Below, one piece after another: positions 1 through 37,418 of a DNA stretch of 37,418 bases (position 1 is the first letter of the stretch; each line of letters starts with the position of its first letter). The stretch is from an uncultured Faecalibacterium sp. GTDB taxonomy: Bacteria; Bacillota; Clostridia; Oscillospirales; Ruminococcaceae. Under the pieces are notes generated by a model. It was not told the DNA's origin. It saw nothing but the letters and a program-made list of their open reading frames with translations, and searched no databases. The stretch is from contig CAJFNF010000019.1 in assembly GCA_904394215.1 (NCBI GenBank), positions 1 to 37,418 of the forward strand, read 5' to 3'. The translations under genes were made by a program, and so were the position numbers.

Positions 1-34
1 CAGGAGTGGCTCCGCTAACGCTCCGCCACTCCTG
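1..34. repeat. Perfect 10-bp hairpin at the window edge
   Basis: CAGGAGTGGC and GCCACTCCTG form perfect complementary arms around a 14-base loop. The hairpin lies inside the probable IS end, so it may belong to the element. It has no U-run directly after the stem. Confidence 0.6.
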
Positions 35-97
35 CTGAATCCTAATATCCTACACTTGGGGCTTTTTTGTACTGTCCGCACAATTTGGATCAGTTCA
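1..97. mobile_element. Probable end of an IS3-family-like insertion sequence
   Basis: Read on the minus strand from position 97 inwards, the sequence begins TGAACTGATCCAAATTGTGC and continues GGACAGTACA. This is the layout of IS3-family terminal repeats (TGAAnTGAnCC...AA..GT..GACA) and resembles the better-supported IS3 end at 37326 near the other window edge. A T-run (63-69) follows within the putative element, as after a transposase gene. No transposase reading frame is visible because the window starts too close. The call rests on the repeat layout alone. Confidence 0.4.
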
Positions 98-349
98 TGA
101 GCCGGGGGCTTTGTGCTGCACGGGTACGGCCCGCATCCGCGCAGCAAAAGGGGCCCCATCCTGAGAAATGGAGTACCTTTTCCGTCTGCTGCGACGGCAC
201 CCTTCCAGCCGGACTGTTTGCCAGGGAATACCGCAATGCTCCTCACACGGGCCCAGCAGAAAGATGCTGCTTTATTATAGCAAACTCTTCCCATTTGTTC
301 ATCCGATCTGTCTTATTTTGCAGTTTTAATGTAACAGAATGTCGATTGT
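98..349. other. Intergenic stretch with no recognisable gene
   Basis: This lies between the probable IS end and the stop codon of the esterase. Reading frames across it have no ribosome-binding site and no family-like sequence. No clear terminator or RNA gene was found. Confidence 0.5.
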
Positions 350-1024
350 TTAAACCCGCAACAACCAGGCGATGCCGGCAGCGGTGCGGGCGGCAGTGTC
401 CCGGAAGTGGTTGCCCGGGTTGAGCTGGAAGGTGGTGGGGATGCCCTTCTCCCGGTAAAAGGCCTCCACCGCCCGGGTGTCCTCCTCCACCGTGCGGAGG
501 GCCGGGTTCCGGGTTTTGCTCTCCTTGCTGCCCAGAGAGAAATAAAAACAGTCGGGGGCGGGCTGGGGCAGATGCCCCAGCAGGTAGTCCCGGGCCCCCG
601 GGTACCACAGGGAACCCGACATGCTGGCCCCCCGCCGGAACACATCGGTCTGGCACAGGGCCCACACCGCAAACAGCCCCGCCATGGAATACCCCGCCAG
701 GCCCTCCCAGCAGGGATCTCCCGGCAGCACCGCCCGGACGGCGGGCCGCAGGGTGCCGGTCATCCAGCGGAGATAGTCCCCGGCCCCGCCGGCAAAGGGT
801 TCTTCTTCCCGGCGGATGGCCGGCGCCGGCCAGGGGGACAGGTCCCTGTCCCAGTCCAGGCCGCTGACCGCCGCCAGGGAACAGTCGGGGCAGCCCAGCC
901 GGTCCATTTCGGCCCGGACCTGGGCCCCTTCCTCCCCGAAAGTGTTGAGGTACACCAGCGGCGCCCCCGGCCCCCGGCCGGGCCACACCGACACCGTCTT
1001 TCCGTCCCGTTCAAAGGTGGTCAT
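350..1024 (-). CDS. Alpha/beta-hydrolase of the esterase D type
   Basis: A 224-residue protein with the alpha/beta-hydrolase nucleophile elbow GYSMAG (serine nucleophile, middle of the protein). A candidate catalytic histidine lies in LNPGNHF about 25 residues from the C terminus. The arrangement resembles the esterase D / enterochelin esterase-like family, which hydrolyses ester bonds. No signal peptide is visible, so it is probably cytoplasmic. The ATG is preceded by GGAAAGGAAGG at good spacing. It is downstream of, and on the same strand as, the XRE/membrane-protein pair (30-bp gap), so it may share their transcript. The substrate cannot be told from sequence. Confidence 0.8.
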   Translation of the reverse strand: MTTFERDGKTVSVWPGRGPGAPLVYLNTFGEEGAQVRAEMDRLGCPDCSLAAVSGLDWDRDLSPWPAPAIRREEEPFAGGAGDYLRWMTGTLRPAVRAVLPGDPCWEGLAGYSMAGLFAVWALCQTDVFRRGASMSGSLWYPGARDYLLGHLPQPAPDCFYFSLGSKESKTRNPALRTVEEDTRAVEAFYREKGIPTTFQLNPGNHFRDTAARTAAGIAWLLRV

Positions 1025-1054
1025 GGCTTCCGCCTTCCTTTCCTGTTTGAGTCC

Positions 1055-1252
1055 TTACTCCTCCACTGTGAACACATCCTCGATGGAAACATGGAACACT
1101 TTTGCAATGTTCCAGGCCAGCACCAGGGATGGATTGTACCTGCCTTTTTCCAGGTTTCCGATCGTTTCCCTGCGGACCCCCACCAGTCTTGCCAGGTCCT
1201 CCTGTTTCATCCCATACTTGGCCCGGTATTCCTTCATCCTATTCTTGATCAT
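1055..1252 (-). CDS. Small XRE-family transcriptional regulator
   Basis: A 65-residue protein that is almost entirely one helix-turn-helix domain: MKQEDLARLVGV is the first helix pair and RRETIGNLEKGRYNPS the recognition region. These short XRE regulators commonly pair with a small multi-pass membrane protein, as here: the start overlaps the end of the upstream membrane-protein gene by 14 bases. The ATG beginning MIKNRMKEY was chosen because it aligns with the usual family start; an upstream in-frame start would add 17 proline/glycine-rich residues. The likely role is autoregulation of this two- or three-gene operon. The inducing signal is unknown. Confidence 0.88.
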   Translation of the reverse strand: MIKNRMKEYRAKYGMKQEDLARLVGVRRETIGNLEKGRYNPSLVLAWNIAKVFHVSIEDVFTVEE

Positions 1253-1610
1253 GTTCCAGCCCCCATTTTTCCCGGAATCCATAATAGGCGGTGGAAAGGG
1301 CATAAACCGCCACCGATACCGCCCATCCTGCCCCCAGGCCAGTGATCAGCGCCTGTTTTTCATCGGTCAGCCCCCCGAAGAAACAGACCAGCGCTACCAG
1401 AGCCATCGAGACCATCCCCAGATAAAAGGCCCGGGAAGCGGAGCGATTCATGGATTCCTCCAGCATTTCATCCGATTCCATAAAGAAATATTCGAAATCC
1501 ACCGCGAACGCAAAAAATGCCAGAAAAGATTTTGCCTCGGTGAAAACTCCGATCAGGCCCAACAGCGAAAGCAGGCCCAGGGACCCATACAAATTGCGTC
1601 TCATTTTCAT
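1239..1610 (-). CDS. Four-helix membrane protein, DUF3796-like
   Basis: A 123-residue protein with four hydrophobic segments (about residues 7-23, 28-44, 61-80 and 88-111) and an acidic loop (ESDEMLEESMNRS) between the second and third. It resembles the DUF3796/DUF2178-type membrane proteins encoded directly before short XRE regulators in Clostridia. No biochemical function is established. The ATG at 1610 was preferred over the one at 1619 because AAGGAAGG then sits 9 bases upstream instead of touching the start. Its 3' end overlaps the XRE gene, so translation is probably coupled. Confidence 0.8.
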   Translation of the reverse strand: MKMRRNLYGSLGLLSLLGLIGVFTEAKSFLAFFAFAVDFEYFFMESDEMLEESMNRSASRAFYLGMVSMALVALVCFFGGLTDEKQALITGLGAGWAVSVAVYALSTAYYGFREKWGLEHDQE

Positions 1611-1704
1611 ACAGACCATCCTTCCTTTTTGTGGTATATTTCTATCTTTGTGTTATAAATATATCATATTTTCAAGAGACGGTCAAGGCCTTTTCCGGTG
1701 AATC

Positions 1705-1733
1705 TTGCCCCCCGGGCCGGGCCGGAGTATAAT
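1705..1733 (+). promoter_or_regulatory. Sigma-A type promoter of the M20 peptidase gene
   Basis: TTGCCC (-35) and a perfect TATAAT (-10) are separated by 17 bases and lie 29 bases before the peptidase start codon. Confidence 0.75.
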
Positions 1734-1762
1734 GGCCCTGAAAGCAACAAGGAGGAATCGCC

Positions 1763-2896
1763 ATGACAGCTGCACAGCGCGCACAGGCAGAAGCATACGC
1801 CGCATCCTGCCGGCAGGAGCAGGCGGATCTGCTGCGGACCCTGGGCCGGATCCCGGCCCCCACCCACCAGGAGGACCGCCGGGCCGCCTTCTGCCGGGAC
1901 TGGCTGCAGGCCCAGGGGGCCCGGGAAGTATGGGTGGACGGGGCCAAAAACGTGATCTGCCCCCTGGGCCCCGCCGGGTGCAGCTCCTATGTGGTGTTTG
2001 CAGCCCACACCGATATTGTGTTCCCCGACCAGGAGCCCCTGCCCCTGCGGGAGGCAGAGGGCAAACTGTTTGCCCCCGGCATCGGGGACGACACCGCCAA
2101 CCTGGTGAACCTGCTGCTGGCGGCCCGGTACCTGATCCGGCACCAGGACGCCCTGCGCCAGGGGATTTTGATTGTGGCCAACGCCTGTGAGGAGGGGCTG
2201 GGGAACCTGGAGGGCACCAAAGCCCTGTTCGCCGCTTACCAGGGGAAGATCCGGGCCTTTTATTCCTTCGACCTGTACATGCCCCTGTGCTGCGACACAG
2301 CGGTGGGGTCCTGGCGGTACAAAATCACCTGCCGGGCCCCGGGGGGCCACTCCTATTCCGACTTCGGCCGCCCCAGCGCCATCCGGCTGCTGTGCGGCCT
2401 GGTGAACGACCTGTACCAGATCGTCCCCCCGGCCGGGGCCACCTACAACGTGGGCCGCATCGAGGGCGGCACCACCGTCAACTCCATCGCCCAGGAGGCC
2501 TCCATCCTCTACGAGTTCCGCTCCACCTCCCAGGACAGCCTGGCCCGGATGGAGCAGCTGTTCCGCCAGGCCCTTTCCCGGTGGGAAAACCAGGGCGGCA
2601 CCTTTGAAGTCCAGCTGCTGGGGGTCCGCCCCGGCAACGGCCCGGTGGACCCCGGGGCCCTGGCCCGGTTCACCGCCCGGAACTGCGAAATCGTCCAGGC
2701 CTTTACCGGCCAGGCCCCCGACCGCAGCCCCAACTCCACCGACAGCAACATCCCGCTGTCCCTGGGGATCCCCGCCAACACCATCGGCACGGTGGGGGGC
2801 GCCCTGCCCCACACCCGGGAGGAATGGGTCAGCCTGGACAGCCTGCCCCGGGGGCTGGCCCTGGCGCTGGCCCTGATGCTGGACAATGCCCTCTGA
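1763..2896 (+). CDS. M20 family metallopeptidase (peptidase T/ArgE-like)
   Basis: A 377-residue protein with the M20 dinuclear-zinc motifs in order: AHTDIVF (metal His82, Asp84), GIGDDTANL (bridging Asp about 109-110), ACEEGLGN (Glu143 general base, Glu144), and a late histidine in LPHTREEW. The middle part GGHSYSDFGRPSA fits the lid/dimerisation domain of M20 aminopeptidases. The family removes N-terminal residues from short peptides or deacylates amino acids. No signal peptide is seen, so it is cytoplasmic. The start has AAGGAGG at good spacing. It is a single-gene unit with its own promoter and terminator. Exact substrate unknown. Confidence 0.88.
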   Translation: MTAAQRAQAEAYAASCRQEQADLLRTLGRIPAPTHQEDRRAAFCRDWLQAQGAREVWVDGAKNVICPLGPAGCSSYVVFAAHTDIVFPDQEPLPLREAEGKLFAPGIGDDTANLVNLLLAARYLIRHQDALRQGILIVANACEEGLGNLEGTKALFAAYQGKIRAFYSFDLYMPLCCDTAVGSWRYKITCRAPGGHSYSDFGRPSAIRLLCGLVNDLYQIVPPAGATYNVGRIEGGTTVNSIAQEASILYEFRSTSQDSLARMEQLFRQALSRWENQGGTFEVQLLGVRPGNGPVDPGALARFTARNCEIVQAFTGQAPDRSPNSTDSNIPLSLGIPANTIGTVGGALPHTREEWVSLDSLPRGLALALALMLDNAL

Positions 2897-2906
2897 AGAT
2901 GCTGCA

Positions 2907-2939
2907 AGCGCCCGGACATTCCTGCCCGGGCGCTGTTTT
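2907..2939 (+). terminator. Rho-independent terminator after the M20 peptidase
   Basis: AGCGCCCGG and CCGGGCGCT form a 9-bp stem, followed by GTTTTG. It lies directly after the peptidase stop codon and abuts the end of the convergent ferredoxin gene. Confidence 0.85.
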
Positions 2940-2940
2940 G

Positions 2941-3669
2941 TCAGTGCAGATATGTTTCGATGGTGTAGCGGCCCCGGCCGGCGGTCTTGCTGCCGTACTG
3001 GATGGCCTGCTGGGGGCACTCGTTGAGGCACCGCAGGCACTGGTAGCATTCTTTGCCCCACACCGGCCTGCCGTCGGTGATGGTGATGGTGCCGGCGGGG
3101 CAGTTCCGGGCGCACTGGCCGCAGCCGTTGCACCGGTCATCGGCGTGGAAGGGCTTGGTGCTCCGGGCAAACCGGTTGAAGCCGGTGTTGATCAGGCTGG
3201 ACTTCAGCCCCGCCATGGCCCCTTCCTTGACCTGGTACACCTTTTTCCGGGCCTGGATTTCGTCGGCCATCCGGTCCATCCGCCAGGAGGCGTCGGCCAG
3301 CTTGCGGCGGATCTCGCTGTCCCCCTCCACATCCTCGGCCAGGATGTAGTTGCTGGGCATCACCAGGCTGTAGCTGCTGTCCAGCGGGAACAGCTGGGAC
3401 AGGTGCTTCAGGGCCAGCCCCGCCTCCGAGCCGCAGGTGCCCACCCCAAAGGTGAAGGCGCCGGTCTGGGGCAGTTTGGCGGCGAAGTCCGCCACCACTT
3501 CCGGCAGGCCCCAGGCATACACCGGGAACACAATCCCCACCCGGCTCTCCCCTTTCAGATCGGGGACGGCGTCCAGGCGGGTCAGGTCACAGGCCTTGTC
3601 CCCCATCCGGCTGGCCAGCGTCTGGGCCACCCAACGGGAATTTCCGGTTCCGGAAAAATAAAAGATCAT
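2941..3669 (-). CDS. EFR1-type flavodoxin/ferredoxin fusion
   Basis: A 242-residue protein. The N-terminal flavodoxin-like domain has the FMN phosphate loop SGTGNS (residues 6-11). Two [4Fe-4S] ferredoxin motifs follow at the C terminus: Cys180, 183, 186, 190P and Cys208, 211, 214, 218P. This is the architecture of the EFR1 family of anaerobe electron carriers. It would pass electrons between FMN and iron-sulfur clusters in the cytoplasm; partners are unknown. Its start overlaps the stop of the sensor kinase gene (ATGA), so it is the third gene of the LytTR-GHKL operon. That placement is unusual and suggests redox output or feedback within this signalling unit. Confidence 0.9.
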   Translation of the reverse strand: MIFYFSGTGNSRWVAQTLASRMGDKACDLTRLDAVPDLKGESRVGIVFPVYAWGLPEVVADFAAKLPQTGAFTFGVGTCGSEAGLALKHLSQLFPLDSSYSLVMPSNYILAEDVEGDSEIRRKLADASWRMDRMADEIQARKKVYQVKEGAMAGLKSSLINTGFNRFARSTKPFHADDRCNGCGQCARNCPAGTITITDGRPVWGKECYQCLRCLNECPQQAIQYGSKTAGRGRYTIETYLH

Positions 3670-4979
3670 ACCGATTCACCCTCTCTTTCGCAAACAAAAC
3701 CAACCTGTTCCGCCGGGCTGCCGGCGGGCAGGGTAAAGGTAAAACAAAACCACCGGTCCCTGCAGCTGATGGTGTATTCCCCGCCGCTGCGGTCCAGGAC
3801 GCTGCAGACATTGGCCATTCCCATGCCGTGGCCCTGGCCCGTCTTGGTGGTGGCGGGCAGCGACCCTTTGGGCACCTCCACATCCCGCGCCACCCGGTTG
3901 CGGACCGATACAATATATTCCCCCTCCAGCCGGCGGATCCGCAGCTGGATCTGGGGCGGGTCGGCCGCGGCGGCCGCCTCCACCGCATTGTCCAGCAGGT
4001 TGCACATCACCGTCACCAGATCGGTGTCGGACAGCGGAAACTGCCGCAGGTCGCACAGGTCAAACTGCAGGATGGCCCCCTTTTGGGCGGCCTTGCGGTA
4101 TTCCCGGGTCAGCAGGGCATCCAGCAGGGGGTGGTTGGTGTTCACCACGGCGGTGCCTGCCGCCACCTTCTGGGAAATGCCGGCCAGATAGGCCTTGGCC
4201 CCCTGGATATCCCCCCGGTTGAGGTAAAAGCCCACCGCGTCCATGTGGTTGGCGAAGTCGTGGGTCAGCCGTCGCTGGGTCCGGTAGGACTCCATCAGGG
4301 CGTCCGACCGCTCCTGCTCCATCTTGATCTGGCCCTGGATCCGGCTGGCCTGGAGGGTCTGGGCGCTGAACATGTTCAGCAGGGCAAAATAGGCCGCCAC
4401 CGACAGGGTCATGCCGGTGCAGATCAGCAGCATCATGGGGGCATATTCCAGCTCCTGGCCATAGACGGCCAGGACGCAGTTCATGGCGGCGGCCACGCAC
4501 AGGAAGGCGTTGGCCGCCAGCCGCTGGCGGAAATCCATGGGAACAAAGCTCCGCTTGAGCAGCTGGATCACCAGCCACACCACCGCATTGGTGATCACCC
4601 CGTACAGGATAGCCCCGTAGGGGATCCTCCAGGCCTCCGACAGGGGGATGTGCCAGACGGTGGCAATCAGGGCCCCCACCAGGTTCTCATAGCCCAGGAT
4701 GGACACCCCGCAGATCACCAGGGTGCGGATCTTGTGGGGGATGGTGCCCCCGAACAGGAAGGATGCCGCCAGGAACCGCAGGCCGTTGAAGGCAATGGCC
4801 CACACCGAGAAGGGCTGGTAATCCCCCCACAGGGCCTGGGTGAGGATCCACATCCCCTCAGCCAGGGCCACCGACGCCCAACGGGGCAGCCTGCCCCGGC
4901 CCAGCATGGCATTTTCGATCTGGAGCACCGCGATAAACTCCCCTGCACAGGGCAGGTGGACCACCCACTGTTCACCCAT
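3666..4979 (-). CDS. GHKL-family sensor histidine kinase (AgrC-like)
   Basis: A 437-residue protein. Residues about 40-205 hold several hydrophobic segments (a multi-pass sensor region). A short helical linker follows, then LTHDFANHMD with phospho-acceptor His240, the N box CNLLDNAVEA (Asn327, Asn331) and the G box GQGHGMGM (381-388). This is the GHKL class of peptide-sensing kinases that pair with LytTR regulators. The ATG at 4979 was chosen over an upstream TTG because the purine-rich GGGGGCGG then has suitable spacing. It overlaps the response regulator gene upstream and the EFR1 gene downstream. No small AgrD-like peptide gene was found nearby. Confidence 0.88.
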   Translation of the reverse strand: MGEQWVVHLPCAGEFIAVLQIENAMLGRGRLPRWASVALAEGMWILTQALWGDYQPFSVWAIAFNGLRFLAASFLFGGTIPHKIRTLVICGVSILGYENLVGALIATVWHIPLSEAWRIPYGAILYGVITNAVVWLVIQLLKRSFVPMDFRQRLAANAFLCVAAAMNCVLAVYGQELEYAPMMLLICTGMTLSVAAYFALLNMFSAQTLQASRIQGQIKMEQERSDALMESYRTQRRLTHDFANHMDAVGFYLNRGDIQGAKAYLAGISQKVAAGTAVVNTNHPLLDALLTREYRKAAQKGAILQFDLCDLRQFPLSDTDLVTVMCNLLDNAVEAAAAADPPQIQLRIRRLEGEYIVSVRNRVARDVEVPKGSLPATTKTGQGHGMGMANVCSVLDRSGGEYTISCRDRWFCFTFTLPAGSPAEQVGFVCEREGESV

Positions 4980-5694
4980 CGCCAAACCGCCCCCGCCATT
5001 CCAGATAGGTGCTGCGGATCTCGCCGTACAGGGCCCGGCTGACGCTCAGCTCCACCCCGTTGGCCATCTGCACCTTGTAGCCCAGGATTTTGTGGACATA
5101 GCGCATGTTGACCACCGCGCTGCGCCCCACCCGCAGAAAGCCGCTGGCCAGCATGTCCGCCGGCAGGTCGGCCAGTTTGCCGTAGTAGACGCACAGGGGC
5201 TTGTGGGGGACCTGGCCGAACACCTGGACCCGCCGCCCCTCGCTCTCCAGGGAGTAGATGTCGTCATAGGGCACCCGCACCGTCTCCCGGCTCACCTCCA
5301 CCACCAGCGCCTTGTGCCGGGTGAACAGCTCGTTGTAGATGTCGTTGAGGCACACCGGCAGCATCTGCCGCAGGCTGTCCTTCAGGATGTACCGGAAGGC
5401 GCTGACGGTATACCCCTGGGGCGCAAATTCCAGATAGGCCGAGATGTACACCAGCATGACGCCGGGGTTTTTCTGTTTCAGGATGCGGCCCAGGGCAATG
5501 CCGCTGGCGCCGTCCAGATCCACATCCAGGAAGGCCAGCTGGTACTGTTCCAGTTCCGGCAGGGCCTCCGCCTCTGCCGCGCTGGTGCACACCCGGATTT
5601 CCGCTTCGATCCCCTCCGCCGCAAAGAAGGGGGCCGCCATCTTTTCGATCCTCTCCGCAAATAGAGGGTCGTCATCGCAAATCAATAGTTTCAT
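4972..5694 (-). CDS. LytTR-family response regulator
   Basis: A 240-residue protein. The N-terminal receiver domain has the acidic triad start CDDD (residues 6-9) and the phospho-acceptor Asp57 in AFLDVDLDG. The C-terminal LytTR DNA-binding domain (about 138-235) contains DDIYSLESEGRRV and GFLRVGRSAVVNMRYV, the typical beta-strand DNA-contacting signature. It is first in a three-gene operon with its cognate GHKL kinase and an EFR1 electron carrier. GGAGGAATGGAATC precedes the ATG. It probably regulates its own promoter or a distant quorum-type target. Confidence 0.92.
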   Translation of the reverse strand: MKLLICDDDPLFAERIEKMAAPFFAAEGIEAEIRVCTSAAEAEALPELEQYQLAFLDVDLDGASGIALGRILKQKNPGVMLVYISAYLEFAPQGYTVSAFRYILKDSLRQMLPVCLNDIYNELFTRHKALVVEVSRETVRVPYDDIYSLESEGRRVQVFGQVPHKPLCVYYGKLADLPADMLASGFLRVGRSAVVNMRYVHKILGYKVQMANGVELSVSRALYGEIRSTYLEWRGRFGDG

Positions 5695-5753
5695 GATTCC
5701 ATTCCTCCGTTGCCCGTCCGGTTTTGCTTTTCGGGTCAGATTTCTGTCTTTTA

Positions 5754-5782
5754 AACATACACAATTGTTTAAACGTTGTCAA
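5754..5782 (-). promoter_or_regulatory. Promoter of the LytTR-GHKL-EFR1 operon
   Basis: On the minus strand, a perfect TTGACA (5777-5782) and TATGTT (5754-5759) are 17 bases apart. The spacer contains the palindrome GTTTAAAC and the palindrome CAATTG, which could be regulator contact sites. Confidence 0.75.
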
Positions 5783-5840
5783 GCATCGATTCCCGGCCGC
5801 TGCCGGTTCCGGCGCCCCTCTGGCATCCCGGGCCAAACCG

Positions 5841-5849
5841 TGCTACAAT
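5841..5849 (+). promoter_or_regulatory. Extended -10 promoter of the NifX-like gene
   Basis: TGC directly precedes TACAAT, giving an extended -10. The -35 region (TGGCAT at 17 bases) is weak. It lies 58 bases before the start codon. Confidence 0.5.
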
Positions 5850-5906
5850 AAGGTGGAATCCACCCGCCGGGCCCCGGTCCCGGCCTTTCAGAAAGGAAGC
5901 ATTCGT

Positions 5907-6299
5907 ATGAGAATTGCAGTCACCTACCAGGACGGCAGCGTCTTTCCCCACTTCGGCCACACCGCCCAGTTCAAGCTGTACGACGTGGAAAACGGCCAGG
6001 TCACCGGCAGCCAGGTGGTCAGCACCAACGGCCAGGGCCACGGCGCCCTGGCGGCCCTGCTGGGCCAGCTCCACGCCGACACCCTGATCTGCGGCGGCAT
6101 CGGCGGCGGCGCCCAGGCCGCCCTGGCAGCGGCCGGCATCCGCCTTTACGGCGGGGTGTCGGGCTCTGCCGACGCCGCCGTCCAGGCCCTGCTGGACGGC
6201 ACCCTGGCCTACGACCCCGCCGCCCACTGCGACCACCACGGCCATGAAGGCCACAGCTGCGGGGAACACAGCTGCGGCCACCACACCTGCGGCCAGTAA
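5907..6299 (+). CDS. NifX/NifB-type dinitrogenase iron-molybdenum cofactor family protein
   Basis: A 130-residue protein. Residues 1-105 are the NifX/NafY fold: MRIAVTYQDGSVFPHFGHT, then LICGGIGGGAQAALAAAGI and LYGGVSGSADAAVQALL. The last 25 residues are a His/Cys-rich tail with repeated HSCG/HTCG units, a likely metal-binding segment. Members outside nitrogen fixers are small cytoplasmic Fe-S or metal-cluster carriers of unclear role, and no nif genes are in this window. The ATG at 5907 follows GAAAGGAAG. A monocistronic unit with a strong terminator. A longer in-frame extension upstream lacks a ribosome-binding site. Confidence 0.85.
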   Translation: MRIAVTYQDGSVFPHFGHTAQFKLYDVENGQVTGSQVVSTNGQGHGALAALLGQLHADTLICGGIGGGAQAALAAAGIRLYGGVSGSADAAVQALLDGTLAYDPAAHCDHHGHEGHSCGEHSCGHHTCGQ

Positions 6300-6314
6300 C
6301 CTTCCCCACAAACC

Positions 6315-6348
6315 AGCCCCCGGCCTGAAAACAGGCCGGGGGCTTTTT
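6315..6348 (+). terminator. Strong terminator between convergent genes
   Basis: AGCCCCCGGCCTG pairs perfectly over 13 bp with CAGGCCGGGGGCT around an AAAA loop, followed by five T. It ends the NifX-like transcript and may also work for the convergent sulfotransferase. Confidence 0.92.
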
Positions 6349-6368
6349 GGTTGGGGCCGGGTCCCGGT

Positions 6369-8144
6369 TTACTGGAACCAGAAGCCCTTGTAATCATATT
6401 TAAAGGTGCGGTATCCCTGCATAGTGCAGTCATAGCTGTACTGGCGGATCAGGCTGCCGTCGGCGTCGTATTCCCCGAACACCATGGCAATGCCGCTGTT
6501 CACCGTCCAGTGGCCGGTCTCGGTGTTGAGGGTGGCGTTGGAGACGATGCTGGAATAGGGTACCGGGAAGGACTCCACCAGCTCCACCGTACCGGCGTTG
6601 GTGTCGATGCGGTAGACGTATGTATAGCTCTTGTCCTCGCTGCCGCCGTAGAGGTCGGTGCACACCCCCTCAGGCAGGTCCGGCTCATAGCCGTCCCGGG
6701 AGGAGATGGCCCAATAGTTGTTGTTGAACATCCGCAGATAGCAGATGCCCGCCTCTTCGCCGGGGGCGTATTCCACACAGTGCTGGCCGTACTGCCAGGT
6801 GAAGTCGTTCACCTGCTCCAGGCAGTACTGCTCATATTCGGTCCCCTCCCAGAACGCCGGGTCGCCGCACATCCAGTCGATGGCCGGGCTGCTGTGGACG
6901 TCCTTCACACAGAGGATGGTGGAGGTCTCCCGGGAAGAGAGGATCAGGCTGTCCGACTCGGCCAGGTACTGGACGGTGTTCAGGTGGATCCAGTCCTGCT
7001 CGCCCACCTGCCAGAAGAAGGGATCGGTGCCCTTGATGGGCCGGGTCTGGCTGTGGTAATCCCCCATCAGGTCCTTGCAGTCCAGCAGTTCGGTGACCTC
7101 GCCGGTGTCCAGGTTGATTTCCAGCACCAGGTCTTCCACGTCCACGGCGCCGGCCTTTTCGGCCAGGGCCACCACCGTGTTCTCCCCGCCGTAGTTGATG
7201 TCGTGGTGGAGCTCATAGTCCCCCAGAGGATAGACCTGCTCCACCTGGCCCAGGCCGTTGATCCGGGCCAGCTTGTTGGCCGACACGCAGGTGAGGATGT
7301 CATTGCCATAGGTGAGGATCCGGTCCATGCCGAACCCTTCCAGCACCATTTCATACCGCATCACGCCGCTGTTGTCGTAGAGGAAGCCATAGCCCAGATA
7401 ACCGTTGGTGCGCATCATGGTGAATAGGCCCTCGTCCTGGGTCTCGGTGCTGGTGCCGTCGGTCACTTCCAGCCTGGTGTCGTAGCCGGAGTAGGTCTCA
7501 GGCATCTCGATGGTAAACCGCACCCGCTGGCGGATATTCCCCCAGCTGCCCCGCATGGTCAGGGTGACCACATTGGTCTCCCCCGGCACCAGGCCGATGA
7601 GCTGGAACTCGTGGTCGGTGGTGTAGGCTTCCCCCGAGCTGTCCGCCGCCGTGGCGGTAAAGTCGGGGATGTCCGCATCCTCCACATGGACGGTGTATTC
7701 CACCCGGGTGGCCCCGTTGGTTTTAAAGGACAGGTACAGCCCGTTGGACCCGGTGCCGAAGGGGTTCAGCACGGCCAGCGGGGCGTCTGCCGACCAGCTC
7801 CGGCCCTGCCGTCCCTTGTCCAGCATGGCGCGGATCCGCTGCTGGACGCCGGTGTCGTAATAGGTAAACCCATCTTCCTCGATTTCCTCCGGCACCAGCT
7901 GCAGCACCGTGATGCTGGCCTCCACCGGGGCCTGGCGGATTTCAATCCGCTGTTCCTCGTCCACCCCGATCAGGTCTCCCACGTCCACTTCCCAGCCGTC
8001 CCGGACCTCGGTTTCCTGGCTGGTAAACCACTTGCCCACTGCCGGCACCACCACAGGCACCAGGGCGGCGATCACCAGGATCACCACCGCCGCTATGGCC
8101 AGCGGAATCCAAATACGTCGTTTTCGTTTTGACTTGGTTTTCAT
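6369..8144 (-). CDS. Membrane-anchored arylsulfate sulfotransferase (AssT-like)
   Basis: A 591-residue protein: a basic N terminus (KTKSKRKRR), one membrane helix (about 11-36), then a large external domain. The residues match the AssT family: ELHHDINYGG (His313/314), DWIHLN (His387), SSRE (Arg405) and GQH (His455, the likely sulfohistidine). The 18-residue spacing His387-Arg405 equals that of His356-Arg374 in E. coli AssT. The family moves sulfate between aryl sulfates and phenols without PAPS. The N-terminal anchor would place the enzyme outside the membrane, able to act on gut phenolic sulfates. The start at 8144 follows AGAAAGGAT; upstream in-frame codons lie past the promoter. A single-gene unit. 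Confidence 0.85.
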   Translation of the reverse strand: MKTKSKRKRRIWIPLAIAAVVILVIAALVPVVVPAVGKWFTSQETEVRDGWEVDVGDLIGVDEEQRIEIRQAPVEASITVLQLVPEEIEEDGFTYYDTGVQQRIRAMLDKGRQGRSWSADAPLAVLNPFGTGSNGLYLSFKTNGATRVEYTVHVEDADIPDFTATAADSSGEAYTTDHEFQLIGLVPGETNVVTLTMRGSWGNIRQRVRFTIEMPETYSGYDTRLEVTDGTSTETQDEGLFTMMRTNGYLGYGFLYDNSGVMRYEMVLEGFGMDRILTYGNDILTCVSANKLARINGLGQVEQVYPLGDYELHHDINYGGENTVVALAEKAGAVDVEDLVLEINLDTGEVTELLDCKDLMGDYHSQTRPIKGTDPFFWQVGEQDWIHLNTVQYLAESDSLILSSRETSTILCVKDVHSSPAIDWMCGDPAFWEGTEYEQYCLEQVNDFTWQYGQHCVEYAPGEEAGICYLRMFNNNYWAISSRDGYEPDLPEGVCTDLYGGSEDKSYTYVYRIDTNAGTVELVESFPVPYSSIVSNATLNTETGHWTVNSGIAMVFGEYDADGSLIRQYSYDCTMQGYRTFKYDYKGFWFQ

Positions 8145-8235
8145 CTGTGCACGATCCTTTCTGGATAGCTGCCTCACATGATTTCTTTCCAAAACCCGCC
8201 GCACTGTGTTTTTTTGCCTCCGGCGGACCAGATTA

Positions 8236-8244
8236 AGTATAGCA
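8236..8244 (-). promoter_or_regulatory. Extended -10 promoter of the arylsulfotransferase gene
   Basis: On the minus strand, TGC followed by TATACT forms an extended -10 about 90 bases before the start codon. The -35 region is poor. Confidence 0.55.
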
Positions 8245-8390
8245 CGCCAAACCTGGATGGAAATGGAAAATCTATGTTTTTTCTGTTGCATTTGTCACAA
8301 AAACAAACTGCCTGGGTGAAATGGGCCTGCACCTGCCTCCCCGGCCTCCCGGTCCGGGCTTCTGATTCCGCCGGTTCCCCGCCGCGCTGC

Positions 8391-8450
8391 ATAAACCGGC
8401 CCGGTCCCAGGGCCCGGCCGGCAGGGGCCCCGGCCGCGCAGCCGGTTTAT
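8391..8450. repeat. Large GC-rich hairpin
   Basis: ATAAACCGGC and GCCGGTTTAT are perfect 10-bp arms enclosing a 40-base core made of further CCGG/GGCCC self-complementary blocks. It lies between two divergent promoters, so neither gene's transcript would contain it. Confidence 0.7.
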
Positions 8451-8503
8451 TTGAGCCTGTTTTTCAGATCCGTCCCGGCATACCCCGGCGGGCAGGTTTT
8501 TTC

Positions 8504-8522
8504 TTTTTATCCCGGATAAAAA
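8504..8522. promoter_or_regulatory. 19-bp palindrome upstream of the coiled-coil protein promoter
   Basis: TTTTTATCC and GGATAAAAA are perfect arms around one C. A further TTATCC follows at 8530-8535. Its position 38 bases before a -35 box suggests an activator or repressor site. Confidence 0.5.
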
Positions 8523-8559
8523 ATAAAACTTATCCCTGAAAAATGTGAAAATTCTTTTT

Positions 8560-8588
8560 TTGACACAAAATGATTGCACTGATATATC
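8560..8588 (+). promoter_or_regulatory. Promoter of the small coiled-coil protein
   Basis: A perfect TTGACA and TATATC are spaced by 17 bases, after a run of T. A second candidate, the extended -10 TGC-TATACT, lies at 8594-8602. Confidence 0.75.
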
Positions 8589-8649
8589 CTTCATGCTATA
8601 CTCATGGTACAGGAACCATTTTTCATATTTTTTCAGGGAGGAACTGACC

Positions 8650-8991
8650 ATGCCAAGACCTAAAGGAAGCAAAAACAAAGTGAAAAATCTGAAGGGCCAT
8701 TCCGCCGCAGATTATGCGGCAGCCCTGGCAGAAAAGAATGCCGAAAAGGATCAGCTGAACGGGGAGATTTCCGCCATTATGGCCCAGATTACAGAGCTGA
8801 AGGAACAGCTGAAATCCAAGAAAGCCGCTGTGAAATCCACCGATAAAGCGATTGAAAAACTGCAGGAAAAACTCTCTGCCGAGCAGGCCAAAGAGGCCCA
8901 GCAGGCCCACAAAGCCGAGATTGATTCCGCCGTCCAGAAACTGATCACCAACGGCGTCAGTGTGGAAGAAATCCTGGAAAAACTCCAGTAA
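8650..8991 (+). CDS. Small basic coiled-coil protein with AT-hook-like N terminus
   Basis: A 113-residue protein. It begins MPRPKGSKNKVKNLKG, a basic stretch with an RPKGS element like AT-hook peptides. Residues about 28-95 form a long Lys/Glu/Gln-rich coiled coil with leucine/isoleucine heptads (ITELKEQLKSKKAAV, AIEKLQEKLSAEQAKEA). The end, VQKLITNGVSVEEILEKL, is a short helical segment. I do not recognise a named family. The plan (DNA-binding head plus dimerising coil) resembles nucleoid-associated or H-NS-like proteins in outline only. The AGGGAGGA site, strong promoter and tandem hairpins suggest an abundant monocistronic mRNA. Confidence 0.75.
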   Translation: MPRPKGSKNKVKNLKGHSAADYAAALAEKNAEKDQLNGEISAIMAQITELKEQLKSKKAAVKSTDKAIEKLQEKLSAEQAKEAQQAHKAEIDSAVQKLITNGVSVEEILEKLQ

Positions 8992-9017
8992 GTTTATTTT
9001 TGATCTCAGGTTGACAG

Positions 9018-9053
9018 CCGCTGCCGGAAGGGTTTCATGCCCGCCGGCAGCGG
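9018..9053 (+). repeat. Hairpin after the coiled-coil gene
   Basis: CCGCTGCCGG pairs with CCGGCAGCGG around a 16-base loop. The following TATATTTC is a weak U-tract. It may stabilise or partly terminate the transcript before the stronger terminator at 9068. Confidence 0.6.
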
Positions 9054-9067
9054 TATATTTCTACCAT

Positions 9068-9114
9068 AAAAAGGCCCGTATTTTTTCGACTGGCGAAAAA
9101 ATACGGGCTTTTTT
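9068..9114. terminator. Strong bidirectional terminator
   Basis: GCCCGTATTTTTTCG and its exact complement form a 15-bp stem around ACTGG, flanked by A5 on one side and T6 on the other. It serves the coiled-coil gene (+) and the convergent MarR/membrane-protein unit (-). Confidence 0.93.
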
Positions 9115-9177
9115 GTTACAGGCGCGCGGTGCGGAAAGAAGGGACACATCCCGCGCCCGGGAAACCATAGCGGTATG

Positions 9178-9501
9178 TTACTGCAGCTGGCTCCACTGGC
9201 TCTTGATGAACAGGCCGGTGATGACGGGCACCAGGGCCGAGCCGATCAGGGACATCAGGATGCTCATGGCGCCCAGCTGGGCGAAGTTCTGGCTGGCGCC
9301 CACCACAAAGGAGCCCACAGCGCACACGCACATGATCACAAAGCCGGCCTTGCGCTGGCCGAACAGCAGCATGCACAGGCCGATGATGGAAATCACAGCG
9401 ATGCCCACCGACAGCCAGCGGCCCTCGGACAGGTTCAGGCCGGTGGTGCACACGCACATCACCAGGGCAATCCACAGCCAAATTTTCGAAGCTTTGCTCA
9501 T
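9178..9501 (-). CDS. Small multi-pass membrane protein of unknown function
   Basis: A 107-residue protein with four hydrophobic segments (about residues 6-22, 29-46, 51-67 and 77-99). A short cytoplasmic FGQRKAG turn separates the second and third. It contains three cysteines in membrane segments. No family is recognised. It lies 56 bases after the MarR gene on the same strand, shares its promoter and ends at a common terminator. It is therefore probably under that regulator's control, as with small membrane or efflux proteins next to MarR genes. AGGAGG precedes the ATG. Confidence 0.75.
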   Translation of the reverse strand: MSKASKIWLWIALVMCVCTTGLNLSEGRWLSVGIAVISIIGLCMLLFGQRKAGFVIMCVCAVGSFVVGASQNFAQLGAMSILMSLIGSALVPVITGLFIKSQWSQLQ

Positions 9502-9557
9502 AGGGTAAATCCTCCTGTTGTTTCAATCACACATAAAACGGAATCGGGACAGCGGGT

Positions 9558-10022
9558 TTACGGCTGTCTTTTGGGGAACCCGCCGGAAGCCATGGCTTCT
9601 GCGGCCTCCCGGGGGAGCGGCCTGCTGTTCCGGGCAACCTTCTGCAGCAGGGCAAACAAAGTCTGGCGCTCCTCTTCGTTCAGCACGGCCAGGCGCTGGC
9701 TGTCCCAGTCAAAAAAGACCTGGTGACTGACGGCAAAGGCCTCCTGGCCCTTGTCGGTCAGATGCAGCTGATAGCGCCGGCCCACCTTTTCCTTGGTGAG
9801 GAAGCCGCTGTCCACCAGTTTGGTGATGCAGCGCTGGGAATGTCCCCAGTCCAGATGCAGGTTCTGGGTCAAGTCCGAGGGGGTGGCGCCCGGATGTTTG
9901 CCCACATAGATCAAGAAAAACAACAGTCCGAAATGCAGTCCCATCTTTTCCAGCTTCTCACTGGTATATGCGGTGAAATCCCGGTATAGAACGGACGAAT
10001 AATAGGCGAGGGTGTTAAACAT
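9558..10022 (-). CDS. MarR-family transcriptional regulator
   Basis: A 154-residue protein with a MarR winged-helix layout: a helical N terminus, then TPSDLTQNLHLDWGHSQRCITKLVDSGFLTKE (helix-turn-helix) and the wing VGRRYQLHLTDKG. A dimerisation helix (LNEEERQTLFALLQKVA) follows. It is first in a two-gene unit with a small membrane protein. Two matching 17-bp inverted repeats cover its own -10 and -35 boxes, so autorepression is very likely. The ligand is unknown. GGAAAGGAGCG precedes the ATG. Confidence 0.88.
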   Translation of the reverse strand: MFNTLAYYSSVLYRDFTAYTSEKLEKMGLHFGLLFFLIYVGKHPGATPSDLTQNLHLDWGHSQRCITKLVDSGFLTKEKVGRRYQLHLTDKGQEAFAVSHQVFFDWDSQRLAVLNEEERQTLFALLQKVARNSRPLPREAAEAMASGGFPKRQP

Positions 10023-10041
10023 GGGTTCGCTCCTTTCCTTT

Positions 10042-10058
10042 ACTTGACGAGATCAAGT
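10042..10058. promoter_or_regulatory. MarR operator, site 2 (over the -10 box)
   Basis: A perfect inverted repeat, ACTTGA-N5-TCAAGT, overlapping the -10 hexamer of the MarR promoter. Confidence 0.75.
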
Positions 10059-10084
10059 ATACAGGATTTATTTGACTTTGTCAA
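10056..10084 (-). promoter_or_regulatory. Promoter of the MarR-membrane protein unit
   Basis: On the minus strand, a perfect TTGACA (10079-10084) and TATACT (10056-10061) are spaced by 17 bases. Both boxes overlap inverted repeats, so a bound dimer at either site would exclude polymerase. Confidence 0.88.
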
Positions 10085-10086
10085 GT
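10070..10086. promoter_or_regulatory. MarR operator, site 1 (over the -35 box)
   Basis: An inverted repeat with the same half-site as site 2 (minus strand ACTTGAC-AAA-GTCAAAT). The centres of the two sites are 28 bp apart. Confidence 0.7.
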
Positions 10087-10118
10087 AAAAATCCAAAAAA
10101 ATATTTTTCGCCCTTCCG

Positions 10119-10154
10119 CAAAAAATCCCCCGGGGCTCTGGCTCCCCGGAGGAT
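10119..10154 (-). terminator. Terminator of the cysteine-rich protein gene
   Basis: On the minus strand, ATCCTCCGGGG pairs with CCCCGGGGGAT (one mismatch) around an 8-base loop, followed by six T. Confidence 0.8.
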
Positions 10155-10199
10155 CTTCCCCTTTCCTATCTCAAAAAGCAGGGCCGGTGCGCCGGGGCG

Positions 10200-10589
10200 T
10201 TATGCCTCCTCGTCCGGCTCAGGCTGGGTGACGGGGGGCAGAGGCTGGATGCTGTCGCAGCCGGCGCAGATATCCTGGCTGGAAGCGCCGTTGCAGCTGA
10301 TGTAGCTGTCCCCCACCGTCGCCACTGCGCCGAAGGCCACCGGCACAGCCACACAGATGTTCTGGCTGATGGTGAAGAAGCAGGACCCGTTCTTCACCCC
10401 GTCGCAGGTCTCGCGGCCGGGGGTGACGATGGGGTCGCCGCAGCACTTGGTGACGGTGGCGCCCGCCTCGGCGAAGGGGGTCACCGTCACCGGCACGCAG
10501 ACCGACGCCGACTGGTACCCCACCGCCGGGCAGGTCTGTACCTCGCCGGCCTCTGCCGCCCGGACATTGTTGTTGTTTTGATTGCACAT
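10200..10589 (-). CDS. Cysteine-rich protein with an internal repeat, unknown function
   Basis: A 129-residue protein with 11 cysteines (2, 20, 31, 49, 50, 62, 70, 79, 99, 108, 111). The segment from Val30 (VCVPVTVTPFAEAGATVTKC) is echoed from Ile78 (ICVAVPVAFGAVATVGDSYI), each ending C-x-G or CCG, so it appears to be an ancient duplication of a beta-rich unit. The start is Asn-rich and the end is Pro/Glu-rich (QPLPPVTQPEPDEEA). There is no signal peptide or membrane helix. I recall similar unnamed proteins in Clostridia, and the VPVTVTPFA rhythm is reminiscent of spore-coat-associated domains, but I cannot assign one. GAGAGGAGC precedes the ATG. It stands alone with its own terminator. Confidence 0.75.
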   Translation of the reverse strand: MCNQNNNNVRAAEAGEVQTCPAVGYQSASVCVPVTVTPFAEAGATVTKCCGDPIVTPGRETCDGVKNGSCFFTISQNICVAVPVAFGAVATVGDSYISCNGASSQDICAGCDSIQPLPPVTQPEPDEEA

Positions 10590-10671
10590 AGGAAACAGCT
10601 CCTCTCAAAAAAGGTTTGCTGCATTCTATACAGCGGGGCGGGCAAATGTTCCCTGCTTTTCCTGCAAAAGC

Positions 10672-10707
10672 AAAACCGCCCTCCCTGTTTCCAGGGAAGG
10701 CGGTTTT
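10672..10707. terminator. Terminator downstream of tRNA-Thr
   Basis: AAAACCGCC and TCCCTG pair with CAGGGA and GGCGGTTTT (one C-A mismatch) around TTTC. The T-run on the minus strand directly follows the tRNA 3' end; the structure is symmetrical enough to act both ways. Confidence 0.85.
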
Positions 10708-10711
10708 CAGA

Positions 10712-10787
<76 letters not shown>

Positions 10788-10802
10788 GCAACTGCGAGGT
10801 GT

Positions 10803-10831
10803 ATTATAGCATACTCCGCCCGGCTTTGCAA
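10803..10831 (-). promoter_or_regulatory. Promoter of tRNA-Thr
   Basis: On the minus strand, TTGCAA (10826-10831) and a perfect TATAAT (10803-10808) are spaced by 17 bases, 15 bases before the mature tRNA 5' end. Confidence 0.82.
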
Positions 10832-10908
10832 GAGGGAATATCAAGTTTTTTCAAAATTTATTTTCCTCCTCCCGGGGGCGCTGTTCCCGCCCGGCTTGGG
10901 GCACAGCA

Positions 10909-10938
10909 AAAGGGCGCACCCTTTCGGATGCGCCCTTT
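10909..10938 (-). terminator. Terminator at the end of the phage cassette
   Basis: A perfect 10-bp stem (AAAGGGCGCA/TGCGCCCTTT) with a 10-base loop, followed on the minus strand by TTTTGCT, 18 bases after the stop codon of the last cassette gene. Confidence 0.88.
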
Positions 10939-10955
10939 CGGCCGGATCGCCGGGC

Positions 10956-12227
10956 TCAGCCCTTCCGCATGGAGTCGAACATATCTTTGATCTCGTCGAT
11001 GCTATACCCCAGCGACCGCATGTTCCGTGCAAAGGTCAGGTAGTCCATCCCGCTGCTGGAAGCTGCCGTCCCCGAAGAGCCGGTGCTGCCCGAGCTCTTG
11101 CTGGAGCTGGAACTGCCCGAGCTCTTGCTGGAGCTGCCTGAGGAAGCGGAGCGGGCCGCAGCCTTTGCGCTGGCCGCGGCGGCCTCCTGCTGGGCCTGGG
11201 TCCGCTTGAGGTCCCATTCGCCCTGGGCGATGGCCAGCTTCTGGCTGGTGACCTGGTTGTCGAACCGCTGCTGTTCCAGGGCATCCTGGTACTGCTGGGC
11301 GGCCACCTGGTACTCGTACTGCTGCTGGTCCAGGCTGTCCTGCCGCAGCTGCTCCTGCATCTGCTGGTCCCAGGCGGTGTCGGCCCGGTCGGCCTCGTAG
11401 TCCCGGCGGTCGGCATACATGCCGTAGCCCGCCTGGGCCAGGGTGCTGAACAGGGAGCCCAGGCCGGTGGTGCCGCTGATGGCCAGCTGGACCGCATTGC
11501 CCACCATGCCCAGCACGCTCATGATGTTGTTGAAGCCCTGCTGGCGCCGGGCCGCCGCCGCCTCCTCCTGCTGGGTGTAATAGCCGTAGAGGGTGTCCAG
11601 GTTGGACAGGTAGTCGGTGTACTGGGCATAGTCCTGGGCATAGGCGTTCTGGTAGGCGTCCTGCTTCTGCCCCAGCTGGGTGTAGTAGTCGTCCAGCTGG
11701 CGGTAGTACAGATCCTGGGCGTTCTGTTCCTGGGTATTCAGGGCGTCGATCTGGTTCATCAGCAGGTCGCCCTCGCTGGTGTAACTGTCCAGGGCCAGGT
11801 TGTACAGGGTGGGGATCACGCTGTTCAGCCCGTTCATCTGCTGCTGGTAGGCCTGCTGGGCCGCGCTGGTGGCATAGCTGGAGCCATAGCCGCCGGTGAG
11901 GGATGCCGCCTGGGCGGCGGCGTCGGTGCTGGCGTCGTGGGCGTTCTGGCGGTAGGCCTGGGCGTACTGCTTGTACAGCGGGTCCGAGGCATAGTCATAG
12001 GAAAATTCTTCCCGGGACATGGCCTGGTTCAGCAGGCTGTTGATCTGTCCCTGATACTGGCTCTGGTAGGCATCGGGCCGGCTGTCCTGCCAGGCCTCCA
12101 GGTCGCTGGCCGCGCTGCTCACCGCGGCGCTGGGCTTGTACTGGGCCGAAGCCAGTGCCTGCTGCACCGCCGCCTTGCTCCCAAGGCCCTCGGTGCTGTA
12201 GGCGTCTTTTTTACGGTTGGTCGCCAT
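10956..12227 (-). CDS. Probable phage ejection (internal virion) protein
   Basis: A 423-residue protein rich in Gln, Ala, Tyr and Ser. Residues about 40-225 and 265-355 are long helical, coiled-coil-like segments with many Tyr-Gln repeats. Between them (about 228-265) lies a hydrophobic Gly-rich stretch (IMSVLGMVGNAVQLAISG) that could enter a membrane. A low-complexity Ser/Gly/Lys linker (about 366-395) precedes a conserved-looking tail (LTFARNMRSLGYSIDEIKDM). This composition and its place after the tail genes match podovirus ejection/pilot proteins that pass through the portal with DNA. No homologue is named; the call is by architecture and position. Confidence 0.6.
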   Translation of the reverse strand: MATNRKKDAYSTEGLGSKAAVQQALASAQYKPSAAVSSAASDLEAWQDSRPDAYQSQYQGQINSLLNQAMSREEFSYDYASDPLYKQYAQAYRQNAHDASTDAAAQAASLTGGYGSSYATSAAQQAYQQQMNGLNSVIPTLYNLALDSYTSEGDLLMNQIDALNTQEQNAQDLYYRQLDDYYTQLGQKQDAYQNAYAQDYAQYTDYLSNLDTLYGYYTQQEEAAAARRQQGFNNIMSVLGMVGNAVQLAISGTTGLGSLFSTLAQAGYGMYADRRDYEADRADTAWDQQMQEQLRQDSLDQQQYEYQVAAQQYQDALEQQRFDNQVTSQKLAIAQGEWDLKRTQAQQEAAAASAKAAARSASSGSSSKSSGSSSSSKSSGSTGSSGTAASSSGMDYLTFARNMRSLGYSIDEIKDMFDSMRKG

Positions 12228-12242
12228 CAGGCTCCCCCTTTC

Positions 12243-12434
12243 TCACTGTCCGTTCCCCTGGAGCTGGCTGCGGAGCCCCTCCGAGAGGTTGTCGGTGTCA
12301 ATGTTGGTCAATACGTACTGCAGTTGTTCCTGCATCTGGTAGAGGTAGTTGCGGATCACCCGCGCATCCTCCGGGTTCATGCTGCTGCTCAGCCGGGGCA
12401 GGCCCAGCTTGCTCAGCCCTGCAATGCTTGCCAT
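12243..12434 (-). CDS. Small phage virion-associated protein, unknown function
   Basis: A 63-residue protein, MASIAGLSKLGLPRLSSSMN followed by a helix (PEDARVIRNYLYQMQEQLQYVLTN) that looks able to form a coiled coil or oligomer, then a polar end. It lies between the nozzle-like and ejection-protein genes, with AAAGGAGC before the ATG. Its constant place next to ejection proteins in similar Clostridia clusters (from memory) suggests a small tail or ejection-complex part. No enzymatic motif is present. Confidence 0.7.
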   Translation of the reverse strand: MASIAGLSKLGLPRLSSSMNPEDARVIRNYLYQMQEQLQYVLTNIDTDNLSEGLRSQLQGNGQ

Positions 12435-12451
12435 AGGCAATGCTCCTTTCG

Positions 12452-14323
12452 TTACAGGCCGCCCTTGGCGTTGGCGAAGGTGCGGCTGATGCTGCGCAGG
12501 GTCACCTGGCCGGTGCCGTTGATCCGGAACCGGATGGTGTCGTGGCGCCGGGGCACCAGGGGAATGCACAGCTTTTCCTTTTCATCCCGGGCCAGGGCCG
12601 AGGCCAGCTTTTCCCAGGGGCCGCCGTCGCAGCTGGCCCACACTTCCAGCCAGGTGCCGGGCTGGGCGTCCAGCCGCAGCACCACCCTGGAGAGGTATTT
12701 GTCCTCGGTCTGGTCCAGGCCGATGTCCCCTGTCACCAGCTGGAAGGGGATTTCAGCCTCTGCCCGGCCGGTTTCCCCGGCCAGGACGGCGTCCTCGTCC
12801 CGGGCCGGCCCTGCCGCCCAGAGGGCGGTGCCGTCCCAGAGATAGAGCTGCCGGCCGCTGGACAGCATTTCCAGCTGTTCCCCGCTGCCGGGGTCCTCCT
12901 GGTTCCACAGGCCCCGCTCGGTGTCGTACACCAGCAGCCGGCCCTTTCCGCCGGCCCACAGGCACAGGTAGTACCGGCCGTCCAGCCAGCCCCCCACCGC
13001 CCGCTGGGCTTCGGCCAGGCCGCCGGCGTCCAGCACGCTGGACACCTTCACCGGCAGGCTGCCGTCCCAGGCCATCACCCCTTCGGGGGAGAGGTAATAC
13101 AGCGTCTCGTTGAGGACGCAGAGGCTGTCGGCGGCGTATTTGGCCACCCCGCGGCACCGCAGGGAGCTGAGCTGGAAGTCCGAGGGCTTGGTGCCGCACA
13201 GCTTGTGGAGGCTGTTTTCCTTGAAGAACAGCACGTAGCCCATGCAGGTGGCGGCGCCGGTAAAGTTGCCGTCGCTGCCCACCGTCACCGCATAGCTGTC
13301 GGCAGCGGTGTTCCGGTAGGAGAACCAGTTGGTGGGATCCCCCAGCTTGCAGGCGTAGATCTGGTTGTCCCCGCTGGCGCAGCCCCACACCCGGTTGTCG
13401 CACTCGGTGAGGAAATCCATGTCGGGCACCCGCCGGGTGCACTGAAGGGCCTTGTCCACCGTGTAGGACTGGGTAGTGTTGCCGTCCAGGCTGGTCCAGA
13501 CCGCCTGCCGGCCGGTCTGGACCAGCCGCCCGTAAAAGTGCTCGCCGCCGGGGGTCACCTGGACCATCAGCCAGTCCTCGCTGACCTTGTAGAGGATCTT
13601 CTCCCCGTCCAGGTCTTCGCAGACGTCGGCGGCGGCAGCGGCGCTGCCCTCCACCGTCACGGTGTCCCACTCTGCAAAGTCCTTGCCGATGCCCTCGGCG
13701 TTGATCCGGCAGTAGTCCAACGTCACCGAGGTCCACCGCTCCAGGGAGCTGCTGTAGATTTTCAGCACCCCGTCGGCGTTCCAGGGGCTGGAGGCGCTCT
13801 CCACCTTCAGGAACACCTGGCCGTCCTCGGGATTTTCCGGCTCGGTGCCGCCCCAGCTGGTGACGGTGTAGGTTTTGCCGTCGGCGTCGCAGGGCATCAT
13901 CTCCACGGCGTCGCCCCCGCCGCCCCAGGAAGCCCCCAGGGCGGTCAGGGTGTGATCGGCGGTGTCAAAAGCTTGTTTGTCGGGGAAGATCAGCACCTGG
14001 GTACCGATGCCCACCAGGGTTTTCCGCCCCGGTTCCAGCACCCCGCTGAGGGTCACCGGCTCTTCCCCGCTGTCGGGGGTGTAGGTCAGGTCCCCCTGCC
14101 GGATCAGCAGAAAGCCGTTCAGGTGGTACATCCCGTCCACGCCGGTGAGCTCCTGCAGCTTGCGGCGGGGCATCCGGGTGGACAAGGCCGGGAAATCCCG
14201 GCTGGAAAAGTTTTCTCCCGCCGCATACTCCGCCTCGGTGCATCCGAAGGTCTCGTTCAGCCCGCCAAAGACGCGGGTCTGTTTGCTGCTGTTTTTCAGC
14301 CCAGGCAGTTCAGGAAGATACAT
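12452..14323 (-). CDS. Probable phage tail nozzle / tail tube protein
   Basis: A 623-residue, beta-rich protein with no membrane segment. It shows repeated blade-like strand patterns with aromatic ends (YLCLWAGGKGRLLVYDTERG, LYLWDGTALWAAG, VLFFKENSLHKLCG), suggesting a beta-propeller as in the nozzle proteins of T7-like (gp12) and P22-like (gp10) podoviruses. Those cap the short tail and hold DNA in the capsid. It follows the head-tail adaptor gene, the usual position. AAAGGAGG precedes the ATG. The fold is inferred from patterning; a profile search or structure prediction would settle it. Confidence 0.6.
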   Translation of the reverse strand: MYLPELPGLKNSSKQTRVFGGLNETFGCTEAEYAAGENFSSRDFPALSTRMPRRKLQELTGVDGMYHLNGFLLIRQGDLTYTPDSGEEPVTLSGVLEPGRKTLVGIGTQVLIFPDKQAFDTADHTLTALGASWGGGGDAVEMMPCDADGKTYTVTSWGGTEPENPEDGQVFLKVESASSPWNADGVLKIYSSSLERWTSVTLDYCRINAEGIGKDFAEWDTVTVEGSAAAAADVCEDLDGEKILYKVSEDWLMVQVTPGGEHFYGRLVQTGRQAVWTSLDGNTTQSYTVDKALQCTRRVPDMDFLTECDNRVWGCASGDNQIYACKLGDPTNWFSYRNTAADSYAVTVGSDGNFTGAATCMGYVLFFKENSLHKLCGTKPSDFQLSSLRCRGVAKYAADSLCVLNETLYYLSPEGVMAWDGSLPVKVSSVLDAGGLAEAQRAVGGWLDGRYYLCLWAGGKGRLLVYDTERGLWNQEDPGSGEQLEMLSSGRQLYLWDGTALWAAGPARDEDAVLAGETGRAEAEIPFQLVTGDIGLDQTEDKYLSRVVLRLDAQPGTWLEVWASCDGGPWEKLASALARDEKEKLCIPLVPRRHDTIRFRINGTGQVTLRSISRTFANAKGGL

Positions 14324-14335
14324 GGAACCCCTCCT

Positions 14336-14716
14336 TTACCACCGCATCCGCCGGGGGGCGGATTTGAATCTGCGCCGCAGCCAGACTGCGAACTCCCCCA
14401 GCGTCGCGTTGCACCGGGCCATCTCGCCGCCGTAGCGGTCGTTTTCCCCCAGGGCCGCGTCCATCATGGCGCACAGATAGTGGGGGTATACCCCGTCAAA
14501 GGGGAAGGGCACCAGCAATTCTGCCCCGTCGGCCAGCTGGCCGTCCCAGAGCAGATCTGCCCCCACGCCGCCGAAGCCCTTGGCGCCGGCGGCCTCCACC
14601 AGCCGGACCCGGATCTCGCCGTCCTGCCGGCGCAGCCAGTTTTTCATGGTTTCTTCGTCCATCTCGCAGCCCGGGCGCAGTGCCCTGGCCTGACGGATCG
14701 CCTCGCCTGCCGTCAT
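14336..14716 (-). CDS. Probable head-tail adaptor (connector) protein
   Basis: A 126-residue, mostly helical protein. It begins MTAGEAIRQARALRPGCEMD, has a middle strand part (IRVRLVEAAG) and ends in two helices (YPHYLCAMMDAALGENDRYG, TLGEFAVWLRRRF). The helix order and the position between capsid and nozzle genes fit the P22 gp4 / HK97 gp6-type adaptor that docks beneath the portal. The ATG at 14716 was chosen because AAAGGAGG is 7 bases upstream; an in-frame TTG two codons earlier has poor spacing. The last residues are strongly basic (RRRFKSAPRRMRW), suiting contact with DNA or portal. Confidence 0.6.
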   Translation of the reverse strand: MTAGEAIRQARALRPGCEMDEETMKNWLRRQDGEIRVRLVEAAGAKGFGGVGADLLWDGQLADGAELLVPFPFDGVYPHYLCAMMDAALGENDRYGGEMARCNATLGEFAVWLRRRFKSAPRRMRW

Positions 14717-14783
14717 CTGCAAGCCTCCTTTCTTGGAAAAAAGCCCGGCACACCGGACCGAGGGCTGTGCCGGGCTGATTCAA

Positions 14784-14999
14784 TTACTTCCCTGCTGCGT
14801 CCTCTGCCGCTGCAATGCGGGCAGCGGTCAGATCATCCTGGCGCTGGCTGTGTTCCAGCACCTCGGCCACAGCCTTGGGCACTTCCACATCCACGCCCCG
14901 GCGGATCTTGTAGTTGACGCCGTTGACGCTGACAAACAGGTCGCCCTTGTAGCGGCCGTTGTCCTTGAACAGGCGGATGCGTACCTTGTCTTCACTCAT
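14784..14999 (-). CDS. Small capsid-associated phage protein
   Basis: A 71-residue protein: a beta-rich first half (DKVRIRLFKDNGRYKGDLFVSV) and a helical second half (VPKAVAEVLEHSQRQDDLTA). It lies directly after the major capsid gene with a strong GGAAAGGAG site. Genes of this size at this place often encode capsid decoration, head-fibre or head-completion parts. No specific family is recognised. Confidence 0.6.
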   Translation of the reverse strand: MSEDKVRIRLFKDNGRYKGDLFVSVNGVNYKIRRGVDVEVPKAVAEVLEHSQRQDDLTAARIAAAEDAAGK

Positions 15000-15020
15000 G
15001 GGCCTTGTCTCCTTTCCTCA

Positions 15021-16067
15021 TCAGTTGGCGGCTGCCGAAGCAGAATAGCTGGACAGGCTCTCGATGCGGACCATGTACTGTTCCACCAGCCGCTCGGCTG
15101 CCCGCATGCCCTTCCAGCCCACCGAAGCGCGCTGGTTCAGGGGGTCGTCGCCGTAGCCCAGCTGCTTGACGATGTGCTCCAGGCCGCCGCCTTCCAGCTC
15201 GGTGACGCCGTAGGCATGGGCGCCCAGCACCAGGGTGCCGAACACCGCATAATGGCCGCTGCCGCCGTCGGAGGGGCAGGTGTCATCCTTCCAGATCTTG
15301 GCCTCGCTGGTCTCGATGAAGCGGATGTTGCCCAGCTTGCCGATCTCGCCGCGGTACATGGCCTCGGGGTCAGCGTACTTGTGGACCTCGATCCACTCCT
15401 TGCTGGTCTTGAGGTCATAGGCTGCATAGGGATGGATGATGGCCACATAGCTGTCCCCCAGGGTATCGGCGTTCATGGCGCCCAGCTGGGCAGCCGCCTG
15501 GAAGAACAGTTTGGGGGTCAGCTTGCACTCCAGGGTCAGGTTGGCCCGGCTGGTGACGGGGGTCTCGTTGCCCTCTGCGTCCACCTTGGGGGCGTAGATC
15601 ACGTTGGTGCCGCCGGCCAGAACATCCCGGGTCAGGGTATCCAGGGTGCGGCCGGCCTGGCTGGCCAGGATCCGGGTGGCCTGGACCACGTTGTTGTCAA
15701 TGGCGGTCATCTGCAGCACGTCGGTCAGCGGGGTCCAGCCGCCGTACTGGTGCAGGTCGCTCTTGATGGTGGAGACGGTGAGGGTCTGGCCGTCGGGGGT
15801 AACGCCCTCGGTCAGAGGGGTGGTTGCCTTGGGCAGGCTGTCGTACTTGCGGAACTCGATGGTTTTGCCGCCGCCCACAGGCATGGGGTAGTAGTCGGCG
15901 AACTGGTCGTGGACCAGCCGGGGCTCTGCCTGGTCGATCAGACGCTTCTCATAGAAGGTCTTCATCTCGGCGGTCATGCCGGAAGCTGCGGTGGTGTTCT
16001 GCAGCTGGCTGGCGGGGTCGGCAAAGAACTGCAGGTCAAAGGGGAAATGATTCTGATTGTTGTTCAT
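15021..16067 (-). CDS. Major capsid protein, N4-gp56 type, with a Prp/L27-type cleavage site
   Basis: A 348-residue HK97-fold-type capsid protein of the N4-gp56 class common in Clostridia prophages (GRTLDTLTRDVLAGGTNVIY, YVAIIHPYAAYDLKT, YAVFGTLVLGAHAYGVTELEG). Residues 10-16 read FDLQFFA, followed by D17. This is the same signal as the ribosomal protein L27 leader (LNLQFFA), which the protease Prp cuts after the second Phe. Cleavage here would remove 15 residues and leave a 333-residue mature protein starting Ala16. The likely protease is encoded in the next gene upstream, as an N-terminal domain of the scaffold. Residues 1-9 are Asn/Gln-rich and lack a fold of their own. Confidence 0.88.
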   Translation of the reverse strand: MNNNQNHFPFDLQFFADPASQLQNTTAASGMTAEMKTFYEKRLIDQAEPRLVHDQFADYYPMPVGGGKTIEFRKYDSLPKATTPLTEGVTPDGQTLTVSTIKSDLHQYGGWTPLTDVLQMTAIDNNVVQATRILASQAGRTLDTLTRDVLAGGTNVIYAPKVDAEGNETPVTSRANLTLECKLTPKLFFQAAAQLGAMNADTLGDSYVAIIHPYAAYDLKTSKEWIEVHKYADPEAMYRGEIGKLGNIRFIETSEAKIWKDDTCPSDGGSGHYAVFGTLVLGAHAYGVTELEGGGLEHIVKQLGYGDDPLNQRASVGWKGMRAAERLVEQYMVRIESLSSYSASAAAN

Positions 16068-16124
16068 AGATCGTTCCTTTCTTTATGGTGCCATGCCGGC
16101 CGAAGCCGGCGCGTATCCTGAATC

Positions 16125-17069
16125 TTACAGCCGGATCCTGGCCCCGTGGAGGGCCTCCCGCTCGATGGCCTCCCGCTGGGCGCGGCTCATCCGGCTCACA
16201 TCGGGGGCGGTGGTCATGGCGCCCTGGCTGTGGATGCCGTTTTCAGCGGGGCGTGCCCCCCGCTCCTGGACCCGGTTGATGACACCCTGTTCCACGGTGC
16301 GGGCGGTGCCCTCCATCAGCTTGTCGTAGAAGGCCGCATGATAGGCCTCCTGCATCCGCATCCCGGGCATCCGCATCATCCGGCGCATGGCGGGGTTTTT
16401 CAGGGCCTCCTTCAGGGAGAACTTGGGGTCGCCCTTGCGCATTTCGGCCTCTTCCCGGGCCCACTGGTTGTGCAGGCGCAGGATGAACCGTCCCACCTCG
16501 CCGATGCCCAGCATGGGCTCCCGGCGGGGCTGGGTGTTCTGTTCCAGTGTTTCCCGGGGCGGGGCCGGAGGCATCTCTTCTTTGGATTTGTCCCGCTTTT
16601 TGGCCGAGGGCAGGGTGCCTTCCGCCCTGGCCTGGCGCTCCTGTTCCCGGCTGAGGGAAGGGCCCTTGCGGGCCTTTTTGCCCTTTTGGGCAAACAGCTG
16701 CAGGTCGATCATCCCCTCTTCGCCGCGGCTGCTGGTATCCGCAAACCGCAGGTTGTCGGGGTAGCGCTCGGCCAGCAGGGCCAGGCCGGTTTTGACCAGC
16801 TCAAAGCTGCCGTTGATCCGCTGGTCCTCCCGGGGGTCGGCCCCGGGATGGGCGGTGATCACCACCCGGGGCCCTTCGGGGCCATCGGATGCGGTGCACT
16901 CTGCCTGGTCCATCTCGGCTGCCATCCAGATCAGCGCCTGGGTCAGGATGCTGGCCCCGGCGCAGACGATGTCCTGCCCGGCGGGAGCATAGCCGGCATG
17001 GCCCTTGACTTCCAGCCGCCGGGTCACCCCGGCGGGGCCGTCCAGCTCGCTGCACATTGCGTGGATCAT
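16125..17069 (-). CDS. Prp-like cysteine protease fused to phage capsid scaffold protein
   Basis: A 314-residue fusion. Residues 1-115 match the Prp (YsxB/DUF464) family: GHA with His24 and GQDIVCAGAS with Cys36, the same 12-residue His-Cys spacing as the S. aureus Prp dyad (His22/Cys34), then FELVKTGLALLAERYPDNLRF as the closing helix and strand. Residues 120-127 read MIDLQLFA, then QKGKKARKG, closely like the L27 N terminus. From about 128 the protein is a charged, Met/Arg-rich helical scaffold ending MSRAQREAIEREALHGARIR, the basic capsid-binding tail. Self-cleavage after Phe126 would release a 126-residue protease and a 188-residue scaffold. AAGGAGG precedes the start at 17069. It lies between portal and capsid genes, the normal protease/scaffold position. 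Confidence 0.85.
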   Translation of the reverse strand: MIHAMCSELDGPAGVTRRLEVKGHAGYAPAGQDIVCAGASILTQALIWMAAEMDQAECTASDGPEGPRVVITAHPGADPREDQRINGSFELVKTGLALLAERYPDNLRFADTSSRGEEGMIDLQLFAQKGKKARKGPSLSREQERQARAEGTLPSAKKRDKSKEEMPPAPPRETLEQNTQPRREPMLGIGEVGRFILRLHNQWAREEAEMRKGDPKFSLKEALKNPAMRRMMRMPGMRMQEAYHAAFYDKLMEGTARTVEQGVINRVQERGARPAENGIHSQGAMTTAPDVSRMSRAQREAIEREALHGARIRL

Positions 17070-17076
17070 CCTTTGT

Positions 17077-18903
17077 TTACCTCCTTGTATTGGTGTTCAT
17101 GGCCCTGCGGGCCGCGGTGTCAGGGCTGGGGGCCTGGGGCACCCTGGTTTTCTGGCCCGCCGTCTGCCGGCCGGCTGCCTTCTGCCCCGCCGCCTTCTGG
17201 CGGCTGAAGGTCCGGGCGGCCTGCACGGTCTGGGTCAGACGGGCCAGCTGCTGCTGGGCCAGCTGAAGCTGCTTGGCCAGGGTGCCGTTCTGCTGGACCC
17301 GCTGGCGGACCTTTTCGATCCCCTCAAAGTCCATCATTTCCAGGGCAGCCAGGGCGGCGTCGGCGTTGGCAGGGTTAAAGAATCCCAGCTGATAGCATTC
17401 CTTGGCGGTCTCGTTCTGGCTCAGGCGGCTGAAGGTGGACTTTTTGGCCGCAGAGATGGTGATGTCAAACACCGGCTCCCGGCTGCCCAGCTCCACGCCG
17501 CCCACGCTGGCCACAGGCACCGGCCGCAGGGCGGCGCCGCTGAACTGGACAAAGACGTTCTGGCCCTGCTGGCCGGTGATCCGGAACACCCGGTCCTCGT
17601 CGTAGAACTGGCGCATCAGGTCGATGACCAGATAGCACTCCTTGGCGAAGGCCCGGTAGGAGCTCTTGAGCATGTCCCGGGACAGCTTGCTGCCCGCCTC
17701 CTGGAGGGCTGCGATGGCCGAAGCCGCCGTGACGCCGCCCGAGGTGCCGCCCTGGCTCATATCCCGGTTGCCGCTGATCTCCTTCAGCTCGTCCACCCGG
17801 CTGTTGCGGTAGGTGATGGAGCTGCCCTGGAGCCCGGCGGTCTGGATCTGGTGGAAGCTGTCGCTGTTGAGCCGGCCGGTGACATGGACGATGTCCCGGC
17901 TCAGGTCGGCCAGTTCCTCCTCGTTGACCCCGGCGCCGTCGCTGAGGACGTACCGCTGTTTGGAGGCCAGCAGGACGTTTTCGTCCATGGCCTGGTTCAT
18001 CTTGTCGATGGAGTTCTGGCAGTCCTTCATCACGTCGATCAGGCCGAAGCCGGCGGGGCTGTCCTCTTCCTGGAACAGCACGTCAAAGACGAAGGGGTAT
18101 TTGCCGTGGTCATAGAAACCCCGCTGGGCCAGCCGGGGGTCGTTCTCGCTGGCGTAGAGGACCACGCCGTTGCAGAATTTGCAGTAGTGGACCAGCTCCT
18201 TGCCGCCGGGGCCCGGCTTTTTGTAGTACCAGTCCACCACCACGCTCTTGTCGGTGGTGTCGATGCTGTCATCGTGGATGTACCGGGCCGCGTCAATGGT
18301 GCCGCCGGTGCGGCCCCGCAGCTGGGGATACCGGGCCGCCAGCTGGTCCGAATCCTCCAGACTCAGGCTGAAAAAGTGGGGGCTGTCCTGGATGTCCATC
18401 ACCCCCGGCTCCCAGTAGAGCATCAGCAGGTTCATGGACCGGATGGCGATCTCCCCCATGCCGCCCCGGGCGGCGGGGTCCCAGAAGATACCCTTGACGC
18501 CGGTGCCCTGTTTCAGCTTCCGCCACCAGCTGTCGGAATAGACCTGCTCGTAGTCAGCCTGTTCCAGCACCACCGGCAGGATGCTGGACAGGGTGCGGGC
18601 GGTGGCCTCGTCGTCGGCGGCCCGGGGCAGGACGTTGGGCTCGGGGTAGTTGTCCATGGCCTCGGCGTGCTTGCTGGCGATGGAGTTGAACAGCCACCCG
18701 CTGGAAGGCTGGGGCTTGCCCTCCATCATCCGGTTTTTGTACTGTTTCCAGTGGGCCATCCGGAACCACAGCTCGTTGTCGATGAGCCGCCGGTCCAGTG
18801 CCGCCTTGCCGGATTTGTACTTGTGCAGGATGCGCTCCGCCTCCGCGGCCTGTTCAGGGCCGATGACCGGCGCAGGCTGCATCTGAATTTCCTGTTCTTG
18901 CAT
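17077..18903 (-). CDS. Phage portal protein
   Basis: A 608-residue protein in the position and size of a podovirus portal (P22-like class). The N-terminal and middle parts show portal features: WFRMAHWKQYKNR, YSDSWWRKLKQGTGVKGIFWDP (wing region) and IDKMNQAMDENVLLASKQRY, with stem and crown helices later (ALAALEMMDFEGIEKVRQRV). The last about 60 residues are a Gln-rich coil followed by a low-complexity basic tail with AAGQK/AAGRQ/TAGQK repeats. It forms the dodecameric channel for DNA entry. It starts 9 bases after the large terminase gene. Confidence 0.85.
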   Translation of the reverse strand: MQEQEIQMQPAPVIGPEQAAEAERILHKYKSGKAALDRRLIDNELWFRMAHWKQYKNRMMEGKPQPSSGWLFNSIASKHAEAMDNYPEPNVLPRAADDEATARTLSSILPVVLEQADYEQVYSDSWWRKLKQGTGVKGIFWDPAARGGMGEIAIRSMNLLMLYWEPGVMDIQDSPHFFSLSLEDSDQLAARYPQLRGRTGGTIDAARYIHDDSIDTTDKSVVVDWYYKKPGPGGKELVHYCKFCNGVVLYASENDPRLAQRGFYDHGKYPFVFDVLFQEEDSPAGFGLIDVMKDCQNSIDKMNQAMDENVLLASKQRYVLSDGAGVNEEELADLSRDIVHVTGRLNSDSFHQIQTAGLQGSSITYRNSRVDELKEISGNRDMSQGGTSGGVTAASAIAALQEAGSKLSRDMLKSSYRAFAKECYLVIDLMRQFYDEDRVFRITGQQGQNVFVQFSGAALRPVPVASVGGVELGSREPVFDITISAAKKSTFSRLSQNETAKECYQLGFFNPANADAALAALEMMDFEGIEKVRQRVQQNGTLAKQLQLAQQQLARLTQTVQAARTFSRQKAAGQKAAGRQTAGQKTRVPQAPSPDTAARRAMNTNTRR

Positions 18904-18912
18904 GGTTTCACC

Positions 18913-20358
18913 TCATATTCTGTAAAATGCTGCGTGTCTGCGGGGCCGCAGGTCCAGCGGGTCGTCGGGCAGCGGGGCGGGAGATGTCCGGGCCGGCGGG
19001 CTGATGGGGTTTTCCATCAGCACATACCGGCACTCGTCGTAGATGTGGTCCTCCTGGCGGGAGTCCACATCCTCCACGTTGCTCTCGTCGTACACCAGGG
19101 AGGGGATGGTGCGGATGAAATGCTTGCAGGTGCGGAACACCTGGAACATGGGCCGCCCCTCGGAATCAAAAGCCAGACGGTAGTGCATCTGCATCTTGCC
19201 GGCCAGGCGGGTGTTGTCCGCCGCCGACCAGAAGATGCCGTTGGGGGGCCGCTCCATCATGGCGGCAATGCTCTCGCCCCGGCTCTCGTCAAAGATGGCC
19301 GGGTCGGCCACCCCCCGGATGGTCCGCCCCCGGAGCACCGGGTCGTTCTGTTCTGCCTCCCGGATCTTCCGGGCCTGCTCCACCGGGTCCATCCGCAGGC
19401 CCTCATTGGGCCGGCCGGTGCATCCGTAGAGCTCCTTGATCCGGTAAATCCGCCCGTCCTCGTCCACCGCGTACCACCCCACCGAAAAAGGCCTGGAATA
19501 GCCGAAGTCGTACCCCCGCCAGATCCGCCAGTGTTTGGGGATCTCGAAGGGTTCCACCACATGGGTCCATCGCTGGTCCCGGTAGTGATCGGGGTCGTTG
19601 CGCCACTCGGTGAACACCTGCCCCGAAAAGCTGTCCCAGCTGCCGTAGAGCAGGGCCTGTTTTTCCGCCTCGGGCAGGGCGGCCAGGCTGGCCAGATAGT
19701 CGGGATCGTTGGCCAGCAGGGCCGGGTTGTCAAAGACGCTGGAGGGGATGAACACCCGGGCCCGGGTATAGGTCCGGGTGGTGCCGTCGGGCATCCGCAC
19801 CTGGTACTCCTCCCGGATGGGGGTGCCGGGGGGCGCCGGTGTGATGAACCGCTCCTTGACCCAGCCGTGGCCCACCCCGCCGGGGTTGGTGGTGGCCCGC
19901 ATATAGACCCGGGTGCCGGGGCCGGTGGGCCGGTTGCGGCTCATCATGTAGCTGTACTCCTCCCATTCAAAGTGGGTCAGCTCGTCAAACCCGATGAAGT
20001 CGTAGGCCTTGCCCTGGTAGTTGGTGCGGTCCTTGGTGTACTGCATCGACCCGAAGTAGATCTTGGCCCCGCTGGGGAAAATCCAGACGTGGGCGGTGGC
20101 ATTGTACTGGGCCCCCGGGAACGCCCGGCGGTAGTAGTTCATGCTCTTGTCCACCAGGTCGCTGAGCTGGGGGAAGGTTTTCCGCAGGATCAGCCCCCGG
20201 TAGTGGGGAATCTCCACCTGCCGCAAAGCCTCGATCACCAAAGCGTCGCTCTTTCCTCCGCCGGCCGCCCCGCCGTACAGAGCTTCCGGCTCGCTGCGCT
20301 CCATAAAGGCCCGCTGCCGGGGCTGGGGCTGCCAGATGATGGGAGCCTGCCGGTTCAT
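18913..20358 (-). CDS. Phage terminase large subunit
   Basis: A 481-residue packaging motor. Walker A GGAAGGGKS (residues 29-37, Lys36) and Walker B FIGFDE (121-126, Asp125, Glu126) form the ATPase; a coupling motif ATTNPGG is at 155-161. The C-terminal RNase H-like nuclease has GYDFG (Asp284), ADPAIFDES (Asp352) and EDHIYDECRY (Asp437/Asp441). All catalytic residues are present, so the motor appears functional. Its start overlaps the stop of the upstream small gene (ATGA). It powers DNA packaging into the procapsid through the portal. Confidence 0.95.
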   Translation of the reverse strand: MNRQAPIIWQPQPRQRAFMERSEPEALYGGAAGGGKSDALVIEALRQVEIPHYRGLILRKTFPQLSDLVDKSMNYYRRAFPGAQYNATAHVWIFPSGAKIYFGSMQYTKDRTNYQGKAYDFIGFDELTHFEWEEYSYMMSRNRPTGPGTRVYMRATTNPGGVGHGWVKERFITPAPPGTPIREEYQVRMPDGTTRTYTRARVFIPSSVFDNPALLANDPDYLASLAALPEAEKQALLYGSWDSFSGQVFTEWRNDPDHYRDQRWTHVVEPFEIPKHWRIWRGYDFGYSRPFSVGWYAVDEDGRIYRIKELYGCTGRPNEGLRMDPVEQARKIREAEQNDPVLRGRTIRGVADPAIFDESRGESIAAMMERPPNGIFWSAADNTRLAGKMQMHYRLAFDSEGRPMFQVFRTCKHFIRTIPSLVYDESNVEDVDSRQEDHIYDECRYVLMENPISPPARTSPAPLPDDPLDLRPRRHAAFYRI

Positions 20359-20630
20359 GTTGGTGCATCCTCCTTTCCCGGTGCCACCGGGGGCAGCAGC
20401 ACCACGCCGTATTCGGCGCTGTCGCCGCCCCCGCTCTGCTCGCTCAGGCTCTTGGCCACGGCTGCCAGGTCCTTGAGCACCGCAGTGATCTCCTTCAGCG
20501 CCTTCATGTCGCCGCTGCCCTGGGCCTGGCGCCGGGCGTCCAGCGCCCGGGCTTCCTGCACCAGCAGCCCGCTGAGAAGATCGGTGGTCCGCTGTAAGTC
20601 TGTCAGGCTGCCGTTCTTTTTCTTTGCCAT
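20355..20630 (-). CDS. Small protein before TerL, possible terminase small subunit
   Basis: A 91-residue helical protein, MAKKKNGSLTDLQRTTDLLS then a coiled-coil-like stretch (VQEARALDARRQAQ, MKALKEITAVLKDLAAVAKSL) and a disordered Pro-rich end. The place directly upstream of, and overlapping, the large terminase gene is that of the small subunit, and an oligomerising coil fits. No helix-turn-helix is evident, so the assignment is positional. The ATG at 20630 has AAAGGAG 7 bases upstream; a longer reading from 20732 lacks such a site. Confidence 0.55.
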   Translation of the reverse strand: MAKKKNGSLTDLQRTTDLLSGLLVQEARALDARRQAQGSGDMKALKEITAVLKDLAAVAKSLSEQSGGGDSAEYGVVLLPPVAPGKEDAPT

Positions 20631-20715
20631 CCTTTCGCTCCTTTCCGCCGCTGTCCGGCCGCCTGTCAACATCCTATCACCGGCCTGTGGGTTTCCCCAG
20701 TGTGTCCTTCCGGCC

Positions 20716-20738
20716 CCGGTTTTTGGCCCCAAAACCGG
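20716..20738. repeat. Palindromic hairpin upstream of the phage cassette
   Basis: CCGGTTTT and AAAACCGG arms around TGGCCCC. It is close to the cassette's 5' edge; it may terminate read-through or mark the boundary. Confidence 0.5.
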
Positions 20739-20765
20739 CCGGTTTCTGCGGTTTGGCCCAAAAGA

Positions 20766-20802
20766 AAAGCCGGGCCCTGCCCAAAAGGCAGCCTCCGGCT
20801 TT
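20766..20802 (-). terminator. Second terminator between the redox operon and phage cassette
   Basis: On the minus strand, AAAGCCGG pairs with CCGGCTTT, with an inner CTGCC/GGCAG stem, followed by TTTTCTTTT. Confidence 0.7.
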
Positions 20803-20815
20803 CAGCATCCCGCAT

Positions 20816-20853
20816 AGAAAAACACCGCCCAGACTGTGCAGTCTGCGCGGTGT
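20816..20853 (-). terminator. Terminator of the thioredoxin/CcdA operon
   Basis: On the minus strand, ACACCGC pairs with GCGGTGT and AGACTG with CAGTCT, followed by five T, 20 bases after the TlpA-like stop codon. Confidence 0.85.
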
Positions 20854-20872
20854 CTCTTGTGCGCTTTGTATG

Positions 20873-21490
20873 TTACTTGTTGGGAGCAATCAGGTCGATG
20901 CCCTGCTGCAGGGTTTCGGCGTCGATGGCGCCGGTGGCCCGTGCCACCGCATATCCATCGGCATTGATGAAATAGGTGGTGGGCAGCGAATAGGCCCCGT
21001 AGGTGAGGGCGGCGTCCGAGTCGGTGTCATACAGCACCGGGAAGGTGAACCCCTGCTGTGCAATGAAGGCAGAAGCGCTGTCCACCGTCTCCCGGCTGCC
21101 GTCGGTCATGTTGATCATCAGAAACTGGACTTCCTCCCCCAGCTCCTGGTATTTGTCCTCGAAATCGGGCATTTCCATCTGGCAGGGCCCGCACCAGCTG
21201 GCCCAGAAATTGACCACCAGGGGCTTGCCGGTGTAGTCGTACAGCTGGACCGGGTTGCCATCCTTATCATAGACGGTGAAGTCCGGCGCCGGCACCAGTT
21301 CGGGATCCGCAGACTCTGCGGCCTCTCCGCTCTCTGCCGCCTGCCCGCTGTCCGCCTGGCTCTGGGGGGATTCCACCGTCAGCTGGTTGTGTTCCAGCCC
21401 CTGGCCCAGCCGCCCATAGAGGGTGTAGGCCCCTCCCAGCAGGAGGACAAAGGCCAGGGCCAGCACAAATACGATTCGCTTCTTGTCCAT
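20873..21490 (-). CDS. TlpA/ResA-like membrane-anchored thioredoxin
   Basis: A 205-residue protein: an N-terminal membrane anchor (residues 6-26), an acidic Ser/Ala/Glu linker (about 40-65) and an extracytoplasmic thioredoxin domain with WASWCGPCQMEMP (Cys100, Cys103). The cis-proline loop follows in YSLPTTYFI. It would be the external thiol reductant or oxidoreductase fed by the neighbouring CcdA. It starts 10 bases after the ccdA-like gene and closes the operon before a terminator. In Clostridia such proteins are proposed to keep surface thiols reduced or help cytochrome/sulfoxide repair; the target here is unknown. Confidence 0.9.
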   Translation of the reverse strand: MDKKRIVFVLALAFVLLLGGAYTLYGRLGQGLEHNQLTVESPQSQADSGQAAESGEAAESADPELVPAPDFTVYDKDGNPVQLYDYTGKPLVVNFWASWCGPCQMEMPDFEDKYQELGEEVQFLMINMTDGSRETVDSASAFIAQQGFTFPVLYDTDSDAALTYGAYSLPTTYFINADGYAVARATGAIDAETLQQGIDLIAPNK

Positions 21491-21500
21491 GGGAGCCTCC

Positions 21501-22163
21501 TCAGCTCAGCAGGGCCAGCAGACGGCCCAGGGTGCCGGTGGCCATCAGGATGCCGATGAACACCAGCAGCCCGCCCGAAATGGCGTTGATGACCCCGTAG
21601 TGGCTTTTGATCCAGTCAAAGGCCGATTTCAGATAGTCGATCAGGACGGCGCTGAGGATAAAGGGAATCCCCAGCCCCAGGGAATAGGCCAGCAGCATCA
21701 GGACGCCCTGGAGCACATGGCCCTGCTGGGATGCCAGGGCCAGCGCCGACCCCAGGAAGGCCCCCACGCAGGGGGTCCAGCCCACCGAAAAGATGACGCC
21801 GAACACTGCCGCCTGGAAAAAGCCCATGTCGCTGGTATCCACCTGATGGCGGCTGCCCCGGAACAGTTCCAGCCGGAACACCCCCAAAAAGTGGAGGCCA
21901 AAAAAGATCACCACCAGCCCCGACACCAGGTTGACGGCGGTCTGGTATTCCCGCAGGAAACCGCCCACCGTCCCGGCCAGGGCTCCCAGGGCCACAAACA
22001 CCAGGGTAAAGCCGCTCACAAAGCCCAGGGCCCCGGTGAGGGTTTTCCGGACGGTGCGCTCCCCGCCCCCTGCAAAGTAGGAGATGTAGATGGGGAGCAT
22101 GGGCAAAAGGCAGGGGGAAATAAAGGTGATGATCCCTTCCAGAAAGGAGATTACATACTGCAT
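21501..22163 (-). CDS. CcdA-type thiol-disulfide transmembrane transporter
   Basis: A 220-residue protein with six hydrophobic segments and the two CcdA/DsbD-beta cysteines: Cys18 in ISPCLLPMLP and Cys132 in GWTPCVGAFLG. It accepts electrons from cytoplasmic thioredoxin and passes them across the membrane to an external thioredoxin-like protein, encoded just downstream. Its start overlaps the end of the small CPTGSC membrane protein gene by 13 bases. The full chain (thioredoxin, reductase, CcdA, TlpA) is present in this operon. Confidence 0.92.
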   Translation of the reverse strand: MQYVISFLEGIITFISPCLLPMLPIYISYFAGGGERTVRKTLTGALGFVSGFTLVFVALGALAGTVGGFLREYQTAVNLVSGLVVIFFGLHFLGVFRLELFRGSRHQVDTSDMGFFQAAVFGVIFSVGWTPCVGAFLGSALALASQQGHVLQGVLMLLAYSLGLGIPFILSAVLIDYLKSAFDWIKSHYGVINAISGGLLVFIGILMATGTLGRLLALLS

Positions 22164-22363
22164 GAGCCGTCACACCCCGTTCCGAACACACCGGACAGCA
22201 GCCACCCCACCAGGCCCATATAGGCCATGGAGGTGAAGGGGCTGGAGGTGATGATGCAGCTGCCGGTGGGGCATCCCACCGCCAGATAGTAGACCAGCCC
22301 AACCAGGGCGCCACCCAGGGTAAAGAGGGCGGGTTTCATCCATTTTCCGGCTTTTTCCTTCAT
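22151..22363 (-). CDS. Small membrane protein with two CxxxxC/CxxxC motifs (DUF6132-like)
   Basis: A 70-residue protein with two hydrophobic segments (about 11-30 and 42-62). Cys31 and Cys36 lie in GCPTGSCIITSSPF at the end of the first, and Cys64 and Cys68 in GTGCDGSCSM at the very C terminus. The CPTGSC block matches what I recall of DUF6132, short proteins found beside thioredoxin-like genes. The ATG at 22363 was chosen over a GTG because AGGAGG is then 8 bases upstream. Its position between TrxB and CcdA suggests a role in thiol relay across the membrane; that is inference. Confidence 0.75.
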   Translation of the reverse strand: MKEKAGKWMKPALFTLGGALVGLVYYLAVGCPTGSCIITSSPFTSMAYMGLVGWLLSGVFGTGCDGSCSM

Positions 22364-22364
22364 A

Positions 22365-23294
22365 TCAGGCACCTCCTGCCAGATACTCCTCCGCCATGTG
22401 GACTGCCACGGCGCCGTCGGCCACAGCGGTCACCACCTGGCGCAGGGGTTTGGTCCGCACGTCCCCCACGGCGAAGACGCCGGGGATGTTGGTGCGGGTG
22501 GTCTCGTCGGCAATGATGTAGCCGCTGCGGTCCAGCTCCAGCTGGCCTTCCACCAGTTCGGTGGCAGGCTTGCGGCCGATGCTGACAAACACGGCGTCAC
22601 AGGGCACTTCGGTCTCGGCGCCGGTGACGGTGTCCTTCAGCCGGACCCCGGTCAGTTCTTCTCCATGGAGGAGGGCCGACACGGTGCTGTTCCAGCGGAA
22701 TTCCAGGTTTTGGGTTTTCATCAGGGGCTCGTGATAGACCTTGGTGGCCCGCAGGGTGTCCCTGCGGTGGACCAGGATCACTTTTTGGGCGATGCGGCTG
22801 AGGATCAATGCGTCTGCGGCGGCGGAGTTGCCTCCGCCCACCACCACCACGGTTTTGCCCTTGTACCGCATCCCGTCGCAGGCGGCGCAGTAGGCCACCC
22901 CGCGGCCTACCAGGGCCGCCTCATCCTGGATGCCCAGCTCCCGGGGGTTGGCCCCGGTGGCAAAGGCCACGGTCTTGGCCAGGAAGGTGCCCTCGCTGGT
23001 GTCCAGCACCTTGGGCGAAGCGTTCAGGTCCAGTTTGGTCACCTCGGCGTACTCGGTGCGGGCGCCGAATGCTTCGGCCTGCCGCTGCATCTGCTCCGCC
23101 AGGGTAAAGCCGTCGATCCCCTCCTCAAAGCCGGGATAGTTGTCGATCTGCTCGGTCAGGGCCATCTGACCGCCGGCCGACAGCTTTTCCAGCACCAGGG
23201 TGGTCAGCCCGGCCCGGGCTGCATAGAGGGCCGCGGTATAGCCTGCCGGCCCGCCGCCCACAACGATCATATCGTACACCGGACGCTCTGCCAT
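22365..23294 (-). CDS. trxB: Thioredoxin-disulfide reductase
   Basis: A 309-residue flavoprotein: FAD-binding GGGPAG (residues 13-18), the redox disulfide CAAC (136-139) followed by DG, the NAD(P)H-binding GGGNSA (about 154-159) with HRRDTLRA, and the late FAD contact GVFAVGDVR. It reduces thioredoxin with NAD(P)H in the cytoplasm; HRRDTLRA favours NADPH. The ATG at 23294 has AGGAGG 8 bases upstream; an in-frame GTG three codons earlier touches the site. It lies 25 bases after the thioredoxin gene and ends 1 base before the DUF6132-like start. Confidence 0.95.
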   Translation of the reverse strand: MAERPVYDMIVVGGGPAGYTAALYAARAGLTTLVLEKLSAGGQMALTEQIDNYPGFEEGIDGFTLAEQMQRQAEAFGARTEYAEVTKLDLNASPKVLDTSEGTFLAKTVAFATGANPRELGIQDEAALVGRGVAYCAACDGMRYKGKTVVVVGGGNSAAADALILSRIAQKVILVHRRDTLRATKVYHEPLMKTQNLEFRWNSTVSALLHGEELTGVRLKDTVTGAETEVPCDAVFVSIGRKPATELVEGQLELDRSGYIIADETTRTNIPGVFAVGDVRTKPLRQVVTAVADGAVAVHMAEEYLAGGA

Positions 23295-23319
23295 GGTGTG
23301 CACCTCCTTGTGTTCCTTG

Positions 23320-23643
23320 TTACTTTGCCAGGGCTCCCTGGATGAACTGCTCGATGGCTGCCTTGGAGCCGGGGCCTACCACAGAATCCACCATCCTGCC
23401 CTCCTTGTAGAGGACCAGGGTGGGGATGGAGGTCACCTTGGCGTCCTTGGCCAGCTGGGGCACGTCGTCCACATTGACCTTGGCCACCACCAGCTCTTCC
23501 CCGTACTTGTCGGCAATCTGCTCGTAAGCGGGGCCCAGCCGGCGGCAATGGCCGCACCAGGGAGCCCAGAAGTCCACCAGCACCGGCTTTGCGTCCTTGG
23601 CCATTTCGTTGAACTGTTCCAGATTGAGATTGATGGCTGCCAT
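23320..23643 (-). CDS. trxA: Thioredoxin with a WCGHC active site
   Basis: A 107-residue thioredoxin. The active site is APWCGHCRRL (Cys30, Cys33), and the cis-proline is in VTSIPTLVLYKEG. The central GH pair is typical of protein disulfide isomerases, whereas classical bacterial thioredoxins have GP. A GH pair raises the redox potential, so this thioredoxin may be less strongly reducing or suited to the CcdA relay. It is first in the five-gene redox operon, with GGAAAGGAG before the ATG. An upstream in-frame extension lacks a ribosome-binding site. Confidence 0.93.
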   Translation of the reverse strand: MAAINLNLEQFNEMAKDAKPVLVDFWAPWCGHCRRLGPAYEQIADKYGEELVVAKVNVDDVPQLAKDAKVTSIPTLVLYKEGRMVDSVVGPGSKAAIEQFIQGALAK

Positions 23644-23703
23644 GTTGGTCAGCTCCTTTCCTGTTTCTATCAAAAAGTGTGATTTTGTGTGGTTGATGGT
23701 ATC

Positions 23704-23709
23704 AGTATA
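23704..23709 (-). promoter_or_regulatory. Possible -10 box of the thioredoxin operon
   Basis: TATACT on the minus strand, 61 bases before the thioredoxin start. No good -35 box at 16-18 bases. Confidence 0.35.
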
Positions 23710-23821
23710 CCCGAAAAAAATGCCGCGTTCTGTGACGGCATCACCAATTTCTGGATACAACAGAAAGTTTCACTTTTTTACCCTCCGTTCCGTAGAGGGC
23801 CCCGATTCTACGATCCGTTTG

Positions 23822-23850
23822 TGTACAGCGGCCCCTTTCTCTGGTACACT
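23822..23850 (+). promoter_or_regulatory. Promoter of the XRE-membrane-zinc-ribbon gene
   Basis: TGTACA and TACACT spaced by 17 bases. The predicted transcription start (about 23857) lies after every upstream in-frame ATG/GTG, which constrains the start codon choice for the following gene. Confidence 0.6.
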
Positions 23851-23874
23851 GGCATCAGAAAGGAGGGATGCCTC

Positions 23875-24480
23875 ATCGACCAGATCAAAATCGGGCAGTT
23901 CATCGCCGGCACCCGGAAGGCCAAACATCTCACCCAGCGCCAGCTGGCGGATGCTCTGTCCATCAGCGACAAAACCGTGAGCAAATGGGAGACCGGCAAA
24001 GGCCTGCCGGACGTCTCCCTGATGCTCCCCCTGTGCCAGGCGCTGGACATCACCGTCAACGACCTTCTCACCGGCGAGAAGGTTCCCGACACAGACTATC
24101 AGGCCAAAGCGGAGGCTAATATGATGGATCTCATTCAGGAAAACCAGGAAAACAAAAAGAGGATGATTCTGTCTGTCATCTGCGGCACCATCACCATCAT
24201 CGCAGTCTGTTCCCTGGTCATCATCGCGTCTTATCTGGAACTGCCCGCAGCGGTGCGGGTGCTGCTGATTCTGCTGGCCGCAGCCACAGGGGCGGCAGGG
24301 GTGGGGGCCGCTGCGGTACTGGACGCCCAGGCCGGCTATTACGTCTGCCCCGCCTGCGGCACCGCCTTTGTCCCCACCCTGGGGGAATATGTCAAGGGCT
24401 ACCACACCCTGACCAGGCGGCGGCTCACCTGCCCGTCCTGCGGCAAAACCAGCATGTGCCGCCACCGGATTGTCCGCTGA
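23875..24480 (+). CDS. XRE regulator with membrane helices and C-terminal zinc ribbon; start codon appears to be ATC
   Basis: A 201-residue protein. Residues 1-65 are an XRE helix-turn-helix (KAKHLTQRQLADALSISDKT, VSKWETGKGLPD). Two hydrophobic segments follow (about 97-118 and 124-145), then a zinc ribbon with CPACG and CPSCG. Such HTH-membrane proteins are widespread in Clostridia and usually start MDQIKIG. Here that position is ATC (IDQIKIG), 7 bases after AAGGAGGG, the ideal spacing. The nearest ATG (23868) is out of frame, and an in-frame GTG or ATG upstream lies before the predicted transcription start. So either a rare ATC start is used or the gene carries a start-codon mutation or sequence error. 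Confidence 0.8.
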   Translation: MDQIKIGQFIAGTRKAKHLTQRQLADALSISDKTVSKWETGKGLPDVSLMLPLCQALDITVNDLLTGEKVPDTDYQAKAEANMMDLIQENQENKKRMILSVICGTITIIAVCSLVIIASYLELPAAVRVLLILLAAATGAAGVGAAAVLDAQAGYYVCPACGTAFVPTLGEYVKGYHTLTRRRLTCPSCGKTSMCRHRIVR

Positions 24481-24491
24481 CCCCATAACAT

Positions 24492-24522
24492 AAAACGGCA
24501 TGGCCCGAAGCCATGCCGTTTT
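24492..24522. terminator. Bidirectional terminator
   Basis: A perfect 13-bp stem (AAAACGGCATGGC and its complement) with a 5-base loop between convergent genes; T-runs on both strands. Confidence 0.9.
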
Positions 24523-24540
24523 GTGTTGTATGGTTGGTTT

Positions 24541-27321
24541 TTATCCGAGGGTTTCAATGGTATCAAAGAGCCCTTCTGCCCGCTGGATGGCCTCCCTGCT
24601 GCCGAAGGCGCAGCGGACGCCCCGGGCCATCTGATCTGCCAGCTGGCCCGCCTCCTGCCGGAGCCAGGGGCCGGTGACGCCGCAGATCGCGGCGCGGTCC
24701 TCCACCGACATCTCCTGGGTGACGCCGCAGAAGTACCGGCGGTCTGCTTCCAGTGCCTGCTGGCGGGGCTTGCGGGGCGGGTCCACCTGGGCCACAGTGC
24801 CCACAATGCACTCGCTGAGGGCGCTGTCGGTGTATTCCCTCTCGGCCAGAACCGCCGGGCCCTCGCTGAACCGCTGGTAGCTGCCGCCGGCGTGGGGGTC
24901 GCGGTAGGTGTAGATCAGCTCCATGTCGGCGCGGCTCAGCATGCCGGCGCCATAGGCGCCGCCCTTTTCCCGGATGGCCTGCCACAGGTACTCGTAGCTC
25001 ATCACCCGTGCCAGCACCTTCCGGGCAGGGTTGCCGTCCCCCGGCCAGGCCAGCACGTCATAGTTCACCCCGCCCTGGATCACAAAGGCCTCGTTGGCCG
25101 CCTGGGGCAGGGGTTCGCTGTAGGGACGGGCCGGCATCCGGCCCTCTGCGGCAAAGGCGCTGGCGGGCAGCAGTTCCTGCAGCCGGCTGCACACCGCCTC
25201 GCTGCCATGACAGGTGACGGTCAGGGCGCAGTGATGCAGCAGCTTGTCCCGCACTGCTTCCAGCCGGGCAGACAGGGCCGCCCAGTCCTTTTTCTCCAGC
25301 AGCCCGCAGAGATACCGATACATGCTGACGCCGCCGGTCCGCTCGCCCAGGGCGGCATCGGTGGAGAAGCTGCGGCTGGCCCGGAGGATGGCGTAGTTGT
25401 GGCCGCTCTGGATGAAGTCCTGCTCAAAATTCAGTTTGAACTGGCCCAGCACCTGCTCAAAGGCCGCCTCAGCCTGGGGGCCGGTCAGGCGGGTGTCGTA
25501 CAGCAGCTCGCCCATCAGCTCCACCGCCTTGTCCAGGTTCCGCTCCAGCAGGCTGGCCCGGGCCTCAAACTTGGCAATGCAGGGTTTGCCCTCCTGCCGG
25601 CCCACCCAGTGGTCCAGGGTGAGGGTGCTTTCGCCCAGCCAGGTGTTCCGCAGGGTGGTCAGCTCCAGGGCGGTGTGGCGGCTGGTGTCCAGCTCGTCCA
25701 GCAGGTAGGTCAGCAGGGCCGCATCGCTGGCCTCTTCGGGGGTCAGGGCCCCCATATCGTAGTAGAAGTTCAGATAGAGGCTGCCGGCAGAGGGCCGGCT
25801 CACCAGGGTCAGGCCGGCCAGATCCTGGACCTTTGCCTCAGCGAAGCGGGCAGGCTCCCCCAGATCCGCCACCGTCAGGGGGTGATCCAGCTGCAGCTTG
25901 CCTTCCTGACGGGCCGAGGGCGCCTGTTCGTCTACCGGCTTTTGGGGCACCAGCACCACTTCCACCGGGTCGGGTCCCAGCAGCTCGCCCAGCAGTTTGG
26001 TGTACCAGTCGGTGCCCACCTTGCTGCGCAGGAAGTTGAAAATCCCCTCCGGCCGCATGTCTGCCATGGGGTCCCCGGTGTGGAGCCAGCCGGTGGCCGC
26101 CTCGATGGCGGCCAGCACGCCGTCGGGCAGGCTGCCCGGCCGCTCGGTGACCTGGAATTCCAGGTTGTTGATGGAGGCGGTCAGCATCTCGTCGGGGATG
26201 CCCTCGGCGCAGATTTTGGCCACCCCATCCCGGACTGCCCCGGCAAACCGGGCGGCCCGCTCCTGGTCGGTGCCCTTCAGCAGCAGTTCCAGCACCGGCT
26301 GCTGCACCGAGTTGTCAAACCCGGCCTCGATGTCGGTGCCCAGGTTCTGTTCCAGCAGGTATTTCTTCAGGGGGGACTGGTTGGTGCTCAGCAGGGCATC
26401 CAGCAGCAGGCTCACTGCGGTCTGCTTTTCCAGCTCCTCAAACCAGCCGGTATACCAGCCCAGGGCGCACTGCACCGGCACCGTCTCGGGTGTCTCGGTG
26501 GCGTAGGCCACCACCCGTTTGGTGCCGGCCTGGGGGTACTGCAGCGGGGTCCGGGGCCGGGGTGCCCCCTTGGGCATCCGGCTCAGATAGTGCTCATCCA
26601 GGAAGGCCAGCTTGTCGGCCATGTCCATCCGGCCATAGAGGGTGATGCAGCAGTTGTCGGGCCGGTAATGCCGGCGGTAGACCTTGACGTACTGCTCATA
26701 GCTCAGGCCGGGAATGGCGGCGGGGTCGCCGCCGGACACAAAGCCGTAGCCGTTGTCGGGGAACAGGGCGGCGTCCATGGCCGCATCCAGCCGGGCCTCG
26801 GGGGCCGCCAGGGCGCCCTGCATTTCATTGTATACGACGCCGCTGAAGTGGCCGTCCTCTTCCCGGTGCCAGGCCTCCTGGTCAAAGACGCTCCGCTCCT
26901 TCACCGCCAGCGGGCAGAACACCGCGTTGAGGTAGACGTCCATCAGGTTGCGGAAGTCGGCCTCGTTGGGGGTGGCGAAGGGGTAGACGGTCTTGTCGGG
27001 GAAGGTCATGGCGTTGAGGAAGGACGCCATGCTGCTCTTGACCAGCTGCAGGAAGGGGGAAGTCACCGGGTATTTCTCCGACCCGGCCAGCACCGAGTGC
27101 TCCAGAATGTGGAACACGCCGGTGTCGTCGCAGGGGAAGGTGCCGAATCCGATGCCGAAGGCCTTGTTTTCGTCCTGGTTTTCAATCAGCAGGACGGTGG
27201 CGCCGCTGACGTCGTGGGTCAGGGTGGTGGCAGTCCCGTGGAAGATGGGGCTTTCCTCCTGCCTGACGAGGGTATAGCCGGGGTACTGCCCCGGGGTGCA
27301 AGTCTTTTGTTGATCCTTCAT
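24541..27321 (-). CDS. M16C zinc metallopeptidase (presequence protease/PreP-like)
   Basis: A 926-residue two-lobed peptidase of the M16C subfamily (PreP/Cym1/insulinase class). The inverted zinc motif HILEH is at residues 71-75, with the surrounding HILEHSVLAGSEKYP and the downstream NAMTFPDKTVYPFATPNEAD typical of PreP. The distal glutamate ligand lies about 80 residues later (VVYNEMQG). The C-terminal half is the catalytically silent lobe. These enzymes degrade short unfolded peptides inside a closed chamber. No signal peptide, so cytoplasmic; probably clears signal or transit-like peptides. Own promoter and terminator; AAGGAG before the ATG. Confidence 0.92.
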   Translation of the reverse strand: MKDQQKTCTPGQYPGYTLVRQEESPIFHGTATTLTHDVSGATVLLIENQDENKAFGIGFGTFPCDDTGVFHILEHSVLAGSEKYPVTSPFLQLVKSSMASFLNAMTFPDKTVYPFATPNEADFRNLMDVYLNAVFCPLAVKERSVFDQEAWHREEDGHFSGVVYNEMQGALAAPEARLDAAMDAALFPDNGYGFVSGGDPAAIPGLSYEQYVKVYRRHYRPDNCCITLYGRMDMADKLAFLDEHYLSRMPKGAPRPRTPLQYPQAGTKRVVAYATETPETVPVQCALGWYTGWFEELEKQTAVSLLLDALLSTNQSPLKKYLLEQNLGTDIEAGFDNSVQQPVLELLLKGTDQERAARFAGAVRDGVAKICAEGIPDEMLTASINNLEFQVTERPGSLPDGVLAAIEAATGWLHTGDPMADMRPEGIFNFLRSKVGTDWYTKLLGELLGPDPVEVVLVPQKPVDEQAPSARQEGKLQLDHPLTVADLGEPARFAEAKVQDLAGLTLVSRPSAGSLYLNFYYDMGALTPEEASDAALLTYLLDELDTSRHTALELTTLRNTWLGESTLTLDHWVGRQEGKPCIAKFEARASLLERNLDKAVELMGELLYDTRLTGPQAEAAFEQVLGQFKLNFEQDFIQSGHNYAILRASRSFSTDAALGERTGGVSMYRYLCGLLEKKDWAALSARLEAVRDKLLHHCALTVTCHGSEAVCSRLQELLPASAFAAEGRMPARPYSEPLPQAANEAFVIQGGVNYDVLAWPGDGNPARKVLARVMSYEYLWQAIREKGGAYGAGMLSRADMELIYTYRDPHAGGSYQRFSEGPAVLAEREYTDSALSECIVGTVAQVDPPRKPRQQALEADRRYFCGVTQEMSVEDRAAICGVTGPWLRQEAGQLADQMARGVRCAFGSREAIQRAEGLFDTIETLG

Positions 27322-27359
27322 GGTTTGGTACTCCTTATCAGAGGATAAAATTTGTCTCT

Positions 27360-27388
27360 ATTGTAGCATTCCCCGCCGGGAAAGGCAA
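27360..27388 (-). promoter_or_regulatory. Promoter of the M16C peptidase gene
   Basis: On the minus strand, TTGCCT (27383-27388) and TACAAT (27360-27365, preceded by TGC) spaced by 17 bases, 38 bases before the start. Confidence 0.8.
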
Positions 27389-27451
27389 TCAGGCCCGGGG
27401 CCTCCGCTCCCCTTTTTTCGCCCCAAAACCGACCCTGTTTTCCCCTTCTTC

Positions 27452-27480
27452 TTGCAAAACTTTCCCTACTGCGCTATACT
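27452..27480 (+). promoter_or_regulatory. Promoter of the LacI-type regulator
   Basis: TTGCAA and TATACT spaced by 17 bases. Just after it (27492-27500) lies GATTTTTCG, the exact reverse complement of a 9-mer in the downstream sucrose promoter (28620-28628). Confidence 0.8.
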
Positions 27481-27524
27481 TTTCTCAAAAAGATTTTTCG
27501 TCAACGGCTCAACGGAGGAATCCC

Positions 27525-28541
27525 ATGAACATCACCGAATTCGCCGCCTACGCCGGCGTCTCCAAGGCGGCAGTCAGCCGCTATTTCAACGGCGGGTATC
27601 TCAGCGAAGAAAAGCGGGCCCGCATTGCTGCTGCGGTGGAAGCCACCGGCTACCACCCCAGCCTCCAGGCCCAGATGCTCCGCACCCGACGCACCCGGCA
27701 GGTGCTGGTGATCCTGCCCAAGCTTTCCAGCGAGAGCTGCGCCCGGATGGTGGAGGGCATTTCGGACGTGCTGGACCAAAACGGCTACCAGCTGCTGCTG
27801 GTGAACACTTCCAACGACAGCTCCCGGGAGGTAGCCGCCCTCAACCTGCTGCAGCAGAACACGGTGGACGGCGTGATCCTGATCGCCACCATCTTCACCC
27901 CCGAGCACCGGACGGTGCTGGCCAGCCTCCGGCTGCCGGTCATCATCCTGGGCCAGGAATACCCCGGCTTCTGCTCGGTGTCCCACGACGACCGGGGGGC
28001 GGCCCACGCCGCCACCACCCACATGCTGTCCAAGGGCCGCACCGCCCCCGGCTTCCTGGGGGTCACCATGCTGGACAAGGCCGCCGGCCTGGACCGCCGC
28101 CGGGGCTTTGAGGATGCCCTGCGGGAGGCAGGCGTCCCCCTGCGCCCCGGCCGCACCAGCATTGCGGCCTTCAATATGGAGTCGGGCTACGAGCAGGCCA
28201 GCACCCTGCTGGAGCGGGAGCCCTCTCTGGACTGCCTGTTCTGCGCCACCGACTCCATCGCCATCGGCGCCCTGCAGTACTGCCGCAGCCACGGCATCCG
28301 GGTCCCCGAGGACCTGATGATTACCGCCGTGGGGGACAGCGAGGCGGGCCGGGTGGCCTATGTTCCCATCACCAGCGTCCAGCTCCACTACCGGACCGCC
28401 GGCCGGATGGCCGCCGAAATGCTGCTGGAGCATCTGGCCGACCCCCACACCAAACCAGAGAACCAGGTACTGGGCTATGCCCTGCGGCCCCGGGCCTCTA
28501 CCGGGGACGCTTCCCCGGAGGAAAACATTTGGGCGGAATAA
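27525..28541 (+). CDS. LacI-family transcriptional regulator of sucrose genes
   Basis: A 338-residue LacI/GalR repressor. The helix-turn-helix is at residues 1-22 (MNITEFAAYAGVSKAAVSRY), the hinge helix about 48-56 (LQAQMLRTR), and the periplasmic-binding-like core follows with GVILIATIF, FCATDSIAIGALQ and the ending VQLHYRTAGRMAAEMLL. It lies directly before the sucrose PTS and hydrolase genes on the same strand but with a separate promoter for them, so it is the likely ScrR-type regulator, with sucrose-6-phosphate or fructose as probable effector. AACGGAGGA precedes the ATG. Confidence 0.9.
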   Translation: MNITEFAAYAGVSKAAVSRYFNGGYLSEEKRARIAAAVEATGYHPSLQAQMLRTRRTRQVLVILPKLSSESCARMVEGISDVLDQNGYQLLLVNTSNDSSREVAALNLLQQNTVDGVILIATIFTPEHRTVLASLRLPVIILGQEYPGFCSVSHDDRGAAHAATTHMLSKGRTAPGFLGVTMLDKAAGLDRRRGFEDALREAGVPLRPGRTSIAAFNMESGYEQASTLLEREPSLDCLFCATDSIAIGALQYCRSHGIRVPEDLMITAVGDSEAGRVAYVPITSVQLHYRTAGRMAAEMLLEHLADPHTKPENQVLGYALRPRASTGDASPEENIWAE

Positions 28542-28608
28542 CCGCCCTTTTTTCTGAAACATACTGAAATTGATAACATACAAACCGGGCTTTTGTCCCT
28601 TCTGTGTA

Positions 28609-28637
28609 TGGAAATCCGTCGAAAAATCGTCTATACT
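28609..28637 (+). promoter_or_regulatory. Promoter of the sucrose PTS-hydrolase operon
   Basis: TGGAAA (28609-28614) and TATACT (28632-28637) spaced by 17 bases. The -10 lies inside a perfect palindrome. The CGAAAAATC 9-mer at 28620-28628 in the spacer recurs inverted near the regulator's own promoter. Confidence 0.7.
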
Positions 28638-28643
28638 ATAGAC
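28629..28643. promoter_or_regulatory. Operator-like palindrome over the sucrose -10 box
   Basis: GTCTATA-C-TATAGAC, a perfect 15-bp palindrome that includes the -10 hexamer. A dimeric repressor here would block the promoter. Confidence 0.5.
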
Positions 28644-28707
28644 AGAAAATGAAATCGTTCTCTCTTTTAAAGAGGGTGCGAGAGGCATTGCGGTTGAAAA
28701 AGAAAGG

Positions 28708-28721
28708 AGAAAACGTTTTTA
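28708..28721. promoter_or_regulatory. LacI/CcpA-type operator over the ribosome-binding site
   Basis: AGAAAACGTTTTTA matches 12 of 14 positions of the CcpA catabolite-response consensus (TGWAARCGYTWNCA) and has the central CG of LacI-family operators. It sits between the AAAGGAG site and the start codon, well inside the transcript, so it would act as a roadblock. Confidence 0.5.
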
Positions 28722-30109
28722 TGGATTACAACAAGTCAGCCCAGCAGGTGCTGGACGCCATCGGCGGCGCATCCAACGTGGTGTCTGCAGCCCATTGTGC
28801 CACCCGGCTCCGCCTGGTGATTGCCGACAACAGCAAAGTGAACAAGAAGGCTCTGGAGGATGCCGAGGGGGCCAAGGGCGTCTTTGAAGCCCAGGGCCAG
28901 CTCCAGATCATCTTCGGCACCGGCACCGTCAACAAGGTGTACGACGCCTTCATCGCCCTGTCCGGCGTTCAGGGGGGCACCAAGGAGGATGTCAAGCGGG
29001 TTGCGGCCGCCAAGGCTCCCCTGCCCCAGCGGCTGATCAAGACCCTGGGCGACATCTTTGTGCCCATCATCCCGGCCATCGTGGCCTCCGGCTTCCTGAT
29101 GGGCATCATGGAAGCCCTCAAGTTCATGGTCAACAACGGCTTCCTGGACATTGACACCTCCGGCTCCATCTACGTGTTCGCCGACCTGTTCTCCAACACG
29201 GCCTACACCTTCCTGCCCATCCTGATCGCCTTTGCAGCGGCCAAGGTGTTCGGCGGCAACCAGTTCCTGGGCGCCGTCATCGGCATGATCATGATCCACC
29301 CCAACCTGCAGAACGCCTGGACCGTCTCGGAGGGCGTCGAGGTGATGCAGCCGGTGTTCGGCGGCCTGTACTCGGTGCCCCTGGTGGGCTACCAGGGCCA
29401 CGTGATCCCGGTCATCATCGCTGTCTGGGTCATGTGCCAGATTGAGAAGCGGCTCCACAAGGTGGTGCCCGCCATGATCGACCTGTTCGTCACCCCGCTG
29501 GTCTCGGTCTTTGTCACCGGCTATCTGACCCTGTCCATCATCGGACCCATCTTCACCACCATTGAGAACAGCATCATCGGCGGTGTCCAGGCTCTGATCA
29601 CCCTGCCCTTCGGCATCGGTTCCTTTGTGATGGGCGGCCTGTACGCCATCACCGTTGTGGCCGGCATCCACCACATGTACACCATCATCGACCTGGGCCA
29701 GCTGGCCCAGTACGGTCTGACCTTCTGGCTGCCTCTGGCCAGCGCCGCCAACATGGGCCAGGGCGGTGCCGCTCTGGCTGTGGCCCTCAAGAGCAAGAAC
29801 GGCAAGATCAAGTCGATGGCCCTGCCCTCTGCCCTGTCGGCCTGCATGGGCATCACCGAGCCCGCCATCTTCGGCGTCAACCTCCGCTTCTTCAAGCCCT
29901 TCATCGGCGGCCTGGTGGGCGGCGCCTGCGGCGCCCTGTACGCCAGCATTGTGGGCCTTGGCGCCACCGGCACCGGCGTCACCGGCATCTTCGGCGTCCT
30001 GCTGTGCCTGCAGATGCCCCTGCAGTATATCATCACCATCGCCATTGCCTTCGTGGTGGCCTTTGTGGTGACCTGGCTGATCTGGAAACCGGAGGAAGCA
30101 GCTGAATGA
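28721..30109 (+). CDS. Sucrose-specific PTS EIIBC component
   Basis: A 462-residue PTS permease. The N-terminal EIIB domain has the phospho-cysteine Cys26 in AAHCATRLRLV. The EIIC domain with about ten membrane segments follows from about residue 105 (LGDIFVPIIPAIVASGFLMG) and includes the GITEPAIFGVNLRFFKPFI signature of the sucrose/trehalose/glucose class. There is no EIIA domain, as in ScrA-type enzymes, which borrow a glucose-type EIIA. It imports sucrose as sucrose-6-phosphate. The stop overlaps the start of the GH32 gene (ATGA), giving coupled synthesis with the enzyme that splits the product. Confidence 0.92.
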   Translation: MDYNKSAQQVLDAIGGASNVVSAAHCATRLRLVIADNSKVNKKALEDAEGAKGVFEAQGQLQIIFGTGTVNKVYDAFIALSGVQGGTKEDVKRVAAAKAPLPQRLIKTLGDIFVPIIPAIVASGFLMGIMEALKFMVNNGFLDIDTSGSIYVFADLFSNTAYTFLPILIAFAAAKVFGGNQFLGAVIGMIMIHPNLQNAWTVSEGVEVMQPVFGGLYSVPLVGYQGHVIPVIIAVWVMCQIEKRLHKVVPAMIDLFVTPLVSVFVTGYLTLSIIGPIFTTIENSIIGGVQALITLPFGIGSFVMGGLYAITVVAGIHHMYTIIDLGQLAQYGLTFWLPLASAANMGQGGAALAVALKSKNGKIKSMALPSALSACMGITEPAIFGVNLRFFKPFIGGLVGGACGALYASIVGLGATGTGVTGIFGVLLCLQMPLQYIITIAIAFVVAFVVTWLIWKPEEAAE

Positions 30110-31503
30110 ACGCATTACAGCGGGACCTGAAGCGTCTTGTCCCCTTGATTGAAAAGCTGGAGGCCCCCAAAGCGGCCTCCGACCCCCACCGCCAGCGGTT
30201 CCACATCCAGCCGCCGGTGGGCTGGCTCAACGACCCCAACGGCCTGTGCAAGGTGGGAGACACCTACCATGTCTTTTACCAGTACAGCCCCTTCAACCCC
30301 AACGGCGGCGTCAAGATGTGGGCCCACGTCACCAGCAGGGACCTGCTCCACTGGGAGCAGCAGCCGGTGATGCTCTACCCCGACGAGCCCTTTGACTGCC
30401 ACGGCGCCTATTCCGGCTCGGCCCTCTATGAGGACGGCAAGCTGTGGCTGTTCTACACCGGCAACATCAAGCTGCCCGGCGACTACGACCACATCAACAC
30501 CGGCCGTGAGAACAACCTCTGCCTGGCCACCAGCCAGGACTGCATCGCCATTGACACCAAGGAATGCCTGCTCCACAACCGGGACTATCCGGCGGGCCTG
30601 TCCTGCCATGTGCGGGACCCCAAAGTCTGGGCCCAGGACGGCCGGTACTACCTGGTGCTGGGCGCCCGCACCGAGGACAGCCGGGGCGAGGTTCTGGTCT
30701 TTGAGAGCGAGGACAAGCGCAGCTGGCGCCACTGCAACACCATCACCACCCCGGAGCCCATGGGCTATATGTGGGAGTGCCCCGACCTCTTTGAGCTGGA
30801 GGGCCAGTGGTACCTGATGGCATCCCCCCAGGGGTATGAATGCCAGAACGTCTACGGCTGCGGCTACTTCCCGCTGTACGGCGATTTCCGGGGCAGCTGC
30901 CGGCTGGGCGGCTTCCACCTGCTGGACTACGGTTTTGACTACTACGCGCCCCAGAGCTTCACCGACGGCGTCCGGCGGCTCCAGCTGGGCTGGATGGGGA
31001 TGCCCGACGCCCCCTATACCAACCCCACCGCCGACTACGGCTGGCAGCACTGCATGACCGTCCCCCGGGAGCTGACCCTGGCCTCCGACGGTTCCCTGCT
31101 CCAGACGCCGGCCCAGGAGCTGAAAGCCCTGCGGGGGGAGGCCGTCTCGCTGGTTCCCAACGCGACTTTGTCGGTAGACCCCTGCTTTGAGCTGACCGCC
31201 GCCCCTCTGGGCAGCTTCTGCCTGACGGTGGCCGAGGGCCTGGTCCTCACCTACCACGAATCCTCCCGGACGGTGTCCCTCCAGTTTACCGATCCCTCCA
31301 TCAGCGGCGGCCGGAAAGAGCGCCATCTGGTGCTGGATATCCCCTGCCGCTCCCTGCAGGTGGTGGCAGACACCTCCAGCCTGGAGATTTTCCTCAACGG
31401 GGGTTCCTTCGTCATGAGCACCCGTTACTTCCCGGCGCCGGGTCTTGTGCCGGTCCGGATCAACGGCACCAGCGCCACTCTGTGGCCCCTGGTGCTCTCC
31501 TGA
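30106..31503 (+). CDS. GH32 sucrose-6-phosphate hydrolase
   Basis: A 465-residue GH32 enzyme. The catalytic residues are present: WLNDPNG (40-46, nucleophile Asp43), RDP (170-172, transition-state Asp171) and MWECPD (acid/base Glu224). The five-bladed propeller is followed by the C-terminal beta-sandwich (about 340-460, LEIFLNGGSFVMSTRYFP). It cleaves sucrose-6-phosphate to glucose-6-phosphate and fructose in the cytoplasm. No signal peptide, in line with acting after PTS uptake. It overlaps the EIIBC gene and is followed by a strong terminator. No fructokinase gene is in this operon. Confidence 0.94.
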   Translation: MNALQRDLKRLVPLIEKLEAPKAASDPHRQRFHIQPPVGWLNDPNGLCKVGDTYHVFYQYSPFNPNGGVKMWAHVTSRDLLHWEQQPVMLYPDEPFDCHGAYSGSALYEDGKLWLFYTGNIKLPGDYDHINTGRENNLCLATSQDCIAIDTKECLLHNRDYPAGLSCHVRDPKVWAQDGRYYLVLGARTEDSRGEVLVFESEDKRSWRHCNTITTPEPMGYMWECPDLFELEGQWYLMASPQGYECQNVYGCGYFPLYGDFRGSCRLGGFHLLDYGFDYYAPQSFTDGVRRLQLGWMGMPDAPYTNPTADYGWQHCMTVPRELTLASDGSLLQTPAQELKALRGEAVSLVPNATLSVDPCFELTAAPLGSFCLTVAEGLVLTYHESSRTVSLQFTDPSISGGRKERHLVLDIPCRSLQVVADTSSLEIFLNGGSFVMSTRYFPAPGLVPVRINGTSATLWPLVLS

Positions 31504-31556
31504 TCCGGCTTTCCATCGGCGCGGGATCCCTGCACCATTAAAAGGTAAATGAAGCT

Positions 31557-31602
31557 GCCGGCGGCGGATAGATCCAATGACCTGTCTGCCGCCGGCTTTT
31601 TT
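31557..31602 (+). terminator. Terminator of the sucrose operon
   Basis: GCCGGCGGC and GCCGCCGGC form a 9-bp stem around a 22-base loop, followed by six T. Confidence 0.85.
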
Positions 31603-31647
31603 GTTTGTGAAACGGGGTTTTTACCCGAAAACTTTTTGTGAAATCCC

Positions 31648-31676
31648 TTGCCAATCCACCCCTATGTCAGTATACT
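31648..31676 (+). promoter_or_regulatory. Promoter of the glycerophosphodiesterase gene
   Basis: TTGCCA and TATACT spaced by 17 bases, 30 bases before the start codon. Confidence 0.82.
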
Positions 31677-31706
31677 GGAACACCGAATACGGAAAGGAGG
31701 CTGCTT

Positions 31707-32738
31707 ATGCGGCCCAAAGTCATTGCACACAGGGGCGCCTCCCATCTGGCGCCTGAAAATACATTGTCTGCCTTCCGGCTGGCCATCAACATGGGGGTGG
31801 ACGGCGTTGAGTTTGATACCCTGCTCACAGCAGACAACCAGCTGGTGGTTCATCACGAGTACATCACCGACCTCCACTGCCCGGTGCACAAAGTCATCCC
31901 CCAGTGCACCCTGGCCGAGCTGAAGACCCTGGATTTCGGCAGCTGGAAGGGGGAAAAATGGGCCGGTGAACAGATCCCCACCCTGGCCGAAGCGCTGGAT
32001 GTCTGTAGCGCCGTGGACCACATCCAGGTGGAGTTCAAATCCCCCTTGGGGGCTAACGCCACCACCGACCAGGACGCCTTTGCCCAGCGGATCGTGGAAG
32101 AGGTGGAAAGTTCCGGCATCGCCGATAAAATCATTGTCACATCTTTCAACCATGGCATCCTCAGCCGGGTGAAAAAGCTGGCCCCCGACCAGCGGGTGGG
32201 GGTCTTGACCCTGAACTCTCTGGACTCCTATCTGTCGCCGCCCCCCGCCCTGCTCCAGGCCATCGGCCTGGAGACCGACGAGAACGGCCTGGCCCTGGAC
32301 GGCCAGGAACAGGCCACCCAGACCCTGATGGAGCTGTCCCAGAGCACCTCCCTGGACGACGAAAACATCAGCCCGGCCCGCTGGACCATGGACCGCATCT
32401 GGGCCCTCACCTCGGATTATCCGGGCCAGAACCTCTTTGAACTGCTGCAGAGCCTGCTGTCCCAGCACGACCTGGTGTCCTACCTGTCCACCCTGGACTT
32501 TCAGCCCGAGGTTCTCAGCTGCCAGTACAACACCTGCTTCCGGGACCGGGACCTGGTCCAGCAGGTGGAGGCCATGGGGATCGAGGCGGCCCCCTGGCCG
32601 GTGGACGGGGTATATGATCTCGAGAGCATCCTGGCCATGAACCCCACCTCCATTGTCACCAACCGCCCCGAGCGGCTGCTCCAAATGCTGGACCCCTCCT
32701 TCACTCTGCCCGAGGCGGCCGCCGCCATGCTAGCGTAA
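31707..32738 (+). CDS. Glycerophosphodiester phosphodiesterase
   Basis: A 343-residue GDPD-family TIM-barrel enzyme. The catalytic HR pair is His8-Arg9 in IAHRGASHLAPENT; metal-binding Glu35 and Asp37 are in GVEFDT, and the second His is in VVHHE (His49/50). A Glu later in IQVEFKS is also conserved. It hydrolyses glycerophosphodiesters to glycerol-3-phosphate and an alcohol. At 343 residues it is longer than the usual roughly 240-residue bacterial form; the extra is an insertion of about 90 residues around 190-280. No signal peptide. AAAGGAGG precedes the ATG. It stands alone. Confidence 0.9.
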   Translation: MRPKVIAHRGASHLAPENTLSAFRLAINMGVDGVEFDTLLTADNQLVVHHEYITDLHCPVHKVIPQCTLAELKTLDFGSWKGEKWAGEQIPTLAEALDVCSAVDHIQVEFKSPLGANATTDQDAFAQRIVEEVESSGIADKIIVTSFNHGILSRVKKLAPDQRVGVLTLNSLDSYLSPPPALLQAIGLETDENGLALDGQEQATQTLMELSQSTSLDDENISPARWTMDRIWALTSDYPGQNLFELLQSLLSQHDLVSYLSTLDFQPEVLSCQYNTCFRDRDLVQQVEAMGIEAAPWPVDGVYDLESILAMNPTSIVTNRPERLLQMLDPSFTLPEAAAAMLA

Positions 32739-32784
32739 CAGACGTTTCCTTTGTTTTTTTCGCGGATTTGTCACCGGATGAGGC

Positions 32785-32813
32785 TTGACAAACCCGCTTT
32801 CTTTTTTCATAAT
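32785..32813 (+). promoter_or_regulatory. Promoter of the second MarR gene
   Basis: A perfect TTGACA and CATAAT spaced by 17 bases. Downstream, in the 5' leader, lie a TACAG-TTCAG-CTGTA inverted repeat (32841-32855) and ATCA/TGAT arms (32822-32837) that may be operators. Confidence 0.75.
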
Positions 32814-32899
32814 GGTTCTGTATCAAATTGTTATGATCCGTACAGTTCAGCTGTAAAACGATTTGTTTTTTACTGTAGATGCAAAGGAGTCCTATCGGC

Positions 32900-33397
32900 A
32901 TGGCCACTCAAAAAAAAGACCTTCCCCTATCGGTGGAAGACACCCTGTTCAAAAAGGTCCCCAAAGATCTGCCCCAGGTCATCCCGGCCCAGATCCGCCG
33001 GGTCAACAACCTGATCTCCCGCCGGGTCAACCATTACAGCCGGCTCAACGGCGTAGAGGATGTCACAGCCATGCACGGCTGGATCCTGGCATACCTGTAT
33101 GAATGCCGGGATCGGGAGGTGTTTCAGCGGGACGTGGAGCGGGCCTTTTCCATCACCCGTTCCACCGTCACCAACATCCTGCAGCTGATGGAGAAAAAAG
33201 GCTACATCCGCCGGGTTGGCGTCCCCCAGGACGCCCGGCTCAAGCGGCTGGTCCTCACCGAAGAGGGCGCCAAAGCCCACCAGCAGATCATCCTCAGCTT
33301 CCGCCAGACCGACCAGTTCATCTCCAGCCTGCTGACCGAGGAAGAAAACGCCGAACTGCTGCGCCTTTTGAACAAGCTGCGGGCCGGGATGGAATAA
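32900..33397 (+). CDS. MarR-family regulator next to an ABC exporter
   Basis: A 165-residue MarR protein. The winged helix is residues about 60-125: FQRDVERAFSITRSTVTNIL (helix-turn-helix), QLMEKKGYIRRVGVPQDARLKRLVL (second helix and wing) and TEEGAKAHQQI. The N-terminal 25 residues are basic and may be disordered. It lies directly upstream of two ABC transporter genes, the common MarR-ABC-ABC arrangement that controls drug or metabolite export. The ATG at 32900 was preferred over one at 32879 because only it has AAGGAG at workable spacing. Confidence 0.9.
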   Translation: MATQKKDLPLSVEDTLFKKVPKDLPQVIPAQIRRVNNLISRRVNHYSRLNGVEDVTAMHGWILAYLYECRDREVFQRDVERAFSITRSTVTNILQLMEKKGYIRRVGVPQDARLKRLVLTEEGAKAHQQIILSFRQTDQFISSLLTEEENAELLRLLNKLRAGME

Positions 33398-33450
33398 TCC
33401 CCCGCCTCTTCACTCTTAAACAAACTGTGAACAGACTTTGAAACCTTCCG

Positions 33451-33473
33451 AAAACCGGTTGACAACCGGTTTT
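33451..33473. promoter_or_regulatory. 23-bp perfect palindrome over the ABC promoter -35
   Basis: Arms AAAACCGGTT and AACCGGTTTT around GAC; the -35 hexamer TTGACA lies at its centre. A probable operator for the MarR protein. With the trailing T-run it could also work as a terminator for the MarR gene. Confidence 0.65.
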
Positions 33474-33487
33474 CCTCTGGTTACAAT
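33459..33487 (+). promoter_or_regulatory. Promoter of the ABC exporter operon
   Basis: A perfect TTGACA and TACAAT spaced by 17 bases. A second palindrome, AACAAATTTGTT (33499-33510), follows at the start of the transcript. Confidence 0.82.
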
Positions 33488-33584
33488 GTTCGATGCAAAA
33501 CAAATTTGTTCGCACTCAAACAATTCAAACTTTGGGACAGATCCCGGCCTGCCGGGTTCTGCCCCCCAGTAGGAGGAATGACCC

Positions 33585-35336
33585 ATGTTCAAGAAGTTGG
33601 CCTCCCATCTCGGCGAGTACAAAAGCGCTGCCATCATCACGCCGCTTTTGTCCGCGCTCGAGGCCATCATGGACGTTCTGCTCCCCCTGTTGATGTCCTA
33701 CATCATCGACCAGGGCATCGAAAAGGGAGACATGAACGCCGTGCTCAAGTATGGCCTGCTCACCTTCCTGGTGGCCTTGTTCGCCCTGTTCCTGGGCTTG
33801 TCGGCCGGCCGTATGGCCGCCAAGGCCTCTGCCGGCTACGCCGGGAACCTGCGCGACGCCATGTTTGAGCGGATCCAGCAGTATTCGTTTTCCAACATCG
33901 ACAAATTCTCCACCGCAGGCCTGGTGACCCGTATGACCACCGACGTCACCAACATCCAGAACGCCTTCCAGATGCTGGTGCGCATGTGCGTGCGGGCCCC
34001 CGTCCATCTGGTATTTGCCCTGGCCATGGCCGTCCTCATCAACCCCAAGCTGACCCTGATTTTCCTGGTGGCCATCCTGTTCCTGTTGCTGGTGCTGAGC
34101 TGCATCATGTTCCCCACCATCAAGATTTTCGACCGTGTGTTCAAGAGCTACGACAGCCTGAACGCCTCGGTGCAGGAAAACGTGGCCGCCATCCGGGTGG
34201 TCAAGAGCTTTGTCCGGGAGCAGCACGAGGACGACAAGTACACCAAAGCCTGCCAGAACCTGTACAATCAGTTCGTCAAGGCTGAGAGCCGCCTGAGCTT
34301 CAACAACCCCTCCATGCTGATGGCGGTTTACGGCTGCAACCTGGCCCTGTCCTGGTTCGGCGCCCACTTCGTGCTGCAGGGCACCATCACCACCGGCCAG
34401 CTCAACGCCCTGTTCGGCTATGTGATGAATATCCTGATGTCCCTGATGATGCTGAGTATGGTGTTCGTCATGCTGAGCATGTCGGTGGCCTCCTGCCACC
34501 GCGTCATCGAGGTGCTGGACGAGACCTCCGACCTGCCCCCCGCCAAAAAGCCTGTGGAAACGGTGCGGGACGGCGGCGTGGAGTTCGACCACGTCTCCTT
34601 TATGTACAAGCACGGCACCGGCAGCCCCGTCCTCAATGACATCACCTTCACCATCAAGCCAGGCGAGACCCTGGGCATCATCGGCGGCACCGGCAGCGCC
34701 AAGTCCTCTCTGGTCCAGCTGATCCCCCGCCTGTACGACGTGTCCGGCGGCACCGTCCGGGTGGGCGGCGTGGATGTCCGGGACTACGACCTGGATGTGC
34801 TGCGCCACGACGTGTCGATGGTGCTCCAGAAGAACGTGCTGTTCTCGGGCACCATCCTGGATAACCTCCGCTGGGGCAACGAGAACGCCACCGAGGAGGA
34901 GTGCATTGAGGCCTGCAAGCTGGCCTGCGCCGATGAGTTCATCGAGCGCTTCCCCGACAAGTACAATACATGGATTGAGCAGGGCGGCTCCAACGTCTCG
35001 GGCGGCCAGAAACAGCGCCTGACCATCGCCCGCGCCCTGCTGCGCAACCCCAAAGTCCTGATTCTGGACGATTCCACCAGCGCGGTGGACACCGCCACCG
35101 ACGCCAAGATCCGCCAGGCCTTCCGCGAGAAGCTGCCCGGCACCACCAAGATCATCATCGCCCAGCGGATTTCCTCGGTCCAGAATGCTGACCGCATCCT
35201 GGTACTGGACAACGGCCGGATTGACGGCCTGGGCACCCACGAGGAGCTGCTGGCCACCAACAAGATTTACCAGGAAGTCTACACCAGCCAGACCCAGGGC
35301 GGCGGCGACTTCGACAAACAGGGAGGTGAGGATTAA
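33585..35336 (+). CDS. ABC exporter half-transporter with degenerate ATP site
   Basis: A 583-residue membrane-plus-ATPase half transporter: six membrane segments (about 15-310) and a nucleotide-binding domain from about 330. Walker A is GGTGSAKS (367-374, third Gly replaced by Ala372), the signature is VSGGQ (471-475) and Walker B is LILDDS. The catalytic glutamate is Asp496 and the switch histidine is Gln527, so this site should hydrolyse ATP poorly. This is the 'A' subunit pattern of heterodimeric exporters such as TM287/288 or BmrCD. AGTAGGAGGA precedes the ATG; the stop overlaps the next gene by one base. Confidence 0.92.
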   Translation: MFKKLASHLGEYKSAAIITPLLSALEAIMDVLLPLLMSYIIDQGIEKGDMNAVLKYGLLTFLVALFALFLGLSAGRMAAKASAGYAGNLRDAMFERIQQYSFSNIDKFSTAGLVTRMTTDVTNIQNAFQMLVRMCVRAPVHLVFALAMAVLINPKLTLIFLVAILFLLLVLSCIMFPTIKIFDRVFKSYDSLNASVQENVAAIRVVKSFVREQHEDDKYTKACQNLYNQFVKAESRLSFNNPSMLMAVYGCNLALSWFGAHFVLQGTITTGQLNALFGYVMNILMSLMMLSMVFVMLSMSVASCHRVIEVLDETSDLPPAKKPVETVRDGGVEFDHVSFMYKHGTGSPVLNDITFTIKPGETLGIIGGTGSAKSSLVQLIPRLYDVSGGTVRVGGVDVRDYDLDVLRHDVSMVLQKNVLFSGTILDNLRWGNENATEEECIEACKLACADEFIERFPDKYNTWIEQGGSNVSGGQKQRLTIARALLRNPKVLILDDSTSAVDTATDAKIRQAFREKLPGTTKIIIAQRISSVQNADRILVLDNGRIDGLGTHEELLATNKIYQEVYTSQTQGGGDFDKQGGED

Positions 35337-37264
35337 TGGCACAGCAGAATGTTCGCGCCATTCACGGTCCCCGCGGCGGCATGGCCGGCCGGCCCCGTCC
35401 CAAGGTGGCCAATCCCGGCAAGCTGCTGAAACGGATTATGGGTGAGGTGTTCAAGCACTACGCGCCCCACTGCGTGGTGGTGCTGGTCTGCATCTTCCTC
35501 AGCGCCTTCGCCAACGTCCGGGCCAGCCTGTTCCTCCAGACCCTGATTGACGACTACATCACCCCCATGGTCCAGCAGCAGAGCACCGACTTCGGCCCCC
35601 TGGTGGGCGCCCTGGTCAAGATCGGCTGCATCTATCTGGTGGGCATCCTGGCCTCCTGGGCCAACGCACGGATTATGGTCAACGTGACCCAGGGCACCAT
35701 GCGGAACATCCGCATCGAGCTGTTCACCCACATGGAGAGCCTGCCCATCCGCTACTTTGACACCCATCCTCACGGCGACATCATGTCGGTGTACACCAAC
35801 GACGTGGACACCCTCCGCCAGATGATCAGCCAGAGCATCCCGCAGCTGATCTCCAGCGTCATCACCATCCTGTCGGTGTTCATCAGCATGTGCATCCTGG
35901 ACATCCCCATGACGGTGCTGACCCTGTGCATGGTGGCCCTGATGCTGTTCTGCTCCAAGAAGATCAGCGCCCAGAGCGGCAAGTACTTCATCTCCCAGCA
36001 GCGGGACCTGGGCGCCGTCAACGGCTACATCGAGGAGATGCTGGAAGGCCAGAAGGTGGTCAAAGTCTTCACCCATGAGGACAAGACCCTGGCCGGCTTC
36101 CGGGAACTGAACGGCAAGCTGAAGGAGAGCTCCATCCGCGCCAACGGCTTCGCCAACATCATGATGCCTGTCAACGCCCAGCTGGGCAACGTCAGCTACG
36201 CCCTGTGCGCCATCCTGGGCGCCGCCCTGGCGGTCAACGGCCTGGCCGGCATGACCCTGGGCACCGTCATGGCCTTCCTGGCCCTGAACAAGAGCTTCAA
36301 CATGCCCATCAGCCAGGTGTCCATGCAGGCCAACAGCGTCATCATGGCCCTGGCCGGCGCCGAGCGTATTTACGCCATGATGGACGAACAGCCCGAGGTG
36401 GACGAGGGCTACGTCACCCTGGTCAACGCCAAATATGACGCCGACAACAACCTGGTGGAGACCCCTGAGCGGACCGGCATGTGGGCCTGGAAACACCCCC
36501 ACCACGACGGCACCCTCACCTACACCAAGCTGGAGGGCGACATCCGGTTCTCGGCGGTGGACTTCGGCTACACCCCCGAAAAGACAGTCCTCCACGACAT
36601 CAACCTCTACGGCCTGCCCGGCGAAAAGATCGCCTTCGTGGGCTCCACCGGCGCCGGCAAGACCACCATCACCAACCTGATCAACCGGTTCTACGACATC
36701 CAGGACGGCCGGATCCGCTATGATGGCATCAACATCCGCAAGATCAAGAAGGACGACCTGCGGCGCAGCCTGGGCATCGTGCTGCAGGACACCCATCTGT
36801 TCACCGGCACCGTCATGGACAACATCCGCTACGGCCGGCTGGATGCCACCGATGAGGAGTGCATCGCCGCCGCCAAGCTGGCCAACGCCGACGGCTTTAT
36901 CACCCGTCTGCCCGACGGCTACAACACCATGCTGACCGGCGACGGCGCCAACCTGTCCCAGGGCCAGCGCCAGCTGCTGGCCATTGCCCGGGCGGCCGTG
37001 GCCGACCCGCCGGTGCTGATCCTGGACGAGGCCACCAGCTCGATTGATACCCGCACCGAGGCCCTGGTGCAGGCGGGCATGGACGGCCTGATGTACGGCC
37101 GCACCACCTTTGTGATCGCTCACCGCCTGTCCACCGTCCGCAACGCCGACTGCATCATGGTCCTGGAACAGGGCCGGATCATCGAGCGGGGCAGCCACGA
37201 CGAACTGATCGCCAAGAAGGGCAAGTATTACCAGCTCTATACCGGCAACCTGGCCGAGAACTAA
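35336..37264 (+). CDS. ABC exporter half-transporter with intact catalytic residues
   Basis: A 642-residue half transporter. About 35 N-terminal polar residues precede six membrane segments (about 45-340). The ATPase domain has Walker A STGAGKTT (about 436-443), Walker B LILDEA with the catalytic Glu, and AHRLST with the switch His. Its signature is LSQGQ instead of LSGGQ. In a head-to-tail dimer this odd signature faces the degenerate Walker B of the partner, so both defects fall in one ATP site and the other site is canonical. A linker of about 30 residues before the ATPase (VNAKYDADNNLVETPERTGM) is unusual. The substrate is unknown; MarR control suggests a toxic or drug-like compound. Confidence 0.93.
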   Translation: MAQQNVRAIHGPRGGMAGRPRPKVANPGKLLKRIMGEVFKHYAPHCVVVLVCIFLSAFANVRASLFLQTLIDDYITPMVQQQSTDFGPLVGALVKIGCIYLVGILASWANARIMVNVTQGTMRNIRIELFTHMESLPIRYFDTHPHGDIMSVYTNDVDTLRQMISQSIPQLISSVITILSVFISMCILDIPMTVLTLCMVALMLFCSKKISAQSGKYFISQQRDLGAVNGYIEEMLEGQKVVKVFTHEDKTLAGFRELNGKLKESSIRANGFANIMMPVNAQLGNVSYALCAILGAALAVNGLAGMTLGTVMAFLALNKSFNMPISQVSMQANSVIMALAGAERIYAMMDEQPEVDEGYVTLVNAKYDADNNLVETPERTGMWAWKHPHHDGTLTYTKLEGDIRFSAVDFGYTPEKTVLHDINLYGLPGEKIAFVGSTGAGKTTITNLINRFYDIQDGRIRYDGINIRKIKKDDLRRSLGIVLQDTHLFTGTVMDNIRYGRLDATDEECIAAAKLANADGFITRLPDGYNTMLTGDGANLSQGQRQLLAIARAAVADPPVLILDEATSSIDTRTEALVQAGMDGLMYGRTTFVIAHRLSTVRNADCIMVLEQGRIIERGSHDELIAKKGKYYQLYTGNLAEN

Positions 37265-37325
37265 ATGCTTCCAGCGCCGGCTGCCTCCTGGCAAAACAGC
37301 CACACATTCCCCGTTCCCCCTGAAA

Positions 37326-37346
37326 TGACCCCCAAAAGTTAGACAA
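37326..37346. repeat. Terminal inverted repeat of an IS3-family element
   Basis: TGACCCCCAAAAGTTAGACA is the typical IS3-family (IS150-like) terminal sequence. It starts 61 bases after the ABC gene stop codon, so an IS has inserted just behind the exporter operon. The element runs off the window. Confidence 0.7.
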
Positions 37347-37355
37347 AATTTAACA

Positions 37356-37418
37356 TCAAGCAACGTGAACGGTCTGAATCCTGTATTGCACAGGGCTCAG
37401 GCCGTTTAGTTTTAGCTT
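37356..37418 (-). CDS. 3' end of an IS3-family OrfB transposase (partial)
   Basis: Read on the minus strand, the last 20 codons end in TGA: KLKLNGLSPVQYRIQTVHVA. The KLNGLSPVQYR block is the conserved C terminus of IS3/IS150-type OrfB (DDE integrase) transposases. The rest lies beyond the window edge. It sits just inside the terminal repeat, as expected. Confidence 0.85.
   Translation of the reverse strand, partial: KLKLNGLSPVQYRIQTVHVA

Follow-up and report, generated by a model that had tools for sequence, protein, structure and literature searches.

The head-gene cassette and its surroundings

The DNA analyzed here (the window) is a stretch of 37,418 nucleotides from an uncultured Faecalibacterium sp. 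(contig CAJFNF010000019.1). Positions 10956-20732 are occupied by a cassette with a possible terminase small subunit (TerS), the terminase large subunit (TerL), the portal protein, a Prp-scaffold gene, the capsid protein and five further genes. The features are, in the order of transcription:

20355-20732, minus strand: possible terminase small subunit (by position only; no match above curated cut-off)
18913-20358, minus strand: terminase large subunit (PF03237, E 3.2e-16; phrog_979, E 3e-64)
17077-18903, minus strand: portal protein (PF16510, E 1.8e-30; phrog_156, E 1.1e-79)
16734-17069, minus strand: Prp protease domain, residues 1-112 of the fusion, with His24 and Cys36 (PF04327, PDB structure matches, model confidence)
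16689-16712, minus strand: junction motif MIDLQLF/A, residues 120-127 of the fusion (26-row alignment and model confidence)
16125-16688, minus strand: variable linker (residues 128-188), helical scaffold-like part (residues 189-314) and stop codon of the fusion (phrog_13908, model)
15021-16067, minus strand: major capsid protein (N4-gp56 family) with leader FDLQFF/A (TIGR04387, E 6e-93; phrog_1357, E 6.8e-88)
14784-14999, minus strand: conserved small cassette protein, 71 aa (phrog_15239, E 2.1e-23; present in the genus copies)
14336-14722, minus strand: conserved cassette protein, 128 aa (phrog_12105, unknown function, E 5.9e-17)
12452-14323, minus strand: internal virion/short-tail-type protein, 623 aa (phrog_511, internal virion protein, E 3.7e-41)
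12243-12569, minus strand: conserved small cassette protein (no family match; present in the genus copies)
10956-12227, minus strand: last cassette gene, 423 aa (no solid family match; found in the genus copies in the same order)

Judging from its position, the 128-aa protein is possibly a head-tail connector. The flanks of the cassette are of host type, with a thioredoxin system and an M16-type peptidase (named from their translations) and a tRNA-Thr (10712-10787), and the ten cassette ORFs scanned gave no match to an integrase or replication family. The gene order is kept around the Prp matches in 31 regions of the genus, often near the same host genes, in a count that tolerates early contig ends, two second copies in which TerS was not matched and one region in which the 128-aa gene was not. 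A TlpA-CcdA-thioredoxin-type cluster (20873-23760) directly adjoins the cassette in the window; it was present in two of the 31 other genus regions (L077, L078), where the flanks comprise only a few kb.

A gene transfer agent of Faecalibacterium, FpGTA I, was published in January 2026 (Borodovich et al., 2026; PMC12946183). In the cited parts of that paper it is described as an element of about 10 kb with ten genes, near-universal in the genus, whose operon includes a possible TerS and a head scaffolding gene. Its section 9 reports particles roughly 40 nm in size that contain some 9 kb of DNA, and mass spectrometry detected capsid and portal protein in particles of F. prausnitzii ATCC 27766 (PMC12946183, cited parts). 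There the authors present FpGTA I as the first gene transfer agent of the human gut and leave open which other genes take part in maturation; the main text contains neither the word Prp nor the word protease. The cassette agrees with this account, as far as cited, in size, number of genes, the set of possible TerS, TerL, portal, scaffold and capsid genes, and near-universal presence. It differs in that a Prp protease and two sites are added here where the paper lists head scaffolding. The cassette therefore fits FpGTA I rather than an ordinary phage, a match made to the published description and not to sequences. The first-pass annotation of this DNA, made from the sequence alone, had proposed a phage-borne setting.

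The N-terminal domain of the fusion protein is a Prp-type protease

Translation of the ORF at 16125-17069 (minus strand) gave a protein of 314 aa containing His24, Cys36 and, at residues 120-132, MIDLQLFAQKGKK, exactly as the first-pass annotation had described. Peptidase_Prp (PF04327) matches residues 14-107 (E 8.1e-15, 55.3 bits versus a curated cut-off of 27), and residues 17-109 match phrog_4478, "peptidase" (E 3e-13). His24 and Cys36, which we take to be the catalytic pair of Prp, are separated by a spacing of 12 and are invariant in all 26 aligned fused rows. Besides the window, this alignment has rows from three viral loci and from 22 of the other 31 genus regions, with three near-copies, a broken copy and five unfused copies left out; a few of its rows begin some residues late.

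A profile of 26 relatives was compared with PDB sequences, which yielded four matches with E below 0.001, namely 4peo/7kld and 7jvs, both S. aureus Prp, and 2g0i and 2idl, both hypothetical proteins. The 12 best PDB structure matches of the predicted model (target TM 0.70-0.77) comprise five S. aureus Prp chains (7kld, 7jvs, 4peo), one of them with substrate peptide, and seven Streptococcus chains (2idl, 2g0i, 2g0j), which are filed as unknown function and are presumably Prp homologues. The six best structure matches among viral models are named cysteine protease or YsxB-like, and no other prohead protease fold appeared among the families and best structures listed for the ORF. Model confidence is 81-92 over residues 1-110 except for the block 21-30, which contains His24 (67). 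Over the whole fusion, mean pLDDT is 71 and pTM 0.38, and because of this low pTM the arrangement of the domains in the model is unreliable. Both the profile search and the structural comparison with S. aureus Prp had been proposed as checks in the first-pass annotation, and its assignment of a Prp-like domain came through both.

By its sequence the N-terminal domain of the 314-aa protein is a Prp, and proteolysis at F/A is predicted. It shares with host Prp (YsxB, DUF464, MEROPS C108; PMC9405229, cited parts) the fold, the His/Cys pair and an F/A site after LQ; unlike the host enzyme it is joined to a scaffold and does not lie beside L21/L27, and L27 of its host is leaderless. It does not reach the NCBIfam equivalog cut-offs for ribosomal L27-processing Prp and is not encoded between rplU and rpmA. 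The dN/dS values, calculated by a simple Nei-Gojobori method for five pairs with the window as reference, are 0.14-0.38 for the Prp domain, 0.36-0.83 for the linker and 0.09-0.25 for the scaffold part. The cassette Prp is thus under purifying selection.

An L27-type motif joins the protease to a scaffold-like part

The predicted cut at the junction lies between Phe126 (16694-16692) and Ala127 (16691-16689). Met120, Leu123, Gln124 and Phe126 are invariant in the 26 aligned fused rows, and D122, L125 and A127 are kept in at least 90% of them. With a model confidence below 50 for residues 118-137, the motif is predicted to lie in a flexible, poorly ordered linker. A strict form of the motif, [LIVMF][DN]LQ[LMF]F[AG], arose in four of 200,000 shuffles of the fusion protein.

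Residues 200-313 match phrog_13908, for which no function is given (E 1.4e-16), and the predicted structure has long helices at residues 189-272. A stand-alone homologue of this part (L177) starts at the leader. Position, helices and the head scaffolding annotation in the FpGTA I operon (PMC12946183, cited parts) point to a scaffold-like role for residues 189-314, as the first-pass annotation had supposed when it described a Prp joined to its scaffold.

The capsid protein carries a second predicted site

A second LQxF-type site, overlooked in the first-pass annotation, lies at the N terminus of the major capsid protein, which starts with MNNNQNHFPFDLQFFADP and contains MNNNQNHFPFDLQFF/A. The leader motif covers residues 10-16 (window 16040-16020), and the cut is predicted after Phe15. 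When the rule was relaxed (L, I or M; Q; any residue; F or M; then A, G or S), the capsid leader was found in all 32 cassette copies of the genus, so that self-release would be only half of the job of the protease. For the first 40 aa of the capsid protein, none of 200,000 shuffles produced the strict motif.

In the stop-to-stop frames of at least 100 aa from 31 genus regions (552,675 residues) the strict motif occurs 43 times: 25 times in Prp ORFs, 17 times in the capsid protein and once in a stand-alone scaffold, and nowhere else. At the DNA level, a degenerate pattern was found at three places in the host assembly of the window, two of them in the cassette, versus two for the reversed control. 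A count of three versus two in one genome proves nothing alone, and the pattern was therefore rejected as single-genome evidence and kept only genus-wide. Over 31 genus genomes it occurs at 64 places versus seven for the reversed control, and 42 of the 64 lie within 2.5 kb of a cassette Prp. Seven of the other places were inspected: one is a short frame outside the cassette in the window's host genome (G000, contig 8, 20240-20256; L277), which reads MQDLQLFAEKG, and the rest are unlike N-terminal leaders.

Most copies in the genus are fused

Of 31 genus genomes, 30 gave a PF04327 match, and two of these gave a second, for a total of 32; G010, which is 80% complete, gave no Prp match. Every one of the 32 matches sits in the cassette. 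Intact fusions, defined as an open frame of at least 310 aa, make up 26 of the 32 copies, one copy is broken and five are unfused. The break is found in a single-contig genome (G028, L080, minus strand), where a frame change splits the Prp-scaffold gene; the LQLFA motif stands twice in the Prp frame of this copy. In the unfused copies (G019, G020, G021, G024, G026) a separate Prp is followed by a separate scaffold, whose frame carries LQLFG or LQQFA in four of the five; in the fifth (L091, G024) the nearest sequence is degenerate, LHRFG. Because five copies are unfused and one fused copy is broken, the fusion is not indispensable.

Two genomes contain second, more divergent fused cassettes elsewhere in the genome (L068 in G012, L074 in G016), with flanks common to both. 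L213, which lies on a 39-kb viral contig that also encodes an integrase, has exactly the same Prp domain as L068. In a named collection of 39 loci, the 20 fused relatives (L154-L173) all bear the name Faecalibacterium, and the other 19 loci are unfused.

The cassette Prp is the only Prp detected in the genus

An L27 match was obtained for 27 of the 31 genomes of the genus. In all 24 readable loci it reads MAHKKGVGSTK, without a leader, and adjoins L21. Of the three other loci, one has stop codons, one is truncated where its contig ends, and in the third, from the genome of the window, L27 is merged with L21. This last is a single in-frame ORF of 161 aa (L007, 1480-1965, minus strand, G000 contig 33), likely an assembly collapse; in the other readable genus loci L21 and L27 are separate, and in G023 the contig ends inside L21.

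A ribosomal prp was not found in any of the 31 genus genomes, and no Prp was detected outside the cassette in the host assembly of the window (93% complete). Given the leaderless L27 and the lack of a ribosomal prp in the genomes searched, the cassette Prp is the sole Prp detected. Assembly gaps do not account for the absence, because eight of the 31 genomes are single contigs and each has one Prp match. Among 14 control genomes a Prp match was obtained in three, none of them E. coli.

The wider family was represented by 118 genomes with at least 90% completeness, taken from a larger group. Prp is present in 81 of them and lies within 700 bases of L27 in 78 of the 81; the remaining three are G068, with Prp and L27 on different contigs, and two Faecalibacterium. 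Among the best 30 of 116 L27 loci, the 19 with a leader all come from Prp-bearing genomes and the 11 without from genomes lacking a Prp match. At the 30 best-scoring family Prp loci, a leader-bearing L27 was found in 28 and no readable L27 in two. In the wider family Prp and the L27 leader thus co-occur, and Faecalibacterium, its cassette Prp excepted, groups with the genomes that have neither.

At several Bacillota loci prp closely precedes an L27 frame with M-DLQLFA, which resembles the junction in the gene transfer agent. At L176 (465-838) leader and L27 continue in the reading frame of prp beyond its stop codon, so that the two genes are one stop codon apart.

Fused and separate Prp genes in viral contigs and phages

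A relative is encoded on 144 viral contigs, and the best 80 of them were analyzed. A fused ORF is present in 22 of these 80 (19 distinct Prp stretches), and all 22 have an LQxF-type motif after the Prp domain; 20 of the 22 have a leader on a downstream ORF. The 58 unfused Prp ORFs (49 distinct) never contain the motif, and 44 of them have a leader on a downstream ORF. As a control for the loose neighbour rule, 8 of 453 opposite-strand ORFs matched. An integrase was found in 3 of 11 fused viral contigs searched, those of L208, L211 and L213; the contig records may be fragments. In L208 the chain matches phrog_4478 (residues 14-109) and then phrog_13908 (residues 133-485, profile positions 4-292 of 294); on these profile matches two whole families follow one another in the chain and meet at the leader.

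Eight phage records with their own Prp, chosen from 16 and 26 matching records, were inspected for leaders by eye. LQxF followed by A or D lies near the start of the scaffold, or of the ORF in its place, in all eight, and LQxF followed by A, D or S on the capsid ORF, or the ORF in its place, in seven; the second ORF of DO134P1 has GLQVFT. Phages commonly encode a Prp close to scaffold and capsid genes that have LQxF leaders, and such a Prp is annotated. The phages with a stand-alone Prp (phiFL3A gp45, BL3 gp6, PLgT-1, Fontainebleau, Krappator27 and others) resemble the cassette in having Prp in the head cluster and a leader on the scaffold and usually the capsid protein, but their genes are separate and unfused. 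The major tail protein (phrog_238) of two siphophage-type contigs that encode a Prp of their own (L237, 7512-8027; L248, 7633-8157) carries an LQxFA leader and, by this sequence, is likely a third Prp substrate.

A quick Prp tree contains a split with 96% SH-aLRT that parts 13 host rows from all 45 fused rows; it was calculated without bootstrap from few columns, and 49 of its 114 inner branches are open. With host and fused rows on opposite sides of this split, a recent capture of prp and leader from the host L21-prp-L27 operon is unlikely. The fusion may have arisen once or more than once: the tree needs three changes of the fused label, of which the starred branches force only one.

Proposed mechanism and alternatives

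We propose, with a probability of roughly 0.8, that the Prp cysteine protease is joined in one chain to the scaffold-like protein of FpGTA I, is carried with it into the procapsid, and cuts both the junction after Phe126 and the capsid protein after Phe15. The scaffold part would bring the protease into the growing procapsid, where Prp would cut its own linker, freeing the scaffold with Ala127 as new N terminus, and would remove the capsid leader. The fusion would fix the dose and place of the protease and make maturation independent of a host without ribosomal Prp and L27 leader. A related system is known from S. aureus phage 80alpha, where host Prp cuts capsid and scaffold proteins (PMC5744158, cited parts). 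There too scaffold and capsid protein carry the leader and are cut between F and A, but the enzyme is that of the host, whereas in the cassette the protease lies within the scaffold chain. According to the same parts of that paper, 80alpha with uncleavable scaffold or capsid protein is still viable, and assembly requires an intact scaffold N terminus and not its cleavage (PMC5744158). Cleavage in the cassette is therefore possibly dispensable.

The gene could also be read as two nested genes. In phage lambda, protease and scaffold come from one gene, C/Nu3, and the scaffold is made by internal initiation. The cassette resembles this in its single gene for both, while lambda uses another protease family together with internal initiation. 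Applied here, scaffold would be translated from Met120 and the fused form would be a minority protease carrier. The invariance of Met120 in all 26 rows makes a second product by internal initiation possible in the genus, the scaffold frame of unfused relatives has the same motif near its start, and anti-Shine-Dalgarno pairing before Met120 is mildly above average (mean rank 0.20, 24 loci). That pairing, however, is far weaker than at the true start (mean -6.75 versus -10.96 kcal/mol), and the window itself has a poor value of -2.1 (rank 0.77). Moreover, 6 of 18 further fused viral loci (some of them near-copies) keep the motif although the 14 codons that precede it include no ATG, GTG or TTG, which argues against internal initiation at those loci. 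Neither the pairing nor the start-codon scan of other fused loci thus supports an internal start at Met120, and we regard nested genes as unlikely. Quite unlikely, too, is that Prp acts only in trans on the capsid protein, with the junction an uncut fossil leader of a once separate scaffold. Stand-alone scaffolds do have a leader near the N terminus, and 80alpha survives without scaffold cleavage (PMC5744158, cited parts), but the motif is kept in all 22 fused viral loci and in all 26 aligned rows, beside a fast-changing linker and across fused groups that a poorly resolved tree separates.

Two further explanations concern the activity of the domain itself. The lack of an integrase or replication match in the ten scanned ORFs and the broken G028 copy would suit a decaying prophage remnant with an inactive protease; set against the intact fusion in 26 of 32 copies, the purifying selection, the conserved gene order and the reported particles (PMC12946183, cited parts), this is very improbable. 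That the sites are cut by a protease of the host, with the fused Prp domain serving only as structure, is hardly credible: this is how 80alpha works in S. aureus (PMC5744158, cited parts), but of the 30 genus genomes with Prp, 28 have a single match and the other two have their second in a second cassette, L27 lacks a leader and His24 and Cys36 are invariant, evidence that concerns host proteases of the Prp type.

Returning to the proposed self-cleaving fusion, the interpretation in the first-pass annotation was largely right, but the setting is a gene transfer agent. Its suggestion of novelty holds for the fusion: among the titles and abstracts listed in searches of open-licence papers none describes a Prp-scaffold fusion, and these searches likewise gave no account of it as the protease of the gene transfer agent, of the two-site logic or of a host that lacks ribosomal Prp. 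It does not hold for phage-borne Prp, which is common and annotated in the eight records above, so that the novelty lies in the fusion and its host context. Cutting of capsid and scaffold by Prp, phage-encoded Prp and FpGTA I are known; the fusion is new.

These results name a likely maturation protease for FpGTA I, the first gene transfer agent of the human gut according to its authors (PMC12946183, cited parts), and provide testable handles in Cys36, Phe126/Ala127 and Phe15/Ala16. We consider it rather probable that a self-releasing protease-scaffold polyprotein built on Prp, a protease of ribosome maturation, arose, perhaps repeatedly, in phages of gut bacteria and was kept throughout the genus as the maturation enzyme of a gene transfer agent, so that the sole cellular Prp would serve DNA-packaging particles in cells that no longer use Prp for their ribosomes. 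With Prp apparently uncoupled from ribosomes here, the finding is also relevant to the proposal of Prp as a drug target and to the origins of capsid proteases.
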